From an uncultured Alphaproteobacteria bacterium (GTDB lineage Bacteria > Pseudomonadota > Alphaproteobacteria > Rhodobacterales > Rhodobacteraceae): a DNA stretch of 64,000 nt. Shown piece after piece: positions 1-64,000 of this stretch; within the stretch, counting starts at the first letter, position 1; each line of letters opens with the position of its first letter. Location of the stretch: the NCBI GenBank assembly GCA_902533625.1, contig CACAMI010000006.1, positions 17,664 to 81,663 of the forward strand, read 5' to 3'. The notes under the pieces were generated by a model, which saw only the letters and a program-made list of their open reading frames with translations, did not search any database and was not told where the DNA came from. The translations under genes and the position numbers were made by a program.

Positions 1-659
1 GCCATTAATGCAGAACCTTCAGCACCATCAGCATGGTATGTTCTAACATTTTTATGCACATCTCTTAAAAAAGCGGAAGCTTTATCAAAATCAGCATCCG
101 TTGCTTTATTCCAATCCCTTATGCCAACAGCTAAAAAGCCCAATGCATAAGCATCGTCAACATTATCAACTAGTGATACTCGGTCTTGAAATTTTGGATC
201 TGCAAATACATACAGAGACGAAGCTTCTTCAGCACTCACTTCTTCAGTATTGTAAGTTAAAGCGGTTGCACCCCAATCAATTGGTACGGCCCACTGTTTT
301 CCATCAACATTCCAACCTTCCATGTTTGCAAATTCGGGCATTACTTTGTCCCAATTTGAAAGACGAGAAGTATCTATAGGTACGATAATGCCTGCATTCC
401 TCCACTTAACAACCGATTGCGAGCAAGGGTGCCCTAAATCAGCTCGGAACCCAGCTCTTACTTTTTGAAAAGCTTCTTCTTCGTCAGAAAAGAATGAATA
501 TGTTGGTGCATCGCCATATTTATCAATATAGGCTTGAAAGAAACCAGGGTCTTCATATCCGCCCCAGTCAAAAACTACCAATTCACTGTCCTCTGCAAAT
601 GCTGCACCTGAGAACAATAAAACAGCAGTCGAAACTAAATAGCTAAGAATTTTTTTCAT
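1..659 (-). CDS. Polyamine (spermidine/putrescine-type) ABC transporter periplasmic substrate-binding protein, C-terminus beyond left edge
   Basis: Open frame read on the minus strand from ATG at 659-657: MKKILSYLVSTAVLLFSGAAFAEDSELVVFDWGGYEDPGFFQAYIDKYGDAPTYSFFSDEEEAFQKVRAG...; Sec signal peptide plus PotD/PotF-like 'VFDWGGYEDP' start. Not in the ORF track because it is cut by the window edge. Confidence 0.85.
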   Translation of the reverse strand, partial: MKKILSYLVSTAVLLFSGAAFAEDSELVVFDWGGYEDPGFFQAYIDKYGDAPTYSFFSDEEEAFQKVRAGFRADLGHPCSQSVVKWRNAGIIVPIDTSRLSNWDKVMPEFANMEGWNVDGKQWAVPIDWGATALTYNTEEVSAEEASSLYVFADPKFQDRVSLVDNVDDAYALGFLAVGIRDWNKATDADFDKASAFLRDVHKNVRTYHADGAEGSALM

Positions 660-748
660 GTTGGTTTACCCCACTCAATGAGATTAATAATTTATATTGT
701 ATTGAATATAAAATAGGTAAAATAGCTGAGAGTCTATAGAAATTTGAC

Positions 749-2113
749 CTAAATGGTATTTTCCACCTCTTTCAATGATTCCTCAAGAATATCGAAAAGT
801 ATGTTAATTTCCTCTTTAGTTATGGTGAGGGGAGGAGAAAATACACACATATTTATGATAGGCCTAATGATCAAACCACGTTTTTCAGCAGCTTTATCGA
901 TTAATGAACCAAAATCGTAGTCTTTTTTCAATTTTGATTCCTCTGTTGTAGAGGTGCCAATATTTCCTTCTAAGCATCCTAGTAAACCTATTCCTCGAGC
1001 TTCTTTTACGATTGAGAATTTTGTTTCAATTGCTTTTAGCCTATCCTGAAAAAGGGGAGTGATAGATTGTACGTGCTGTAAAGTATTTTCTCTTTCCATT
1101 ATCTCAATTACTTTTAAGCCGGCTGCAGCAGATACTGGATGACCTGAATATGTAAATCCATTAGAAAAAATTATTTCCTCGTAGTTCGTATTTTGGAGGT
1201 TCTGCATTAATTTGTTTGAAATAATAGTAGCTCCCATGGGAATATACCCAGATGTAAGCCCCTTTGCACATGTAATAATATCAGGAATGATGTCAAAAAT
1301 CTCTTCTGAAGCAAACCAATGTCCCAGTCTTCCAAAACCCGTTACAACCTCGTCTGAGATGTATAGAATTTCATACTTCTCGCAAATTGTTTTTGTTCTT
1401 TTGTGATATCCCTTTGGAGGTATAACTACACCTCCTGATGCTAAGATTGGTTCCGCAACAAATGCTGCCACATTTTCTGCGCCAAGTTCTAGAATTTTTT
1501 CCTCCAGTTCGGTTACCTTTTTATCACACCATTGGCTTTCTGTTTCATTAGTGTCCCGTAAATTGGGGTTAACATCGGATAAAAAAGAAACATTTTCGGA
1601 GAGTGTATCCAGCTTTCTTTTATCTCGTTCTTTTCCAGAAATACTTGCCGCAAAGTAAGTGGATCCGTGGTATCCTTTATCTCTTGCGATAACTGTCTTT
1701 TTTTGAGGCTGGTCAAGGAAGTTGAAGTAAAATTGAACAAACCTAAGTGCACTATCTATAGCTGTTGAACCGCACGTCGTAAAAAAGACGTTGTTTAAAT
1801 CTCCTGGGGTTCTTTCAGCTATCTTTTTTGCAAGGTTAGCAGCTGGCTCATTGCTGTAGTACCAAGGACTACAATAGGGTAGTCTTTTTGCTTGGTCACT
1901 AATTGCATCAGCTATTTCTGTTCGTCCATACCCAAGATTAACGCACCACATTCCTCCTGGCCCATCTATATGCCGGCTTCCATTTTGGTCATAAATGTAG
2001 ATACCTTCTCCCTTAGATGCTAAAGCAAAATGATTTGCTTCTTTCTTAAAATCATGCCAAGGGTGAACATAATGCGGGTCTTCCCAGTTGTTTAATTTTG
2101 AATTAGTATCCAT
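749..2113 (-). CDS. Class III PLP-dependent aminotransferase (putrescine/omega-amine--pyruvate type)
   Basis: 454 aa ORF; 'YISDEVVTGFGRLGHWFASEE', 'CAKGLTSGYIPMGA', 'GPGGMWCVNLGYGR' are class III aminotransferase motifs; located in a polyamine gene block. Confidence 0.85.
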   Translation of the reverse strand: MDTNSKLNNWEDPHYVHPWHDFKKEANHFALASKGEGIYIYDQNGSRHIDGPGGMWCVNLGYGRTEIADAISDQAKRLPYCSPWYYSNEPAANLAKKIAERTPGDLNNVFFTTCGSTAIDSALRFVQFYFNFLDQPQKKTVIARDKGYHGSTYFAASISGKERDKRKLDTLSENVSFLSDVNPNLRDTNETESQWCDKKVTELEEKILELGAENVAAFVAEPILASGGVVIPPKGYHKRTKTICEKYEILYISDEVVTGFGRLGHWFASEEIFDIIPDIITCAKGLTSGYIPMGATIISNKLMQNLQNTNYEEIIFSNGFTYSGHPVSAAAGLKVIEIMERENTLQHVQSITPLFQDRLKAIETKFSIVKEARGIGLLGCLEGNIGTSTTEESKLKKDYDFGSLIDKAAEKRGLIIRPIINMCVFSPPLTITKEEINILFDILEESLKEVENTI

Positions 2114-2178
2114 AATTTAGTTTGCTCTGCATTCTTATTTGTATAATGAGTTTCTATAAGGAACCTCTTTGGGTGTAT

Positions 2179-2207
2179 TTCAATTATCTTTATTTAGATG
2201 TTATAAT
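2179..2207 (+). promoter_or_regulatory. Candidate sigma70-type promoter for the agmatinase/puuA/puuB operon
   Basis: TATAAT at 2202-2207 with TTCAAT 17 nt upstream (2179-2184) in the divergent intergenic region; the -35 is weak. Confidence 0.4.
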
Positions 2208-2279
2208 ACAAGAGGAGAAAAATAGGAACTAGCAAGTTTTAAAAGAAAACATAAAAATGATCAAATATGGAAACCAAAA

Positions 2280-3248
2280 ATGACAAAATTCGGTGATCAG
2301 GCATTTAGAAGTGATCAAAATAACCAAATGTGGAAAGAAATGACCTATGCTGGCGCGCAAAGTTTCCTGAGGCGTAGGTACACAAGAAATTTAGAAAGTG
2401 TTGATGTAGCAGTTAGTGGAATTCCTTATGATGGTGCAGTCACCTTTAGGCCAGGGTGTCGTTTTGGTCCTCAGTCAATAAGGACAGCGTCAGTCCAGTT
2501 AGCAGAGTTAAGTTCATTTCCTTTTGGCATAGAACTACACGAAAATCTAAACGTAGTAGATTGGGGTGATTGTTACCTAGATCCGCACAATCCAGAAACA
2601 ATATCAGATACGATATTTCAGCATGCGAAAAATATTTTGAGTAGTAAAGTTAAGCTTCTTACATTTGGAGGAGACCATTTTGTTTCTTATCCACTAATCA
2701 AGGCACATGCTGAGTTTCATGGACCAATAGCACTTCTTCAGTTTGATGCACATTGTGATACTTGGCCTGATGATGGCAAAAGATTAGATCATGGAACTAT
2801 GTTTTCAAGGGGAGTAAGTGAAGGAATAATCGATGCTTCTTCATCAACTCAGGTAGGGTTGAGAACGGTGAATTATGATGACTACGGCTTTGAAATTTTA
2901 ACAGCACCCTGGATTCACAGGAATGGTTTAGATGCAACTATTAAGACGATCAAGGATAGGGCAGGAGAAAAACCATTGTATATTTCTTTCGATGTTGATG
3001 GGTTGGATCCTGCCTTTGCTCCAGGGACTGGGACGCCTGTTCCTGGAGGATTGGCATCCTGGCAAGCATTTGAGTTAATAAGATGTTTGGGTGATATGAA
3101 TTTGATTGGTATGGACATTGTAGAAGTTTCACCACCATATGATAATTCTGAAATTACGGCACTTGCGGCAGCTACAGTAGCACATGATTGGTTATGTTTG
3201 CTTGCTATAAAAAATGGCGCACAAAAAACAGAAATAGGAAAAGTTTAA
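2280..3248 (+). CDS. speB: Agmatinase / ureohydrolase family protein
   Basis: Arginase-fold metal motifs 'FGGDHFVSYP', 'FDAHCDTWPDDG', 'SFDVDGLDPAFAPGTGTPVPGGL'. Confidence 0.85.
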   Translation: MTKFGDQAFRSDQNNQMWKEMTYAGAQSFLRRRYTRNLESVDVAVSGIPYDGAVTFRPGCRFGPQSIRTASVQLAELSSFPFGIELHENLNVVDWGDCYLDPHNPETISDTIFQHAKNILSSKVKLLTFGGDHFVSYPLIKAHAEFHGPIALLQFDAHCDTWPDDGKRLDHGTMFSRGVSEGIIDASSSTQVGLRTVNYDDYGFEILTAPWIHRNGLDATIKTIKDRAGEKPLYISFDVDGLDPAFAPGTGTPVPGGLASWQAFELIRCLGDMNLIGMDIVEVSPPYDNSEITALAAATVAHDWLCLLAIKNGAQKTEIGKV

Positions 3249-3258
3249 AGGTATAGTT

Positions 3259-4617
3259 ATGACGGCACAGATAAAAAAATTCCCTAAAGCTTTTCAATAT
3301 TGGCTAAATAAAAGAAAAATCGAGGAAGTAGAGTGCATCATTTCTGATTTGTCTGGAGTTTCAAGAGGTAAGGCAATGCCTTGGGTAAAGTTTCAAAAAG
3401 AGAATAAGGTACTACTTCCGGAATCCATATTTTACCAAACTATATCAGGAGATTATGTTGATATGGACATCAAAGGGCAATGGACGGAAAGCGATATGTT
3501 TTTAGTTCCAGATTACAAGGCTGCAGTTTGTTCCCCATGGTCGGATGACATTACTTTGCAAGTGATCCATGATGTTTATAATTCGGATGGAACTCCGCAT
3601 GAGCTCGTCCCTAGAAATATTCTAAAAAAGATTTTGAAGCTATATAAGAAAAAAGGTTGGAAGCCAGTTATAGCACCAGAAATGGAATTTTATCTTATAA
3701 ACCCTAATACAGATCCTACAAAGAAAATTGAACCTTCAACTGGAAGATCTGGCCGCACTGTGGCCTCCAGGCAAACATACTCTATGATGGCAGTTGATGA
3801 GTACGGTCCTGTAATTGATGATATTTACGATTTTGCTGAGGCACAAGGGTTTGGTATAGATACAATTATTCAAGAAGGTGGAGCTGGACAGGTTGAAATT
3901 AATCTTGTGCATGGGGACCCATTACAATTAGCTGATCAGGTGTTTTTTTTCAAAAGGTCTATTCGGGAAGCAGCGCTTAAGCAAAAATGTTTTGCGACTT
4001 TTATGGCAAAACCAATGGAAGAGCAACCTGGAAGTGCAATGCATATCCATCAGTCAGTGGTAGAGTCAAAGACTGGAAAAAACTTATTTTGTGATAAAGA
4101 TGATGAACCAAGTAACTTTTTTTATTGGTTCTTAGGCGGTCTTCAAAAATATGTACCAAGCGCACTCTGTATGATGGCTCCAAATGTCAATTCTTATAGG
4201 AGATATGTTGCAAATCATTCTGCTCCCATTAACCTTGAATGGGCACGTGACAATAGAACTACCGGTCTTCGGATACCAGTCTCCGAGCCAATAGATTTGA
4301 GAATAGAAAATAGGGTTGTCGGTATGGATTGTAATCCATATTTAGCTATAGCAGCTTCCTTAGCTTGCGGTTACTTAGGGATGGTAAATAAGGTAAATGC
4401 CCGGGAACCTGTGGCTTTTGAAGCATATGATATGGAGAGAGCTTTGCCGCGCAGTTTGTCAGAAAGTTTGGATTTTTTTGAGAAGTCACGTGAAATGAAG
4501 AAGTTGTTTGGAAAGAGCTTTTGCGATGTGTTTGGTTCAGTTAAGAGACATGAGGCTGAGGCATTTATGCAATTTATCAGTCCTTGGGAGCGAGAACACT
4601 TGCTCTTAAATGTTTAA
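3259..4617 (+). CDS. puuA: Glutamine-synthetase family protein, gamma-glutamylputrescine synthetase-like
   Basis: 452 aa; GS catalytic-domain motifs 'APEMEFYLI', 'EGGAGQVEINL', 'PGSAMHIHQS', 'NRTTGLRIP'; 10 nt downstream of agmatinase and overlapping a PuuB-like oxidase. Confidence 0.75.
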   Translation: MTAQIKKFPKAFQYWLNKRKIEEVECIISDLSGVSRGKAMPWVKFQKENKVLLPESIFYQTISGDYVDMDIKGQWTESDMFLVPDYKAAVCSPWSDDITLQVIHDVYNSDGTPHELVPRNILKKILKLYKKKGWKPVIAPEMEFYLINPNTDPTKKIEPSTGRSGRTVASRQTYSMMAVDEYGPVIDDIYDFAEAQGFGIDTIIQEGGAGQVEINLVHGDPLQLADQVFFFKRSIREAALKQKCFATFMAKPMEEQPGSAMHIHQSVVESKTGKNLFCDKDDEPSNFFYWFLGGLQKYVPSALCMMAPNVNSYRRYVANHSAPINLEWARDNRTTGLRIPVSEPIDLRIENRVVGMDCNPYLAIAASLACGYLGMVNKVNAREPVAFEAYDMERALPRSLSESLDFFEKSREMKKLFGKSFCDVFGSVKRHEAEAFMQFISPWEREHLLLNV

Positions 4618-5924
4618 TGGACTTATTAACCATAAACGATCCGTCTGGGGAGCACCCAAATTCCTATTACTTTGCTTCAAGAAATAAAATAAATAATTTC
4701 TCTCCATTAAAAGATAATCTATCCTGTGATGTTTGTGTAATAGGAGGCGGTTTTACAGGCTTGTCCACAGCAATAAGGTTGAAAGAAAGAGGCTTTAGCG
4801 TAGTACTCCTAGAAGCAAGACGAGTGGGCTTTGGTGCATCTGGAAGGAATGGGGGCCAAGTAGGTGTTGGCCAGAGGCGGGATCAATTTTATTTGGAAAA
4901 AAAGTTTGGAATTTCAAAGGCTAAGGATCTTTGGAATATAGGTTTGGACGCAAGTTCAGATGTTTTAGGCTTAATTAAGAAATACAATATTTCTTGTGAT
5001 TATAAGCCTGGAATTCTTGATGTTGAATTTCGTAAAAGAAATGTCTGGGAGTATGAGCGGGAAGTTGAGCATATGAGTACGGTTTATAAATATGAAAAAA
5101 TGGAATTTCTTAGCAAAGAGCAGCTTAGGGCACGACTTGGATCAGAAATGTACTATGGAGGCCTTCAAGATAACGGGGGAGCACATATTCATCCATTAAA
5201 CTTTGTCCTAGGGCTGTCTGAAGCTGCAAAAAAAATTGGGGTAAAAATTTTTGAAAAATCAAGGGTCATAAGAATTTCTGAGGAGAAAGATATTTCAATT
5301 GAGCTTGAAAACGGAGTGAAATTAAATTCAAAATATGCTGTTATAGGGTGCAATGGATATATTGGTCATTTGGATAAAAGAATTAGTTCATGGATTATGC
5401 CTATTAATAATTATATCCTAGCTACTGAACCACTTGATGAAAAATTGGCAAGAAGATTAATCAGGGATGACGTAGCAGTTCATGATAGCAAATTTGTTGT
5501 AAATTATTTTAGGTTATCTTCTGATAGGCGCCTTCTTTTTGGTGGAGGCGAAAGCTATAGGTATAGGTTTCCGCTTTCCATAAACAAAAAGGCTCATGTG
5601 CCTATGTTAAAGGTATTTCCATATTTAAAGGATATAAAGGTTGATTATGCATGGGGAGGAACTCTCGCTGTTACCCAAAATAGACTTCCTTCCTTTCGCA
5701 GGGTAGGCCATAATATTTTTTCTGCCTCAGGATATTCTGGACATGGTGTTGCAATGGCAACTTTTGCAGGAAAGATTTTAGCCGAAGCTATTTCAGGTCA
5801 AGCAGAAAAGTTTGATATTATGGCTAGTTTGCCGCAATTAAAGTTTCCTGGGGGACATTTAATGCGTTGGCCCTTATTAGTTCTGGGCATGTCCTATTAT
5901 GCCTTAAAAGATAAACTTCCTTGA
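4617..5924 (+). CDS. puuB: FAD-dependent oxidoreductase, gamma-glutamylputrescine oxidase-like
   Basis: 'DVCVIGGGFTGLSTAIRLKERGFSVVLLEARRVGFGASGRNGGQ' is a DAO-family FAD-binding N-terminus. The track starts at 4584, but ATG at 4617 overlaps the upstream stop (TAATG), which is the more likely start. Confidence 0.8.
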   Translation: MDLLTINDPSGEHPNSYYFASRNKINNFSPLKDNLSCDVCVIGGGFTGLSTAIRLKERGFSVVLLEARRVGFGASGRNGGQVGVGQRRDQFYLEKKFGISKAKDLWNIGLDASSDVLGLIKKYNISCDYKPGILDVEFRKRNVWEYEREVEHMSTVYKYEKMEFLSKEQLRARLGSEMYYGGLQDNGGAHIHPLNFVLGLSEAAKKIGVKIFEKSRVIRISEEKDISIELENGVKLNSKYAVIGCNGYIGHLDKRISSWIMPINNYILATEPLDEKLARRLIRDDVAVHDSKFVVNYFRLSSDRRLLFGGGESYRYRFPLSINKKAHVPMLKVFPYLKDIKVDYAWGGTLAVTQNRLPSFRRVGHNIFSASGYSGHGVAMATFAGKILAEAISGQAEKFDIMASLPQLKFPGGHLMRWPLLVLGMSYYALKDKLP

Positions 5925-5949
5925 TTAAGTTTAATACTTCTTTGTTTTA

Positions 5950-6024
5950 TGGTACGCCCTAGGGGAATCGAACCCCTCTTTCCAGAATGAAAATCTGGCG
6001 TCCTAACCGATAGACGAAGGGCGC
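5950..6024 (-). tRNA. tRNA-Glu (anticodon TTC), encoded CCA
   Basis: Reverse complement GCGCCCTTCGTCTATCGGTTAGGACGCCAGATTTTCATTCTGGAAAGAGGGGTTCGATTCCCCTAGGGCGTACCA: 7-bp acceptor, anticodon stem CCAGA/TCTGG with loop TTTTCAT, T-arm GGTTCGATTCC. Confidence 0.95.
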
Positions 6025-6036
6025 ACTGTGATGACA

Positions 6037-6065
6037 TATTTACTTCTGACATGGTATACTTGCAA
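6037..6065 (-). promoter_or_regulatory. Candidate promoter of tRNA-Glu
   Basis: On the minus strand TTGCAA (6065-6060), 17-nt spacer, TAAATA (6042-6037), ending 12 nt before the tRNA 5' end. Confidence 0.4.
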
Positions 6066-6084
6066 GAGAAATCTTATAATTTCT

Positions 6085-7833
6085 TTATTGGCCAGCTACA
6101 TCCATTATAATTAAATTAATTCTCTTTCGTCCTCCCCATTCATTTATTTCCACGCGTCCGGCGATGTGAGCCTTTCCTTTCTGTTTACTAATCAAGAATT
6201 GACCTATGTCGGAACCCAGGTCATTAAAGAGGATTCCATCAATCCGAGATCCTAAATTATTTGAGAAAGAAATCTTTATGTGTTTTTCACCCAGAATTTG
6301 AGCATGATTTATAGTACAATTAGGAAACGCAACGACTGGGAAGGGAGAGTCCGATCCAAAAGGGCCAGCTGAATTTAGTTCTTCCAATAGTGAAGTTGAA
6401 ACTGCTGATGTGGAAAGCACAGCATTTATTTGAAGTTCTTTTTTTTCTTGATTAATAGGTTTATAAATACTCGACAACATTTTCTGAGCTTCGACAATTT
6501 TAGTCGAGTCAATTTTTAGACCAGCTGCCATGCTATGACCACCGCCTGAAAGAAGTAAGTTCATTTCCTTTAGTTTTATAAAACATGCACCAATATCTAA
6601 AGCTTTCGTTGATCTAGCGGAGCCAATTCCTACTCCATTTTCGCCTACTGCTATTACGATTGCGGGCTTTTTAAACGTTTCTTTAATTCGAGACGCTACT
6701 ATGCCGATTACTCCAGGGTGCCATCCCTTCTCAAACATCCAAAGAATATTTGCTCCAGATTCTTGCTGAATTTTGGCTTGCAGCAAAGCGGAATCCAATA
6801 CGCTTTGTTCCAAATTCTTCCTTTCCATATTCAAAGTCTCTAATTTATTGGCATATTTTTCTGCGTCGCTTAAATTTTTGGTGGTTAATAATTTTGTAGC
6901 CAACTTTGCATCGCTGATCCGCCCAGCAGCATTTATTCTTGGTGCAAAAGTGAAGGCTAAGGCCTGATCAGTAATTGGAGATCTAAAGTTGGCTTGCTCT
7001 GCTAATGCTTCAAAGCAAGGTCTTTTGTTTTTTGAAATCGTTTTTATTCCTTGATGGACAAAGGCACGATTTAGGCCTTTAAGAGGCACCACGTCCGCCA
7101 TAGAGGCTAAGGCTACAAGGTCCAAACAGTTAAGTAGATTGAATTCCTTTTTATTATCTTCTCTTGAGATTCTGTTTAAATCAGCAATAAACAAAAAAAC
7201 TAATCCAGCTGTGCATAGGTCAAAAAAGGTTGGGTCTTCATTTTTTCTTTTTGGGTTTATTAAAGCGAAGCTCTTTGGAATATTTTGGTTTACCTGATGG
7301 TGATCAATTATTATAACATCACAATTCTCTTTATTGGCAGCTTCAACCGATTCAAAGGCTTGTGTGCCGCTGTCAAGACATAATAAAAGTGTATTTTTTT
7401 TTGCTAATTTTGTGAATGCATTTATATTAGGGCCATAACCTTCGGTAATTCGATCAGGAATATAAAGACTTGGTTCAATTCCACAATGTCTAAGCCAAAG
7501 TATCAATAATGATGCCGCCGTCGTACCGTCAACATCAAAATCAGAATAAACTACTATATTTTCTTTATTTTTGACAGCTTCAATTAACCTATTTGAAGCT
7601 TTTCTCATATCAGATAATAAGCACGGATCGGGCATTAGGTTTTTAATCTTTGGATTTAGATATTGATCTACCTCTTCTGGATTAATTCCTCTAAGAGCTA
7701 GTACAGTGGCGGTAAGAAGCGAAACATTAGACCTCTGCATTATGAATTCAGCTTGGCGATCCTCTATAAGACTATTGCCAATCCATTCATTGTTTCCTAG
7801 AGAGCTTGAAATATTGAGTATTGTTTCGCACAT
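6085..7833 (-). CDS. recJ: Single-stranded-DNA-specific exonuclease RecJ
   Basis: DHH motifs 'VVYSDFDVDGTTAASLL', 'DHHQV', DHHA1 'LLSGGGHSMAAG'; 582 aa, next to hom. Confidence 0.95.
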   Translation of the reverse strand: MCETILNISSSLGNNEWIGNSLIEDRQAEFIMQRSNVSLLTATVLALRGINPEEVDQYLNPKIKNLMPDPCLLSDMRKASNRLIEAVKNKENIVVYSDFDVDGTTAASLLILWLRHCGIEPSLYIPDRITEGYGPNINAFTKLAKKNTLLLCLDSGTQAFESVEAANKENCDVIIIDHHQVNQNIPKSFALINPKRKNEDPTFFDLCTAGLVFLFIADLNRISREDNKKEFNLLNCLDLVALASMADVVPLKGLNRAFVHQGIKTISKNKRPCFEALAEQANFRSPITDQALAFTFAPRINAAGRISDAKLATKLLTTKNLSDAEKYANKLETLNMERKNLEQSVLDSALLQAKIQQESGANILWMFEKGWHPGVIGIVASRIKETFKKPAIVIAVGENGVGIGSARSTKALDIGACFIKLKEMNLLLSGGGHSMAAGLKIDSTKIVEAQKMLSSIYKPINQEKKELQINAVLSTSAVSTSLLEELNSAGPFGSDSPFPVVAFPNCTINHAQILGEKHIKISFSNNLGSRIDGILFNDLGSDIGQFLISKQKGKAHIAGRVEINEWGGRKRINLIIMDVAGQ

Positions 7834-7851
7834 ATAAAACTAACCCAGTTA

Positions 7852-9150
7852 TTAAATATCTTCGATCCTCAAACAAACAGGCAGCCCAATGCAGATATCA
7901 TCTTTTGAAAGCTGTTCAATACATGTTCTGATTTTTTCAGCACTTGTTTTATGAGTAAGTAAAACAATGGGAGCTTCTAGACCTTTATGATCTTTTTGTC
8001 TCATTCTGTTGATTGAAATTCCGTATTCCCCCAGAATTCCTGTAATATGGCTAAGAGCGCCCGGTTCATCCCTTATATTAATTCGAATGTAGAATGAGTT
8101 TTCAAATTCTCGGATGGAATGTTCTATAGTTTGGAGTTGCTGCTCTGGGATGCCAAATATTGGTTTTACTTTGTCACCTGATATATTAATTAGGTCGGCC
8201 ATAACGGCAGATGCTGTAGGTCCTTCTCCAGCGCCAGCCCCTCGATAATATGTTTTGCCAATGAAGTTACTTTCAACCAAAATTATATTTTCGCTGCCCA
8301 TTACTTGAGCTATGGGGCTTGTCAGTGGAATCAGACAGGGTGCTACTTCATGGTGAAAACCGTGCTCCGTTACTTTAGCAGATGCCAATAGTTTAATTTT
8401 AAATCCTAATTCTTTTGCACTTTTAATATCAAAAAGAGATATGTGTTTTATGCCATTAGTATTTATATCTTCTAATGATGCTTTTTGATTAAAACCGATA
8501 CTTGAGAGTATGGCCAACTTGTGAGCTGAATCAATTCCGCCAATATCCAATTCTGGGTCTGCTTCGACATATCCTAGACCTTTTGCCTTATTAAATGCCG
8601 TCTCATAACTTAGTGAGCTTTTTTCCATTTCTGTTAGAATATAGTTGCAGGTACCATTAATTACCCCAATTATCTGGCTTGTCTTATTGGGCGACAGGCT
8701 TTGCATTAGAGTTCTGATTATGGGTATTCCACCCGCGACTGCTGCCTCATAGTAAACATTAACTTTTTTTTCTTCTGCAAGGACTGCTATTTCATGACCA
8801 TGGTGAGCAAGTAGGGCTTTATTTGCCGTTACCACATTTTTTCCTTTATTAATCGACTGAAAAACTAAATCCTTTGCTATACCTTCATGTCCACCTATTA
8901 ATTCTACCACACAGTGTACCTGATCAAAATTTGTAAATTCCATAGGGTCAGAAACCCATGCTATATTTTCTAGATTAACGGCTCTTTTTTTTTCCTTACT
9001 CTTAGCACTTACAGCAAAGATTTTTATTTTTTTTCCTGTTCGAAATTCTATAATATCTTTGTTCTTTTCAATTAACCTAATTAAGCCACAGCCAACTGTT
9101 CCTAACCCAGCTATGGCAATGTTAAAGGTTTTTTCTTGTTCATTTGTCAT
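7852..9150 (-). CDS. hom: Homoserine dehydrogenase with C-terminal ACT domain
   Basis: 'AIAGLGTVGCGLIRLI', 'NVVTANKALLAHHG', 'GVINGTCNYILTEM', 'LGYVEADPELDIGGIDSAHKLAIL', C-terminal ACT-like 'IRDEPGALSHITGILGEYGISINRM'. Confidence 0.97.
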   Translation of the reverse strand: MTNEQEKTFNIAIAGLGTVGCGLIRLIEKNKDIIEFRTGKKIKIFAVSAKSKEKKRAVNLENIAWVSDPMEFTNFDQVHCVVELIGGHEGIAKDLVFQSINKGKNVVTANKALLAHHGHEIAVLAEEKKVNVYYEAAVAGGIPIIRTLMQSLSPNKTSQIIGVINGTCNYILTEMEKSSLSYETAFNKAKGLGYVEADPELDIGGIDSAHKLAILSSIGFNQKASLEDINTNGIKHISLFDIKSAKELGFKIKLLASAKVTEHGFHHEVAPCLIPLTSPIAQVMGSENIILVESNFIGKTYYRGAGAGEGPTASAVMADLINISGDKVKPIFGIPEQQLQTIEHSIREFENSFYIRINIRDEPGALSHITGILGEYGISINRMRQKDHKGLEAPIVLLTHKTSAEKIRTCIEQLSKDDICIGLPVCLRIEDI

Positions 9151-9168
9151 TTTTTACTTTATTTGTAT

Positions 9169-9435
9169 TTAGTTATCGAATGATATTGTTGGCTCATTTA
9201 GTAAAGCCTCTGCCTCTTTTAATGCTCTTTTATCCTCTTCCGATATAGAAAAATCAGTTTCCGATATATTTATATCACTATCCCTAGGTTTTGTTACTTT
9301 GGGTGCTGACCTCTCAAAAATGGGGTCTTGAAATTTATACAATGCAAAGAATTGTTTATTATTTTCTGTTAATTGGCTGCAACTACAGATGGAAAATCCT
9401 AAAAATATTAAAGAAAATATATTAGAGAAGTTCAC
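9169..9435 (-). CDS. Small putative lipoprotein of unknown function
   Basis: 88 aa; hydrophobic N-terminus 'IFSLIFLGFSICSCSQL' with a lipobox-like Cys; lies between hom and glyA in the same direction. Confidence 0.55.
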   Translation of the reverse strand: MNFSNIFSLIFLGFSICSCSQLTENNKQFFALYKFQDPIFERSAPKVTKPRDSDINISETDFSISEEDKRALKEAEALLNEPTISFDN

Positions 9436-9481
9436 AGTCGCACCAAGTTTCTTGGTAGTGCCATAAATAATGCAATCAATT

Positions 9482-10774
9482 TTAATAAATGGGAAATCTT
9501 TCGCATAAATCTACAACGCCTTTTTTGACCCTTTCTTCAGTATCTTGGTTGTTGCTCTCACCATTCTCGGCCAGACCTTTTAAAACCTCAATAATAAAAT
9601 TTCCAACCTGTTGAAATTCTTCATTCATAAAGCCTCGTGTAGTTGCTGCCGGGCTTCCCAAACGAATTCCCGAAGTTACTGTGGGTTTTTCCGGATCATT
9701 GGGGATACTATTTTTGTTACATGTGATGTTAGCCCTTCCCAATGATTTTTCTGCATCATTTCCAGTAACTCCCATGGGCCTAAGATCAACAAGTAATACA
9801 TGGGTATCTGTCCCTCCTGTTATTATATTCAGGCCTCCATCAATTAATGTTTCTGACAAAGCTTTGGCGTTCCCTATCACATTTTTTTGGTAAATTTTGA
9901 AGTCTGGATGGAGTGCTTCCTCAAAAGCTATTGCTTTAGCGGCAATTACATGCATCAGAGGTCCACCTTGGAGACCAGGAAATATTGCTGAGTCAAATTT
10001 TTTCGCAAGATCAGCATTATTAGTTAAAATCATGCCTCCACGAGGTCCTCGTAAAGTTTTATGAGTTGTAGTCGTAACAACATCAGCAAATTTTAATGGA
10101 TTGGGGTGCTCTCCTGCAGCAACCAAACCAGCAAAATGAGCCATATCAACATGAAGAATCGCATTTATTTTGTCCGCAATTTTTCTAAAGGCTTCAAAAT
10201 TTATTTGCCTTGGTACTGCCGAGCCTCCTGCAATTATTATTTTTGGCGAATGCTCTAATGCTAGTTTTTCAACTTGTTCATAGTCAATTAAATGAGTATC
10301 TTCTTTTACACCGTAGTGGATTGCATTAAACCACTTTCCAGATTGATTTGGCTTAGCGCCGTGGGTCAAATGTCCTCCACTTGATAGATCCATAGCTAAG
10401 AATGTATCTCCAGGTTTCATTATTGACATAAAGACAGCTTGATTTGCCTGACTTCCTGAATGGGGTTGGACATTTGCAAAGGAGCACGAAAATAATTTTT
10501 TAGCTCTTTCAACGGCAAGTTCTTCAGCGATATCAACATAACTGCAGCCCCCGTAGTATCTTCTACCAGCATAACCCTCAGCATATTTATTTGTCATCAC
10601 TGACCCTTGGACTTCTAAAACGGCTTTCGAAACAATGTTTTCAGAAGCTATTAACTCAATCTCATTTCTTTGCCGGCTCAGCTCTCCTTCGATGGAATTA
10701 AATAGATTTGGATCAGTTTCATAAACGCTATTACTAAAAAAACCGGATTTTACATCTTTCATTTTTCTCTCCAA
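9482..10774 (-). CDS. glyA: Serine hydroxymethyltransferase
   Basis: '[29 protein letters not shown]', '[15 protein letters not shown]' PLP-lysine motif. Confidence 0.97.
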
Positions 10775-10917
10775 AATATCTTTAATTATATCTGTTTAAA
10801 CAGGTTTTCTATAAATAAATACTTTTCACTGGTTAACAAGGCTAATAGACTATACATGGTAAATTTTAAAGTAAAATAAAAACATTTGTGTATGTTAAGT
10901 CTTTTTAGGCGGATCCG

Positions 10918-11685
10918 ATGAAAAAACAAAAAATATCATTTTTGTCTTCAGAAAGTAAAAAGAAGGATATTATCAAGCTAAATCACTTGAAGAAAATATA
11001 CGGTGACTTCAGTATTGATGAATGTGACGTTATTGTTGCTCTTGGTGGAGATGGACATATGCTGAATGCTCTTCATATTGCTAAATCTGTTAATAAACCA
11101 GTTTATGGGATGAACCAAGGTACTATAGGTTTTTTGATGAATACATTTTCTAGTGAATTTCTCTTGGAAAGGATTAATAGCTCAGAAGAGACTATAATTC
11201 ACCCATTGCGTATGGAAGCAATTACTGAAGATGGATCTGCCAAAGAAGCGTTGGCGATAAATGAAGTCTCTTTATTGAGATCGGGGCCTCAAGCTGCTAA
11301 GTTAAAGGTTTCCATTGATGATAAGGTAAGGTTAAGTGAACTGATATGTGATGGAGCTCTAGTGTCTACATCTGCAGGATCAACAGCATATAATTATTCA
11401 GCCCATGGACCAATACTACCAATAAATTCTGATGTATTGGCTTTAACAGCTATGTCTGCTTATAGGCCTCGGAGATGGAGAGGTGCTTTACTGGCAAGTG
11501 AAGCAAAGATTTCATTTGAAACAATTAACTATGAAAAACGCCCAGTTTCTGCAATGGCAGATACATTAGAGGTAAAAAATGTCATTACAGTTCATGTTTC
11601 CAGCTACAAAAAAGTATCTTATCATCTGTTATTTGATCCTGGGCATGGATTAGAAGAACGACTGCTTCAGGAACAGTTTTTTTAG
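10918..11685 (+). CDS. nadK: NAD kinase
   Basis: 'VALGGDGHMLNALH' and 'DGALVSTSAGSTAYNYSAHGPILP' NAD-kinase motifs. Confidence 0.93.
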   Translation: MKKQKISFLSSESKKKDIIKLNHLKKIYGDFSIDECDVIVALGGDGHMLNALHIAKSVNKPVYGMNQGTIGFLMNTFSSEFLLERINSSEETIIHPLRMEAITEDGSAKEALAINEVSLLRSGPQAAKLKVSIDDKVRLSELICDGALVSTSAGSTAYNYSAHGPILPINSDVLALTAMSAYRPRRWRGALLASEAKISFETINYEKRPVSAMADTLEVKNVITVHVSSYKKVSYHLLFDPGHGLEERLLQEQFF

Positions 11686-11710
11686 AGTAAATTTGGTTGG
11701 GAAGAAAATT

Positions 11711-12754
11711 ATGAGATCAATCTTAAAAGAGAATGTTTTTTGGGTCTTAATTTGTATGACTTTGGGGGCGTTTTTATTATGGAATATATCTGATATTCTT
11801 GCCCCATTTATTTTAGGAGGAATTCTCGCATACTTGCTTGATCCAATGGCAGATAAAATGGAGTCGTTTGGTGTGCCTCGATTGCTTACCGCTTTAACTG
11901 TAAGCTTATTTGCATTATTTGTTTTGTTGACTGCTGCAATATTAGTTATTCCTATTATTTTTGATCAAATTAATCAGATAATCGGATTTATTCCCTATAT
12001 CACTAATGAAATTTATTTAGTGATGCAAAAGGGTTTTAAGGTACTAAATTTAGGGGAAGTGGAAGATATTGATTTGGTGAATCTAAGTAAGAATTTAAAT
12101 GAAGTTTCACCTATATTTGCTAAATCAATATTTAATTCATCATTTGCAATATTAGATTTTATATTCTTATTAATGGTTACTCCTATTGTCGCTATATACC
12201 TTTTGGTGGATTGGGATAAAATAATTAAGGAAGTAGAAAAGGTTATACCAAGACGTTGGGAGCCCACTATTTCCCAAATTGTTATTGAAATGCATAAAAC
12301 TGTAGCATCATTTCTTAGAGGTCAGTTTAGTGTTTGCATAATTTTAGCTATATTTTACGCCACATCTTTGACTGCCTTGGGTTTAGAATACGGTTTATTA
12401 GTAGGCTTATTTTCGGGGCTAATTTCCTTTATACCCTTAATTGGTGCAATTCTTGGTGGTTTGGTAGCTTTGGTGGTTTCTCTGGCTCAATTTTGGCAAA
12501 CCCCAGAATGGGTTGGTGTAGTTTTAATTATTTTTCTTTTCGGACAAGTTCTGGAAGGCAACCTTTTAACTCCTAGGTTAGTTGGAAAATCTGTTAAGCT
12601 TCACCCTTTATGGATAATTTTCAGTGTTACTTGCTTCGGATCTTTAATGGGTTGGGTTGGTGTAATTTTAGCTGTCCCATCCGCAGCTTGTATAGCTGTT
12701 TTAGTTCGATTCTCTTTAAAGATTTATTTCGAAACTGACTTTTATAAATCTTAA
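11711..12754 (+). CDS. AI-2E/PerM family transporter
   Basis: Multi-TM protein 'PFILGGILAYLLDPMADKM', 'LIGAILGGLVALVV', 'GQVLEGNLLTPRLVGKSVKLHPLWIIFS'. Track start 11693 is a non-ATG codon; ATG at 11711 is more likely. Confidence 0.88.
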   Translation: MRSILKENVFWVLICMTLGAFLLWNISDILAPFILGGILAYLLDPMADKMESFGVPRLLTALTVSLFALFVLLTAAILVIPIIFDQINQIIGFIPYITNEIYLVMQKGFKVLNLGEVEDIDLVNLSKNLNEVSPIFAKSIFNSSFAILDFIFLLMVTPIVAIYLLVDWDKIIKEVEKVIPRRWEPTISQIVIEMHKTVASFLRGQFSVCIILAIFYATSLTALGLEYGLLVGLFSGLISFIPLIGAILGGLVALVVSLAQFWQTPEWVGVVLIIFLFGQVLEGNLLTPRLVGKSVKLHPLWIIFSVTCFGSLMGWVGVILAVPSAACIAVLVRFSLKIYFETDFYKS

Positions 12755-12772
12755 TCAATTTAAGGATCTAAA

Positions 12773-13465
12773 TTGAATTCTGAACAATTAGTTTTTAATC
12801 TTGGCGAGAAGAAAATGATGGGCAGGGATCAGTTTTTTAGATCCCAGTCGAATGAACTAGCACTTAGCATTATAGAAAATTATCCGAAGTGGCCTAAAAA
12901 CAGGTTAGTTTTAGTGGGGCCAAAGGGATGTGGCAAAACTCATATATCATCAATATTTTCGAACGAACTGGATGGGGTTATGTGTTCTGCTGTGGATTTT
13001 AAACTACAAAAAATACAGAATTTAAATAATAATGTAACAGTAATTCTTGAGGATTTAGATCAGTTAGAAAATTTGGATGATGAAGCGGCTAGAATTGTTG
13101 AGGAAGAAATTTTCCACTTACTAGTGAAATTTGAAAATAATAATTTTAGAATATTAGTTACTGGATGCAATAGCCCTTCTCTCTGGCGAATAAATTTACC
13201 AGATTTAAGCTCACGTTTGAAGACATTTCCTGTAGCAAGGATTGATAATCCGGATGACAAACTTTTCTTGAACCTCATTTTAAAATTTTTTTCTGAAAAG
13301 CAACTAAATGCTAGTTCGTCTGTGATAAATTTTATCGCCCCACGTATAGAGCGAACCTATTTATCAGCCAGGAACTTTGTTGAAGAAGTTGATGCTAAGG
13401 CATTAAAAGATAAGCGTGAACTTACTTTGGCTTTGGTTAAAAGTGTGCTAGGAGAATCTGATTAA
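12773..13465 (+). CDS. DnaA-ATPase-domain protein, HdaA-like regulator of replication initiation
   Basis: P-loop 'LVGPKGCGKTHISSIF', DnaA/Hda-like 'FRILVTGCNSPSLWRINLPDLSSRLKTFPVARI', no C-terminal DnaA DNA-binding domain; upstream of ppk as in other alphaproteobacteria. Confidence 0.8.
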   Translation: MNSEQLVFNLGEKKMMGRDQFFRSQSNELALSIIENYPKWPKNRLVLVGPKGCGKTHISSIFSNELDGVMCSAVDFKLQKIQNLNNNVTVILEDLDQLENLDDEAARIVEEEIFHLLVKFENNNFRILVTGCNSPSLWRINLPDLSSRLKTFPVARIDNPDDKLFLNLILKFFSEKQLNASSSVINFIAPRIERTYLSARNFVEEVDAKALKDKRELTLALVKSVLGESD

Positions 13466-13512
13466 TTGTAAGCAAAAAATTTTAGTGTCTTTAGATAATT
13501 TTAATAAGCGAT

Positions 13513-15696
13513 TTGAGAATGGATAGTATTGCGGACTTTTTGACAAAAAACTATTCTGTATCTCCTTCAAATACAAGGATCTCCTTAAAATCTAAGAACA
13601 GATTCTTTAATCGAGAATTGTCCTGGATATCATTTAACTGGAGAGTATTACAGGAGGCAGAAAATGAAAATGTACCCTTAATGGAGAGGGTAAAATTTTT
13701 ATCCATTTCAGCAAGTAATTTAGATGAATTTTATACTGTTAGAGTTGCTGGAATAAAGGAAATGGTTAGGAAGAGAATAAAAATTCAAAGTGATGATGGC
13801 CTTTCGCCCCTAGAGCAATTAAGAGAAATTAATTACCAGGCTAAGGAGTTAATTAGTCATCAGCAGGTAGTTTGGAAGAGTTTGGTAGCTGAGCTTAGAA
13901 AGGAAGGAATAGGTTTTTTAGCCATAGATGAGCTCACTAAGAAAGACGTTAGATTCTTGGAAGAGAAATTCTTGAAAGATATTTTTCCTGTTTTGTCACC
14001 AATGGCAATAGATCCGGCACATCCTTTTCCATTTATTGCTTCAGGTGGTTTCGCTCTTGCACTTTCGCTTAAAGGCGAAAATTCTGATGAGCGCTTAGAT
14101 ATTATATTGCCCGTTCCTGCCCAGATAGATAGGTTTCATAGGTTGGAAGAGAATAAAGTTGATAGGTATAGATTTATTCTTATGGAAGACATACTTAGCT
14201 TATTCATAAAAAATATTTTTCCTGGGTATAAATTAAGCGGTAAATTTAGCTTTAGACTATTAAGAGATAGCGATCTAGAAGTAGAAGAAGAAGCTGAGGA
14301 TCTTGTAAGGGAATTTGAAACAGCACTAAAGCGGCGACGTAGAGGTGAAGTGATTAGAATGAAGGTATCTTCAGAATTTCCTGTGGAGCTCCTTGAGTTG
14401 GTTTCTTCATCTATTGGTGTTTCCAAGCACGAGATAGTAACGGTGGATGGCTTGGTTGGAATGACGGATTTACATGATCTGCAAATTTCAGAACGTTCAG
14501 ATTTAATTTGGCCAGAGTTTAAGCCTAGGCTGCCGGAAAGAGTTGAAGATTATGACGGTGACATTTTTTCAGCAATTAAGAAAAAAGACATGCTATTGCA
14601 TCACCCATACGAGACCTTTGAAACCGTAATTAACTTCATAGAGCAAGCAGCATCTGATCCAAATGTTTTGGCAATAAAACAAACACTTTACCGAACAAGC
14701 TGGGATAGTCCTGTAGTGAAGGCTCTTTGCGAAGCTGCAGAAAATGGAAAATATGTTACCGCATTGGTAGAATTGAAGGCAAGATTTGATGAGGCTACGA
14801 ATATTCGACAATCTAGGGCGCTGGAGAGGGCAGGAGCTCAAGTAGTTTACGGTTTTATTGATTGGAAAACGCATGCAAAAGTTTCTACTGTTGTTAGGAG
14901 AGAAGGTCAAAATTTAGTCACTTACACGCACATTGGGACCGGAAATTACCACCCTGTAAATGCAAAGATTTATACTGACTTAAGTTTATTTACATGTGAT
15001 GAAGCGTTAGGTAGTGATGCCAATAAAGTATTTAATTATGTATCTGGTTATGCTCCACCTTTAGAGTTAGAAAATTTGAGAGTCTCTCCGCTAAACTTAA
15101 AATCAACCTTAATTGAAAATATAAGAAATGAAATCAAGCATAAGAGGGCTGGTAAACCTGGGGTTATATGGGCAAAACTAAACTCTCTAATCGAACCAGA
15201 TATCATTGATTGCCTTTATGAGGCTAGTAATGCAGGAGTGCAAATAAACCTAATAGTTAGAGGAATTTGTGGATTGAGACCTGGTATCAAAGATTTATCT
15301 GAGAACATAAGAATTAAATCGATAATTGGAAGATTCTTAGAGCATTCTAGGATTGCTTGTTTTGGAAATGGCTACGGTCTTCCTTCTAAAGAAGCAAAGG
15401 TTTATATTTCTTCTGCTGATTGGATGAGCAGAAACCTTACCAGAAGAGTAGAAACATTAGTTGAAATTAAGAATAAAACTGTGCATGCACAGATTGTGGA
15501 TCAAATTATGGCAGCTAATTTAGCAGATACTGAACAAAGTTGGGTTTTAGATTCTGAAGGTATCTATCACCGCGGTACCTCTCCAGATACCAAGGATAAA
15601 TTTAACTGTCATGAATTTTTTATGAAAAATCCATCAATGTCTGGTCGAGGTAAAACAGGTGGAAATGATGTGCCTAAATTAAAAAATCTAATTTAA
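13513..15696 (+). CDS. ppk: Polyphosphate kinase 1
   Basis: 727 aa; 'FFNRELSWISFNWRVLQEAE', 'SNLDEFYTVRVAGI', 'DPNVLAIKQTLYRTS', 'HAKVSTVVRRE', 'THIGTGNYHPVNAKIYTDLSLFT'. Confidence 0.97.
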   Translation: MRMDSIADFLTKNYSVSPSNTRISLKSKNRFFNRELSWISFNWRVLQEAENENVPLMERVKFLSISASNLDEFYTVRVAGIKEMVRKRIKIQSDDGLSPLEQLREINYQAKELISHQQVVWKSLVAELRKEGIGFLAIDELTKKDVRFLEEKFLKDIFPVLSPMAIDPAHPFPFIASGGFALALSLKGENSDERLDIILPVPAQIDRFHRLEENKVDRYRFILMEDILSLFIKNIFPGYKLSGKFSFRLLRDSDLEVEEEAEDLVREFETALKRRRRGEVIRMKVSSEFPVELLELVSSSIGVSKHEIVTVDGLVGMTDLHDLQISERSDLIWPEFKPRLPERVEDYDGDIFSAIKKKDMLLHHPYETFETVINFIEQAASDPNVLAIKQTLYRTSWDSPVVKALCEAAENGKYVTALVELKARFDEATNIRQSRALERAGAQVVYGFIDWKTHAKVSTVVRREGQNLVTYTHIGTGNYHPVNAKIYTDLSLFTCDEALGSDANKVFNYVSGYAPPLELENLRVSPLNLKSTLIENIRNEIKHKRAGKPGVIWAKLNSLIEPDIIDCLYEASNAGVQINLIVRGICGLRPGIKDLSENIRIKSIIGRFLEHSRIACFGNGYGLPSKEAKVYISSADWMSRNLTRRVETLVEIKNKTVHAQIVDQIMAANLADTEQSWVLDSEGIYHRGTSPDTKDKFNCHEFFMKNPSMSGRGKTGGNDVPKLKNLI

Positions 15697-15717
15697 TAAA
15701 ATCCTAATTATCTAAAA

Positions 15718-17214
15718 ATGCTGATATCAAACCAAAAGTTTAGCCGAACAGAAACATTTAAAACAGCAATAATTGATATTGGCTCAAATTCTGTAAGGAT
15801 AGTCATTTTAAAAGGTCTCAAGCGATCTCCAGAATATTTTTATAACGAAAAAGTTATATGCAAGTTGGGGTTTGGAGTGAAGGCAAAGGGATTTCTGAAC
15901 CCAGAAGGAATTTCGCTAGCTTTTAAGACACTTGCAAGATTTTCCTTACTCATATCAAAAATGAAAGTTGATATGACTATTGGTGTTGCGACGGCAGCTG
16001 TCAGAGAGGCTAAAGATGGTCAAGAATTTTTGGGAAAAGTGAGTAAGGAAACAGGAATTCCATTTAGAGTTTTGTCAGGTCTGCAAGAAGCAAAATATTC
16101 TGCTAAGGGTGTTTTGTTTGGTTGGCCAAAAGCTAATGGACTTGTTTGTGATATTGGGGGACTTTCTGTGGAGTTTTGTGAAGTATTAAAAGGAGAAATC
16201 CTTAGTGCTCAATCTGTTAATCTTGGTCCATTAGCCTTTGCAAACGAAAAAGAAATGGAAGGGCAGAAAAGATCATTTAAGCACAGTTTTAAAAACATAA
16301 ACAGTAAACTGACCAGAAAAAATAAGAGCGTGTTTTTAGTAGGAGGTGCCTGGAGAGCTCTAGCTAAGGTGGATATGGAGTTGAAAGGCTATCCATTAAA
16401 AATTCTTCATGAATACCGAATGCGATCTAAAGAGATGGAGGAGACTGCATCTTGGTGTCTTTCCCAATCTGAAGTTGAAATCATCAAGAGGACAGGATTA
16501 TCTAAAGCTAGAGTGTCTTCTATCAAACATGCTTGCCGAGTAATACTAGATTTAATCATAATTTTAAAGCCAGATAAATTTTTTGTTTCTTCATATGGTT
16601 TAAGGGAAGGGCTATTTTTTGAAAAATTGGACAAATGTGTGAAGGTTCAAGACCCTTTAATCGAAGTCTCTTTAGATTATGAAAAAAGCTCAGCGCGGTT
16701 CCCTGGTTTTGGAGTAGAACTCTATGATTGGGTATTACCAATTTTTTCAAAATTAACCAAGCTGGAGCAGAAGGTAATTCTATCTGCTTGCTTATTGCAT
16801 GATACTATTTGGTTTGCTCACCCAGATTACAGATCGGAATTATGTGTGGAAACTATAACGCGAGCAAATATGGTAGGAATTGATCATAGTGGGCGACTTT
16901 TTTTAGGGCTAGCCTTAGCTTTTCGTTATAAGGGCGGAACTCAAATTTCTGAACTTCCGACTTTTAGAATTTTACGTAAGAGAGATAAGGAAAAAGCAAT
17001 TATACTTGGCAAGGCAATGCGATTAGGCGCTTTACTTTCTGGATCTGCTCTAGGCGGCTTAACAAAAGCCAAGCTTAGTGTCTCTTCTAAGGAACTTGTT
17101 TTAATGATTGATGAAGATGCTAAGGCATTGGCAGGTGGGATAGTGAAAAAAAGACTAGTGTCTTTAGGGGATGCATTGAATTTAAAGGCAAAACTAGTTA
17201 TTGAGAATGTGTGA
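15718..17214 (+). CDS. ppx: Exopolyphosphatase / Ppx-GppA phosphatase
   Basis: 'AIIDIGSNSVRIVILKG', 'GVATAAVREAKDG', 'VCDIGGLSVEF'; directly downstream of ppk. Confidence 0.92.
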   Translation: MLISNQKFSRTETFKTAIIDIGSNSVRIVILKGLKRSPEYFYNEKVICKLGFGVKAKGFLNPEGISLAFKTLARFSLLISKMKVDMTIGVATAAVREAKDGQEFLGKVSKETGIPFRVLSGLQEAKYSAKGVLFGWPKANGLVCDIGGLSVEFCEVLKGEILSAQSVNLGPLAFANEKEMEGQKRSFKHSFKNINSKLTRKNKSVFLVGGAWRALAKVDMELKGYPLKILHEYRMRSKEMEETASWCLSQSEVEIIKRTGLSKARVSSIKHACRVILDLIIILKPDKFFVSSYGLREGLFFEKLDKCVKVQDPLIEVSLDYEKSSARFPGFGVELYDWVLPIFSKLTKLEQKVILSACLLHDTIWFAHPDYRSELCVETITRANMVGIDHSGRLFLGLALAFRYKGGTQISELPTFRILRKRDKEKAIILGKAMRLGALLSGSALGGLTKAKLSVSSKELVLMIDEDAKALAGGIVKKRLVSLGDALNLKAKLVIENV

Positions 17215-17257
17215 CTGACAACTTTTTAGTAAGATATTATATCACATTGGGGGTGGA

Positions 17258-18586
17258 ATGCGGCTAACAAAATATTTTTTACCTGTAGCGAAAGAAGTAC
17301 CGGCGGAAGCAAAAATTGCAAGCCATCGTTTAATGCTTCGAGCAGGAATGATTAAGCAAGCTTCGGCTGGCATATATTCATGGTTGCCACTAGGGTTTAG
17401 AGTCTTAAAGAAAATTGAAACGATTGTAGAAGAGGAACAGGTTAAGGCCGGCCATATTCCAATGCTAATGCCTACCATACAGCCAGCTGAACTATGGAAA
17501 GAAAGTGGTAGGTATGAAGATTATGGGAAAGAAATGCTCAGAATTAGAGACAGGCAGGAACGGGATTTACTATATGGGCCAACTAATGAAGAACAAATAA
17601 CAGACATTTTTAGAGCACATATTTCTTCATATAAGGAACTACCTAAGACACTATTCCATATTCAATGGAAATTTAGAGATGAGATGCGACCGAGATTTGG
17701 AATTATGCGGGGTAGAGAGTTTTACATGAAAGATGGTTACTCGTTTGACATTGATAAGGATAGTGCAATTCACTCCTATAATAGACATTTGGTTAGTTAT
17801 CTTAAGACGTATGAAAGATTAGGGTTAAAGGCAATTCCAATGAGAGCGGACACCGGCCCGATAGGGGGAGATTATAGTCATGAATTTCTTGTTTTGGCTG
17901 AAACAGGCGAAAGCAATGTATTTTATGACCGGACGGTTGCTGAGTTGTCATTGGGCGCAGAAGATATTAACTATGAAGATCCAGAGAGCATACAGGGAAT
18001 TGTCAATCAATTTACCAAATATTATGCCCGTACCGAGGAGACACATGACAAGAAAATGTTTGAGGACCTAAATGTTGATTTGAGACAGGCTGGTAAAGGA
18101 ATAGAAGTTGGACAAATTTTTTACTTTGGTACTAAATATTCTAAAACTATGAATGCTAGAGTTAATTTGCCTGATGGTTCTAAAGTGCCTGTTGAGATGG
18201 GAAGCCATGGTATAGGTGTGTCTAGGCTGGTGGGAGCAATAATAGAAGCAAACCATGATGAGAAGGGAATAGTATGGCCTTTATCGGTAGCTCCCTTTAA
18301 GATAGGAATAGTGAACGTGAAGCAATCTGACAAAGAAACAAGTGATTTTTGTGAAAAGCTTTATACAGCTATAAACAATATGGGCTTAGAAGTCCTGTAT
18401 GACGATAGGGAAGAAAGGGCGGGTATAAAGTTCAATACTATGGATCTAATCGGTGTTCCATGGCGCATAACAGTCGGACCTAGAGGTGTAGAGGTTGGTA
18501 AGGTTGAGCTAACTAGCCGAAAATCTAGTGAGAGTGTAGAGTACAGTTTGGAACAAGTATTAAATAGGTTGCAGTCTCTGGACTAA
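17258..18586 (+). CDS. proS: Prolyl-tRNA synthetase (short bacterial form lacking the INS editing domain)
   Basis: 442 aa; class II aaRS motifs '[19 protein letters not shown]', '[31 protein letters not shown]', '[16 protein letters not shown]'. Confidence 0.95.
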
Positions 18587-18609
18587 TAGCACGATTTTGG
18601 GGGTAAAAT

Positions 18610-19920
18610 TTGGGAAAAGGTTCTGTTAAACGAGCAGGATTGTTTGCTTTAAATTATGAGCTAAGAATTGCATTTAGATATCTTTTTGCAAAAAGAAGTG
18701 AGGGCGGCTTATCTGCAGTTGCTTGGTATTCACTTATTGGAGTAACATTAAGTGTTGCTACCCTGATAGTAATACAAGCTGTGATGATTGGCTTTCGAGT
18801 AGAGTTTGTTTCAAAAATCTTGGGAGCAAACTCACATTTAAGTGTTTATTCTGATTCTTTTATAAAAGAAAAAAGACAAGGGCTTAATAAAGAGCTCCAA
18901 GAAATTATTTCTGAAAAACTTAAGCAGGTTGATTCTGTAATAAATACAATGCCAATAATTATGGAAACAGTTATGGCGTCCAGTACCTCAGGAAACGCTG
19001 GAGTACAAGTATTTGGAATCCAAGAAGAGGATCTTCTTAAGCTGCCCCTCCTGATCAATCCAGAAAACACTCAAGGGGACATAAAAAAATTTAGTGACGG
19101 GATTGCTATTGGATCTTCTTTAGCACGGCAGTTGGGCGTTAAAGTGGAATCAAACATAAGATTAGTTTCTCCTTCTGGTGCAAAAACAGTATTTGGGGTT
19201 ACTCCAAGGGCAATGGATTTTAAAGTTTCCTACATCTTTACTGTTGGAAGATACGATATTGATAGCACAAGAATTTATATGCCCATGAGTGAAGCAAAAT
19301 TTTTTTTTAATAGAAATAATTCTGTGGACAGGATTGATGTTTTGGTAGATCAACCAAATACAATTGAATCAATTTCCGACGAAATAAATCTGAATTTAAT
19401 GGAGATTAAAGGGAATAAGTTTGTTGTTTGGGATTGGAAACAAGCATCAAATTCTTTCTTATCTGCTTTAGATATTGAAAGAAAAGCAATGTTTGTAATC
19501 TGGTCTCTAGTTGTTCTTATTGCGGCGTTGAACATAATTTCCGGTCTTGTAATGATGGTAAAGAATAAGACGCAGGATATTGCAATACTTAGGACAATTG
19601 GGTTTTCTAGATCTTCTATAATGCGTATTTTTTTTATTGCAGGTTCCTTAATCGGTATCATTGGAACTATATTAGGAGTCATTTTAGGTTGCCTTTTTTC
19701 TTCATATTTGCATGAAATTCAAAATCTAGTTGAATTTATTTTTGGTGGAACTGTTTGGGATCCACAGGTGCGATATTTAACAAAAATTCCTGTGAAATTA
19801 CGCATAAATGATATCCTTTCAGCTACTTCTATAGCTCTGGTAATATCTCTATTAATTACTATCTTGCCGTCATATCGCGCGGCAAGCTTAAATCCAATTG
19901 AAGGTTTGAGGCATGGCTAG
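18610..19920 (+). CDS. lolC: Lipoprotein-releasing ABC transporter permease (LolC/LolE)
   Basis: FtsX/MacB-like permease: 'ALNYELRIAFRYLFAKRSEGGLSAVAWYSLIGVTLSVATLIVIQAVMIGFR'; overlaps lolD. Confidence 0.92.
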   Translation: MGKGSVKRAGLFALNYELRIAFRYLFAKRSEGGLSAVAWYSLIGVTLSVATLIVIQAVMIGFRVEFVSKILGANSHLSVYSDSFIKEKRQGLNKELQEIISEKLKQVDSVINTMPIIMETVMASSTSGNAGVQVFGIQEEDLLKLPLLINPENTQGDIKKFSDGIAIGSSLARQLGVKVESNIRLVSPSGAKTVFGVTPRAMDFKVSYIFTVGRYDIDSTRIYMPMSEAKFFFNRNNSVDRIDVLVDQPNTIESISDEINLNLMEIKGNKFVVWDWKQASNSFLSALDIERKAMFVIWSLVVLIAALNIISGLVMMVKNKTQDIAILRTIGFSRSSIMRIFFIAGSLIGIIGTILGVILGCLFSSYLHEIQNLVEFIFGGTVWDPQVRYLTKIPVKLRINDILSATSIALVISLLITILPSYRAASLNPIEGLRHG

Positions 19921-20620
19921 ATCTGTTTTAAAATTTAAGAATATATTGAAGTTCTACAATCAAAATTTACCAAACCAGGTAGATGTTCTTAAGGGAGTGG
20001 ATTTTTCCCTTAATGCTGGAGAGATGGTTGGCTTGATCGCTCCATCCGGCAGTGGGAAAACTACTATGCTTAATATAGCAGGTTTGCTAGATAGCCCTTC
20101 CTCTGGTACAATAGAGATTAATGGCAGTAAGGTTTTCCATATGGCAGATGGAGCCAAAAGGCAAATTAAACTTTCAGACAAATTAGCTACTAATTTAAGA
20201 AGGGACCTTATAGGTTTTGTTTACCAGTTCCATCACTTACTTCCTGAGTTTACAGCTTTAGAAAATGTTGAATTGCCCAAACTACTTGTCGGGAAGTCAT
20301 CCAGGCGAGCTAAAACTGAAGCTGAAGAATTATTGCATTCTGTTGGCTTAGAAAATCGGTTACTTCACAAACCAAGTCAACTTTCGGGCGGTGAACAACA
20401 AAGAGTAGCTATATGCAGGGCTCTAGCAAATAATCCAAAAATCCTTCTAGCAGATGAACCTACTGGTAATTTAGATTCGGATACATCTAAGGAAGTCTTT
20501 AGTATATTAACTGAGACCGTAAAAAGAAATGGGATGGCAGCTATTATAGCAACGCATAATACAGAATTTGCCTCAAAATTAGATAGAATTATTAGGATCG
20601 AATCGGGTAAGTTGGTTTAG
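19913..20620 (+). CDS. lolD: Lipoprotein-releasing ABC transporter ATP-binding protein LolD
   Basis: Walker A '[11 protein letters not shown]', signature '[15 protein letters not shown]', Walker B '[12 protein letters not shown]'. Confidence 0.95.
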
Positions 20621-20622
20621 CT

Positions 20623-21513
20623 TTATATAGGGTTACACATGTTTTGCACCATGACCCACTCAAGCCCAGAAATTTGTGTTGGTATTTTAAAAGATTTTAT
20701 TTCCTTAAGGGTATCAATCTTTTGTATAGTGAGTTCGTTTAAGATTTTTGGATCCCAATCTATGGATGTTCCAGAAATATATTTTAATAGAGATAAAATA
20801 GATTGACTAGAAAAAAAAGTTTTTAGAGGAATGTTGATTTGATTGGCTTTATCAGCAAGAAAAAGGAATTCTGAAATTTCAAGAGGATCCTTAATATCTG
20901 AGATGAATTTTTTTGTTAAGATGATTTGCCCGTCCGGTAGGACAAAAAACTTGTTTTCTGTTGAACTTAAAATAATAATGTCATTTATATTGTTATACTT
21001 TTCTACAAGTTGGTCTAAAATTTTCTGACCTTCAGGTATAATACATTTCCGACCAAGTGGGTTATCTTTAGACTCAATTAATTTCTCAAAAATTATAGAA
21101 GTTTTGCCATTTGGGGTTATAGAAGTAGCAATTCCTATTAAAATATTTTTTGAATTTAGTAACAAAAATAAGGTTACGAAAAGAGAAATTATAATAAAAA
21201 AAATAGTCCTAAAATTTTTGTGGTCATAGGTAGGAGCTTGGATAACTTTCTTCAATTGTTCAATCATCTCTTCATCAGAGATTGTAAGTTTTTCTATCCC
21301 GTCTTCGTCAGGAGAGAAGGTTACTTGACCATCAGGAAGTGTATTAACGGAAATGCTAGGGAAGGACCATTGTGCAACTATTGACTCGTTTATATCTCTT
21401 AAAAGCAAGGTTGACTTGCCGAAAGAGACGACAACTTGCTCCTCTGGTTTCTCACTGCTTTCCTGCCAAACACCAAAAGTTTCAAATTTGGTATATTCGA
21501 TTTCTTGGCTCAT
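20623..21513 (-). CDS. Hypothetical membrane protein with an M48-peptidase-like region lacking HExxH
   Basis: 296 aa, one clear TM 'TIFFIIISLFVTLFLLLNS', then 'KFFVLPDGQIILTKKFISDIKDPLEISEFLFLADKAN', which resembles the M48 'alPGG.i.v..gLl....ELa.vLaHE' segment. Confidence 0.6.
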   Translation of the reverse strand: MSQEIEYTKFETFGVWQESSEKPEEQVVVSFGKSTLLLRDINESIVAQWSFPSISVNTLPDGQVTFSPDEDGIEKLTISDEEMIEQLKKVIQAPTYDHKNFRTIFFIIISLFVTLFLLLNSKNILIGIATSITPNGKTSIIFEKLIESKDNPLGRKCIIPEGQKILDQLVEKYNNINDIIILSSTENKFFVLPDGQIILTKKFISDIKDPLEISEFLFLADKANQINIPLKTFFSSQSILSLLKYISGTSIDWDPKILNELTIQKIDTLKEIKSFKIPTQISGLEWVMVQNMCNPI

Positions 21514-21519
21514 AAATCT

Positions 21520-23178
21520 TTATTTTTTTATATCAGGATGATGGTAACCAAGATCTTTAAGAATATTCCGCAACTCCATTTTAGATATTTTTCCGGTGGC
21601 AGTATGAGGTATATTATCCATGAAAATTACATCATCTGGAACCTGCCATTTGGCTACACGTTCAGAAATTTTTTTGATTATGTCTTTTGGATCTGGTTTG
21701 CTGCCTTCTTTTGAGACGACTACTATTACTGGACGCTCGTCCCATTTTGGATGAGCAACACCTAGTGCTGCAGCTTCTGCAACTTTATCATGAGCAATAG
21801 CAGCATTTTCAAGTTCAATTGAAGATATCCATTCTCCGCCAGATTTTATGACGTCCTTTGATCTATCCGTTATTCTCATGTATCCGTTTTTATCAATGGT
21901 TGCTACATCTCCAGTATCAAACCATCCATCCTTATCGACAGCCAATTTATCTTCTTTATGATAATTATTTACCACTGCGGCTCCTCTGGCCCAAAGTTTT
22001 CCGGATGCTTTGCCGTCCCAGGCCAATACTTTCCCATCGTCGTCAGTTATTTGTAGCTGTACAGAAAAAGGTGAATGGCCAGTGGTTTCCTGAATGTCAA
22101 CTCTTTCACTCGAGGGTAAAGACATAACTTCAGGTTTAAATGAGCATATGGTTCCGAGAGGAGACATCTCTGTCATTCCCCACGCATGTAGAACTTGGAC
22201 CCCATATTTGTTTTGAAATTTTTCTATTACAGCTCTAGGACAAGCCGAACCTCCTATCACTACTCGTTTAAGAGTACTTAATTCCAAGTTATTTGAATCC
22301 AAATAATTAAGCAATAAGAGCCAAACTGTAGGAACAGCCAAAGTAATGGTTACTCCTTTCTCTAACATTTCATATAACGCTTCTGGTGTCATTTCACGAC
22401 CCGGTAGAACCAGAGAACTACCAGAAAGTGGTGCCGAATATCCAACAGACCACCCGTTAGCATGAAAAAGGGGCACAACAGGCATTACCCTATCATTGCT
22501 TGAAAGATTAAGCATATCTGGATTTGTTACTGTTAGAGCATGCAACACATTTGACCTATGCGTGTATGTTACGCCCTTAGGATTCCCTGTTGTTCCAGAT
22601 GTATAACAAATTCCACATGGTTCCCGCTCATCACCAGAAACCCATTCAAAATCACCAGATTGCTCCCTTAACAGGTCCTCATAACATAGAGTATTTTTCA
22701 GACTGGTTTCTGGAATATTTTTCCTATCGGTTAATATGATGACCGTTTGAATTTTAGGACAGCTGTCTATTATCTTTTCAATTACTGGCACTAAATCTAA
22801 ATCAACCATTAATATTTTGTCTTCCGCATGGTTGATTATATAGATTAATTGTTCTGCAAAAAGTCTCGGGTTAAGGGTGTGATTTATCGCACCTGATCCT
22901 GGGATACCAAACCAAACCTCCATATGTCTGGCTGTATTCCAAGCCATCACACCAATGGTATCACCTTTTTTTACGTCCAAAGATATTAAAGCCTGAGATA
23001 ATTTTTTTGCTTGCTTATGTATGTGTTTCCAAGTTGTCTCAGTTATAGGACCTTCAACGGTTCTACTAATGATTTTCCTTTCAGGGTGGTATAGAGCAGC
23101 GTGATCGATTATTTGAGATACTCTTAAAGGGAAATCTTGCATCGTCTGCATTTTATTCTCCAGGCTATTTTCTGACAA
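21520..23178 (-). CDS. AMP-forming acyl-CoA synthetase (medium/long-chain or DmdB-like)
   Basis: '[19 protein letters not shown]', '[13 protein letters not shown]', '[40 protein letters not shown]', '[12 protein letters not shown]'. Confidence 0.93.
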
Positions 23179-23252
23179 AATGAAAATAGCACTCGAGATA
23201 GGAATTAAAAAGTATAAATTGATAAAAGAATAATAAAAAATTAACTTAAATC

Positions 23253-24182
23253 ATGATTTTAAATGAAAATTTTAAGGGTGGCTTATTAATTACTTCAGGA
23301 ATGCTTATTTTAGCAATCACTGATAATTATGTACGATTTATTTCTGAAGATATTGGACTTTGGCAGTTTCACTTAATTCGTAGCCTAATAGCAGTTCCAG
23401 CTATGATTTTATTTGCAAATTTAAGATCATATGATTTTTGGCCTAAAAATTTTAAATTAGTTGCTCTTCGTACTGCTATTCTAGTTTTGGCTATGTTTAT
23501 ATACTTTGGATCCCTTGCATTTTTCCCAATATCTCAGGTAGCAGCAGGTTTGTTTACATCACCAATCTTTGTAATTATTTTTTCGGTATTTTTCTTGGGG
23601 GAGCGCCTTTATTTTTCTAGAATAGTTGCAGTTTTTCTAGGTACAGTGGGTATATTTATAGTACTCGGTATAAACGTGCTCGATTTATCATTTCTGAGTA
23701 TTATTCCAATAGCGTCGGGTGCATTTTATGCGTTAGCTTCACTGGCACTTAGGCGGTGGTGTTATAATGAAACGGCAACTTCTATTATGTTAATTTTTTT
23801 CTTGGGAATGGGAATTGTTGCTGCAATAATCACTTTTCTTATTGAAATTAACCAATTTTTTGAAATTTTTATGATTTCCAAAACTTTTCTAACTTTTCCT
23901 TTAAAAATACCTTCAGAAGAGACCGTTTATATTATCATTGGTCATGCAATAGGCTCAATTTTAGGGGGTATTTTAATTACAGCAGGATACCAAAAAGGCG
24001 AGACCAGCTTTGTTTCAGTATTTGAGTACTCGTTCTTATTGTTTGTTACTTTATGGGCCTATATGTTTTTTGCAGAATTTATTTCTAGTATTGTATTATT
24101 TGGAATGACTTTAATCGTGATTTCTGGCTTTTTAATTTCTTTATCTGAGAGGAAAAATAATTTCTCTCAATTTGAGACCTGA
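23253..24182 (+). CDS. DMT-superfamily (EamA) membrane transporter
   Basis: About 10 hydrophobic segments with two EamA-like repeats, 'FFLGERLYFSRIVAVFLGTVGIFIVLG'. Confidence 0.82.
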   Translation: MILNENFKGGLLITSGMLILAITDNYVRFISEDIGLWQFHLIRSLIAVPAMILFANLRSYDFWPKNFKLVALRTAILVLAMFIYFGSLAFFPISQVAAGLFTSPIFVIIFSVFFLGERLYFSRIVAVFLGTVGIFIVLGINVLDLSFLSIIPIASGAFYALASLALRRWCYNETATSIMLIFFLGMGIVAAIITFLIEINQFFEIFMISKTFLTFPLKIPSEETVYIIIGHAIGSILGGILITAGYQKGETSFVSVFEYSFLLFVTLWAYMFFAEFISSIVLFGMTLIVISGFLISLSERKNNFSQFET

Positions 24183-24192
24183 GCTTTCTATT

Positions 24193-26394
24193 TTAGGTGG
24201 TTTTTCCGTCAGGGAACCTGGTATAAAAAGTTTGATTTTTATTTATTAAATCAGTAAGTAAATAGGGAGGAGAAAATCTACTGCCATGGTTTGACTCAAG
24301 AGACTTACATATCTTGACTGCTTCTTTTGCTCCTATTAAATCGAGCCAACTTAATGGTCCACCTGCCCACGGTATGCAACCCCAACCTAATATTGCCCCT
24401 ACGTCACCTTCTCTAATATCAGTTAGCACCCCATCCTCTATGGCTCTCACTGCTTCCAAAGCTTGAATCATTGCCAGTCTATTCTTAACCTCTGAAACAT
24501 CTGATTGTACTTTACTTGGTTCCCAATGATCCCGAAGACCTTCCCATATACCTAAGCGCTTTCCTTTTTCATTATAAGAATAAAATCCGGCATTTGATTT
24601 TTTACCAAGCCTGCCTGTATCGTACAATATTTTTAAGACTTCATCAGTTGCTCCCCCTTCATACATATTTCCAAGAGCTTCTTTTGTTTCTTTCGCAATT
24701 CTTACACCTAAGTCAATTGACGTCTCATCAATAAGTTGGAGCGGACCCACTGGCATTCCTAATTGTCTGGCAGCATTTTCGATTAAGGCAGGCTCAATCC
24801 CTTCACCTATCATTCTAACGCCTTCGTTTATATAAGGAATGATGCATCTATTCGCATAAAAGAATCTTGCATCATTGACTACTATTGGGGTCTTACGTAT
24901 TTGTTTTACAAAATCCAAAGCTGTTGCAACGGCTTTTTCTCCTGTTTCTTTGCCTTTAATAATTTCCACCAGTGCCATTTTATGAACAGGACTAAAAAAA
25001 TGGATCCCTATAAACTCAGCCTTTGAAATGCTGGCTTCCGCTAATTTCCCTATTGGAAGTGTAGAAGTGTTTGTTGCAAAAACAGTACCTTCGTCAAGGT
25101 ATTCTTGAGCTTTTTTTGTGGCCAGTTCTTTTACTTGTGTATCTTCAAAAACAGCTTCTACAACAAGATTGGAGCCTCTTAAAAGGCTGTAATCTTCTGT
25201 TGCGGTAATTCTTCCAAGAATACTTTCCTTCTTTTCATTAGATATTTTTCCTCGCTTTATACCTTGGTCTAGAATATTTGTAATACTCTCCATTCCCTTG
25301 CTCACACTTTCTTGGTTTTGGTCAATCAAAACCACGTCCATGCCACTGCTCGCGGAAACGTATGCAATGCCAGCACCCATCATACCGGCGCCCAAAACTC
25401 CCAATTTTTTGACATTTTGATTTGGAACCTGTGATGGCCTAGTGGCCCCTTTATCTAGGGCGGTTTTATTTAAAAACAGGGACCTAATCATATTTGAAGT
25501 ATTTTCCTGTCCGAGAATATGAGTAAACCATCTCGCTTCAATTTTAAGAGCTGTATCAAATGGTACTAGGCTTCCTTCGTAGGCAACTGATAAAAGGGCT
25601 TTGGCTGCTGGATAGACACCTTGTGTTCTACTGTTTACCATTGCTGAGGCACCAACAAAGGTCATAAAACCAGAGGGATGATAGGGATTTCCTCCAGGCA
25701 TTTTGTAACCTTTTTTATCCCAAGCCTTAACTAGTTCATCCTCATCAGCTTCCAAGATCCACTTTTTCGCTGATTCTAATAACTTTTCCGGCTCCACGAT
25801 TTCATCCACCAGCCCTGCCGCTCGTGCCGCTTTTGGATTAAGCATCTTTCCTTCCAATAATAACGGAGAAGCAGCCATTGCTCCAAGCATTCTTACTAGT
25901 CTGGTAGTTCCACCAGCTCCAGGGAATAAGCCAACTAATATTTCAGGTAGCCCTACTTTTGCTCTTGGACTATTTGCAAGAAAACGTTTGTGGCATGCTA
26001 GGCCTATTTCTGTTCCTATCCCTGCAGAGAGGCCAGGGCAAGCCCAAGCGACTGGCTTGCCACCTTTATTTGTTTTGGGATCCATGCCAGCTTGCTCTAG
26101 TTTACGTAATTTATTATGCATGGTCATGATGAATTTAAAGACTTCCTGAGAAGGGTTATCCACCTTTGTGTTTCTTAGATTTGAAAGAGTGGACAAATCC
26201 ATTCCTCCAGCAAAATCCTTTTTTCCAGATGTTACTATAATTCCCTTAATCTCTTTATCATCTACAGCTTTATCAATTAGATCATAAAATTCTTGTGAGC
26301 CTTTCTGAGTTAAAACGTTCATAGATTTGGATTTAATATCCCAAAGTATTGTAGCAATCTTGTCTGAATCTACTGATAATGAAAATTCTTCCAT
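24193..26394 (-). CDS. fadJ: Fused enoyl-CoA hydratase / 3-hydroxyacyl-CoA dehydrogenase (FadJ/FadB type)
   Basis: 733 aa; crotonase 'FAGGMDLSTL' and 'LVGLFPGAGGTTRLVRMLG', NAD domain 'KLGVLGAGMMGAGIAYVSASSGMDVVLIDQ', 'FFSPVHKMALVEIIKG'. Confidence 0.93.
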   Translation of the reverse strand: MEEFSLSVDSDKIATILWDIKSKSMNVLTQKGSQEFYDLIDKAVDDKEIKGIIVTSGKKDFAGGMDLSTLSNLRNTKVDNPSQEVFKFIMTMHNKLRKLEQAGMDPKTNKGGKPVAWACPGLSAGIGTEIGLACHKRFLANSPRAKVGLPEILVGLFPGAGGTTRLVRMLGAMAASPLLLEGKMLNPKAARAAGLVDEIVEPEKLLESAKKWILEADEDELVKAWDKKGYKMPGGNPYHPSGFMTFVGASAMVNSRTQGVYPAAKALLSVAYEGSLVPFDTALKIEARWFTHILGQENTSNMIRSLFLNKTALDKGATRPSQVPNQNVKKLGVLGAGMMGAGIAYVSASSGMDVVLIDQNQESVSKGMESITNILDQGIKRGKISNEKKESILGRITATEDYSLLRGSNLVVEAVFEDTQVKELATKKAQEYLDEGTVFATNTSTLPIGKLAEASISKAEFIGIHFFSPVHKMALVEIIKGKETGEKAVATALDFVKQIRKTPIVVNDARFFYANRCIIPYINEGVRMIGEGIEPALIENAARQLGMPVGPLQLIDETSIDLGVRIAKETKEALGNMYEGGATDEVLKILYDTGRLGKKSNAGFYSYNEKGKRLGIWEGLRDHWEPSKVQSDVSEVKNRLAMIQALEAVRAIEDGVLTDIREGDVGAILGWGCIPWAGGPLSWLDLIGAKEAVKICKSLESNHGSRFSPPYLLTDLINKNQTFYTRFPDGKTT

Positions 26395-26420
26395 TTAATT
26401 ATCCTTTTAAGATGTTAAAC

Positions 26421-27629
26421 TTATACCAGTTCAATTATTGTTGATGCCCCCATACCAGAAGCTACGCAGAGAGTGGCTAAGGCAGTGCTTTTGCCTGTGC
26501 GCTCTAGCTCTTCCAAAGCTGTGCCTAAAATCATTGTACCGGTGGCTCCCAGTGGGTGGCCCATTGCGATAGCTCCCCCATTAACATTGACTTTGCTATG
26601 GGAAACATTGAATTCTTCGAGAAACATAAGTACTACTGAAGCAAAAGCCTCATTCACTTCAAAAAGATCTATGTCTCCGATACTCATTCCGGCTGATGCC
26701 AAGACCTTTTTTGTAGCTGGAACTGGTCCTGTAAGCATAATGGTTGGATCTGTACCCACCTTTTCAGAAGCTAAAATTCTAGCTCTTGGTTTTAGGGAAT
26801 TTTTTTCCCCAAATTCCTTTGTCCCTACTAGTATGCCTGCCGCACCATCCACTATTCCACTAGAATTGCCTGCGTGATGTACATGGCTTATTTTTTCCAA
26901 TTCAGGATATTTTAGTTTTGCAACATTATCGAATCCAGGCATAACTTCCCCCATTTCTGCAAAGCTTGCCTTGAGAGATCCAAGAGACTGCATATCTGTG
27001 TTTGGCCGCATAAATTCATCATGGCTTAAAATTTCAAGGCCATTTACATCTGTCACTGGCACCACTGATTTAGAGAAGTACCCATTTTCCCAGGCATTTT
27101 TCGCCCGTTTCTGGCTTTCTACGGCGTATAAGTCAACATCATTTCGAGAAAAATTATACTTTGTAGCTATTATATCTGCTGAAATGCCTTGAGGAACAAA
27201 ATAGCTTTCAAAAGTTAATGTTGGATCTACGGCAATAGCTGCCCCATCAGATCCCATAGGTATTCGGCTCATCATCTCAACTCCACCTGCTACATATGCA
27301 CCTCCAGTTCCTTTGGTTTGATTAGCAGCTAAATTGACTGCCTCCAACCCGCTTGCACAAAAGCGATTAACTGATAGGCCGGGAGTGCTCTCATCCCATT
27401 TTGCGTGAAGTACGGCTGATCTAGCTAGGCAACCACCTTGTTCTCCTACTTGAGTGACGTTACCCCATATAACGTCACAAACTTCCTTGGTATCTAGCTC
27501 ATTTCTCTTTTCTATTTCCTTCAACACACAGCTTGAAAGTGCAACGGATGTGACTTCATGTAAACTTCCGTCCTTCCGACCCTTGCCTCTTGGAGTTCTA
27601 ATAGAGTCGTAAATAAAAGCTTCTGCCAT
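26421..27629 (-). CDS. fadA: Acetyl-CoA acyltransferase (thiolase)
   Basis: 'SVNRFCASGLEAVNLAANQ', 'NVNGGAIAMGHPLGATGTMI', C-terminal 'TLCVASGMGASTIIE'. Confidence 0.95.
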   Translation of the reverse strand: MAEAFIYDSIRTPRGKGRKDGSLHEVTSVALSSCVLKEIEKRNELDTKEVCDVIWGNVTQVGEQGGCLARSAVLHAKWDESTPGLSVNRFCASGLEAVNLAANQTKGTGGAYVAGGVEMMSRIPMGSDGAAIAVDPTLTFESYFVPQGISADIIATKYNFSRNDVDLYAVESQKRAKNAWENGYFSKSVVPVTDVNGLEILSHDEFMRPNTDMQSLGSLKASFAEMGEVMPGFDNVAKLKYPELEKISHVHHAGNSSGIVDGAAGILVGTKEFGEKNSLKPRARILASEKVGTDPTIMLTGPVPATKKVLASAGMSIGDIDLFEVNEAFASVVLMFLEEFNVSHSKVNVNGGAIAMGHPLGATGTMILGTALEELERTGKSTALATLCVASGMGASTIIELV

Positions 27630-27639
27630 ATTTCTCTCC

Positions 27640-28278
27640 TTATCTTTTTATTGGATGGCCTGGCATAAGATCATAGGGATGTTGCCAGTTTCTAAGTTTA
27701 CTTATTCGGTTTCTCCAGCTAATTACATTTGGAAAAGGACTCATGTCAAAATCAAATTCCTCTGTGAAAAATATGTAGCCTGCAATTGAAAGATCAGCTA
27801 TCGAGACGTTATCGCCTACAACAAACTCTCGATCTACAAGATGGTTATTTAAAATTTTCAAGGATGCACTTGCTCGGCCTAGTAGGAAATCTATTACTGA
27901 TTGATTTCTTTTTGCCTCAGGTAGGAATAGTGACATAAATCTGCCAGTTGCCAAATTAGGTGTCAATTTATAATTATCCCAAAGGAGCCACCTGCTTATC
28001 TCCAGTTTTAAATCGCTGTTATTTGTGGTGAATAGTTCAGTCTTTAATGAAAGGTAATGCAAAATAGCTCCCGATTGAGAAATATTTTTATCTTGATCAA
28101 CTAATACTGGCACCTCACCCATTACGTTTATTTTTTTGAATTCCTCTGATCGAGTTTCGCCATTGAAAAAATCTACAAAAACTGGATCCCAATCTAACTC
28201 TGCTAATGATAAAAACAGTGCCGCCTTATATGCATTGCCGGATTGAGCAAAGCAATAAAGTTTAAATTGTTCAGTCAT
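27640..28278 (-). CDS. Glutathione S-transferase family protein
   Basis: GST N-domain 'KLYCFAQSGNAYKAALFLSLAELDW', 'GEVPVLVDQDKNISQSGAILHYL', C-domain 'LVDREFVVGDNVSIADLSIAGYI'. Confidence 0.9.
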   Translation of the reverse strand: MTEQFKLYCFAQSGNAYKAALFLSLAELDWDPVFVDFFNGETRSEEFKKINVMGEVPVLVDQDKNISQSGAILHYLSLKTELFTTNNSDLKLEISRWLLWDNYKLTPNLATGRFMSLFLPEAKRNQSVIDFLLGRASASLKILNNHLVDREFVVGDNVSIADLSIAGYIFFTEEFDFDMSPFPNVISWRNRISKLRNWQHPYDLMPGHPIKR

Positions 28279-28335
28279 AATTAGTTCCCTTTTTTCTATA
28301 ATATTAAATTTTCTTAACTGAGAAATGGAGAATAA

Positions 28336-30111
28336 TTAAAAATCTTCAACTCTAAGTTCCATCATGTCTTTGGATCCATTCAAAACACGCTCTTTTCGTA
28401 AACTAGTCTCGGGAAGGTGCCTCCTAAAAAAGTATCTTCCAGAAGAAACTTTTGCATTTAATAACGGGTCTTCTTTCTTGGATTGAGCAAGTTCATCCAG
28501 GGCTACTTTAACCATTTGAGCCCACATAAATCCGAGAGCGAGATATCCCATCAGGTGCATAAAATCAGTTGCTCCAGCCAATGCCTGATTTGGGTTATTT
28601 AATCCTTCTTTCATAAAAAATTCTAAACATTTTTCTGCATCCTTAAGTGCATTATTTAATGGAGTTATAAAATTTTCTGCAATTCTATCATCTTCTTTAT
28701 TTTCGCTAATAAAATCCTTTATTTCTTTTAAAAATCTGACTGTATGCTTCCCTCCATCAGATGATAATTTTCTACCAACAAGATCTAAGGCCTGAATGCC
28801 ATTGGTTCCTTCGTAAATCATGGCTATTCTAGCATCTCTTGCAAATTGACTCATGCCCCATTCTTCAATATAGCCGTGACCACCAAAAACTTGCTGAGAA
28901 TTAATAGTGCTTTCAAATCCCTTGTCTGTAATAAATCCTTTTACAACTGGGATTAGTAAACTTGCCAAACCTTCACTTTCTTTGTCACCCTCACGTTCTG
29001 CAAAATCCAGCATTGTTGCACACCACAGAGCCAGAGCTCTAGCTGCTTCAATAAACACTTTTTGGTCCATTAATGTTCGTCTAATGTCTGGGTGTTGGAT
29101 TATAGGGTCAGCATTTTTTGATCCATCCCTTTTTGAAATATCTTTCCCTTGAAGTCTTTCTTTAGCATAGGCTGCAGCTCTTTGATATGCTGCCTCAGCC
29201 TGACCTATCCCCTGAAGCCCAACTCCCAATCTAGCCTCGTTCATCATAGTGAACATTGCTCTTAACCCTTTATTCTCTTCAGAGATCAAAAATCCCTTTG
29301 CTCCGTCATAATTCATTACGCAAGTAGAGTTTCCATGGATGCCCATTTTTTCCTCAATTTTACTCACTGATAATGTATTTCGTTCTCCTAAAGATCCATC
29401 TTTTTTTATAAGGAACTTCGGCACAATAAACATAGAAATTCCTTTTACTCCTTCAGGGGATCCGGGAATTTTAGCTAAAACAAGGTGAATTATGTTTTCT
29501 GATAAATCATGATCTCCCGCTGATATAAAAATTTTTTGCCCTGTGATTTGGTAGGATCCATCGTGGCTTTTTTGAGCCTTTGTTTTTATCAATCCTAAAT
29601 CTGTGCCACAATGGGGCTCAGTCAAATTCATAGTTCCTGTCCATTTACAATTCACCAGATTCGGCAGATAAGTACTTTTTTGTTCCTTATTACCGTGTTG
29701 ATAAATTGCTGAATAAGCTCCATGGGTCAGCCCATGGTACATATTTAAGGCCATATTCGCTGAACAAAACATTTCACCTATAACTAGGCTAATAACGTGA
29801 GGCATCCCTTGACCTCCAAATTCTGGATCGCAATCAATTCCTGTCCAGCCTCCAGAATTGACCTTTAAGAAAGCTTCTTTAAAGCCCTTAGGTGTCCTCA
29901 CAACCCCATTATCAAGTGTGCAACCTTCTCTATCTCCTGAAATATTTATAGGAGCAAGTTCTTCCCTTGCTAGTTTTCCAGCTTCTTCAAAGATAGGTTT
30001 AGTGAAGTCTGGAGAGAGTTCAGAGTAGCCTTTTAGCTTCAAATTTTGAACTTTTAATAATTTATGAATAATAAATTGAAAATCATTTACTGGGGGTTCG
30101 TATAGGTGCAC
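28336..30111 (-). CDS. Long-form acyl-CoA dehydrogenase with C-terminal extension (DmdC-like)
   Basis: 591 aa; 'TGTMNLTEPHCGTDLGLIKTKA', 'EEKMGIHGNSTCVMNYDGA', 'QQVFGGHGYIEEWGMSQFARDARIAMIYEGTNGIQALDL'. Confidence 0.93.
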   Translation of the reverse strand: MHLYEPPVNDFQFIIHKLLKVQNLKLKGYSELSPDFTKPIFEEAGKLAREELAPINISGDREGCTLDNGVVRTPKGFKEAFLKVNSGGWTGIDCDPEFGGQGMPHVISLVIGEMFCSANMALNMYHGLTHGAYSAIYQHGNKEQKSTYLPNLVNCKWTGTMNLTEPHCGTDLGLIKTKAQKSHDGSYQITGQKIFISAGDHDLSENIIHLVLAKIPGSPEGVKGISMFIVPKFLIKKDGSLGERNTLSVSKIEEKMGIHGNSTCVMNYDGAKGFLISEENKGLRAMFTMMNEARLGVGLQGIGQAEAAYQRAAAYAKERLQGKDISKRDGSKNADPIIQHPDIRRTLMDQKVFIEAARALALWCATMLDFAEREGDKESEGLASLLIPVVKGFITDKGFESTINSQQVFGGHGYIEEWGMSQFARDARIAMIYEGTNGIQALDLVGRKLSSDGGKHTVRFLKEIKDFISENKEDDRIAENFITPLNNALKDAEKCLEFFMKEGLNNPNQALAGATDFMHLMGYLALGFMWAQMVKVALDELAQSKKEDPLLNAKVSSGRYFFRRHLPETSLRKERVLNGSKDMMELRVEDF

Positions 30112-30307
30112 ATGTTCTCCGTTATTTTAAAATTATTTTTCTAGTAATAGACACTCTGTTTAGTATTCATGTAGGAAAAATTAGGTTTTCTTGTCCAATC
30201 TATATTTTACTATTATCTAATAGCTGTGGTGTTAAGGTCAATAGTTTCAGAAATTTTTTTGAGTGTAAAATTTTTCCTCACTTTGATTTCTTTTTATCGA
30301 AAAAATA

Positions 30308-31441
30308 CTAAGATAAAAAGCTTGGTGCAAGGAAATAAAAACAGTAAGAAAGAATTAGTGCAGGAATTGTACTTAAAAGCGTAGCAACCGCAGCTATCTT
30401 TGGGGAAATTGCTAGAGCAGGGAATAAGGCATCTCCGTCATTTGAAATTGCATTTCCTAGCAGTGCAGAAAACGGAATCAATCCATTTATATACATTGTA
30501 GTGACTAAAATTTGAGGGCCACAACCTGGAATTAGGCCAATAAGTACTGCTAAGAGTGGAAGAAGCCAGGCGACTGATTGAAAAAGGTTAACTAAATCTA
30601 GGCCTGTCCCATAAATTGTGTATTCGAAAGTTAAGAAGGCTAGAACCACCCAAGTCGAAATAAAGCAAGTTTCTTCAGTGGCTCGAATTTGGGCTGAGTC
30701 TTCTGGGTGTGTCATGTATTTAACCGGAGAAATTGACCATATTATCAATCCTAAAAATATACCACATTGCGCTATTATTGAGCTAAGAAAAGTAAAGCTT
30801 TCAGAAATTTCAATAAAAGAGAGTCTCATTATTCCAAAAATAAATCCAGGAAAAAATAAGATTATATATAGTCTATACTTAAAATTAGATTTCAAGATCC
30901 TTTTGATATTTAAAGAGCCTCGTTCAATTTTGTGGAACTTACTTTTATAAAAAAAATCAACTAAATAGCCACATATAATTCCCGCCAACCAACACATTGG
31001 CAGCAAAAATAGTGCCGTATCCGGTTTTTTTGCAATTAAAAGAAAGGCGGCATCTCCCATAGTTGAGGTGAGAGCTGCAACTACGGCTCCCAATGTGACA
31101 CTGCCAGAATTATGTGCTGTGATTACTATCACTGCTCCCCCACATCCAGGCAAAGCACCCAGAAAACTTGATAGTGGAACTTGGAGATTTTTCTGCTTTC
31201 TCATCAATTGTCTTAGATCGATTTTAAATAATTGTTCTGCTCCGTAGAATACCAATAGTGTAAATGCCACAAATACGCTGACGCCAAGATATGCATCTTC
31301 AAGAGAAGTTAAAGTAATTTTGCCAATTTCACTGGGGTATAGAGAAAGGGCACCTAGCACAATAACAAGAGCGATGCGAGAATTAAAATAATTGTTTGGT
31401 GCCCAGTTCATTGACCTGCTTTCTAAATTCAAATTCAGCAT
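30308..31441 (-). CDS. Putative manganese/metal transporter (ArsP_2-like, 'putative manganese transporter' family)
   Basis: 377 aa polytopic protein with repeated 'GALPGCGGAVIVITAHNSGSVTLGAVVAALTSTMGDAAF' and 'GLIPGCGPQILVTTMYINGLIPFSALLGNAISNDGDALFPAL' half-repeats. Confidence 0.7.
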   Translation of the reverse strand: MLNLNLESRSMNWAPNNYFNSRIALVIVLGALSLYPSEIGKITLTSLEDAYLGVSVFVAFTLLVFYGAEQLFKIDLRQLMRKQKNLQVPLSSFLGALPGCGGAVIVITAHNSGSVTLGAVVAALTSTMGDAAFLLIAKKPDTALFLLPMCWLAGIICGYLVDFFYKSKFHKIERGSLNIKRILKSNFKYRLYIILFFPGFIFGIMRLSFIEISESFTFLSSIIAQCGIFLGLIIWSISPVKYMTHPEDSAQIRATEETCFISTWVVLAFLTFEYTIYGTGLDLVNLFQSVAWLLPLLAVLIGLIPGCGPQILVTTMYINGLIPFSALLGNAISNDGDALFPALAISPKIAAVATLLSTIPALILSYCFYFLAPSFLS

Positions 31442-31472
31442 TTCTCTATATTAAGTTTATCTATGGACTAAT

Positions 31473-31491
31473 ATTGCGAATGAGTTGCAAT
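31473..31491. promoter_or_regulatory. Fur/Mur-family-like operator, site 1 (imperfect)
   Basis: ATTGCGAAT-G-AGTTGCAAT, 9-1-9 dyad with 7 of 9 pairs, 32 nt upstream of the transporter start. Confidence 0.5.
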
Positions 31492-31503
31492 TACAATACG
31501 CAA

Positions 31504-31522
31504 ATTGCGAATAATTCTCAAT
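31504..31522. promoter_or_regulatory. Fur/Mur-family-like operator, site 2 (strong)
   Basis: ATTGCGAAT-A-ATTCTCAAT, 9-1-9 dyad with 8 of 9 pairs; site centres are 31 bp apart. Confidence 0.6.
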
Positions 31523-31607
31523 AGCAAAAATTACAATTATAAGATTAATTACCTCTGGAAAATTTTTTCATTAGGTTTATGACTATGAATTATAAGGAGC
31601 TTTATTT

Positions 31608-32036
31608 ATGAAACTTGATGAAAGTGACCTCGCTGAACAGGTTATTGATTTTTTTAATAAGCTACCCTTTAACAAATTTATGGGCATATCACTCATAAGG
31701 ATAGGTAAAGGCTCGGCTGAGATGATGGTAGATTATAATAATAATTTGATTGGAGATAGTGAAAGTAAAGTAATTCACGGCGGTGTGGTGACAACGTTAC
31801 TAGATGCAGCCTGTGGAGCTGCGGTAATGTCAGCAGGAATGCCAAAAGTTCCTACAGCTACAATTGATCTTAGAATTGATTATATGCGTTCAGCCAAGCC
31901 TGGAAAAATGATTTTGGCAAAGGCTAATTGTTTCAGAATTACATCAAGTGTGGCTTTTGTGAAGGCAGATGCTACAGATGGAGTCGATGAAGTTCCTGTA
32001 GCATCAGCAAGTGGAGCATTTACTTCTCCAATCTAG
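31608..32036 (+). CDS. PaaI-family hotdog thioesterase
   Basis: 142 aa 'VIHGGVVTTLLDAACGAAVMSAG...TATIDLRIDYMRSAKPGKMILAKA'. Confidence 0.88.
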   Translation: MKLDESDLAEQVIDFFNKLPFNKFMGISLIRIGKGSAEMMVDYNNNLIGDSESKVIHGGVVTTLLDAACGAAVMSAGMPKVPTATIDLRIDYMRSAKPGKMILAKANCFRITSSVAFVKADATDGVDEVPVASASGAFTSPI

Positions 32037-32048
32037 GAAACTTATTTA

Positions 32049-32552
32049 TTGAAAGGAATAGTTATTCCAAAGAAATCACACGAGGAAAGTACTCATATAC
32101 TATATGATGTAGTTGATAGGATACCTTTTATAGATTTCTTAGGTGTCAAGTTTGACCTTTTTGAGGATAAGCTAACAGCAAGATTGCCTTTCAAGCCCGA
32201 GCTGATAGGAAATGGATTCATTAAGGCTCTGCATGGTGGAGCCATAGGTTCATTTTTAGAAACTGTGGCCATTGTTGAGTTAGCACATTATCTAAATATG
32301 AGTAAAAAAATCCCCCAGAAAATGGGGAAAATTAAATTACCTAAAACAATTGATTTTACTATAGATTATATGTATCCGGGCTTGGACCAAGACTCATTTG
32401 CTTTGGCCAAGGTGAATAGGGCTGGAAAAAGGTATGCATCAGTTTCGGTAAAGGCCTGGCAGGAAAATAAGGAAAAGCCTTTCGCTCAGGCAATCGGTCA
32501 TTTTTTGGTTCCCAAAATAGATTTAAAATCGTGGGAAAATGAGACCAGATAG
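32049..32552 (+). CDS. PaaI-family hotdog thioesterase (second, tandem)
   Basis: 167 aa 'ALHGGAIGSFLETVAIVELAHYL...TIDFTIDYMYPGLDQDSFALAKVNR'. Confidence 0.82.
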   Translation: MKGIVIPKKSHEESTHILYDVVDRIPFIDFLGVKFDLFEDKLTARLPFKPELIGNGFIKALHGGAIGSFLETVAIVELAHYLNMSKKIPQKMGKIKLPKTIDFTIDYMYPGLDQDSFALAKVNRAGKRYASVSVKAWQENKEKPFAQAIGHFLVPKIDLKSWENETR

Positions 32553-33858
32553 CAACATAAGTAATAGGCGATTTTTTGCTATTGCTGTTCCAATAATATT
32601 TGCAAACATTACAATTCCTATGATTGGTTTGGTTGATACAGCCGTCATTGGTCATTTAGGTTCTGCCGTTTTAATTGCTGGGGCAGGTATGGGTGCTGCT
32701 TTCCTCACTGGTGTTTATCATCTATTTAATTTTCTGACTACGGGAGTTTCTGCATTCACATCGCAGGCTAGAGGAAAGTCTGATCAGATAGAGGTTTTGG
32801 CCAACGGATTGAGGGGCATGCTTATGGGTTTGGTCTTGGGTCTTTGTATATTTATCGTACATAAGCCGCTATTTAATTTTATTTTTTTTATTAGTCCAGC
32901 AGAGGATTTGGTAAACGATATAGCTCATAGATATATCAGTATTAGGGTCTTTGCAGCTCCTTTTGCCTTGGCTAACTTTGCCTTTATGGGCTGGTTACTT
33001 GCTGTAGAGAAAAGCTTCACCGTTATGCTGATTCAATCTTCAGTAACATTAATGAATATTATTTTAGATCTCTTTTTCGTAATCTATTTAGAACTAGGTG
33101 TGCCGGGAGTGGCAATGGCCAGCGCAATTTCTGAAGCTTTTGGATTTTCTTTATCGCTTTTTTTCTGTAGGAAAATTTTTACAAAAAAATTGTTTATTGA
33201 AAGAAAGTTTATTTTTAATCTATCGAAGTGGCTAAAGATTCTAGGAGCAAACACCGATATCTTTCTTAGAACCCTACTTCTAGAGTGTGTAGCAATAAGC
33301 TATATAGTGATTGGCTCAACATTAGGGACCTTAACTCAAGCCACAAATCAAATACTATATCAATTTTTAAGTTTTTCCTCATATGCCTTAGATGGGTTCG
33401 CCTTTTCATCTCAGGTCCTTGTAGGAATTTCTTATGGTCAAAAAAGTTTATCCGATTTTAGAAAGGTTTTCGTAATGGGGCTGAAATGGGGTTTAGCCGG
33501 AGGGGGGTTCTTAACAGCTGTATTTTTAATTTTTGGGGAACACTTTGTGGACTTAATGACAGTGGCTGAAGATGTTAGAGAAGAGGCATATCACTTTTTA
33601 TTTTTTATGGCCATCACACCTCTTACAGGAGTTTCTTCGTGGATCTTAGATGGTGTTTTTGTAGGTGCACTGGAAACAAAAAAAATGAGGAGGGCTATGC
33701 TTGAAAGTGTTATTTTTTACGGAATAGTTGCGGCTATTACAGTGCCAACATTTGGAAACTATGGTTTATGGTTATCTGTTTCAGGGTTATTTATTTGTAG
33801 AGCAGTTACGCTTTTGGTGCGTTATAGATCTTTAGAGACTTCCTTAAGTAAATTATAA
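32539..33858 (+). CDS. MATE-family efflux transporter
   Basis: 12-TM pattern, 'FFAIAVPIIFANITIPMIGLVDTAVIGHLGSAVLIAG'; overlaps the thioesterase end by 14 nt. Confidence 0.92.
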   Translation: MRPDSNISNRRFFAIAVPIIFANITIPMIGLVDTAVIGHLGSAVLIAGAGMGAAFLTGVYHLFNFLTTGVSAFTSQARGKSDQIEVLANGLRGMLMGLVLGLCIFIVHKPLFNFIFFISPAEDLVNDIAHRYISIRVFAAPFALANFAFMGWLLAVEKSFTVMLIQSSVTLMNIILDLFFVIYLELGVPGVAMASAISEAFGFSLSLFFCRKIFTKKLFIERKFIFNLSKWLKILGANTDIFLRTLLLECVAISYIVIGSTLGTLTQATNQILYQFLSFSSYALDGFAFSSQVLVGISYGQKSLSDFRKVFVMGLKWGLAGGGFLTAVFLIFGEHFVDLMTVAEDVREEAYHFLFFMAITPLTGVSSWILDGVFVGALETKKMRRAMLESVIFYGIVAAITVPTFGNYGLWLSVSGLFICRAVTLLVRYRSLETSLSKL

Positions 33859-33861
33859 AAC

Positions 33862-34911
33862 TTAACTAAGCCATTTTTTGTGATCAATACCAGTTACTGA
33901 TTTAATGCTTTGCACGCCATCTTTTTTCAATAATGTATCAAGGCTTCTAACAATTTCTTCAATTACTCCAATACCTTTATATCCAATTGCCGTATAAATT
34001 TGAAGAGCTGAAGCTCCAGCTTTGATTTTTTCATATGCGTCTTCTCCTGAGAAGATTCCGCCTACCCCAATCAAAGGGATTTCACCTGACGATATGCTAA
34101 AAAGTTCAGCTAATTTCTTTGTTGAAATAGAAAATATGGGCCTTCCAGACAAACCTCCTCTCTCATTCTTATTTTTACTATTGAGGTTATTTCTGGAGAC
34201 GGTTGTATTTGTAGCAATTAGGCCATCTAATTTAAATTTAACTGATACTTCTACTATTTCTTCAAGTCTTTTAAGGTTTGTGTCTGGGTCAATTTTTAAA
34301 AATATTTTAATAGGTTTTGAAAATGAATTATTCATTTCACAAACAGCTGATAACAAATCTGTTAAATTGTTCTTACTTTGTAATGTCCTTAAATTGGGTG
34401 TGTTTGGTGACGAAATATTTATAGTGGCAAAATCAAAATGCTTTTCACATTTTTTAAGGACATTCACATAATCTTCTAATTTGTTTTCAGATTTTCTATT
34501 TGCTCCAATGTTTATCCCCACAATTCCAAGTGGACGAGCTTCACTCACGCGCTTTTGCACGGCATCTATTCCGTGGTTATTGAAACCTAATCTATTAATC
34601 AAACCTAAATCTTCCCATAGTCTAAAGACCCTTGGTTTTTGGTTTCCCTTTTGTGGTAGAGGTGTAATGGCTCCAATTTCAGTGAAGCTTGCTCCAAAAT
34701 TAAAGCTAGCTTGTATTATTTCACCATTTTTATCAAAGCCACCAGATAAACCTAATGGGTGATATAAGTTTAACCCAGCCACCTCAGTTTTTAGCCGATC
34801 ACTTTCAAATCGAAATTTTTTTCTTCTGCTAAATTTTAGAAATTTAATCGCTATGTAGTGGGCTAGCTCGGGCTCTAGAAAGTGTAAAAGTTTTAAACCA
34901 GAGCTATACAT
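33862..34911 (-). CDS. pyrD: Dihydroorotate dehydrogenase (quinone), class 2
   Basis: 'NPLGLSGGFDKNGE'-type segment (here 'YHPLGLSGGFDKNGEII'), 'FATINISSPNTPNLRTLQ', 'LIGVGGIFSGEDAYEKIKAGASALQIYTAIGYKG'. Confidence 0.95.
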   Translation of the reverse strand: MYSSGLKLLHFLEPELAHYIAIKFLKFSRRKKFRFESDRLKTEVAGLNLYHPLGLSGGFDKNGEIIQASFNFGASFTEIGAITPLPQKGNQKPRVFRLWEDLGLINRLGFNNHGIDAVQKRVSEARPLGIVGINIGANRKSENKLEDYVNVLKKCEKHFDFATINISSPNTPNLRTLQSKNNLTDLLSAVCEMNNSFSKPIKIFLKIDPDTNLKRLEEIVEVSVKFKLDGLIATNTTVSRNNLNSKNKNERGGLSGRPIFSISTKKLAELFSISSGEIPLIGVGGIFSGEDAYEKIKAGASALQIYTAIGYKGIGVIEEIVRSLDTLLKKDGVQSIKSVTGIDHKKWLS

Positions 34912-35250
34912 TTAATTCATAAAATCGACAGGTATTGAGAAGTGACCTTGATTTTTTTTCAAAAAAATTTTTTTGTCGATATTTTCGAAATGTATCTTTC
35001 CGTATAGATGAGGAAAGAGATCATTATTTCGCGAGGTTTCCCACACTAGTCCATCAAGTCTAGCGGATCGAAAAGCTAAGATGTAGACACTTTTTAAATT
35101 AGAGAAGTGTATTTCAAGAGTTTCTTTCAGCTGATTTGCCGTTGATAAATGAATGAAGCCATCTTTCGTGTCAACTGCAGATCCATATGAGACCTTTTGG
35201 TTTTTTAGGGTTAAGAACTCTTTTTCAAGCAATATCTTATAAACAATCAT
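34912..35250 (-). CDS. DUF952-family protein
   Basis: 112 aa 'YKILLEKEF...VDTKDGFIHLSTANQLKETLEIHF...HLYGKI'; a common partner of pyrD in alphaproteobacteria. Confidence 0.8.
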   Translation of the reverse strand: MIVYKILLEKEFLTLKNQKVSYGSAVDTKDGFIHLSTANQLKETLEIHFSNLKSVYILAFRSARLDGLVWETSRNNDLFPHLYGKIHFENIDKKIFLKKNQGHFSIPVDFMN

Positions 35251-35265
35251 CTGATCTCTTAAGAA

Positions 35266-36648
35266 TTAATCTAGGATACCTTCTGCAAATGCCCAATCCC
35301 TAGTTGCGTCTAAAGCTTTTTTTACAGGATCGAATAATTCATCGAGTTGTTGCTCCGTGATTATCATTGGTGGACAAAAAGCTACACTGTCTCCAATAGC
35401 TCTTATCATTATTCCTTTGTTTAATAATTCAGAAGCCATTTTAGCTCCAACCTTTCCTGGCTCTTTAAAGGGCGCGGGTGTCTTATTTGGAGTTAGCTCT
35501 AGGGCTCCCATTAAGCCCAGAGATCTAGCTTCTCCAACAATATCATGGTCTGAAAAGCTATTTAATTTTGATTTAAAACTAGAAGAAAGGTTTCTTACAT
35601 TTTGTAAAATATTTCTTTCCTGATAAATCTCCAAAGCCTTTATGCCAACTGCGCAACCGACAGGGTGGCCTCCATATGTAAATCCGTGTCCGAAAGTTCC
35701 TAGTGTTCCAGTATGCTCCTCAATCACATTAGCCATTTCATTATCTATTGCTACTGCAGATAAAGGCGCATACCCTGCTGTAAGTTGCTTAGCCATTGAG
35801 ATCGAATTTGGACTCATGCCTAATGTTTGGGAGCCAAACCACTCACCGGTACGACCAAATCCACAAATAACCTCATCTGATATTGCTATAATATCATATT
35901 TTTTTAGAACTTTTCCTATTTCTTCGAAGTAACTTTCTGGTGGCACAATAACTCCTCCGGCACCCATTACCGGTTCAGCGATGAAGGCTGCAACCGTATC
36001 AGGGTCCTCATTAAGCAAAAGCTCTTCAAGAGATTTAGCAAGGCGCAAAGCAAAATCCTTTTCAGTCTCTCCTTCAATTTTCTCACGCCAGAAGTGAGGT
36101 GTTTCTGTATGCTTGACAAAATCCAAAGGTAGATCGAAATCTTTGTGGTTGTAGGGTAATCCCGTTAAAGAGGCTGAAACTATTGAAACTCCATGATACC
36201 CTTTTTTGCGACTAATAATCTTTTTTTTATTTCTCCGACCTTTGGCATTATTATAATACCATGCTAATTTGATTTGAGATTCATTTGCTTCGGATCCAGA
36301 TGATTGGTAAAAAACTCTCGACATATGGCCAGGCGCAAGTTCTTTAATTTTTTCTGCAAGCTCGACTGCGGGCTCGTGACTTCGACCACTGAACAGATGG
36401 TAATAAGGTAATTTTTCGATTTGAAGTTTTGCTGCTTCTATAAGCTCTGGGTCTGAAAAACCTAATCCACAGCACCACAAACCCGACATACCTTCCAGAT
36501 ATCTTTTGTTCTCATTGTCATAAACATAAATTCCATCACCTTTTTCTACAAAATGAGCTCCTGTTGTTTTTATTGCCATGGCATTTGTATATGGATGGAT
36601 TAGAGATTGTAGATCTCTTGTCTGATAGTTTGTTAGCATGTTTATCAT
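35266..36648 (-). CDS. Class III PLP-dependent aminotransferase
   Basis: 460 aa; 'GMSGLWCCGLGFSDPELIEAA', 'AISDEVICGFGRTGEWFGSQ', 'AKQLTAGYAPLSAVAI'. Confidence 0.9.
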   Translation of the reverse strand: MINMLTNYQTRDLQSLIHPYTNAMAIKTTGAHFVEKGDGIYVYDNENKRYLEGMSGLWCCGLGFSDPELIEAAKLQIEKLPYYHLFSGRSHEPAVELAEKIKELAPGHMSRVFYQSSGSEANESQIKLAWYYNNAKGRRNKKKIISRKKGYHGVSIVSASLTGLPYNHKDFDLPLDFVKHTETPHFWREKIEGETEKDFALRLAKSLEELLLNEDPDTVAAFIAEPVMGAGGVIVPPESYFEEIGKVLKKYDIIAISDEVICGFGRTGEWFGSQTLGMSPNSISMAKQLTAGYAPLSAVAIDNEMANVIEEHTGTLGTFGHGFTYGGHPVGCAVGIKALEIYQERNILQNVRNLSSSFKSKLNSFSDHDIVGEARSLGLMGALELTPNKTPAPFKEPGKVGAKMASELLNKGIMIRAIGDSVAFCPPMIITEQQLDELFDPVKKALDATRDWAFAEGILD

Positions 36649-36663
36649 TGTTTATCCTTCAAC

Positions 36664-37362
36664 TTAATTATCTAGTTCAATAAGTCTAAAAACCTCTGGA
36701 TTCCAAAAACACGCGTATCCATCTCCGTCAGGATCTAGCTTCAAAGGATCTAATTCAGGGCCTCCGTTTGCGAGAAAATATCTTTGAGAATCATCTTTTA
36801 TTCTAAAACGGGAGCAGTTGTTTGGCTCATTGCTACTCCTAATATAATTTCGCCTATAAATTCTTTTGCCGACTGGATTTGTTGTTGATCGTGCAAAAGC
36901 GGCGATATTGACCGTAGCAATAATATCTGGGATATCTCCAGGCTGAATTATAATCCTTTTTTCTCTTACCTCCAATATGAAGGCAGCTGCTTCATCACGG
37001 TCAACCTTTTGCTGTTCAAATGAAAATTGAGATAAGTCAAGTGTGCCATCATCTGATGATAAAGTAGAAGCAAGCTCTTTCTGGTCTTCTTCACTTGCTA
37101 TTTTTTGACCAGCTTCTCTAAGGCTTGACGAAGCGGTTTCAACAAGCTCCTTGGTTCCTTCTAGTATGTTTTCACTAGCGGATTCGGCAAGTTGGCTGAC
37201 ACCTTCCTTTACTTCAATTATTGAGTTAGATATTTCTTCAGTGTAAGGACTTACATTTTTTGCTATTGTAGCTCCACCTTCTTGCATTTCTGTCTGGCAC
37301 GACATTATAGAAAATGTAGAGAGAAATATAAAAACTTTCAGATTCATTTTTGATAAAGGCAT
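36664..37362 (-). CDS. Putative lipoprotein with C-terminal Excalibur-like calcium-binding domain
   Basis: Signal/lipobox-like 'FIFLSTFSIMSCQ'; C-terminus 'CSRFRIKDDSQRYFLANGGPELDPLKLDPDGDGYACFWNPEVFR' (DxDxDGxxC Excalibur-like). Confidence 0.7.
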   Translation of the reverse strand: MPLSKMNLKVFIFLSTFSIMSCQTEMQEGGATIAKNVSPYTEEISNSIIEVKEGVSQLAESASENILEGTKELVETASSSLREAGQKIASEEDQKELASTLSSDDGTLDLSQFSFEQQKVDRDEAAAFILEVREKRIIIQPGDIPDIIATVNIAAFARSTTNPVGKRIYRRNYIRSSNEPNNCSRFRIKDDSQRYFLANGGPELDPLKLDPDGDGYACFWNPEVFRLIELDN

Positions 37363-37363
37363 G

Positions 37364-38854
37364 TTATGTCCACCATTTCTTTGGGTTCTGGCTGAATTTC
37401 AAATTGTCTTCCATGACATGTGCTAAGTTTAAGATATTAGCCTCTTCCCAAGGTCGTCCTATGAGCTGTAGTCCCAATGGAAGGCCTTGTTTATTTAAAC
37501 CTGCAGGCAGACTTATTGCAGGTAGTCCCGCTAAGTTTGTTGGAACAGTAAAGATATCATTCAGGTACATCTCAACTGGGCTCATTTCATCTTTTTTCCC
37601 AATAGGAAAAGCTGAACTGGGCGTTGTTGGGGTCAACAAAGCCTCTATGCCTTCTTTGTATAGGTTTTCAAAATCTTCCTTAATCAGGGTTCTGACCTGT
37701 TGGGCTTTAATATAATACGCTTCATAAAAGCCAGTGGATAGTACAAATGTCCCAATCAATAGGCGCCTCTTCACCTCATCGCCAAAGCCCTCTGACCGAG
37801 TTTTTTCATACAAGTCAATTAAATTATCTCCAGGGCTAATTTGTGCTCTATATCCATATTTTACGCCATCGTAACGCGCTAAATTTGAAGAGGCTTCGGC
37901 AGGAGCTATTACATAATATGCTGGAAGTGCATACTGGGTGTGAGGTAAGCTTACATCTATTAATTCAGCGCCAGCACTTTCAAGAACATTTTTACCCTTG
38001 TCCCAGAGATCTTGAATTTCTTGTGGCATCTCTTCCGTTTTATATTCATGTGGAATTCCAATCTTTTTGCCTTTAATACTTTTGCCAATGTCGGCTTCAA
38101 AATCAGGTTTATTAATTTTTGCACTAGTACTATCCTTTGGATCGTGGCCTGAAATTGTCTTTAGAACAATTGCAGCGTCGCGAACTGTTTTAGTCATTGG
38201 CCCAGCTTGATCAAGTGATGAAGCAAAAGCGATTATTCCATATCGGGAGCAACGCCCATAAGTTGGCTTTAGCCCCACTATACCAGTAAATGATGCTGGT
38301 TGGCGAATTGAGCCTCCCGTATCTGTGCCCAGACTTGCAGCGCATAAGTCAGCTGAAACTGCAGCTGCTGAACCTCCAGAAGACCCTCCCGGGACTAAAG
38401 CTTTAGTCAATTCTGAAGACCAAGGGTTAATGCTAGGGCCATAGCGGGATGTTTCATTAGATGATCCCATTGCAAATTCATCCATGTTAGTTTTTCCTAA
38501 CATTACAGCACCAGACCTAAAAAGGTTTTCTGTAACTGTGCTCTCATAATCAGGAATGAATCCATCAAGAATTTTTGAGGCAGCTTGTGTTGGAAAGCCC
38601 CTCGTGCAAAAAATATCCTTTATTCCGAATGGGATACCACAGAGGTCTTCTACTTCAGCACTTGCCATTTTTTTATCAGCTTCATTTGCCTGACTTATTG
38701 CAAGTTCCTCAGACACAAAGCTATAAGAATTTAATGTCTTTGCTTGTTCAATATTATTCAGATAATATCTTGTTAGCTCTAATGACGAAAGTTCTCTCTT
38801 TCTCAGCAAGCTTCTGATCTGAGAAATTGCCAGATTACTTATATCTTCATTCAT
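37364..38854 (-). CDS. gatA: Asp-tRNA(Asn)/Glu-tRNA(Gln) amidotransferase subunit A
   Basis: Amidase signature '[46 protein letters not shown]'. Confidence 0.97.
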
Positions 38855-39138
38855 TCTATCACCTTAGGAACTGAGAAAAAGCCTTCCTTTACATTAGGTG
38901 CATTTCTTAAAATCTCGTCTGGGTAATTTCCATCACTGATTTTATCTGACCTCTCTTTTGATTCCATGGGGGTAACTGTAGTCATTGGAGATACAGAGGA
39001 AGTATCAATTTTCTCTAATTTTTTCACAAACACCAGAACCTCTGATAGCTCCTTAGCGGTGGTTTCAGTTTGGGCGACAGTCAGTTTTAGCCTAGATAAT
39101 TTAGCTATTTTCTTTACTACTTCACGATCTATTGACAC
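38851..39138 (-). CDS. gatC: Asp-tRNA(Asn)/Glu-tRNA(Gln) amidotransferase subunit C
   Basis: 95 aa '[13 protein letters not shown]...[22 protein letters not shown]'; 4-nt overlap with gatA. Confidence 0.95.
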
Positions 39139-39229
39139 TTTTTCTCTTTCACAATTTATTACCTGCTACTACCACAATATATTAAGGTAGTTCTAGAAAA
39201 AAATGCTAAGAGATTAATCCAAGACGATG

Positions 39230-39682
39230 TTATCTCCGTAGCTTGAAGAAATTTTTCAATAGGTGGGAGCAAATATCCTGATTGATGCCTTTTACTATTT
39301 CTGGCTTATGGTGGTTCTGGCTATGAGTAAATATTTTTGGCCCAACTTCTATTCCACCTGATTTTCTGTCAGATGCCCCATAGACAATTTTTGATATTCG
39401 GGCAAAGGAAATAGCAGTAGCGCACATTGGACAGGGTTCAAGTGTCACAAACAAACTATAGCCGTTTAATCTTTCATTTTTTAGTGAACGGCATTCCCTT
39501 CTAATAACATTTAATTCGGCATGGGCAGTGGGGTCGGAATTGCCTATAACTAAATTATGACTGGATTGTTTTATATTACCCTCTGGGTCAATTAAAACTG
39601 CGCCAATGGGAACTTCATTGCAACTTTCTGCTATTCTAGCTTGTTCTATAGCTAAATGCATATAATGGTTTATTTTTTTCAA
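39230..39682 (-). CDS. tadA: tRNA adenosine(34) deaminase
   Basis: 'AHAELNVIRR' and 'LFVTLEPCPMCATAISFARISKIVYGA' zinc deaminase motifs. Confidence 0.93.
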   Translation of the reverse strand: MKKINHYMHLAIEQARIAESCNEVPIGAVLIDPEGNIKQSSHNLVIGNSDPTAHAELNVIRRECRSLKNERLNGYSLFVTLEPCPMCATAISFARISKIVYGASDRKSGGIEVGPKIFTHSQNHHKPEIVKGINQDICSHLLKNFFKLRR

Positions 39683-39708
39683 TATTTAAGCTCAGATATA
39701 TATTTTAA

Positions 39709-40452
39709 GTGAAAAATTTAATGCAAAGAGAAAATAATAACAACCAAAGGCTTTCAAAAAAGATAGCTCGGTCTGGGTTTTCATCTCGACGTGAGGCAGA
39801 GAAATATATTGAAAGTGGTAGGGTAAAGGTTAACGGAGCAATAATAAAGGAATTATCTTTTCAAGTGGGTATCAATGACCAAATACATATAGATGGGCGA
39901 AGAATTAACAAAGAGGGAAAAACTCGTCTTTGGAAATTTCATAAACCTAAGGGGTTGATTACTTCTCATAAGGATGAAAAGTCTCGCCAAACTATTTTCC
40001 AGATTTTACCAAAAAATTTACCCCGATTAATAACTGTAGGTAGGCTAGACCTTAATTCAGAGGGGCTACTCTTACTAACAAATGATGGTGATTTAAAAAG
40101 AAAATTAGAGTTACCTAGCTCAAAGATTGTGAGATCCTATAGGGTTCGAGCGAAAGGTGTAGCAAATGAAAACAAGTTATTAAGGTTAAGGCAAGGAATA
40201 ACAGTTGATGGTATTATGTATAGGCCTATGAAGTTAAATATAATAAAGCAAAATACTTCGAATGTTTGGCTATCTGTAAGATTAATTGAAGGTAAAAATA
40301 GGGAAATAAGGCTTTCCTTTCAAGCTATTGGCCTGCAAGTGAATAAACTTATCAGAACTTCTTTTGGTCCTATTACTTTGGGAAAACTAGATAAGGGACA
40401 AATTGAAGAGGTGGAATTAGATAGTTTTTCAGCAATACTAAAAGATGGTTAA
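39709..40452 (+). CDS. rRNA large/small-subunit pseudouridine synthase (RluB/RsuA family)
   Basis: S4 domain 'KKIARSGFSSRREAEKYIESGRVKVNG' and 'GRLDLNSEGLLLLTNDGDL', 'EGKNREIRLSFQAIG'. Confidence 0.92.
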   Translation: MKNLMQRENNNNQRLSKKIARSGFSSRREAEKYIESGRVKVNGAIIKELSFQVGINDQIHIDGRRINKEGKTRLWKFHKPKGLITSHKDEKSRQTIFQILPKNLPRLITVGRLDLNSEGLLLLTNDGDLKRKLELPSSKIVRSYRVRAKGVANENKLLRLRQGITVDGIMYRPMKLNIIKQNTSNVWLSVRLIEGKNREIRLSFQAIGLQVNKLIRTSFGPITLGKLDKGQIEEVELDSFSAILKDG

Positions 40453-40473
40453 TCTCATCTAATCTGATCCTAT

Positions 40474-40502
40474 TTGACGAGAAAGGATTTTTTTTCTAGA
40501 TT
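40474..40502 (+). promoter_or_regulatory. rnpB promoter
   Basis: TTGACG (40474-40479), 17-nt spacer, TAGATT (40497-40502); predicted +1 falls at the base of the RNase P P1 helix. Confidence 0.75.
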
Positions 40503-40506
40503 AAAA

Positions 40507-40853
40507 TGTGTGTGGATGCGGATATGATCGCGGCTGAAAGCCGAGGAAAGTCCGGACTCCAAGGGGAAATGGTGCCGGATAACGTCCGGCCGAGGCAACT
40601 CGAGGGAAAGCGCAACAGAAAGCAAACCGCCTGTAAAGGTAAGGGTGAAAAGGTGCGGTAAGAGCGCACCATTCTTTTGGTAACAAAAGAAGTTAGGCAA
40701 GCCCCACCAGGAGCAAGGTCAAATAGGAGCCAGAATTGATCCCCTTAAATGGCTCGGGTAGACCGCTAGAATTTAGGGGTAACTCTGAATCGGGACGAAT
40801 GATCATCAAGAGAATACTCAGAACAGAATCCGGCTTACAAGCATCCACACATT
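40507..40853 (+). ncRNA. rnpB: RNase P RNA (bacterial class A)
   Basis: Hallmark 'GCCGAGGAAAGTCCGGACTCC' at the 5' side and 'ACAGAATCCGGCTTAC' at the 3' side; terminal P1 helix TGTGTGTGGATGC (40507-40519) with GCATCCACACA (40841-40851). Ends are approximate. Confidence 0.95.
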
Positions 40854-40919
40854 TAATGTTATCCATAAATTTCTATAAAAAACCATTGATTTCCATTAAA
40901 TACCATGTTATTCCTTTTT

Positions 40920-40972
40920 TAAGGTTGAAAGAAATATAAAAAATTTTCATACAGGCATTAACTTCAACCTTA
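40920..40972 (+). other. Stem-loop in the rnpB-mraZ intergenic region
   Basis: TAAGGTTGAA (40920-40929) and TTCAACCTTA (40963-40972), perfect 10-bp arms. Confidence 0.5.
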
Positions 40973-41045
40973 GGTGTCGGAGGTTTGGGTGTGATCCAAA
41001 ATGGAGCAGGTTTATATCAGCCAAGCTAGGCAAAAAATGTAAAAC

Positions 41046-41080
41046 GGCGGATCGTTAGGCAGTCGATCCGCCTTTTTTTT
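41046..41080 (+). terminator. Rho-independent terminator immediately upstream of mraZ
   Basis: GGCGGATCG (41046-41054), loop TTAGGCAGT, CGATCCGCC (41064-41072), then eight T (41073-41080). Confidence 0.9.
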
Positions 41081-41098
41081 AGTCAAAATTTTTTTTAG

Positions 41099-41629
41099 GT
41101 GAGTAGTTTGATAAAGCGTTTTAGGGGGGAATGGACGAATAAAGTGGATGCTAAAGGTAGAGTGTCCATTCCAGCTTCGTTTAGACGAGTATTAGAAACT
41201 TGCGATCCAGATTGGAATGAAACCTTGTTCCCAAGCTTAGTTTTAGTTTACGGCAGGAAAGGCAGCGGTTGCATTGAGGGCTATTCAATTCGTTCGATTC
41301 AAGAAGTTGATGATATGATTTCCGCTTTACCTAGGTATTCAAAAAATAGAGAAATTTTAGAACGGCTCCTTAATTCTAATTCAGTCCAAACCCAGGTGGA
41401 TGAAAATGGAAGAATCGTTTTATCATCAAAATTAAGAGAGATGATTGGTATAACAGGTGAAGCATTATTTGCTGGAATGGGTGAGAAGTTTCAAATATGG
41501 AATCCAAATTCTTACCAGAAAAATATGCTGGAGATTTTTGAAATAATTAAAGATCCTGGAAGTGAGCAAAGAATTTTTGATCTTTTAGATAAGAAAACTA
41601 TAAATAAAAATTCAGATAAGGATGATTGA
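41099..41629 (+). CDS. mraZ: Transcriptional regulator / division protein MraZ
   Basis: 'FRGEWTNKVDAKGRVSIPASFR' and second AbrB-like repeat 'QVDENGRIVLSSKLREMIGITGEALFAGMGEKFQIWNP'; head of the dcw cluster. Confidence 0.95.
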   Translation: MSSLIKRFRGEWTNKVDAKGRVSIPASFRRVLETCDPDWNETLFPSLVLVYGRKGSGCIEGYSIRSIQEVDDMISALPRYSKNREILERLLNSNSVQTQVDENGRIVLSSKLREMIGITGEALFAGMGEKFQIWNPNSYQKNMLEIFEIIKDPGSEQRIFDLLDKKTINKNSDKDD

Positions 41630-42603
41630 TGAATTGCTTTTCTGGAGAGCAAGATCATGTACCTGTACTAATTTCTTCCATTATTGATAGGTTGCCTCAG
41701 ATCAGAGGTGTTTGGATTGATGGAACTTTTGGAGCCGGTGGTTATACAAAAGCTATTTTAAGTTCTGGTGCAAATTTTGTTATTGGAATTGATCGCGATC
41801 CTGAGGTTGAGGGACATGCTACTAGAATATTAAATAGGAATATTAAGAAATTCATATTTGTAAATGATACATTTTCCAATTTGTGCACTATTTCAAAGGG
41901 ACTAGGTTTTCACGAGGTTCAGGGTGTGATGTTAGATTTAGGTGTATCGTCAATGCAGATTGATACACCGAAACGTGGCTTCTCTTTTAGATATGATGGC
42001 CCCCTCGATATGAGAATGTCAAAAAATGGAGTGATGGCGGAAGAAGTAATCAATCAGTTTTCAGAGTTTGAATTAGCAAATATCTTTTTTAAGTTAGGAG
42101 AGGAGAGAAAATCTAGGCAGATAGCTAGAGAGATAGTTAGGTGCAGAGAAAAGGCTAAGATATCATCAACTTTAGATTTAGTGCAAATTATTGAAAGCGT
42201 AATCCCTAGTAATACAGAAAATCGAATACACCCAGCCACAAGATGCTTTCAAGCATTGAGAATTTATATTAATCATGAACTTGAGGAATTAGAAAAAGCT
42301 TTGCATGCAGCACAAGAGGTTTTGTCTATTGGGGGTTTTCTAATAGTGATTTCTTTCCACTCATTAGAGGATAGAATAGTAAAGAATTTTCTTCGTAATT
42401 CTAGTGTCTCATACCCAAAGTCAAACCGTTATTACCCAGAGGTTAACCTTTCTAAACCTACGTTTGAAATCGTTACAAGAAAACCAATTATTGCCTCTAA
42501 ATATGAGAGAAAGAATAATCCGCGTGCGAGTTCTGCAAAATGCAGGATAGCTATTCGAAACGATCATAGTATTCATCTTAAAGAAGAAATAGAAAAATTA
42601 TGA
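41629..42603 (+). CDS. rsmH: 16S rRNA (cytosine(1402)-N(4))-methyltransferase
   Basis: 'HVPVLISSIIDRLPQIRGVWIDGTFGAGGYTKAIL', 'GVMLDLGVSSMQIDTPKRGFSFRYDGPLDMRM'. Likely ATG at 41629 (TGATG overlap) rather than the track start 41626. Confidence 0.97.
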   Translation: MNCFSGEQDHVPVLISSIIDRLPQIRGVWIDGTFGAGGYTKAILSSGANFVIGIDRDPEVEGHATRILNRNIKKFIFVNDTFSNLCTISKGLGFHEVQGVMLDLGVSSMQIDTPKRGFSFRYDGPLDMRMSKNGVMAEEVINQFSEFELANIFFKLGEERKSRQIAREIVRCREKAKISSTLDLVQIIESVIPSNTENRIHPATRCFQALRIYINHELEELEKALHAAQEVLSIGGFLIVISFHSLEDRIVKNFLRNSSVSYPKSNRYYPEVNLSKPTFEIVTRKPIIASKYERKNNPRASSAKCRIAIRNDHSIHLKEEIEKL

Positions 42604-42965
42604 GATTAACTTTTCTGTTCATATCATTTTTGTCTTTGATGACCGTTTCAGTGTGGGCTTACAACGTCAATTACAAAGCTAGAACGGTAATCAAAAGTGT
42701 TAAAACTTTATCTTCAGAAATACAAAATAAAGAAGCCCGAATTAAATTACTAAAAGCAGAATGGACCTATCTTAATAGACCAGAACGTCTTAACAGGTTA
42801 GTCACTGTTCATTTCCCAGAACTTAGACTTTTGGCGCTTAGTTACGAGAACTATTTGCTATTTGAAGAAATATTGTTGGCCGGCAGAAAAGGAATAGACA
42901 ATTCTATCTTTGAACCTGCTAGTAATAAAAAGGATAAGTTATTAAATGAAATGGTAGAGCCGTGA
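42600..42965 (+). CDS. ftsL: Cell division protein FtsL-like
   Basis: 121 aa, single N-terminal TM plus coiled coil, between rsmH and ftsI. Confidence 0.82.
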   Translation: MRLTFLFISFLSLMTVSVWAYNVNYKARTVIKSVKTLSSEIQNKEARIKLLKAEWTYLNRPERLNRLVTVHFPELRLLALSYENYLLFEEILLAGRKGIDNSIFEPASNKKDKLLNEMVEP

Positions 42966-44752
42966 ATAGGGGTAATTTTAGGCCTATGCCAAGGCAGATA
43001 AGCCCCAATGATTCTAGAGGGCAGATGACGGTTTATTTTAAGGAAGAAAACCGATTAAGAGATAAGAGTTCCTTTAGATTATTACTACTTTCGGGATTTT
43101 TTGCATCTTGTTTTTTTCTTATAGTAATTAAGTTAACTATAATCGCAGGTTCAGACGGTACAGTTAATTCGGGTTATAATAAAAAAATCTCTGAATATGA
43201 AAGTCGTCAAGATATTGTAGATCGTAATGGAAATATTTTAGCTACTAATATTCCTGTATATTCTCTTTATGCCCATCCAGAAAAATTGTTAGATCCAGAG
43301 TTTGCAGCAAAAAACTTATCACTTATTTTTCGTGACCAAGATGAAAATAAATTACTAAAATTATTTAAAGAACATCCAAAATTTGTGTTTCTTAAGAAGA
43401 GTATTACAAATAATGAGAAGACTCAGGTTCTCGAATTAGGGGAACCTGGGCTGAGGTTTGGAGAAAGGGAACTCAGGATTTATCCAAATGGTTCTTTATT
43501 GTCTCATGTTTTAGGCAGAACAAAAATTAAGGAGATTTCAACAACTGAATCTTCTATTGAAGGAATATCTGGTTTAGAGAAGATGTTTAATAATCAGTTA
43601 ATAAAAAAAGGACTGGATAGAGATCCTTTGAAACTATCAATAGATTTGGCAACCCAATCAGTTTTAGAAAATATTCTTTCTGATGGCACAAATTTTTTTA
43701 ATGCAAAAGGTGGATCTGGGATAATAATGGATGTGAATAATGGTGAAGTATTAGCAATGGTTTCGTTGCCTAACTTTGATCCTAATTTAAGAGTAAAATT
43801 AGATTATTCTTCTGGAAATAATGATATGTTTCTAAATAAAGCTGTACAAGGTACTTATGAGTTGGGCTCGGTTTTGAAAATATTTACTGCAGCAATGGCA
43901 ATAGAAATAGGCACCTTTTCTCCTCATACTTTAGTGGATGTATCGCAGCCAGTTAAGATAGGAAAAACAAACCCGATAAAAGATAAGAGCTGGATCGGAG
44001 ATAAAATTTCATTAAAGGAGGTTATAGTTAAATCGTCTAATGTTGGTTCAGCAAGGATTATTTCTTCTTTTGAGCCAGAAGAACAAAAGAAATTTCTTGA
44101 AAGTTTTGGCTTTTTTGAAGAGACAGGCCTAGAGCTTCCTGAGGCTAATATTAGATCATCTGTTGGGTCTGATCCTTGGACAAGATATAAGGCTGCAATG
44201 ATAGCAATTGGGCATGGCATAAGAGTTTCCCCCTTGCACTTGGCCGCAGCCTATGCCACCTCCATTAACGGAGGCTTAAAAGTTACTCCCACTATTCTCA
44301 GAAGTTCAAAAAATAATAATAATCGCACTAGGATCATTTCCCATAGTACTTCAATTAAACTTCGCGAAATCATGGGAGAAGTTGTTAACTCAGGTACCGG
44401 TAAGAATGCAAAAATTGATGGATATTCTCTAGGCGGCAAAACGGGAACTGCAGAAAAGTATGATAAGAAGCTCAATAAATTTAATTATAAGAAGAATTAT
44501 GCATCATTTGCCTCATTTTTTCCCCTACATGACCCAAAATATGTTGTGGTGATATGCTTGGATGAAGCGTCAAATTCTTATAAGAAAACTAATAAAAGAA
44601 TAGCTGGCAATACAGCAGTACCCTTGACTGCTGAAATAATTAGTAGAGTAGCTCCTATTTTAGGGGTGAAGCCTGAAATGATAGATTCTGAATCACTTTA
44701 TGATTTCAGGGTAGATTTTATTTCAGACAAAGGTAGGTTGTCAGAAAACTGA
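42962..44752 (+). CDS. ftsI: Peptidoglycan transpeptidase (PBP3)
   Basis: Active-site S-x-x-K 'YELGSVLKIFT', 'SSN', 'GGKTGTAEK'; N-terminal TM and PBP dimerisation domain. Confidence 0.95.
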   Translation: MNRGNFRPMPRQISPNDSRGQMTVYFKEENRLRDKSSFRLLLLSGFFASCFFLIVIKLTIIAGSDGTVNSGYNKKISEYESRQDIVDRNGNILATNIPVYSLYAHPEKLLDPEFAAKNLSLIFRDQDENKLLKLFKEHPKFVFLKKSITNNEKTQVLELGEPGLRFGERELRIYPNGSLLSHVLGRTKIKEISTTESSIEGISGLEKMFNNQLIKKGLDRDPLKLSIDLATQSVLENILSDGTNFFNAKGGSGIIMDVNNGEVLAMVSLPNFDPNLRVKLDYSSGNNDMFLNKAVQGTYELGSVLKIFTAAMAIEIGTFSPHTLVDVSQPVKIGKTNPIKDKSWIGDKISLKEVIVKSSNVGSARIISSFEPEEQKKFLESFGFFEETGLELPEANIRSSVGSDPWTRYKAAMIAIGHGIRVSPLHLAAAYATSINGGLKVTPTILRSSKNNNNRTRIISHSTSIKLREIMGEVVNSGTGKNAKIDGYSLGGKTGTAEKYDKKLNKFNYKKNYASFASFFPLHDPKYVVVICLDEASNSYKKTNKRIAGNTAVPLTAEIISRVAPILGVKPEMIDSESLYDFRVDFISDKGRLSEN

Positions 44753-44782
44753 TTTAATTGATTACAGGACGAGTAAATTTTC

Positions 44783-46258
44783 ATGAAACTTACTGAATTA
44801 CTGCCTGCCATTGAAGAAAAGTTCGACTTAAAATTACTAGAGAATTTAGAAATTTCTAATATTACCTCTGATAGTAGGAATGTATCCCCTAATGGATTAT
44901 TTTTTGCCATTCAAGGTGAAAAATTTGATGGTGTAAACTTTGCAAGAATGGCTGAGAAAAGAGGGGCTGTAATTATTGTTACTTATTCTGGAGGTTCAAA
45001 AAAATGTAAAGAGTTAGGGGTAAGTATTCCTATAATAGAAGTAGAAAATGTAAGAAGAGTTTTGTCTTATGCAGCCTACAAATGGTTTGGTCAGCAGCCA
45101 AAAGAGATTGTTGCTATAACTGGGACCAATGGAAAAACATCGGTGGCAGCCTTTTTAAAGCAAATTTGGGAAAATTTAGGAATCAAATGTGCTAGTATAG
45201 GCACACTTGGTGCAGATGGAATTTCAGATTCAAGTAATGAACTGACTACGCCTGACCCCCTTTCATTACACAAATATCTAGCAGAACTAAACTCTAAAGG
45301 TGTGGATCACATTGTATTAGAAGCTTCATCTCATGGGTTAATCCAAAACAGATTGGATCATGTAAATATTACCAGTAGAGCATTTACCAATTTATCGCGA
45401 GATCATTTAGATTATCATGGCGGCCTAGACGAATATTTTCTTGCTAAGGCGATCTTATTTAGAAAAAATCCAATTTTAGGCGGCATATCCATTGTTAACA
45501 TTGATGAATATTATGGAAGATTAATGAAGCTTGTTGCTGAAGATAATGGTTTTAATGTATTTGGAGTAGGACAGTTTCAGGGTTCAAAATTTCGCATCAT
45601 AAAGCAATCCATGCAGGTTGGAGGTCAGTATCTGTCTGTATCTTTTGACAACAAAACTTATAACTTTCAGTTAAAATTAATGGGAGCTTTCCAAGGTGAA
45701 AATGTTATAATGGCTGCGGCTCTAGCAATTGCTTCAGGAGCTAATCCAGATAGAGTATTTTCGGTTCTTCCGAATTTAACTGCTCCTGAGGGTAGACTTC
45801 AGGTTATATCCGAGATGAAGAGTGGCGCAAAAATATTTTTAGACTACGCTCATTCACCAGAGGCCTTAAGGAAAGTTCTTCTTGCAGTTCGTCCTCATAC
45901 ATTTGGCAACCTTTCCCTAGTATTTGGTGCTGGGGGAGACAGGGATAAGGGTAAAAGAAAAATCATGGGAGAAGTAGCAGAAGTTTATGCTGATAAGATA
46001 TATATTACTGATGATAACCCAAGATTTGAAAATGCAAATATGATTAGGAAGGAAATCAAAAGAGGTTGTTCAAAAGGTATTGATGTTCCAGATAGAGCTA
46101 AAGCAATTTTGGTTGCTATTAGTGAATTAAAAAGTGGTGATAACCTTATTGTTGCTGGAAAGGGACATGAAAGAGGACAACAAATAGGCAATACCAATTA
46201 CCCTTTTGATGATTCTGAACAAATTTCTATGAGTGTAGAACTATTGGAGAACAGTTGA
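44783..46258 (+). CDS. murE: UDP-MurNAc-tripeptide synthetase
   Basis: 'VAITGTNGKTSVAAFLKQIW', 'DYAHSPEALRKVL', 'GAGGDRDKGKR', 'DDNPRFENANMIRKEI'. Confidence 0.96.
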   Translation: MKLTELLPAIEEKFDLKLLENLEISNITSDSRNVSPNGLFFAIQGEKFDGVNFARMAEKRGAVIIVTYSGGSKKCKELGVSIPIIEVENVRRVLSYAAYKWFGQQPKEIVAITGTNGKTSVAAFLKQIWENLGIKCASIGTLGADGISDSSNELTTPDPLSLHKYLAELNSKGVDHIVLEASSHGLIQNRLDHVNITSRAFTNLSRDHLDYHGGLDEYFLAKAILFRKNPILGGISIVNIDEYYGRLMKLVAEDNGFNVFGVGQFQGSKFRIIKQSMQVGGQYLSVSFDNKTYNFQLKLMGAFQGENVIMAAALAIASGANPDRVFSVLPNLTAPEGRLQVISEMKSGAKIFLDYAHSPEALRKVLLAVRPHTFGNLSLVFGAGGDRDKGKRKIMGEVAEVYADKIYITDDNPRFENANMIRKEIKRGCSKGIDVPDRAKAILVAISELKSGDNLIVAGKGHERGQQIGNTNYPFDDSEQISMSVELLENS

Positions 46259-46263
46259 AATAA

Positions 46264-47721
46264 ATGAAAGAATTAACCCTTTGGCCGTTGTCTAAATTAA
46301 TAGAGATTACTAAAGCGACCTGCTTAAAAGACAATAATTTTTCGAAAGAAGATCTCAGTATTTATGGATTTTCGATTGATTCCCGAACAGTTTGTAGAGG
46401 TGATTTGTTCGTTGCTATTAGAGGAGATAGGGATGGTCATGATTATGTCATGGATGCTTTTAAATCTGGAGCTCAAGCAGCATTAGTTTCAAAAATACCA
46501 AAAGGATATAATGATAAATATACATTAATCTTAGTAAAGGATGTCTTAATCGCTTTAAATCAAATTGCTAGAGCTTCTAGGCAGCGCTTTAATGGTTTAA
46601 CCATAGCTGTTACAGGATCAGTTGGAAAGACAACTACGAAGGATATGTTAAAATTAGCATTGGAGCCTTTCGGAAAGGTTCATGCTTCAGCTAAAAGCTT
46701 TAATAATTATTTAGGAGTTCCTATCTCATTAGCATCATTGCCGCAAAACGCTAAATATGCGGTATTTGAAATTGGTATGAACAGTCCTGGTGAGATCGAA
46801 CCGCTGTCTCGATTGGTAAATCCGGATCACGTAATAATAACCAAAACCGGGAAAAGCCACACAGAAAAATTTAATGATAAGAAAGGAATAGCAAAAGAGA
46901 AAGCTTCAATATCTAAAGGTATGCCGGACGGAGGGAAGGTTTTATTAAGTGCTGATGGAGATCTTCAAGATGATATTTGGGAATTTTTAAAGAGTGATCC
47001 AGTTGAAATTATTCGTTTCGGTTCAAGGGGCAGTCCGAACTATTTTATAAGCCGGTTAGATCATAACTCTGATGGTACAGTGTTGAAGCTAAAGCTGCCG
47101 TCAAAAAACGAAATATATTTTAAGTTCAGCTTTTTAGGAAGGCATTTCATGTCAAATGCTGTGGGCGTACTTTCAATTTTGTCAGAATTAGAGATTGACT
47201 TGTCTCGAGGCATTCTTGCATTATCGAATTGGGCTCCGCTTAGCGGCAGGGGGAAAAGTTATATGATAAAGGTGATTCACCGCAATTCAGAAAAGCTATT
47301 GAATTTAATCGATGATTCTTATAATTCTAACCCGATTTCTTTAGAATCTTCACTCGAAACTTTGGCTTGCGTCGAAATTCCTAATGTTGATGAAAGACGT
47401 AAAGTTGAAAGGTATGCTATTCTTGGAGATATGCTAGAATTAGGGGAAGAGACGGAAAGTGAACACAAAAACATAAGCAAGTATGACAGCATCAAAAAAA
47501 TTGATAAAATTTATTGTGTCGGCATTAATATGAAAATGTTATATGACAAATTATCAACCAATCAAAAAGGTGGCTGGTTTAAAACAACGGAAGATCTTAT
47601 TAAAGAGTTAAGAAATTTTGCGACAAACGCTGACATTATTTTGGTTAAAGCATCAAATGGTTTTAAATTTCATCAAGTAATTGATAAAATTAAAGGGATG
47701 GGCAAAGTACTATCCCATTAG
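46264..47721 (+). CDS. murF: UDP-MurNAc-tripeptide--D-Ala-D-Ala ligase
   Basis: 'IAVTGSVGKTTTKDMLKLAL', 'VFEIGMNSPGEIEPLSRLVNPDHVIIT', 'LNLIDDSYNSNPISLESSLE'. Confidence 0.96.
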   Translation: MKELTLWPLSKLIEITKATCLKDNNFSKEDLSIYGFSIDSRTVCRGDLFVAIRGDRDGHDYVMDAFKSGAQAALVSKIPKGYNDKYTLILVKDVLIALNQIARASRQRFNGLTIAVTGSVGKTTTKDMLKLALEPFGKVHASAKSFNNYLGVPISLASLPQNAKYAVFEIGMNSPGEIEPLSRLVNPDHVIITKTGKSHTEKFNDKKGIAKEKASISKGMPDGGKVLLSADGDLQDDIWEFLKSDPVEIIRFGSRGSPNYFISRLDHNSDGTVLKLKLPSKNEIYFKFSFLGRHFMSNAVGVLSILSELEIDLSRGILALSNWAPLSGRGKSYMIKVIHRNSEKLLNLIDDSYNSNPISLESSLETLACVEIPNVDERRKVERYAILGDMLELGEETESEHKNISKYDSIKKIDKIYCVGINMKMLYDKLSTNQKGGWFKTTEDLIKELRNFATNADIILVKASNGFKFHQVIDKIKGMGKVLSH

Positions 47722-47736
47722 TAAGGAAGTTCTCAT

Positions 47737-48819
47737 ATGTTATATTACCTAAGTTCTTTTACAGATGGTGGGGATTTTTTTAACCTATTCAGATATATTA
47801 CCTTCCGAGCTGGGGGAGCTTTTTTTACCTCACTTTTTTTTGGGTTTCTCTTGGGAGCACCTTTAATTAGATACCTTAGAAGTGTTCAAGAGCATGGGCA
47901 ACCAATACGAGAAGATGGACCTGATGGACACTTTCTCAAAGCAGGTACTCCGACGATGGGCGGCGTATTAATCTTAGCATCCCTTGTTTTAAGCTCCGTA
48001 CTTTGGGTAAAAGTTGATAATTCTTATCTATGGTTGATATTATTCGTTACTGTTGGTTTTGGTTTAATTGGATTTTGGGATGATTATACGAAAGTGGTTA
48101 AAAGAAATTCTAGGGGAATATCAAGTTCGCTAAGATTAATTCTTGGTTTAGCAATTTCATTAATCTTTACCATATATTTAATCCAAGTTCATGATGCCAA
48201 TCTTTCAGGAAGGTTGGCGGTTCCGATTTTTAAAGATATATTATTTGATTTAGGCATATTATTTATACCTTTTTCTATGTTGGTAATTTCCGGTTCTGCA
48301 AATTCAGTAAATTTGACAGATGGGTTGGATGGACTGGCCATTATGCCTGTTATGATCGCTGCAGGCTCATTTGGTATTATTTCATATTTGGTTGGTAGAG
48401 TTGATTTTTCAGATTATTTGGATTTACATTATGTAGCTGGTGTTGGGGAGATTACTATATTTTGCTCCGCCTTAATTGGAGCTGGTTTGGGATTTCTTTG
48501 GTATAATGCGCCTCCAGCGGCTGTGTTCATGGGTGACACTGGTTCTTTGGCACTTGGCGGGGCTTTGGGTGCAATAGCGGTTTGTACTAAGAATGAATTT
48601 GTTTTGGCCATAATTGGAGGCCTGTTTGTCATGGAGGCATTATCAGTCATTATTCAGGTAATGTATTTTAAGATAACTGGGAAAAGAGTTTTTTTAATGG
48701 CTCCAATCCATCATCATTTTGAAAAACTTGGCTGGGCAGAATCTCAGATTGTAATACGCTTTTGGATTATATCTGTCATATTAGCACTTATAGGCCTCGC
48801 AACACTAAAGTTACGATAA
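47737..48819 (+). CDS. mraY: Phospho-N-acetylmuramoyl-pentapeptide-transferase
   Basis: '[23 protein letters not shown]', '[15 protein letters not shown]', '[14 protein letters not shown]', '[14 protein letters not shown]'. Confidence 0.98.
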
Positions 48820-48822
48820 ATT

Positions 48823-50229
48823 ATGATTTTGATTAATGAGTTTTCGGGAAGTAAGGCAGCCGTTCTTGGTTTAGGTAGAACAGGCATTTCTGTTTTGAAT
48901 TCTTTAAATAATAGCGGGGTAGATACAGTCTGTTGGGATGATAATGTTGATGCAAGACAGCAGGCCAAAGAGCTTGGTTTTAATGTGGAAAATATTTTAC
49001 ACGGGTCAAATTGGGCTAAATTTGATCTGTTGATAATTTCTCCAGGGATATCTTTCTTATACCCTGAGCCACATGATGTTGTAAAAAAGGCACGCCAAAA
49101 CAATGTTAGAATTGACAACGATATTGGCCTTTTTTTTTCATCTATAGATAAGAATTATTGGGAAAAATTTGAAAAGGAGCCCAGAATAATAGGTGTTACA
49201 GGCTCTAATGGTAAATCCACAACATCATTTTTGATTAGCCACTTAATCGAGAGAGCGGGGATCCCTAGTGAGATTGGTGGTAACTTTGGCAAACCAGTTC
49301 TTTCGTTTAATCCATTTAAGGATGGCGAAGTGAAAATTATTGAATTGTCATCATATCAAACAGAAGTAGCTTCCACCTTAAAGTGTGACATTAGTGTCTT
49401 TTTAAATTTTTCGCCTGATCATTTGGACAGACATGGAGGCGCAGGAGGTTACTTTAATGCAAAGCAGAGACTTTTTACAATTGGAAATTCTGAACGAAAT
49501 ATTATTTGTGTGGATAATAAAGAAGGAGAGTTTTTGTTCAACTCCCTTGAAACAGATGAATTAGCTAGAGGTTTAAACATTGCCATAGCATCTCAAAGAA
49601 ATGTTTCAAACTATGGGTGGTCAGTATTTATAAATAAAGGATTCCTGGTAGAGTGGAAAAATAGAAAGCAGGTAGCATCATTTGACTTAAAACCTCGCTT
49701 AAGTTTTTTGAAATCTTTCAATCTTCAAAATATTTGCGCTGCTTATGCAGTTGCCCGATCACTTAATATTTCTCCTAAAGCAATCTGGGAAAGTCTAGAT
49801 TCATTTGAAGGACTGAGTCATCGTAATCAATTGGTCTTAGAAAAAGATGGAGTTAAGTATGTGAATGACAGTAAGGCTACTAATGTTGAGGCTGCGCTGA
49901 ACTCCATTCTGCAATATGATAGCGTACGTCTAATATTAGGAGGTTTGGCTAAGAAGGGTGGCATTTCAAAACTTACTATGCACATGAATCAAGTGAAGAA
50001 AATTTATCTCATTGGAGATGCCGCTAAAGATTTTTCTTCGGAATTAAAAGGTAATGTAGAATATGAAATTTCAAAAACTCTAGAAGAGGCTGTTACTTCA
50101 GCTACAAATGATTCTGTTGCTGGTGACTGCATTTTATTGGCGCCAGCTTGTGCAAGTTTTGATCAGTTTAAAGACTTTGAAGAAAGGGGAAAAAAATTTA
50201 TTTCTCTGGTTGAGAATATAAAAAATTAA
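48823..50229 (+). CDS. murD: UDP-MurNAc-L-alanine--D-glutamate ligase
   Basis: 'IGVTGSNGKSTTSFLISHLI', 'LNFSPDHLDRHGG', 'YVNDSKATNVEAALNS', 'LAPACASFDQFKDFEERGKKF'. Confidence 0.97.
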   Translation: MILINEFSGSKAAVLGLGRTGISVLNSLNNSGVDTVCWDDNVDARQQAKELGFNVENILHGSNWAKFDLLIISPGISFLYPEPHDVVKKARQNNVRIDNDIGLFFSSIDKNYWEKFEKEPRIIGVTGSNGKSTTSFLISHLIERAGIPSEIGGNFGKPVLSFNPFKDGEVKIIELSSYQTEVASTLKCDISVFLNFSPDHLDRHGGAGGYFNAKQRLFTIGNSERNIICVDNKEGEFLFNSLETDELARGLNIAIASQRNVSNYGWSVFINKGFLVEWKNRKQVASFDLKPRLSFLKSFNLQNICAAYAVARSLNISPKAIWESLDSFEGLSHRNQLVLEKDGVKYVNDSKATNVEAALNSILQYDSVRLILGGLAKKGGISKLTMHMNQVKKIYLIGDAAKDFSSELKGNVEYEISKTLEEAVTSATNDSVAGDCILLAPACASFDQFKDFEERGKKFISLVENIKN

Positions 50230-50254
50230 GGTTTCAATTTGATTATTTTGTAAT

Positions 50255-51604
50255 ATGATCAGAAAAAAATGTAAGGAAAAAACTATGGCACACGACACAA
50301 CACCAAACTCGCTAGACAAGCAATGGATACCTTTTACAGACAATAGAGGATTTAAAGCTGAACCACGCCTTGTGACCGAAGCCTCTGGAGTTTATTTAAC
50401 CAGTCATAGAGATACTAAAGTCATTGATGGATCATCAGGACTTTTTTGCTGCCCTGCTGGCCACTGTCATCCAAAAATAATAGAAGCCGTTCATGAGCAA
50501 ATGAAAATAAATACCTATACATCTCCTTTTGGAATGGGTCATCCAAAAAGCTTTTTGTTGGCTGATAAAGTAGCAGAGCTGACACCGAAAGGGATGAATC
50601 ACGTTTTCTTTGTTAATTCTGGCTCAGAAGCTGTGGATACAGCCTTAAAGATCGTAATGGCATATCATTCTGCGAAAGGAGAAAACCGAAATCGATTTGT
50701 AAGCAGAGAAAGAGCTTACCATGGTGTTAACATGGGAGGTGTTTCACTGTCGGGAATGGTTAATAACCGAAGAACATTTCCAGTTACTATGCCTAACGTA
50801 GTCATGATGAGGCATACCTGGACAGGGGAGGAATTAAATATAAAAGGTCAACCAGAAAACGGTAAGGAATTGGCCGAGGATTTAGAGAGATTTGCCCAGA
50901 CATATGGGGGAAATACTATAGCTGCCTGTTTTGTTGAACCTGTAGCTGGGTCTACTGGTACCCTTGTGCCTCCTAAAGGATACTTGGAACGCTTAAGAGA
51001 AATATGTGACGCACATGGAATAATTCTTGTTTTTGATGAAGTCATTACTGGATTTGGAAGAATGGGAACAAACTTTGCCTCTGACAAATTTGGAGTTAAG
51101 CCAGATATAATGACTATGGCTAAAGCTTTGACCAATGGATCTATGCCAATGGGTGGAGTTTGTGTGCGCGATGAAATTTATGATACAGTGGTGGATAGTG
51201 CCAACCCTGGAGCAATTGAATTTTTCCATGGTTATACATATTCTGGCCATCCAGCGGCTTGTGCTGCAGGAGTTGCTTCATTAGAAATATATAAGGAAGA
51301 GGATCTTTTTAGCCGTGCTTCAGAAATGTCAGGTTATTTTAGCGAGTGTATTCATAGTCTATCAGACCATCCGCTTGTCAAAGATATTCGCTCGATTGGC
51401 ATGATGGCTGGAGTAGAAGTTCATGCTCAAGACGCTCCTGGAAAACGAGGTACGCAGCTTCAGAAATCTATGTTTTGGAATGGACTGCATGTGAAATTCA
51501 CAGGAGATTCAGGTATTGTTGCCCCTATGTTTATTTCTGAGAGGCAGCATATTGATGAAATAATAGAAAAATTTCGTGATACTCTTAATCAGCACTCAAA
51601 CTAA
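50255..51604 (+). CDS. Class III omega-amino acid/beta-alanine--pyruvate-type aminotransferase
   Basis: 'KQWIPFTDNRGFKAEPRLV', 'GKELAEDLERFAQTYGGNTIAACFVEPVAGSTGTLVPPKGYLERLREICDAHGIILVFDEVITGFGRMG', 'AKALTNGSMPMGGVCV'. Confidence 0.88.
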   Translation: MIRKKCKEKTMAHDTTPNSLDKQWIPFTDNRGFKAEPRLVTEASGVYLTSHRDTKVIDGSSGLFCCPAGHCHPKIIEAVHEQMKINTYTSPFGMGHPKSFLLADKVAELTPKGMNHVFFVNSGSEAVDTALKIVMAYHSAKGENRNRFVSRERAYHGVNMGGVSLSGMVNNRRTFPVTMPNVVMMRHTWTGEELNIKGQPENGKELAEDLERFAQTYGGNTIAACFVEPVAGSTGTLVPPKGYLERLREICDAHGIILVFDEVITGFGRMGTNFASDKFGVKPDIMTMAKALTNGSMPMGGVCVRDEIYDTVVDSANPGAIEFFHGYTYSGHPAACAAGVASLEIYKEEDLFSRASEMSGYFSECIHSLSDHPLVKDIRSIGMMAGVEVHAQDAPGKRGTQLQKSMFWNGLHVKFTGDSGIVAPMFISERQHIDEIIEKFRDTLNQHSN

Positions 51605-51758
51605 AGAAAGATGTTTGAATATTTTAGAGTAAAGTGATGGCCTAAAATATACTGGAATAAAATTAGGTTCAGCTCTTTATTTATGTTTAAGCGGACGTTT
51701 AGCCAGAGCTATTCTTATGCTTTTAGCTTTGAGAACTTTTTTGAAAAAGAAAATCAGT

Positions 51759-52958
51759 ATGAAAAATATGACATTTAATAAATCTTTTACCCAACAGGAA
51801 CCAATTCCGGCAGAATCCATAAGGTCTGCGGTGAATGTCTTGCGTTCTGGAAGATTACATCGCTATAACACTCTGGATGAAGAACAGAGTGAGACTGCGT
51901 TACTTGAGAAAGAATTTTCTGAATGGCAGGGGTCAAAGTTTTGTTTAGCAACGACCTCCGGAGGAACTGCTATGCAGATCGCTTTGAGGGCTGCTGGAGT
52001 CAAAGCAGGGGATAAAGTTCTTACGAATTCTTTTACCTTAGCACCAGTTCCAGGAGCCATTCATACCTTGAACGCAGAACCAATTCTTATAGACAGTACG
52101 AAAGATTTGGTTTTGGATTTAGAGGATTTGCAATTGCGGATGAAGAGTTCAAAGGCAAAATTCATGCTCGTTTCTCACATGAGAGGACACTTGGTGAATA
52201 TGAGATCACTTGTTAAAATTTTAAAAGAAAATGGTATTATTTTAATTGAAGATTGTGCTCATACTATGGGGGCTTACTGGAACAATGTTAGATCTGGAAA
52301 CTTTGGTTCTATTTCTTGCTTTAGTACTCAAACCTACAAACATTTAAATAGTGGTGAAGGTGGCTTTATAACCACTAATGATAGTGGCATGATGGCTACC
52401 TGTATTCTTCTTTCAGGATCTTATATGCTTTATGAAAAGCACAATTCTTTACCTAAAAAAAGTTTCTTTGAGAAGAAAAAATTCGAAGTCCCAAATTGTT
52501 CTATGAGAATGGATAACTTGAGAGCCTCAATACTTAGGCCACAAATAAAAAAGATTGATGCAAATATCCAAAAGTGGAATGACCGGCATCATATTTTTAC
52601 ATCAACTCTGGGAAAACTGGAATCTATTTATATCCCCCAAAGGTCTAAAGAAGAGAAATATGTTGGGTCATCTTTCCAATTTCTGGTTCCAAGAAATTGG
52701 TCTGAGATAAATTGTGTAGAGTTTTTGACAAGATGTAAAAAGAGGGGAGTGGAGATTAAATGGTTTGGAAATTTAAAGCCAGTTGGATATACCAGTCGAC
52801 ACGAAAGTTGGAAATACATAAAAGCACAGAATTTGCCTAACATACCAAAAATTGTTACCAGAGTGATGGATATACGAATTCCGCTAACTTTTACACTTAG
52901 AGACTGTCGAGTAATCTCTAAGATAATTTCTGAAGAAGTTAAAAAAATTAAATTTTAG
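51759..52958 (+). CDS. DegT/DnrJ/EryC1/StrS-family PLP aminotransferase
   Basis: 'FCLATTSGGTAMQIALRAAGVKAGDKVLTNSFTLAPVPGAI', 'IEDCAHTMGAYWNNVRSGNFGSISCFSTQTYKHLNSGEGGFITT' (catalytic Lys in TYKHLN). Track start 51717; ATG at 51759 is plausible. Confidence 0.82.
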   Translation: MKNMTFNKSFTQQEPIPAESIRSAVNVLRSGRLHRYNTLDEEQSETALLEKEFSEWQGSKFCLATTSGGTAMQIALRAAGVKAGDKVLTNSFTLAPVPGAIHTLNAEPILIDSTKDLVLDLEDLQLRMKSSKAKFMLVSHMRGHLVNMRSLVKILKENGIILIEDCAHTMGAYWNNVRSGNFGSISCFSTQTYKHLNSGEGGFITTNDSGMMATCILLSGSYMLYEKHNSLPKKSFFEKKKFEVPNCSMRMDNLRASILRPQIKKIDANIQKWNDRHHIFTSTLGKLESIYIPQRSKEEKYVGSSFQFLVPRNWSEINCVEFLTRCKKRGVEIKWFGNLKPVGYTSRHESWKYIKAQNLPNIPKIVTRVMDIRIPLTFTLRDCRVISKIISEEVKKIKF

Positions 52959-52985
52959 CAGGATCTCTTTCTTAGGGCAGATGAT

Positions 52986-54275
52986 TTGACAATAAATTTT
53001 TTGAAGAAAAAAATAATCCAAAAGACTATCCATGAATCGGATGTATCGATAGTTGTTAAGGATATCTTAGATCATATCAGCTCTGGAGGAGACCAGGCAC
53101 TTCTAGAGTTCGCAAAAAAATTTGATAACTGGGAGGGAAAAATAGAAGTATCATCTGATATTATTCAAAATGCTAACAATTTGGTTAAGAAGAGTATAAA
53201 GGATGACATCTTATATGCTTACAGAAACATAAAAGTATTTGCAGAGAGGCAGCTAGAAAGCATATCGGAATTTGATTTGGAGGTAGCGCCAGGACTTAAT
53301 GCTGGTCAGAAAATTATCCCGCTTGAGACAGCTGGATGCTACGTTCCTGGAGGCAGGTATAGTCATATAGCATCGGCGCTAATGACTGTCACGACAGCGA
53401 AAGCAGCTGGAGTTAAAAATATAATTGCATGTACTCCACCAAATTCTAATGTTATTGGCGCTGAACCAATTTCAAATGAAATGCTTTACACTCTAAATCT
53501 ATCTGGGGCCGATAAAATATTTTTGGTGGGAGGAGTGCAGGCTATCGCTTTAATGGCAAATGGCCTTTTGGGCACTCAAAAGGCTGACATAATTGTTGGG
53601 CCTGGAAATCAATATGTCGCTGAAGCAAAGAGACAAATTTTTGGAGCCACAGGCATTGATTTACTAGCTGGACCTACAGATGTCTTAATTATAGCTGATG
53701 AAGAGGCAGATGCTGAACTAGTTGCGACTGATTTGGTCAGCCAAGCTGAGCACGGTTATAATTCTCCAGTGTGGTTAGTAACAACTTCAAATATTTTGGC
53801 GAAAAAAGTTTTGCAACTTGTTCCTGAAATAATCGAAAAACTTCCTGCTCAGAATAAATTAAACGCTTCCCAAGCATGGCGAGAGCTGGGGGAAATCATC
53901 CTATGTTCGACAAGGGTAGAAGCTGTTAAAATAGCGAATGAAATAGCTCCAGAGCATTTACATGTACAGGCAACTGAGCCGGATTGGTGGAAAGGTGAGC
54001 TCAATTCTTATGGTTCTCTATTTCTAGGAGAAGAAACAACAGTGGCTTTTGGAGATAAAGCTGCCGGACCAAATCATGTGTTGCCAACATCAGGTGCTGC
54101 AAAGTATACAGGGGGTCTGTCAGTTCATAAGTTCATAAAGGTGGTTACTTGGCAAAAAGCCGAGAGTAGGTCATTAAACCGCCTTGCAGAAGTAACTGCT
54201 AATATTTCTAGACTAGAAGGAATGGAAGCACATGCGCTTTCTGCCGATGTAAGGTTAAAAAAATATCGAAAATAG
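52986..54275 (+). CDS. Histidinol-dehydrogenase-family protein, HpsN-like (sulfopropanediol 3-dehydrogenase candidate)
   Basis: HisD-family 'ETAGCYVPGGRYSHIASALMTVTTAKAAGVKNIIACTPP', 'LVSQAEHGYNSP', 'VAFGDKAAGPNHVLPTSGAAKYTGGLSVHKFIKVVTWQ'; no other his gene is nearby. Confidence 0.75.
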   Translation: MTINFLKKKIIQKTIHESDVSIVVKDILDHISSGGDQALLEFAKKFDNWEGKIEVSSDIIQNANNLVKKSIKDDILYAYRNIKVFAERQLESISEFDLEVAPGLNAGQKIIPLETAGCYVPGGRYSHIASALMTVTTAKAAGVKNIIACTPPNSNVIGAEPISNEMLYTLNLSGADKIFLVGGVQAIALMANGLLGTQKADIIVGPGNQYVAEAKRQIFGATGIDLLAGPTDVLIIADEEADAELVATDLVSQAEHGYNSPVWLVTTSNILAKKVLQLVPEIIEKLPAQNKLNASQAWRELGEIILCSTRVEAVKIANEIAPEHLHVQATEPDWWKGELNSYGSLFLGEETTVAFGDKAAGPNHVLPTSGAAKYTGGLSVHKFIKVVTWQKAESRSLNRLAEVTANISRLEGMEAHALSADVRLKKYRK

Positions 54276-54302
54276 GATTATTAATATAGAAAAGGTAGAA
54301 AA

Positions 54303-55298
54303 ATGAATTTAGGAAGGTTTCCAAGGATAAAATTAGGTCATATGAATACCCCAATTGAGTTTTTGCCAAGGCTTACTGAGAAAATTGGTAAGGCAGAAAT
54401 TTGGATAAAGAGGGATGACTGTACAGGCTTATCAACTGGTGGAAATAAAACAAGAAAATTAGAATTTCTTATGGCTGAGGCAATCAACCAGGGTTCTGAT
54501 TTGATTTTAACTCAAGGGGCAACCCAATCAAACCATGTAAGGCAAACCTCAGCCGCAGCAGCTAAGCTTGGTCTTGATTGTCATGTATTGCTAGAAGACC
54601 GTACTGGAATAGAAACAATAAACTATAAGCTGAATGGAAATGTTTTGTTGAATTCTTTACATGGAGCAACGTCAGAGCATAGGCCTTCGGGTATTGATAT
54701 GGATCAGGAATTAATTAATGTTTCAGAGAAATTTATTTCAAAGGGTAGGAAGACTTATGTGATTCCTGGTGGAGGTTCTAATCCAACTGGCGCCCTAGGT
54801 TACGTCAATTGTGCCCAAGAGATTGTTTATCAAAGTAGTGAAATGGGAAAGCCGTTTGATTTCATTGTTCATGCTACTGGATCAGCAGGGACTCAGGCTG
54901 GTCTAGTGACTGGTTTAAAGCTTTTGAATTCTGGTATTCCTTTGTTAGGAATTGGTGTTCGAGCATCAAAAATAGATCAGGAGGAAAAAGTTTTTAATTT
55001 GGCTAAATTAACCTCTGAGAGAATATCTAAAATACAGCTTGTTAAGCGCGAAGACGTTATTGCTAATTGTGATTTTGTAGGGCCCGGTTACGGTTTGCCA
55101 GACACTTCAACTCTTGATGCAATAAGGCTTTTTGCAGAGCTGGAGGGGATTTTATTAGACCCTGTATATTCGGGAAAGGGCGCTGCAGGTTTGATACAAC
55201 TTTTAAAAGATGATTTTTTTAGCAGCTGTAAAAGAATTCTTTTTGTCCATACTGGAGGTGCTGTAGCCCTATCAGGTTATCTAGAGTCGTTCACTTAA
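54303..55298 (+). CDS. D-cysteine desulfhydrase/ACC deaminase-family PLP enzyme, CuyA-like (L-cysteate sulfo-lyase candidate)
   Basis: '[70 protein letters not shown]', '[16 protein letters not shown]'; adjacent to the HpsN-like gene and upstream of SoeABC-like genes. Confidence 0.75.
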
Positions 55299-55301
55299 GT
55301 T

Positions 55302-55997
55302 ATGAGAAAGGTAGGGATATTAGGTGGCATGGGGCCAGAGGCAACTATTCTTTTGATGAAGAAAATCATTGAATGTACAAAAGCTCAAGATGATCAAGAC
55401 CATATCCCGCTTCTGGTAGATAACAATACTCAGGTTCCTAGTAGGATCGAGGCAATTATTAATAAAAATGGTTCAGATCCATTGCCAGAGCTCTGTAAGA
55501 TGGCTAGCTCATTGGAGAAAAATGGAGCCTCGGCCTTGGCCATGCCATGTAATACAGCTCATTTGTATATAAAAGAAATTCGAAAACAAATAAAAATCCC
55601 TTTTATTAGTATAGTGGAAGAGTCTGCTGCCTATTTAAAAAAAGTACAATTTGGGGCAAAAAAAATTGGCATTTTGGCTTCACCCGCGGTAAAAATTACA
55701 AAGATATTTGAGCATGAGCTGGAAAAAAATAATATGAACCTAATTTATATTGGGGATGAAAACTTAATTTTAAGTACGATAAAGCAAATTAAATCAAATT
55801 TTGTATCTGGTTCAGTTTCAGAAAAATTAGAAGAGATTTCAATTCAGGCTAAATCGATACAATTAGATTTAATATTAATAGCCTGCAGTGAGTTTTCGAT
55901 AGTTTCTGATGAAATCAAGAGAAAGTTCAATATTCCTGTGGTCGACACTTTGGATATCCTTGCTTCAAGAATTGTTAATTTCTCTAAGAAGAATTGA
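55302..55997 (+). CDS. Aspartate/glutamate racemase-family protein
   Basis: 'KVGILGGMGPEATILLMKKIIE', 'LAMPCNTAHLYIKEI', 'DLILIACSEFSIV' with paired Cys motifs. Confidence 0.85.
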   Translation: MRKVGILGGMGPEATILLMKKIIECTKAQDDQDHIPLLVDNNTQVPSRIEAIINKNGSDPLPELCKMASSLEKNGASALAMPCNTAHLYIKEIRKQIKIPFISIVEESAAYLKKVQFGAKKIGILASPAVKITKIFEHELEKNNMNLIYIGDENLILSTIKQIKSNFVSGSVSEKLEEISIQAKSIQLDLILIACSEFSIVSDEIKRKFNIPVVDTLDILASRIVNFSKKN

Positions 55998-56006
55998 GAG
56001 AAAAAG

Positions 56007-58832
56007 GTGACATCATTTCAGCCCAAAATTGATACATCTCCAAAAGTTTCATCAACGATATCCAGAACTACTTGTTATATGTGTGCCTGTCGATGCGGGA
56101 TTAATGTCCATTTAGAAAATGGCAAAGTAAAATATATTGAAGGAAATAAAGATCATCCTGTGAATAAAGGTGTCCTTTGTGCGAAAGGTTCAGCGGGAAT
56201 AATGCAGCATTACTCTCCTGCCAGACTGCAGTCCCCCATGAAGAGAGTAGGCCCTCGTGGTTCAGGAGAGTTCGCTAAAATCAGTTGGGAAGAAGCTTTG
56301 ACTTCAGTTGCTAATTTGTTAGGACCTATTAGACGCAAAGCTCCAGAGAAGTTGGCGTTCTTTACTGGGCGCGACCAATCTCAATCATTTACTGGTTGGT
56401 GGGCTCAGCAATTTGGAACGCCCAACTATGCTGCTCATGGTGGTTTCTGTTCTGTAAATATGGCTGCAGCCGGAATTTATACCATGGGGGGCTCATTTTG
56501 GGAATTTGGAAGTCCAGATTGGGAAAGAACTAAACTTTTGATGATTTTTGGGGTTGCAGAGGATCATGACAGTAACCCTATAAAGATGGGTCTTGGTAAA
56601 TTAAAAAAAAGAGGTGCTAAGGTAATTGGGGTTAATCCTGTTAGGACTGGTTATAATGCAATTGCAGATGAATGGGTTGGGATTACTCCAGGAACTGATG
56701 GCCTGTTTATATTATGCTTAATAAGAGAGTTGCTTCTATCAGGGAATGTTGACCTAAAGTATCTTGCCAATTACACTAACGCACCATTTTTAGTTAATAC
56801 CGAGCATAACTCAGCAAATTTGGGACTAATTGCTAGAAATAAAAATGGAGAACCATTAATTCATGATAGAATTAAAAAGAAGATCCATGCCTTTAGCGGA
56901 AAAAATGTTAAGCCCCATCTCACTGGAAAAGTAACTATTGATGGTCAGGAGCATACTACAGTTTTTGAGCTTCTGGCTGAAAAATATTTGAAAAAAGAAT
57001 ACTCCCCTGAAGAGGTTTCAAAAAAATGTGGAATATCTCCTTTTCAGATAAAAAAACTAGCAAAAGAAATAGCAGATACTGCCTTCAAGGAAGAAATAGT
57101 GATTGATCAGGAGTGGGTTGATTGGAAAGGTGTTAACCACAAAAAAATGGTTGGCCGCCCTGTAAGCTTTCATGCAATGAGGGGAATTTCAGCACATTCC
57201 AATGGGTTTCAAACCTGCAGATCCTTACATCTTTTGCAAATACTTTTGGGAAGCATTGAAGTTCCTGGTGGCTTTAGGTTTAAGCCGCCTTACCCAAAAT
57301 CATATTTAGTGCATCCTAAACCACATCATAAAGTAACCCCGGGTATGCCGCTAGACGGTCCTCATTTGGGGTATATCCAATCACCCGAAGACTTAGCTGT
57401 GGACTCTGATGGAAAACCTAAAAGAATTGATAAAGCATTTTCCTGGGAAAATCCATTTTCAGCCCATGGTTTAATGCACATGGTTATTTCTAATGCATAT
57501 GCAAATGATCCTTACGAGATAGATACTCTTTTCTTGTATATGGCAAATATGGCATGGAACTCGTCAATGAATACCCAAAGTGTGATTGAAATGCTAACAG
57601 CAAAGAAGGATGATGGGACTTATAAAATAAAAAATATTGTTTATTCGGATTCCTATTCATCGGAAATGGTTTCATATGCGGATATAATATTGCCAGATAC
57701 TACTTACCTGGAGAGGCATGATTGTATTTCTCTTTTGGATAGACCTATTGGAGAGCCTGACATAATTGCCGATGCCATTAGATGGCCAGTGGTTGAGCCT
57801 GATCGTGATGTAAGATGCTTTCAGTCGGTACTTCTTGATCTTGGTCACAGATTGAAAATGCCTGGGTTTATTAAAGATAATGGAGATCCAACTTATAAAG
57901 ACTATGAGGATTATATAAAAAACCATGAGAGGAAACCTAATATTGGACCTTTAGCTGGTTTTAGGGGTGAATCTGGTATTGAAAGTGGGAGAGGCTCTCC
58001 CAACGCCAACCAAATAAAAAACTATATCAAAAATGGGGGTTTTTGGTCTGAAGATATCCCAGTTGAATTTCAATTCTTTAAGCCATGGAATATCGGCTAC
58101 CAGAACTGGGCAGTAGAAAAAGGCCTTTTTGATGAACCAAAGCCTTACGTTTTTGAAATCTATTTAGAACCTTTGGCCAAATTTCAAAGAGCTGCTAAAG
58201 GTTTGGGTTCGGTGAAGTGCCCTACCAATATGCAGGAAAGAATTCTAAAGACCATGGATCCTTTGCCTATTTGGTATGATCCTATTGGTGAGAGCGACGA
58301 TAATGAAGCATACCCTTTGCATGCTATCACGCAAAGACCAGCTGCGATGTACCATAGCTGGGGAAGTCAAAACGCTTGGTTGAGACAGATTCATGGTTAC
58401 AATTATCTTTTTGTTTCAAGTGAGATATGGGAGAAAAACAAATTTCATGAAGGTGACTGGGCCATTCTAGAGTCCGTTCATAATTCAATCACTGTTCCAG
58501 TTGCAAAAATGGAAGCCGTTAATAAAAATACAGTTTGGACATGGAATGCAATAGGTAAGAAATCTGGGGCCTGGGCTCTCGATAAAGGAGCTCCTGAGTT
58601 TAATAAAGGATTTTTAATTAACCATTTAATCAGTGAATTACTTCCTCCAAAAAAAAATGGGTTTAGATGTTCAAATTCTGACCCTATTACTGGACAAGCA
58701 GCATGGTTTGATCTGAAAGTCCGCATTAGAAAGGCTAAAGCAGGTGAAGTTAAAGATAGGAAAATAGAAAAATCTCATAAGAGCCCAGTAGACATGCCCC
58801 CTAAGGTGATATCTTATGGCAAGGATTTTTAA
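56007..58832 (+). CDS. soeA: Molybdopterin oxidoreductase catalytic subunit, SoeA-like (cytoplasmic sulfite dehydrogenase candidate)
   Basis: 941 aa; N-terminal 4Fe-4S 'CYMCACRCGINV...GVLCAKG', Mo-bis-MGD domain; no twin-arginine signal; followed by SoeB/SoeC-like genes. GTG start. Confidence 0.75.
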   Translation: MTSFQPKIDTSPKVSSTISRTTCYMCACRCGINVHLENGKVKYIEGNKDHPVNKGVLCAKGSAGIMQHYSPARLQSPMKRVGPRGSGEFAKISWEEALTSVANLLGPIRRKAPEKLAFFTGRDQSQSFTGWWAQQFGTPNYAAHGGFCSVNMAAAGIYTMGGSFWEFGSPDWERTKLLMIFGVAEDHDSNPIKMGLGKLKKRGAKVIGVNPVRTGYNAIADEWVGITPGTDGLFILCLIRELLLSGNVDLKYLANYTNAPFLVNTEHNSANLGLIARNKNGEPLIHDRIKKKIHAFSGKNVKPHLTGKVTIDGQEHTTVFELLAEKYLKKEYSPEEVSKKCGISPFQIKKLAKEIADTAFKEEIVIDQEWVDWKGVNHKKMVGRPVSFHAMRGISAHSNGFQTCRSLHLLQILLGSIEVPGGFRFKPPYPKSYLVHPKPHHKVTPGMPLDGPHLGYIQSPEDLAVDSDGKPKRIDKAFSWENPFSAHGLMHMVISNAYANDPYEIDTLFLYMANMAWNSSMNTQSVIEMLTAKKDDGTYKIKNIVYSDSYSSEMVSYADIILPDTTYLERHDCISLLDRPIGEPDIIADAIRWPVVEPDRDVRCFQSVLLDLGHRLKMPGFIKDNGDPTYKDYEDYIKNHERKPNIGPLAGFRGESGIESGRGSPNANQIKNYIKNGGFWSEDIPVEFQFFKPWNIGYQNWAVEKGLFDEPKPYVFEIYLEPLAKFQRAAKGLGSVKCPTNMQERILKTMDPLPIWYDPIGESDDNEAYPLHAITQRPAAMYHSWGSQNAWLRQIHGYNYLFVSSEIWEKNKFHEGDWAILESVHNSITVPVAKMEAVNKNTVWTWNAIGKKSGAWALDKGAPEFNKGFLINHLISELLPPKKNGFRCSNSDPITGQAAWFDLKVRIRKAKAGEVKDRKIEKSHKSPVDMPPKVISYGKDF

Positions 58833-59585
58833 ATGACTAGCTTACCTAGACAAACAGATAAAAAATTGGGGTTGGCTATCGATCTTGATACCTGTGTAGG
58901 ATGCCATGCATGTGTGATAAGTTGCAAAGAATGGAATACTTCAAACTATGGAGTGCCATTGTCTGATGTTGAACCTTATGGTGCAAACCCTGTTGGATCT
59001 TTCCTTAATAGAGTCCATACTTTTGAGGCAAAATTAGAAGAACGACCAGCCCAAATAATTCATTTCCCAAAATCATGTTTGCACTGTGAGGATGCGCCAT
59101 GTGTTACGGTTTGTCCAACTGGAGCAAGCTACAAGAGAACGGAAGATGGGATAGTTTTGGTAAATGAAGACTGGTGTATAGGGTGTGGTTTATGCGCATG
59201 GGCGTGCCCTTATGGTGCGCGTGAAATGGATGAGGTTGCCGGGGTAATGAAAAAATGTACTCTGTGCGTTGATAGAATTTACAATGAAAACATACCTGAA
59301 GAGGATAGAGAGCCGGCGTGTGTGCGATCTTGTCCAGCTGGTGCTCGGCATTTTGGTGATTTTGCAGATCCTACTTCTTCGGTTTCGAAACTAACTAAGG
59401 AGAGAGGAGGAATTGATCTAATGCCTGAGCAAGGCACAAAACCTGTAAATAAATATCTGCCACCTAGGTTAAAAAATGATATTGCTCAGGAAAACTTTGA
59501 TGTCCTGAGGCCTTTACTTGAGGAGCATGATAAGAATATTTCTGGTTTCTTATCATGGGTAGACAAAACTTTAGAGAAATTCTAA
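58833..59585 (+). CDS. soeB: 4Fe-4S ferredoxin subunit, SoeB/DmsB-like
   Basis: Four Cys clusters: CVGCHACVISC, CLHCEDAPCVTVC, CIGCGLCAWAC, CTLC...CVRSC; starts directly after the SoeA stop. Confidence 0.8.
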   Translation: MTSLPRQTDKKLGLAIDLDTCVGCHACVISCKEWNTSNYGVPLSDVEPYGANPVGSFLNRVHTFEAKLEERPAQIIHFPKSCLHCEDAPCVTVCPTGASYKRTEDGIVLVNEDWCIGCGLCAWACPYGAREMDEVAGVMKKCTLCVDRIYNENIPEEDREPACVRSCPAGARHFGDFADPTSSVSKLTKERGGIDLMPEQGTKPVNKYLPPRLKNDIAQENFDVLRPLLEEHDKNISGFLSWVDKTLEKF

Positions 59586-60460
59586 TGCATCCAGCTCCAT
59601 CTATTATAATTTTTACAGTATTTTCAGGACTAGGTTTTGGACTAATGGCATATTTAGGTTTTGATACGGATCCGTTAAGAGGTTGGAACGTTTTGCCTTA
59701 CTATTTGATAGCCTTTTCCCTTTCAATAGGAGGCCTTTTATCGTCACTTTTCCATCTTGGAAACCCTCAAAGGGCTTGGCGGGCTTTATCACAATGGAGA
59801 ACCAGTTGGCTTAGCAGAGAAGGAGTTCTGGCAATAGTTACTCTTGCATTAAACTTTCTATTTGGGCTGAGTTTGTTTTTTTCATTGGATTATTCAAAAA
59901 ACCTTGGGTTCGTTAGTGGTATTTTCGCAATTATTACCGTGTTTTCAACGGCAATGATCTATGCACAAATGAAAACTGTACCGAGATGGAATAATTCAGG
60001 AGTGCCTATACTCTTTATTCTCTGTTCCTTAGCGGGGGGAGCCATAATAATGGGAGATTTTAAATTAGGTCTGATTGGTGTAATTCTGTCAACTCTCATA
60101 CAACTTTTGGTTTGGGTAAGGGGTGACAAGGCTTTAAAAAATTCTAGTACTAACATTTCAACTTCTACTGGACTTAAAAATTTGGGAAAATTGAGATTGT
60201 TAGAATCTCCTCATACTGGTGAAAATTATTTAATGAAGGAAATGGTTTTTGTTATTGCTAGAAAACACGTATTTAAATTAAGAATACTTTCTCTTTGTTT
60301 TTTAGGAGTAATACCGGTAATTTTTCTCATTTTGAGTTTGTCTGTAGGCTTCTTAATTGGCCTGGCAATGATAAGTTATTTTTTTGGGCTATTAATTTCG
60401 CGATGGTTATTTTTTGCTGAGGCTGAACATGTAGTCAGCTTCTATTATGGTAGAGGTTGA
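59585..60460 (+). CDS. soeC: DmsC/SoeC-type membrane anchor subunit
   Basis: Polytopic protein 'HPAPSIIIFTVFSGLGFGLMAYLG', 'FHLGNPQRAWRALSQWRTSWLSREGVLAI'. Likely ATG at 59585 (TAATG overlap with soeB) rather than the track start 59555. Confidence 0.82.
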   Translation: MHPAPSIIIFTVFSGLGFGLMAYLGFDTDPLRGWNVLPYYLIAFSLSIGGLLSSLFHLGNPQRAWRALSQWRTSWLSREGVLAIVTLALNFLFGLSLFFSLDYSKNLGFVSGIFAIITVFSTAMIYAQMKTVPRWNNSGVPILFILCSLAGGAIIMGDFKLGLIGVILSTLIQLLVWVRGDKALKNSSTNISTSTGLKNLGKLRLLESPHTGENYLMKEMVFVIARKHVFKLRILSLCFLGVIPVIFLILSLSVGFLIGLAMISYFFGLLISRWLFFAEAEHVVSFYYGRG

Positions 60461-60466
60461 GGTCTT

Positions 60467-61594
60467 TCACGCTGAAAATTTAGCATAATAGTTTAAGTGG
60501 TGGTCCTCATCTCCGAATTCATGGTTAATCATAATTAATCTTTTAGCAAAGTGACCAAGATCATATTCCCAAGTCATTCCCATTCCACCATGCATTTGAA
60601 TACTTTCTTCAGCTACCAATGCGCCAACTCTTCCTACAGTATATTTCGCGGCAGATAGATATTTTTTTCTTGTCTCAACCGAATCATTAAACCAGAAGGA
60701 TGCATTCATTATTGCTGATCTCGTTTGTTCAATTTCAATGAATAACTGTGTCATTCGATGCTGTAGGGTTTGAAATTTTCCTATTGGCACACCAAACTGT
60801 TTTCTTGTTTTAAGATAATTAAGGGTAATATCTTTTATTCTTTCCATAATTCCAAGGGCTTCGGCACATAGAGCAAGGGTTCCCGTTTCAATGGCCTCCG
60901 AGATTATTGAAATTGCCTGATCTTTTTTCCCAATCAAAGAATCTTTATTGATTCTAACATTTGAAAAAGTTACATCGGAAACTATACCGCCGTCTATGCT
61001 TTCGAATGTTTCAAAAGTAAGTCCACTAGTTTCTAGTGGAATCATAAATAGGGATATGCCGTCCTTTTCATTACTGGTTTTCGATGTCCGTGCTGAAAAG
61101 ATCAGATGACAAGCTCCTACTAAGTGCCTGACTGCCGACTTAGTTCCGTTAACTATAAAAGCATTACCTGATTCAGTTGACTGTGTTTCCACCGAATGTA
61201 TTTCATATTGCTCCAAATCCTCGAAGTGGGCAAAAATAGGTCTAGCTTCTCCGGCTAAAACGGCTTGGGATACAGCTTTCTGTTGTTCTGATCCATGAGA
61301 AAGAACCATTGAAGACATTAACGCCGAGTTCAGTACTGGCTCTATGACCAATCCCGATCCAATAGCTTCAAAAACCGTGATAATATCGATTGGGTCTCCA
61401 CCGAAGCCTCCTAATTCGGGTTTGAGCAATGCGTCAAAAACACCTAGGGACGCAATAGATTTCCAACTATCTCTGGAAAAGCCTAGATCTGAAGAAGCAG
61501 CTTCATTGCGCCTTTCCAAGGAATACTCATTTCGAAAATATTTTGTTAAAGTATCAAATAAAATTTGTCGCTCTGAACTCAAAGAAAAATCCAT
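60467..61594 (-). CDS. Acyl-CoA dehydrogenase, PimD-like (small) subunit candidate
   Basis: 375 aa ACAD; 'KQFGVPIGKFQTLQHRMTQLFIEIEQTRSAI', 'EESIQMHGGMGMTWEYDLGHFAKRL'. Confidence 0.85.
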   Translation of the reverse strand: MDFSLSSERQILFDTLTKYFRNEYSLERRNEAASSDLGFSRDSWKSIASLGVFDALLKPELGGFGGDPIDIITVFEAIGSGLVIEPVLNSALMSSMVLSHGSEQQKAVSQAVLAGEARPIFAHFEDLEQYEIHSVETQSTESGNAFIVNGTKSAVRHLVGACHLIFSARTSKTSNEKDGISLFMIPLETSGLTFETFESIDGGIVSDVTFSNVRINKDSLIGKKDQAISIISEAIETGTLALCAEALGIMERIKDITLNYLKTRKQFGVPIGKFQTLQHRMTQLFIEIEQTRSAIMNASFWFNDSVETRKKYLSAAKYTVGRVGALVAEESIQMHGGMGMTWEYDLGHFAKRLIMINHEFGDEDHHLNYYAKFSA

Positions 61595-61604
61595 TAATAT
61601 CTCC

Positions 61605-62801
61605 TTAAAGTTCTAGCACTGCTTTAGAGATAATATTTTTTTGAATTTCATTAGAACCGCCATAAATCGATGTCTTTCTGTTGTTAAAGTAAACACCAGC
61701 TGCTGTTGCTGCATTAATAGGTGAGATATTTGGCCCATTATATCCATAATCAAGGATATTAGGAACGTGAATGGTAGCCCTTCTACCCAATGCACGTCTT
61801 GTTAAGCTATCAATCTCCTGTCCAATTTCGGAGCCTAATATTTTTAATATTGAACTCTCTGGACCAGGAGATCCGCCTGCTTGAGCACGGCTTAGAATTC
61901 TTAGGTTTGTTATTTCTAGATTTGCCAAATCAATTTCTGTTTTTGCTACCCTTGCAGCAAATATGGGATCCTGAATAAGTGGTTTACCATCCTTTTTTGT
62001 TTCCGAAGCCAGCTGCTTCAGTTCTCCTATTCGTCTTTTTGAAAGACCTACATTTGCTATGCCTGTTCTTTCATGTGCTAAGAGATATTTGGCATAAGTC
62101 CAACCTTTATTTTCCTCTCCTACAAGGTTTTCGATTGGCACTTTTACATTCGTAAAAAATACTTCATTTATCTCGTGCTCTCCATCAATCGTTCTTAGGG
62201 GTCGAACTTCTATTCCATCTGAATTCATGTCTATTAGCAGAAATGAAATTCCTTCTTGTGGTTTGCCTTTAGTGGAAGTTTTTACCAGGCAAAAAATCAT
62301 ATTCGCGTGCTGTCCCAATGTTGTCCAAGTTTTCTGCCCATTTACAATATAGTGATTACCCTCACGGGACGCTGAAGTTTTTAAAGAAGCTAGATCAGAT
62401 CCGGACCCCGGCTCTGAATAGCCTTGACACCACCAATCATCACCATTTAGCATTCGCGGTAGCCAGTAACCTCTCTGTTTATCAGAGCCAAAAGCCATTA
62501 ATACTGGTGCCAACATATTAAATGCAAAAGGTAATATTCGAGGTGCTCCAACAGCTGAACACTCTTCTTCAAAAATAAAACTTTCAATCACTCCCCAGCC
62601 CTGACCTCCATATTTTTTGGGCCAACTACCGGCCAACCAACCTTTTTCATTAAGGGTATTGTGCCAGCTTTCAATTTCATCTTTACTTAAAAGTATACCC
62701 AATTTCATTTTAGAAGAGATGTTGGGTTTAAGAGTATCTCTTAAAAAATTTCTAACGTCTTTTCTGAAATTTTCTTGCTCATTACTAAAACTAAGGTCCA
62801 T
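61605..62801 (-). CDS. Acyl-CoA dehydrogenase, PimC-like (large) subunit candidate
   Basis: 398 aa ACAD; 'WCQGYSEPGSGSDLASLKTSA', 'YIVNGQKTWTTLGQHANMIFCLVKT', 'RKTSIYGGSNEIQKNIISKAVLEL'. Confidence 0.87.
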   Translation of the reverse strand: MDLSFSNEQENFRKDVRNFLRDTLKPNISSKMKLGILLSKDEIESWHNTLNEKGWLAGSWPKKYGGQGWGVIESFIFEEECSAVGAPRILPFAFNMLAPVLMAFGSDKQRGYWLPRMLNGDDWWCQGYSEPGSGSDLASLKTSASREGNHYIVNGQKTWTTLGQHANMIFCLVKTSTKGKPQEGISFLLIDMNSDGIEVRPLRTIDGEHEINEVFFTNVKVPIENLVGEENKGWTYAKYLLAHERTGIANVGLSKRRIGELKQLASETKKDGKPLIQDPIFAARVAKTEIDLANLEITNLRILSRAQAGGSPGPESSILKILGSEIGQEIDSLTRRALGRRATIHVPNILDYGYNGPNISPINAATAAGVYFNNRKTSIYGGSNEIQKNIISKAVLEL

Positions 62802-62812
62802 AAGACTCCTTT

Positions 62813-64000
62813 TTATTTATTGAGACTACTAAAATTTTTCCCAGAGCTGACCAAATCTACAATTAGCTGGGAGGGAGACCAAAAAACAGGATCTTCCTCA
62901 GAAAATGCATTTAAATCATCTAAGATTTTATTGAGTCCATATGTGTCAGCATAATGCATCGGTCCGCCCTTGTGTCGGGGAAATCCATATCCATATAGTT
63001 TTGTTACGTCTATGTCGGATGGCCTTAATGCCATATTTTCTTCAATGACTTTAGCGCTTTCGTTAATCATGGCTCCCAGGTATCTCCTTAAAATCTCTTC
63101 TTCAGAAAAATCTTTCGGCTTTATTCCTTTTTTTTCTCTTTCTATTTGGATTATATTAAGGACTTCTGGATCTTCTTTCCCCCTTCTTTCACCTTCCGTG
63201 TATCTATAAAATCCTCGACCAGTTTTCTGGCCAAACCACCCATTCTCACATAGGCGATCCGAAATTTCCACATAGCGCAATTTAGGATTTCTATTAGCTG
63301 ATTTTCTTTTCCTGGTTGCCCAGCCTATATCTCCTCCAGCCAAATCAAACATTTGGTAAGGGCCCATCGGATATCCAAAGTTTACAATTGCCTTATCAAT
63401 TTCGTATGGGCTTGCCCCGTCTTCCATTATGTAGCCTGCAGCCTCACCATAGGTTGATAATATTCTGTTCCCAATAAATCCATCACAATTTCCTGCTCGA
63501 ACGGGAACCTTTTTCATTCGCTTGGCTAAATGAAAGCCAGTTGCAACCACATCATCAGCTACTTTTCCTGGTATTACAATTTCTAACAGACGCATTATGT
63601 TTGCAGGTGAGAAGAAATGTAAACCAATTACATCTTGTGGTCTTTTGGTGACTGATGCTATTTCATCTATATTTAAGTATGAAGTATTTGAAGCAAGCAC
63701 GGCTCCATCTTTTGCTATCTTATCAAGCTCCCTAAATACAATCTTTTTTATCTCCATTTCCTCGTAAACTGCTTCAATCACCATGTCTACTTGTGATAGG
63801 TTTTGCATGTCAGTGCTTGGCTCATAATTTGAAAGAATTTTTTCTTTCTTTTCTAGATTCATCCGTCCTTTTTCAACGTCTCTTTCATAGACTTTTCTTA
63901 CATTACGAATACCTCTATCAATGCTATCTTTATCCTTTTCAATCATTTTGACATGCAATCCTGCGTTAAGAGCTGCAACTGTAATTCCCGAGCCCATTGT
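62813..64000 (-). CDS. 3-hydroxyacyl-CoA dehydrogenase (probably the C-terminal part of a fused hydratase/dehydrogenase), N-terminus beyond right edge
   Basis: 'MGSGITVAALNAGLHVKMIEKD', 'GLHFFSPANIMRLLEIVIPGKVADDVVATGF', 'YGYGFPRHKGGPMHYAD'; frame continues to the window end. Confidence 0.88.
   Translation of the reverse strand, partial: TMGSGITVAALNAGLHVKMIEKDKDSIDRGIRNVRKVYERDVEKGRMNLEKKEKILSNYEPSTDMQNLSQVDMVIEAVYEEMEIKKIVFRELDKIAKDGAVLASNTSYLNIDEIASVTKRPQDVIGLHFFSPANIMRLLEIVIPGKVADDVVATGFHLAKRMKKVPVRAGNCDGFIGNRILSTYGEAAGYIMEDGASPYEIDKAIVNFGYPMGPYQMFDLAGGDIGWATRKRKSANRNPKLRYVEISDRLCENGWFGQKTGRGFYRYTEGERRGKEDPEVLNIIQIEREKKGIKPKDFSEEEILRRYLGAMINESAKVIEENMALRPSDIDVTKLYGYGFPRHKGGPMHYADTYGLNKILDDLNAFSEEDPVFWSPSQLIVDLVSSGKNFSSLNK

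Follow-up and report, generated by a model that had tools for sequence, protein, structure and literature searches.

A putative operon for degrading a C3 aminosulfonate through cysteate in an uncultured Rhodobacteraceae bacterium

Described sulfonate systems and layout of the locus

In the Roseobacter group and Cupriavidus, the HpsN dehydrogenase is encoded in an hpsKLM-hpsNOP(Q)-slcD gene set for DHPS catabolism, SlcD being a membrane-bound sulfolactate dehydrogenase, and linkage to hpsO and hpsP served as the criterion for selecting HpsN proteins in PMC11382572. RpHpsN shows weak activity towards histidinol, an amino alcohol, and the product pose of L-cysteate bound to CpHpsN is "essentially identical" to that of R-sulfolactate (PMC11382572, PMC11131964). 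Cysteate dissimilation by CuyA and CuyB is attributed to Liu et al. (J Biol Chem 2024, as cited in PMC11382572), with CuyA being SPOA0158 of Ruegeria pomeroyi. This organism uses cuyARZ for cysteate and carries a soeCBA-pta gene set (PMC4334477).

The window, the 64,000-nucleotide stretch of DNA analysed here, had been read in an earlier note, made from the sequence alone, as containing eight consecutive plus-strand genes from 50255 with mostly short gaps. The ORF listing bore this out, placing eight such open reading frames at 50255-60460 (Table 1). Seven of them, encoding a DegT aminotransferase, an HpsN-like protein, CuyA, CuyB, SoeA, SoeB and SoeC, lie no more than 27 bp apart (27, 27, 3, 9, 0 and -31 bp from the second of the eight genes onward, the last value being a 31-bp overlap of soeC with soeB). 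The sole wide gap in the run, about 154 bp, separates aptA from degT, whose true start is the ATG at 51759 as judged from the conserved family start and the sequence. These genes are neighbours again in dozens of further genomes, and their clustering therefore goes beyond chance. A promoter and terminator scan of the region gave counts no higher than in shuffled sequence. Two further points of the earlier note held up: the run forms a compact island for C3 organosulfonates that encodes an enzyme of the HpsN family together with CuyA, a racemase and SoeABC, and SuyAB, Xsc and a transporter are absent from the region examined.

Table 1. Genes of the locus, with coordinates in the window and basis of assignment
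Product	Position	Strand	Basis or remark
AptA-type class III omega-amino acid:pyruvate aminotransferase	50255..51604	+	NF052567; operon membership doubtful
DegT/DnrJ/EryC1/StrS-family aminotransferase, distinct subfamily	51759..52958 (ORF as listed from 51717)	+	PF01041
HpsN-family NAD-dependent dehydrogenase	52986..54275	+	Match to 8wwe, site motifs, tree
CuyA, D-cysteate sulfo-lyase (PLP)	54303..55298	+	NF052482
CuyB, cysteate racemase	55302..55997	+	NF052483
SoeA-like molybdopterin subunit, sulfite dehydrogenase (predicted)	56007..58832	+	Domains, synteny
SoeB-like iron-sulfur subunit	58833..59585	+	Fer4_11 and related domains
SoeC-like DmsC/NrfD membrane anchor	59555..60460	+	DmsC PF04976

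Compared with the described systems, (i) the HpsN-like protein shares the zinc, sulfonate and catalytic residues of the HpsN family, but its gene stands without adjacent hpsO, hpsP or hpsKLM, the tree favours a cuyA/cuyB-linked branch for the protein, and its own genome yielded no HpsP orthologue (the closest match being 25% identical, in an assembly that is 75% complete); (ii) cuyA again lies beside cuyB, both products exceeding their equivalog cut-offs, but in one operon with the genes for the HpsN-like protein, DegT and SoeABC, the last replacing the sulfite exporter CuyZ; and (iii) soeABC resembles R. pomeroyi SPO3557-3559 in subunit order, in the absence of a Tat signal and in having close homologues by ackA-pta or xsc-like genes, but lies inside the cuy operon, with an xsc-pta cluster on another contig (C2, where a true Xsc of 917 bits is found together with Pta and a TauABC-type transporter).

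Assignment of the encoded proteins

The HpsN-like protein, a member of the HisD family, scored 489 bits to the (R)-DHPS dehydrogenase 8wwe and 469 to 8v35 against 242 to the best histidinol dehydrogenase. It keeps the sulfonate-site motif GGRYSH and the catalytic EH, DK and NH: GRY-x-H replaces the residues of HisD, the zinc/sulfonate-site Glu/His, Asp/Lys and His are present, and a HisD-type site is absent. The tree places it outside the HisD clade (support 100/100), among homologues linked to cuyA/cuyB (98/94) and apart from the hpsNOP clade, to which RpHpsN belongs (95/86). In AU tests of this long-branch protein, joining it to HisD gave p 0.051, and moving it to hpsNOP-type HpsN gave p 0.066 and was not rejected. 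Scores, motif and tree thus make it HpsN-type rather than a true HisD, as originally read. For the earlier note, its being the genome's only histidinol dehydrogenase would have spoken against this. The protein is literally the only HisD-family member found in its genome, which is explained by gaps in the assembly, because hisB is missing along with the true hisD and a sister genome (G001) has a separate hisD (514 bits) adjoining hisB on one contig. That separate hisD, together with the scores, site motif and tree, rules out the HpsN-like protein as the genome's HisD.

CuyA reached 492.6 bits with the curated equivalog model NF052482 (cut-off 450), above the D-cysteine desulfhydrase and ACC deaminase models. 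The D-cysteine desulfhydrase equivalogs scored 287-306 bits, under their own cut-offs of 429-610, which excludes that identity and favours the original reading; CoM-synthesis XcbE was likewise ruled out (245 bits against a cut-off of 450). CuyA is 65.6% identical to SPO_RS20630 of the R. pomeroyi DSS-3 megaplasmid, whose gene adjoins a sulfate exporter gene. The Asp/Glu racemase, at first thought to be no standard named member of such pathways, is CuyB: it scored 250.8 bits with NF052483 (cut-off 190), and its two catalytic cysteines, C83 and C195, are invariant in 10 homologues. Among 43 CuyB loci of the family, cuyA adjoins cuyB in 36; cuyA occurs without hpsN in 12, and therefore cuyAB also serves free cysteate.

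The SoeA-like subunit has molybdopterin and Fe4S4 domains and falls far under the cut-offs of the PhsA, DmsA, TtrA, Fdh and NarG models, which rules out a DMSO, thiosulfate or tetrathionate reductase. No twin-arginine signal was seen on it, and it is therefore probably cytoplasmic. SoeA homologues 65% identical to it occur in soeABC sets beside ackA-pta (L087) or an xsc-like gene (L104); relative to the same two sets, the SoeB-like subunit is 69-75% and the SoeC-like subunit (DmsC PF04976, 56 bits) 44-47% identical. The molybdenum enzyme is thus assigned to SoeA, as first proposed, by the synteny of its closest relatives with pta or xsc and by exclusion only.

Gene neighbourhoods and a proposed route from cysteinolate

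Cysteinolate (2-amino-3-hydroxypropane-1-sulfonate) is the amino analogue of the HpsN substrate R-DHPS, and histidinol dehydrogenase, whose amino alcohol substrate becomes the corresponding amino acid, offers an analogy for its oxidation. The active-site residues of the HpsN-like protein are identical to those of DHPS-specific HpsN, so the sequence by itself does not tell the two substrates apart. Residues that distinguish the cuy-linked group from the hpsNOP group are found away from the named active-site positions and give no indication of the substrate.

In tblastn-based gene maps of related genomes, searched for hpsO, hpsP, comC and suyAB, the HpsN type of the window occurs with cuyA/cuyB/DegT in 45 loci, none of which has any of these four beside it, while HpsN occurs with hpsO/hpsP in 12 other loci, none with cuyA/cuyB/DegT, a split partly shaped by sampling since loci were gathered via CuyB, DegT or PF00815. 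The entry from DHPS to sulfolactate suggested in the earlier note is doubtful, because hpsO/hpsP and suyAB do not accompany this HpsN type in these loci. Many loci are minimal units of a LysR gene and hpsN-cuyA-cuyB between housekeeping genes, several of them in complete genomes, and in many units neither DegT nor a recognised sulfolactate dehydrogenase is present. Such a unit is complete from cysteinolate and two enzymes short from DHPS, so cysteinolate fits better; accordingly, the path, at first called incomplete, is so when begun from DHPS and complete when begun from cysteinolate.

In nine genomes with a unit of this type, the HisD family consists only of a true HisD and the HpsN-like protein. 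These nine contain no HpsP orthologue (full matches of at most 39% and one short 57% fragment, in G143), compared with HpsP matches of 67-100% in four control genomes carrying hpsNOP, and two of the nine (G044 and G011) have neither the ComC nor the SuyB family. Another genome (G174) holds both systems as separate paralogues. Association of the HpsN-like gene with cuyA/cuyB is seen in several distinct parts of the family tree, with differing gene orders, and the cassette is found on chromosomes and plasmids of alpha-, beta- and gammaproteobacteria.

Reading from these sequences, we see an about even chance that the substrate of the operon is cysteinolate, oxidised directly to cysteate by the HpsN-like enzyme, and consider it just as evenly balanced that the seven genes allow a C3 aminosulfonate to be degraded completely, with cysteate as the intermediate. 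The HpsN-like enzyme would form the cysteate from cysteinolate in a single NAD-linked step that removes four electrons. Its partners are predicted, with support from sequence, to (i) interconvert L- and D-cysteate (CuyB), (ii) split D-cysteate to pyruvate, ammonium and sulfite (CuyA), and (iii) oxidise sulfite to sulfate in the cytoplasm (SoeABC-type enzyme). The product of R-cysteinolate oxidation would be R-cysteate, the L enantiomer, and this would account for the racemase CuyB beside the HpsN-like gene. More tentatively, this may be a new and widespread route for the algal osmolyte cysteinolate in which an HpsN paralogue delivers cysteate, CuyB and CuyA desulfonate it and a new DegT subfamily links cysteinolate to DHPS via the ketone common to both.

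In microalgae, cysteinolic acid can exceed DMSP and falls in the DHPS range (PMC8703288), and axenic algae hold more of it than algae with their bacteria. In the literature searched, we found no named bacterial genes for cysteinolate breakdown. If the HpsN-like enzyme is a cysteinolate dehydrogenase, ocean-metagenome counts of hpsN, a marker for DHPS, mix two substrates.

Aminotransferases and alternative entry points

The DegT protein matches Pfam PF01041, and its catalytic lysine in TYKHLNSGEGG is invariant in 15 aligned homologues. It shares fold family and catalytic lysine with the DegT/DnrJ/EryC1/StrS sugar aminotransferases (nearest solved structures 121-154 bits; closest in the PDB, 2-deoxy-scyllo-inosose aminotransferase 2c7t) but forms a distinct subfamily with conserved SHMRGH and GRLHRY and a sulfonate gene neighbourhood. 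Homologues 41-56% identical adjoin CuyA/CuyB/HpsN-like genes in alpha- and gammaproteobacteria. The enzyme might interconvert cysteinolate and the ketone 3-hydroxy-2-oxopropane-1-sulfonate, and a DHPS-derived ketone could also enter here; this step is the least certain part of the pathway, and a literature search for an aminotransferase link found nothing.

There are alternatives to entry by cysteinolate. One is the third DHPS pathway described in PMC11382572, which begins with R-DHPS being converted to R-sulfolactate by HpsN; a sulfolactate dehydrogenase encoded elsewhere would then form sulfopyruvate, DegT would convert it to cysteate, and CuyB, CuyA and SoeABC would follow. The retention of all HpsN catalytic residues agrees with this, as do hpsO/hpsP-like genes near 2 of 80 DegT loci, and DegT could be a candidate for the sulfopyruvate aminotransferase, the gene for which PMC11382572 calls unknown in R. 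pomeroyi. The genome also encodes two Ldh_2 proteins, but these share no more than 34-36% identity with hps-linked ComC, and the genes around them are unrelated. Moreover, the nearest solved DegT enzymes use keto sugars or cyclitols and not 2-oxo acids, and together with the 0/45 neighbourhood result and the units devoid of DegT and a recognised sulfolactate dehydrogenase this makes the DHPS route unlikely.

Less probable still is entry at the ketone, imported or formed internally, which DegT would aminate to cysteinolate for the HpsN-like enzyme, with CuyB and CuyA desulfonating the resulting cysteate. Consecutive steps are suggested by loci in which HpsN and DegT form a pair and the remaining pathway genes are missing (L152, L165 and L185; in L137 the pair lies with TRAP genes), an alpha-hydroxy ketone suits the DegT family, and both the ketone and cysteinolic acid have been detected in DHPS-producing algae (PMC11131964). 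Against this, 17 of the family's 22 loci that combine HpsN and CuyB lack DegT, which is therefore not obligatory. We also know of no transporter for the ketone. That free cysteate is the substrate of CuyA, CuyB and SoeABC, with the HpsN-like and DegT genes as bystanders in the transcript, is very improbable: cuyA-cuyB without hpsN or degT is common (12 of 43 loci) and R. pomeroyi cuyARZ serves cysteate, but the association of the HpsN-like gene with cuyA/cuyB persists across branches, gene orders, replicons and proteobacterial classes.

Of the two aminotransferases that the earlier note had set apart as non-standard members, DegT is thus a recurrent partner of the proposed cysteinolate genes, while the class III enzyme AptA (NF052567, 579.9 bits; cut-off 500) is probably a neighbour and not part of the pathway. 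We rejected it as a core component since just one of the 43 comparable loci (L093) has aptA beside cuyA. In the window, aptA starts 25 bp after murD.

Gene content and family assignments

The eight consecutive plus-strand genes described in the earlier note were confirmed (see the table). By models and gene neighbourhood the identities of CuyA, CuyB and SoeABC are well supported; the racemase, regarded earlier as a non-standard member, scores as CuyB, the named cysteate racemase. The spacings from degT to soeC (27, 27, 3, 9, 0 and -31 bp) suggest that the seven genes form one transcript. The AptA-type gene stands apart, 25 bp downstream of murD and ~154 bp upstream of degT.

Island genes in the window and coordinates of related features
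Feature	Coordinates	Strand	Basis
Whole island	50255-60460	+	
Class III omega-aminotransferase, AptA type		+	model scores
DegT-family aminotransferase	start taken as 51759	+	model scores
HisD-family protein		+	model scores
CuyA		+	492.6 bits, cut-off 450
CuyB		+	250.8 bits, cut-off 190
Mo-enzyme trio (SoeABC)		+	model scores
Stretch from the murD end of the dcw cluster to the island start	48823-50255		
Resumed dcw part (ftsW-murG-murC) with tauABC and xsc-pta, contig C2	L230:14256-L231:9138		
soeABC-ackA-pta with LysR and hpsN-cuyB, G011	L087:9391-16968		

The HisD-family protein scores 489 and 469 bits against the (R)-DHPS dehydrogenase structures 8wwe and 8v35, about twice its best histidinol dehydrogenase match (242 bits). 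The GGRYSH motif of HpsN is intact, including the final His, which in CpHpsN binds the sulfonate (PMC11382572), and so are the site residues Glu/His, Asp/Lys and His. No other PF00815 protein occurs in its own, 75% complete assembly. The sister genome G001 has a true hisD (514 bits) beside hisB (contig C41), and hisB was not found in the 75% complete assembly either; loss of the his operon to an assembly gap is the simplest explanation. On these sequence comparisons we regard HpsN family membership as firm. The earlier interpretation, a C3-organosulfonate route with HpsN-like, CuyA-like and SoeABC-like enzymes, is partly supported: these family assignments stood, with cysteinolate as a candidate substrate of the HpsN-like protein.

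Cysteinolate or DHPS as substrate

Cysteinolate differs from DHPS at C2, where an amino group replaces the hydroxyl. With R-DHPS, HpsN takes the C3 alcohol through to the acid. In crystals of CpHpsN, L-cysteate occupies the product position as R-sulfolactate does, and histidinol, also a 2-amino alcohol, is weakly oxidised by RpHpsN (PMC11382572, PMC11131964). The same C3 oxidation by the HpsN-like enzyme would turn cysteinolate into cysteate, and retention of the R configuration would make this L-cysteate. CuyB would then be needed to racemise it, because CuyA prefers D-cysteate (PMC11382572). CuyA would split cysteate to pyruvate, ammonium and sulfite, and SoeABC would oxidise the sulfite, passing electrons to the quinone pool. 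Both reactions are established for these families.

In the known DHPS pathway, hpsO, hpsP and genes for transporters are the neighbours of hpsN, and slcD, suyAB or comDE come next (PMC4334477, PMC11382572). Among the collected stretches, none of the 45 HpsN loci with cuyA, cuyB or DegT has hpsO or hpsP, and none of the 12 with hpsO or hpsP has cuyA, cuyB or DegT; these counts are shaped by sampling through CuyB, DegT and PF00815, and the zero overlap is striking notwithstanding. In the trees, the window protein belongs to a branch of 17 members (99 SH-aLRT; 98/94 in a second tree) that is separate from the RpHpsN clade. All members of this 17-member branch are cuyA/cuyB-linked except L119, where no such neighbours were detected. 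The window protein's own branch is long, and an AU test does not reject the hpsNOP grouping (p 0.066). Most members are encoded in a three-gene unit, hpsN-cuyA-cuyB with LysR, flanked by housekeeping genes; it is complete from cysteinolate and, from DHPS, two enzymes are missing before CuyA. Nine genomes of the branch yielded no further HpsN-like protein and no HpsP orthologue (four controls, 67-100% identity), and G044 and G011 have neither ComC-family nor SuyB-family proteins. The 75% complete assembly itself contains no SuyB and no HpsP orthologue (best match 25%); two Ldh_2 proteins, 34-36% identical to hps-linked ComC, lie in unrelated surroundings. A literature search, limited in coverage, found no paper naming bacterial genes for cysteinolate catabolism.

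Another HisD-family group (L213, L214, L217, L219, L222, L225) shares ~41% identity with the window protein and is found together with short-chain dehydrogenases that have ~38% identity to HpsO; from sequence it appears to be its own branch.

Distribution and genomic setting

Among 199 genomes from the window's family, 44 encode CuyB above the cut-off. In 43 stretches centred on CuyB, the adjacent genes include cuyA in 36, an HpsN-like gene in 22 and DegT in 8. LysR with cuyA-degT-cuyB-tauABC-'hisD' occurs on annotated plasmids of Shinella, Mesorhizobium and Ancylobacter; Paracoccus, Leisingera and Pseudomonas sp. MPC6 have rearranged versions, and Polaromonas one more set. Gammaproteobacterial examples, from the best 80 DegT relatives described below, include cuyA-hpsN-degT-TRAP-cuyB (Oceanisphaera) and cuyA-hpsN-degT-cuyB (Marinomonas). 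SoeABC adjoins such genes at L087 (hpsN-cuyB) and L147 (degT-soeABC); at L087 there is no cuyA at that place.

On contig C2 of the window's own genome, a true Xsc is encoded alongside Pta, as is a TauABC-type transporter, which may serve as importer for the cassette, since TauABC-type genes lie inside it elsewhere. A single SoeA was found in this genome. The dcw cell-wall cluster is in two parts: it ends at murD, 25 bp before the island, and resumes at ftsW on contig C2, where tauABC end 125 bp upstream and xsc-pta are divergent, so that sulfonate genes stand at both broken ends. In G001 a divergent xsc adjoins ftsW, without tauABC.

The DegT aminotransferase

Searching genome contigs with an alignment of DegT gave at least 586 relatives; HpsN, CuyA or CuyB lie near 24 of the best 80 of these, and hpsN and degT alone form dyads at L152, L165 and L185. 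The closest relatives of known structure are aminotransferases of keto cyclitols and keto sugars, which would make the hydroxyketone 3-hydroxy-2-oxopropane-1-sulfonate a more natural partner than sulfopyruvate, although either is possible. The role of DegT in the pathway is a guess with some support.

At L176 (Thioglobus) and L204 (another gammaproteobacterium), DegT lies <10 kb from an HpsN-type gene and SuyB-like genes, with a ComC-like gene in addition at L176, a possible link of DegT to DHPS metabolism. In ~34 roseobacters a stand-alone DegT of the same subfamily directly follows gph, beside glmU-glmS, and this core position is conserved (L143, L153, L160 and ~30 further loci among L131-L210). 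The arrangement hints that its reaction may also be biosynthetic; as a candidate role, it might supply cysteinolate for the sulfur aminolipid of roseobacters.
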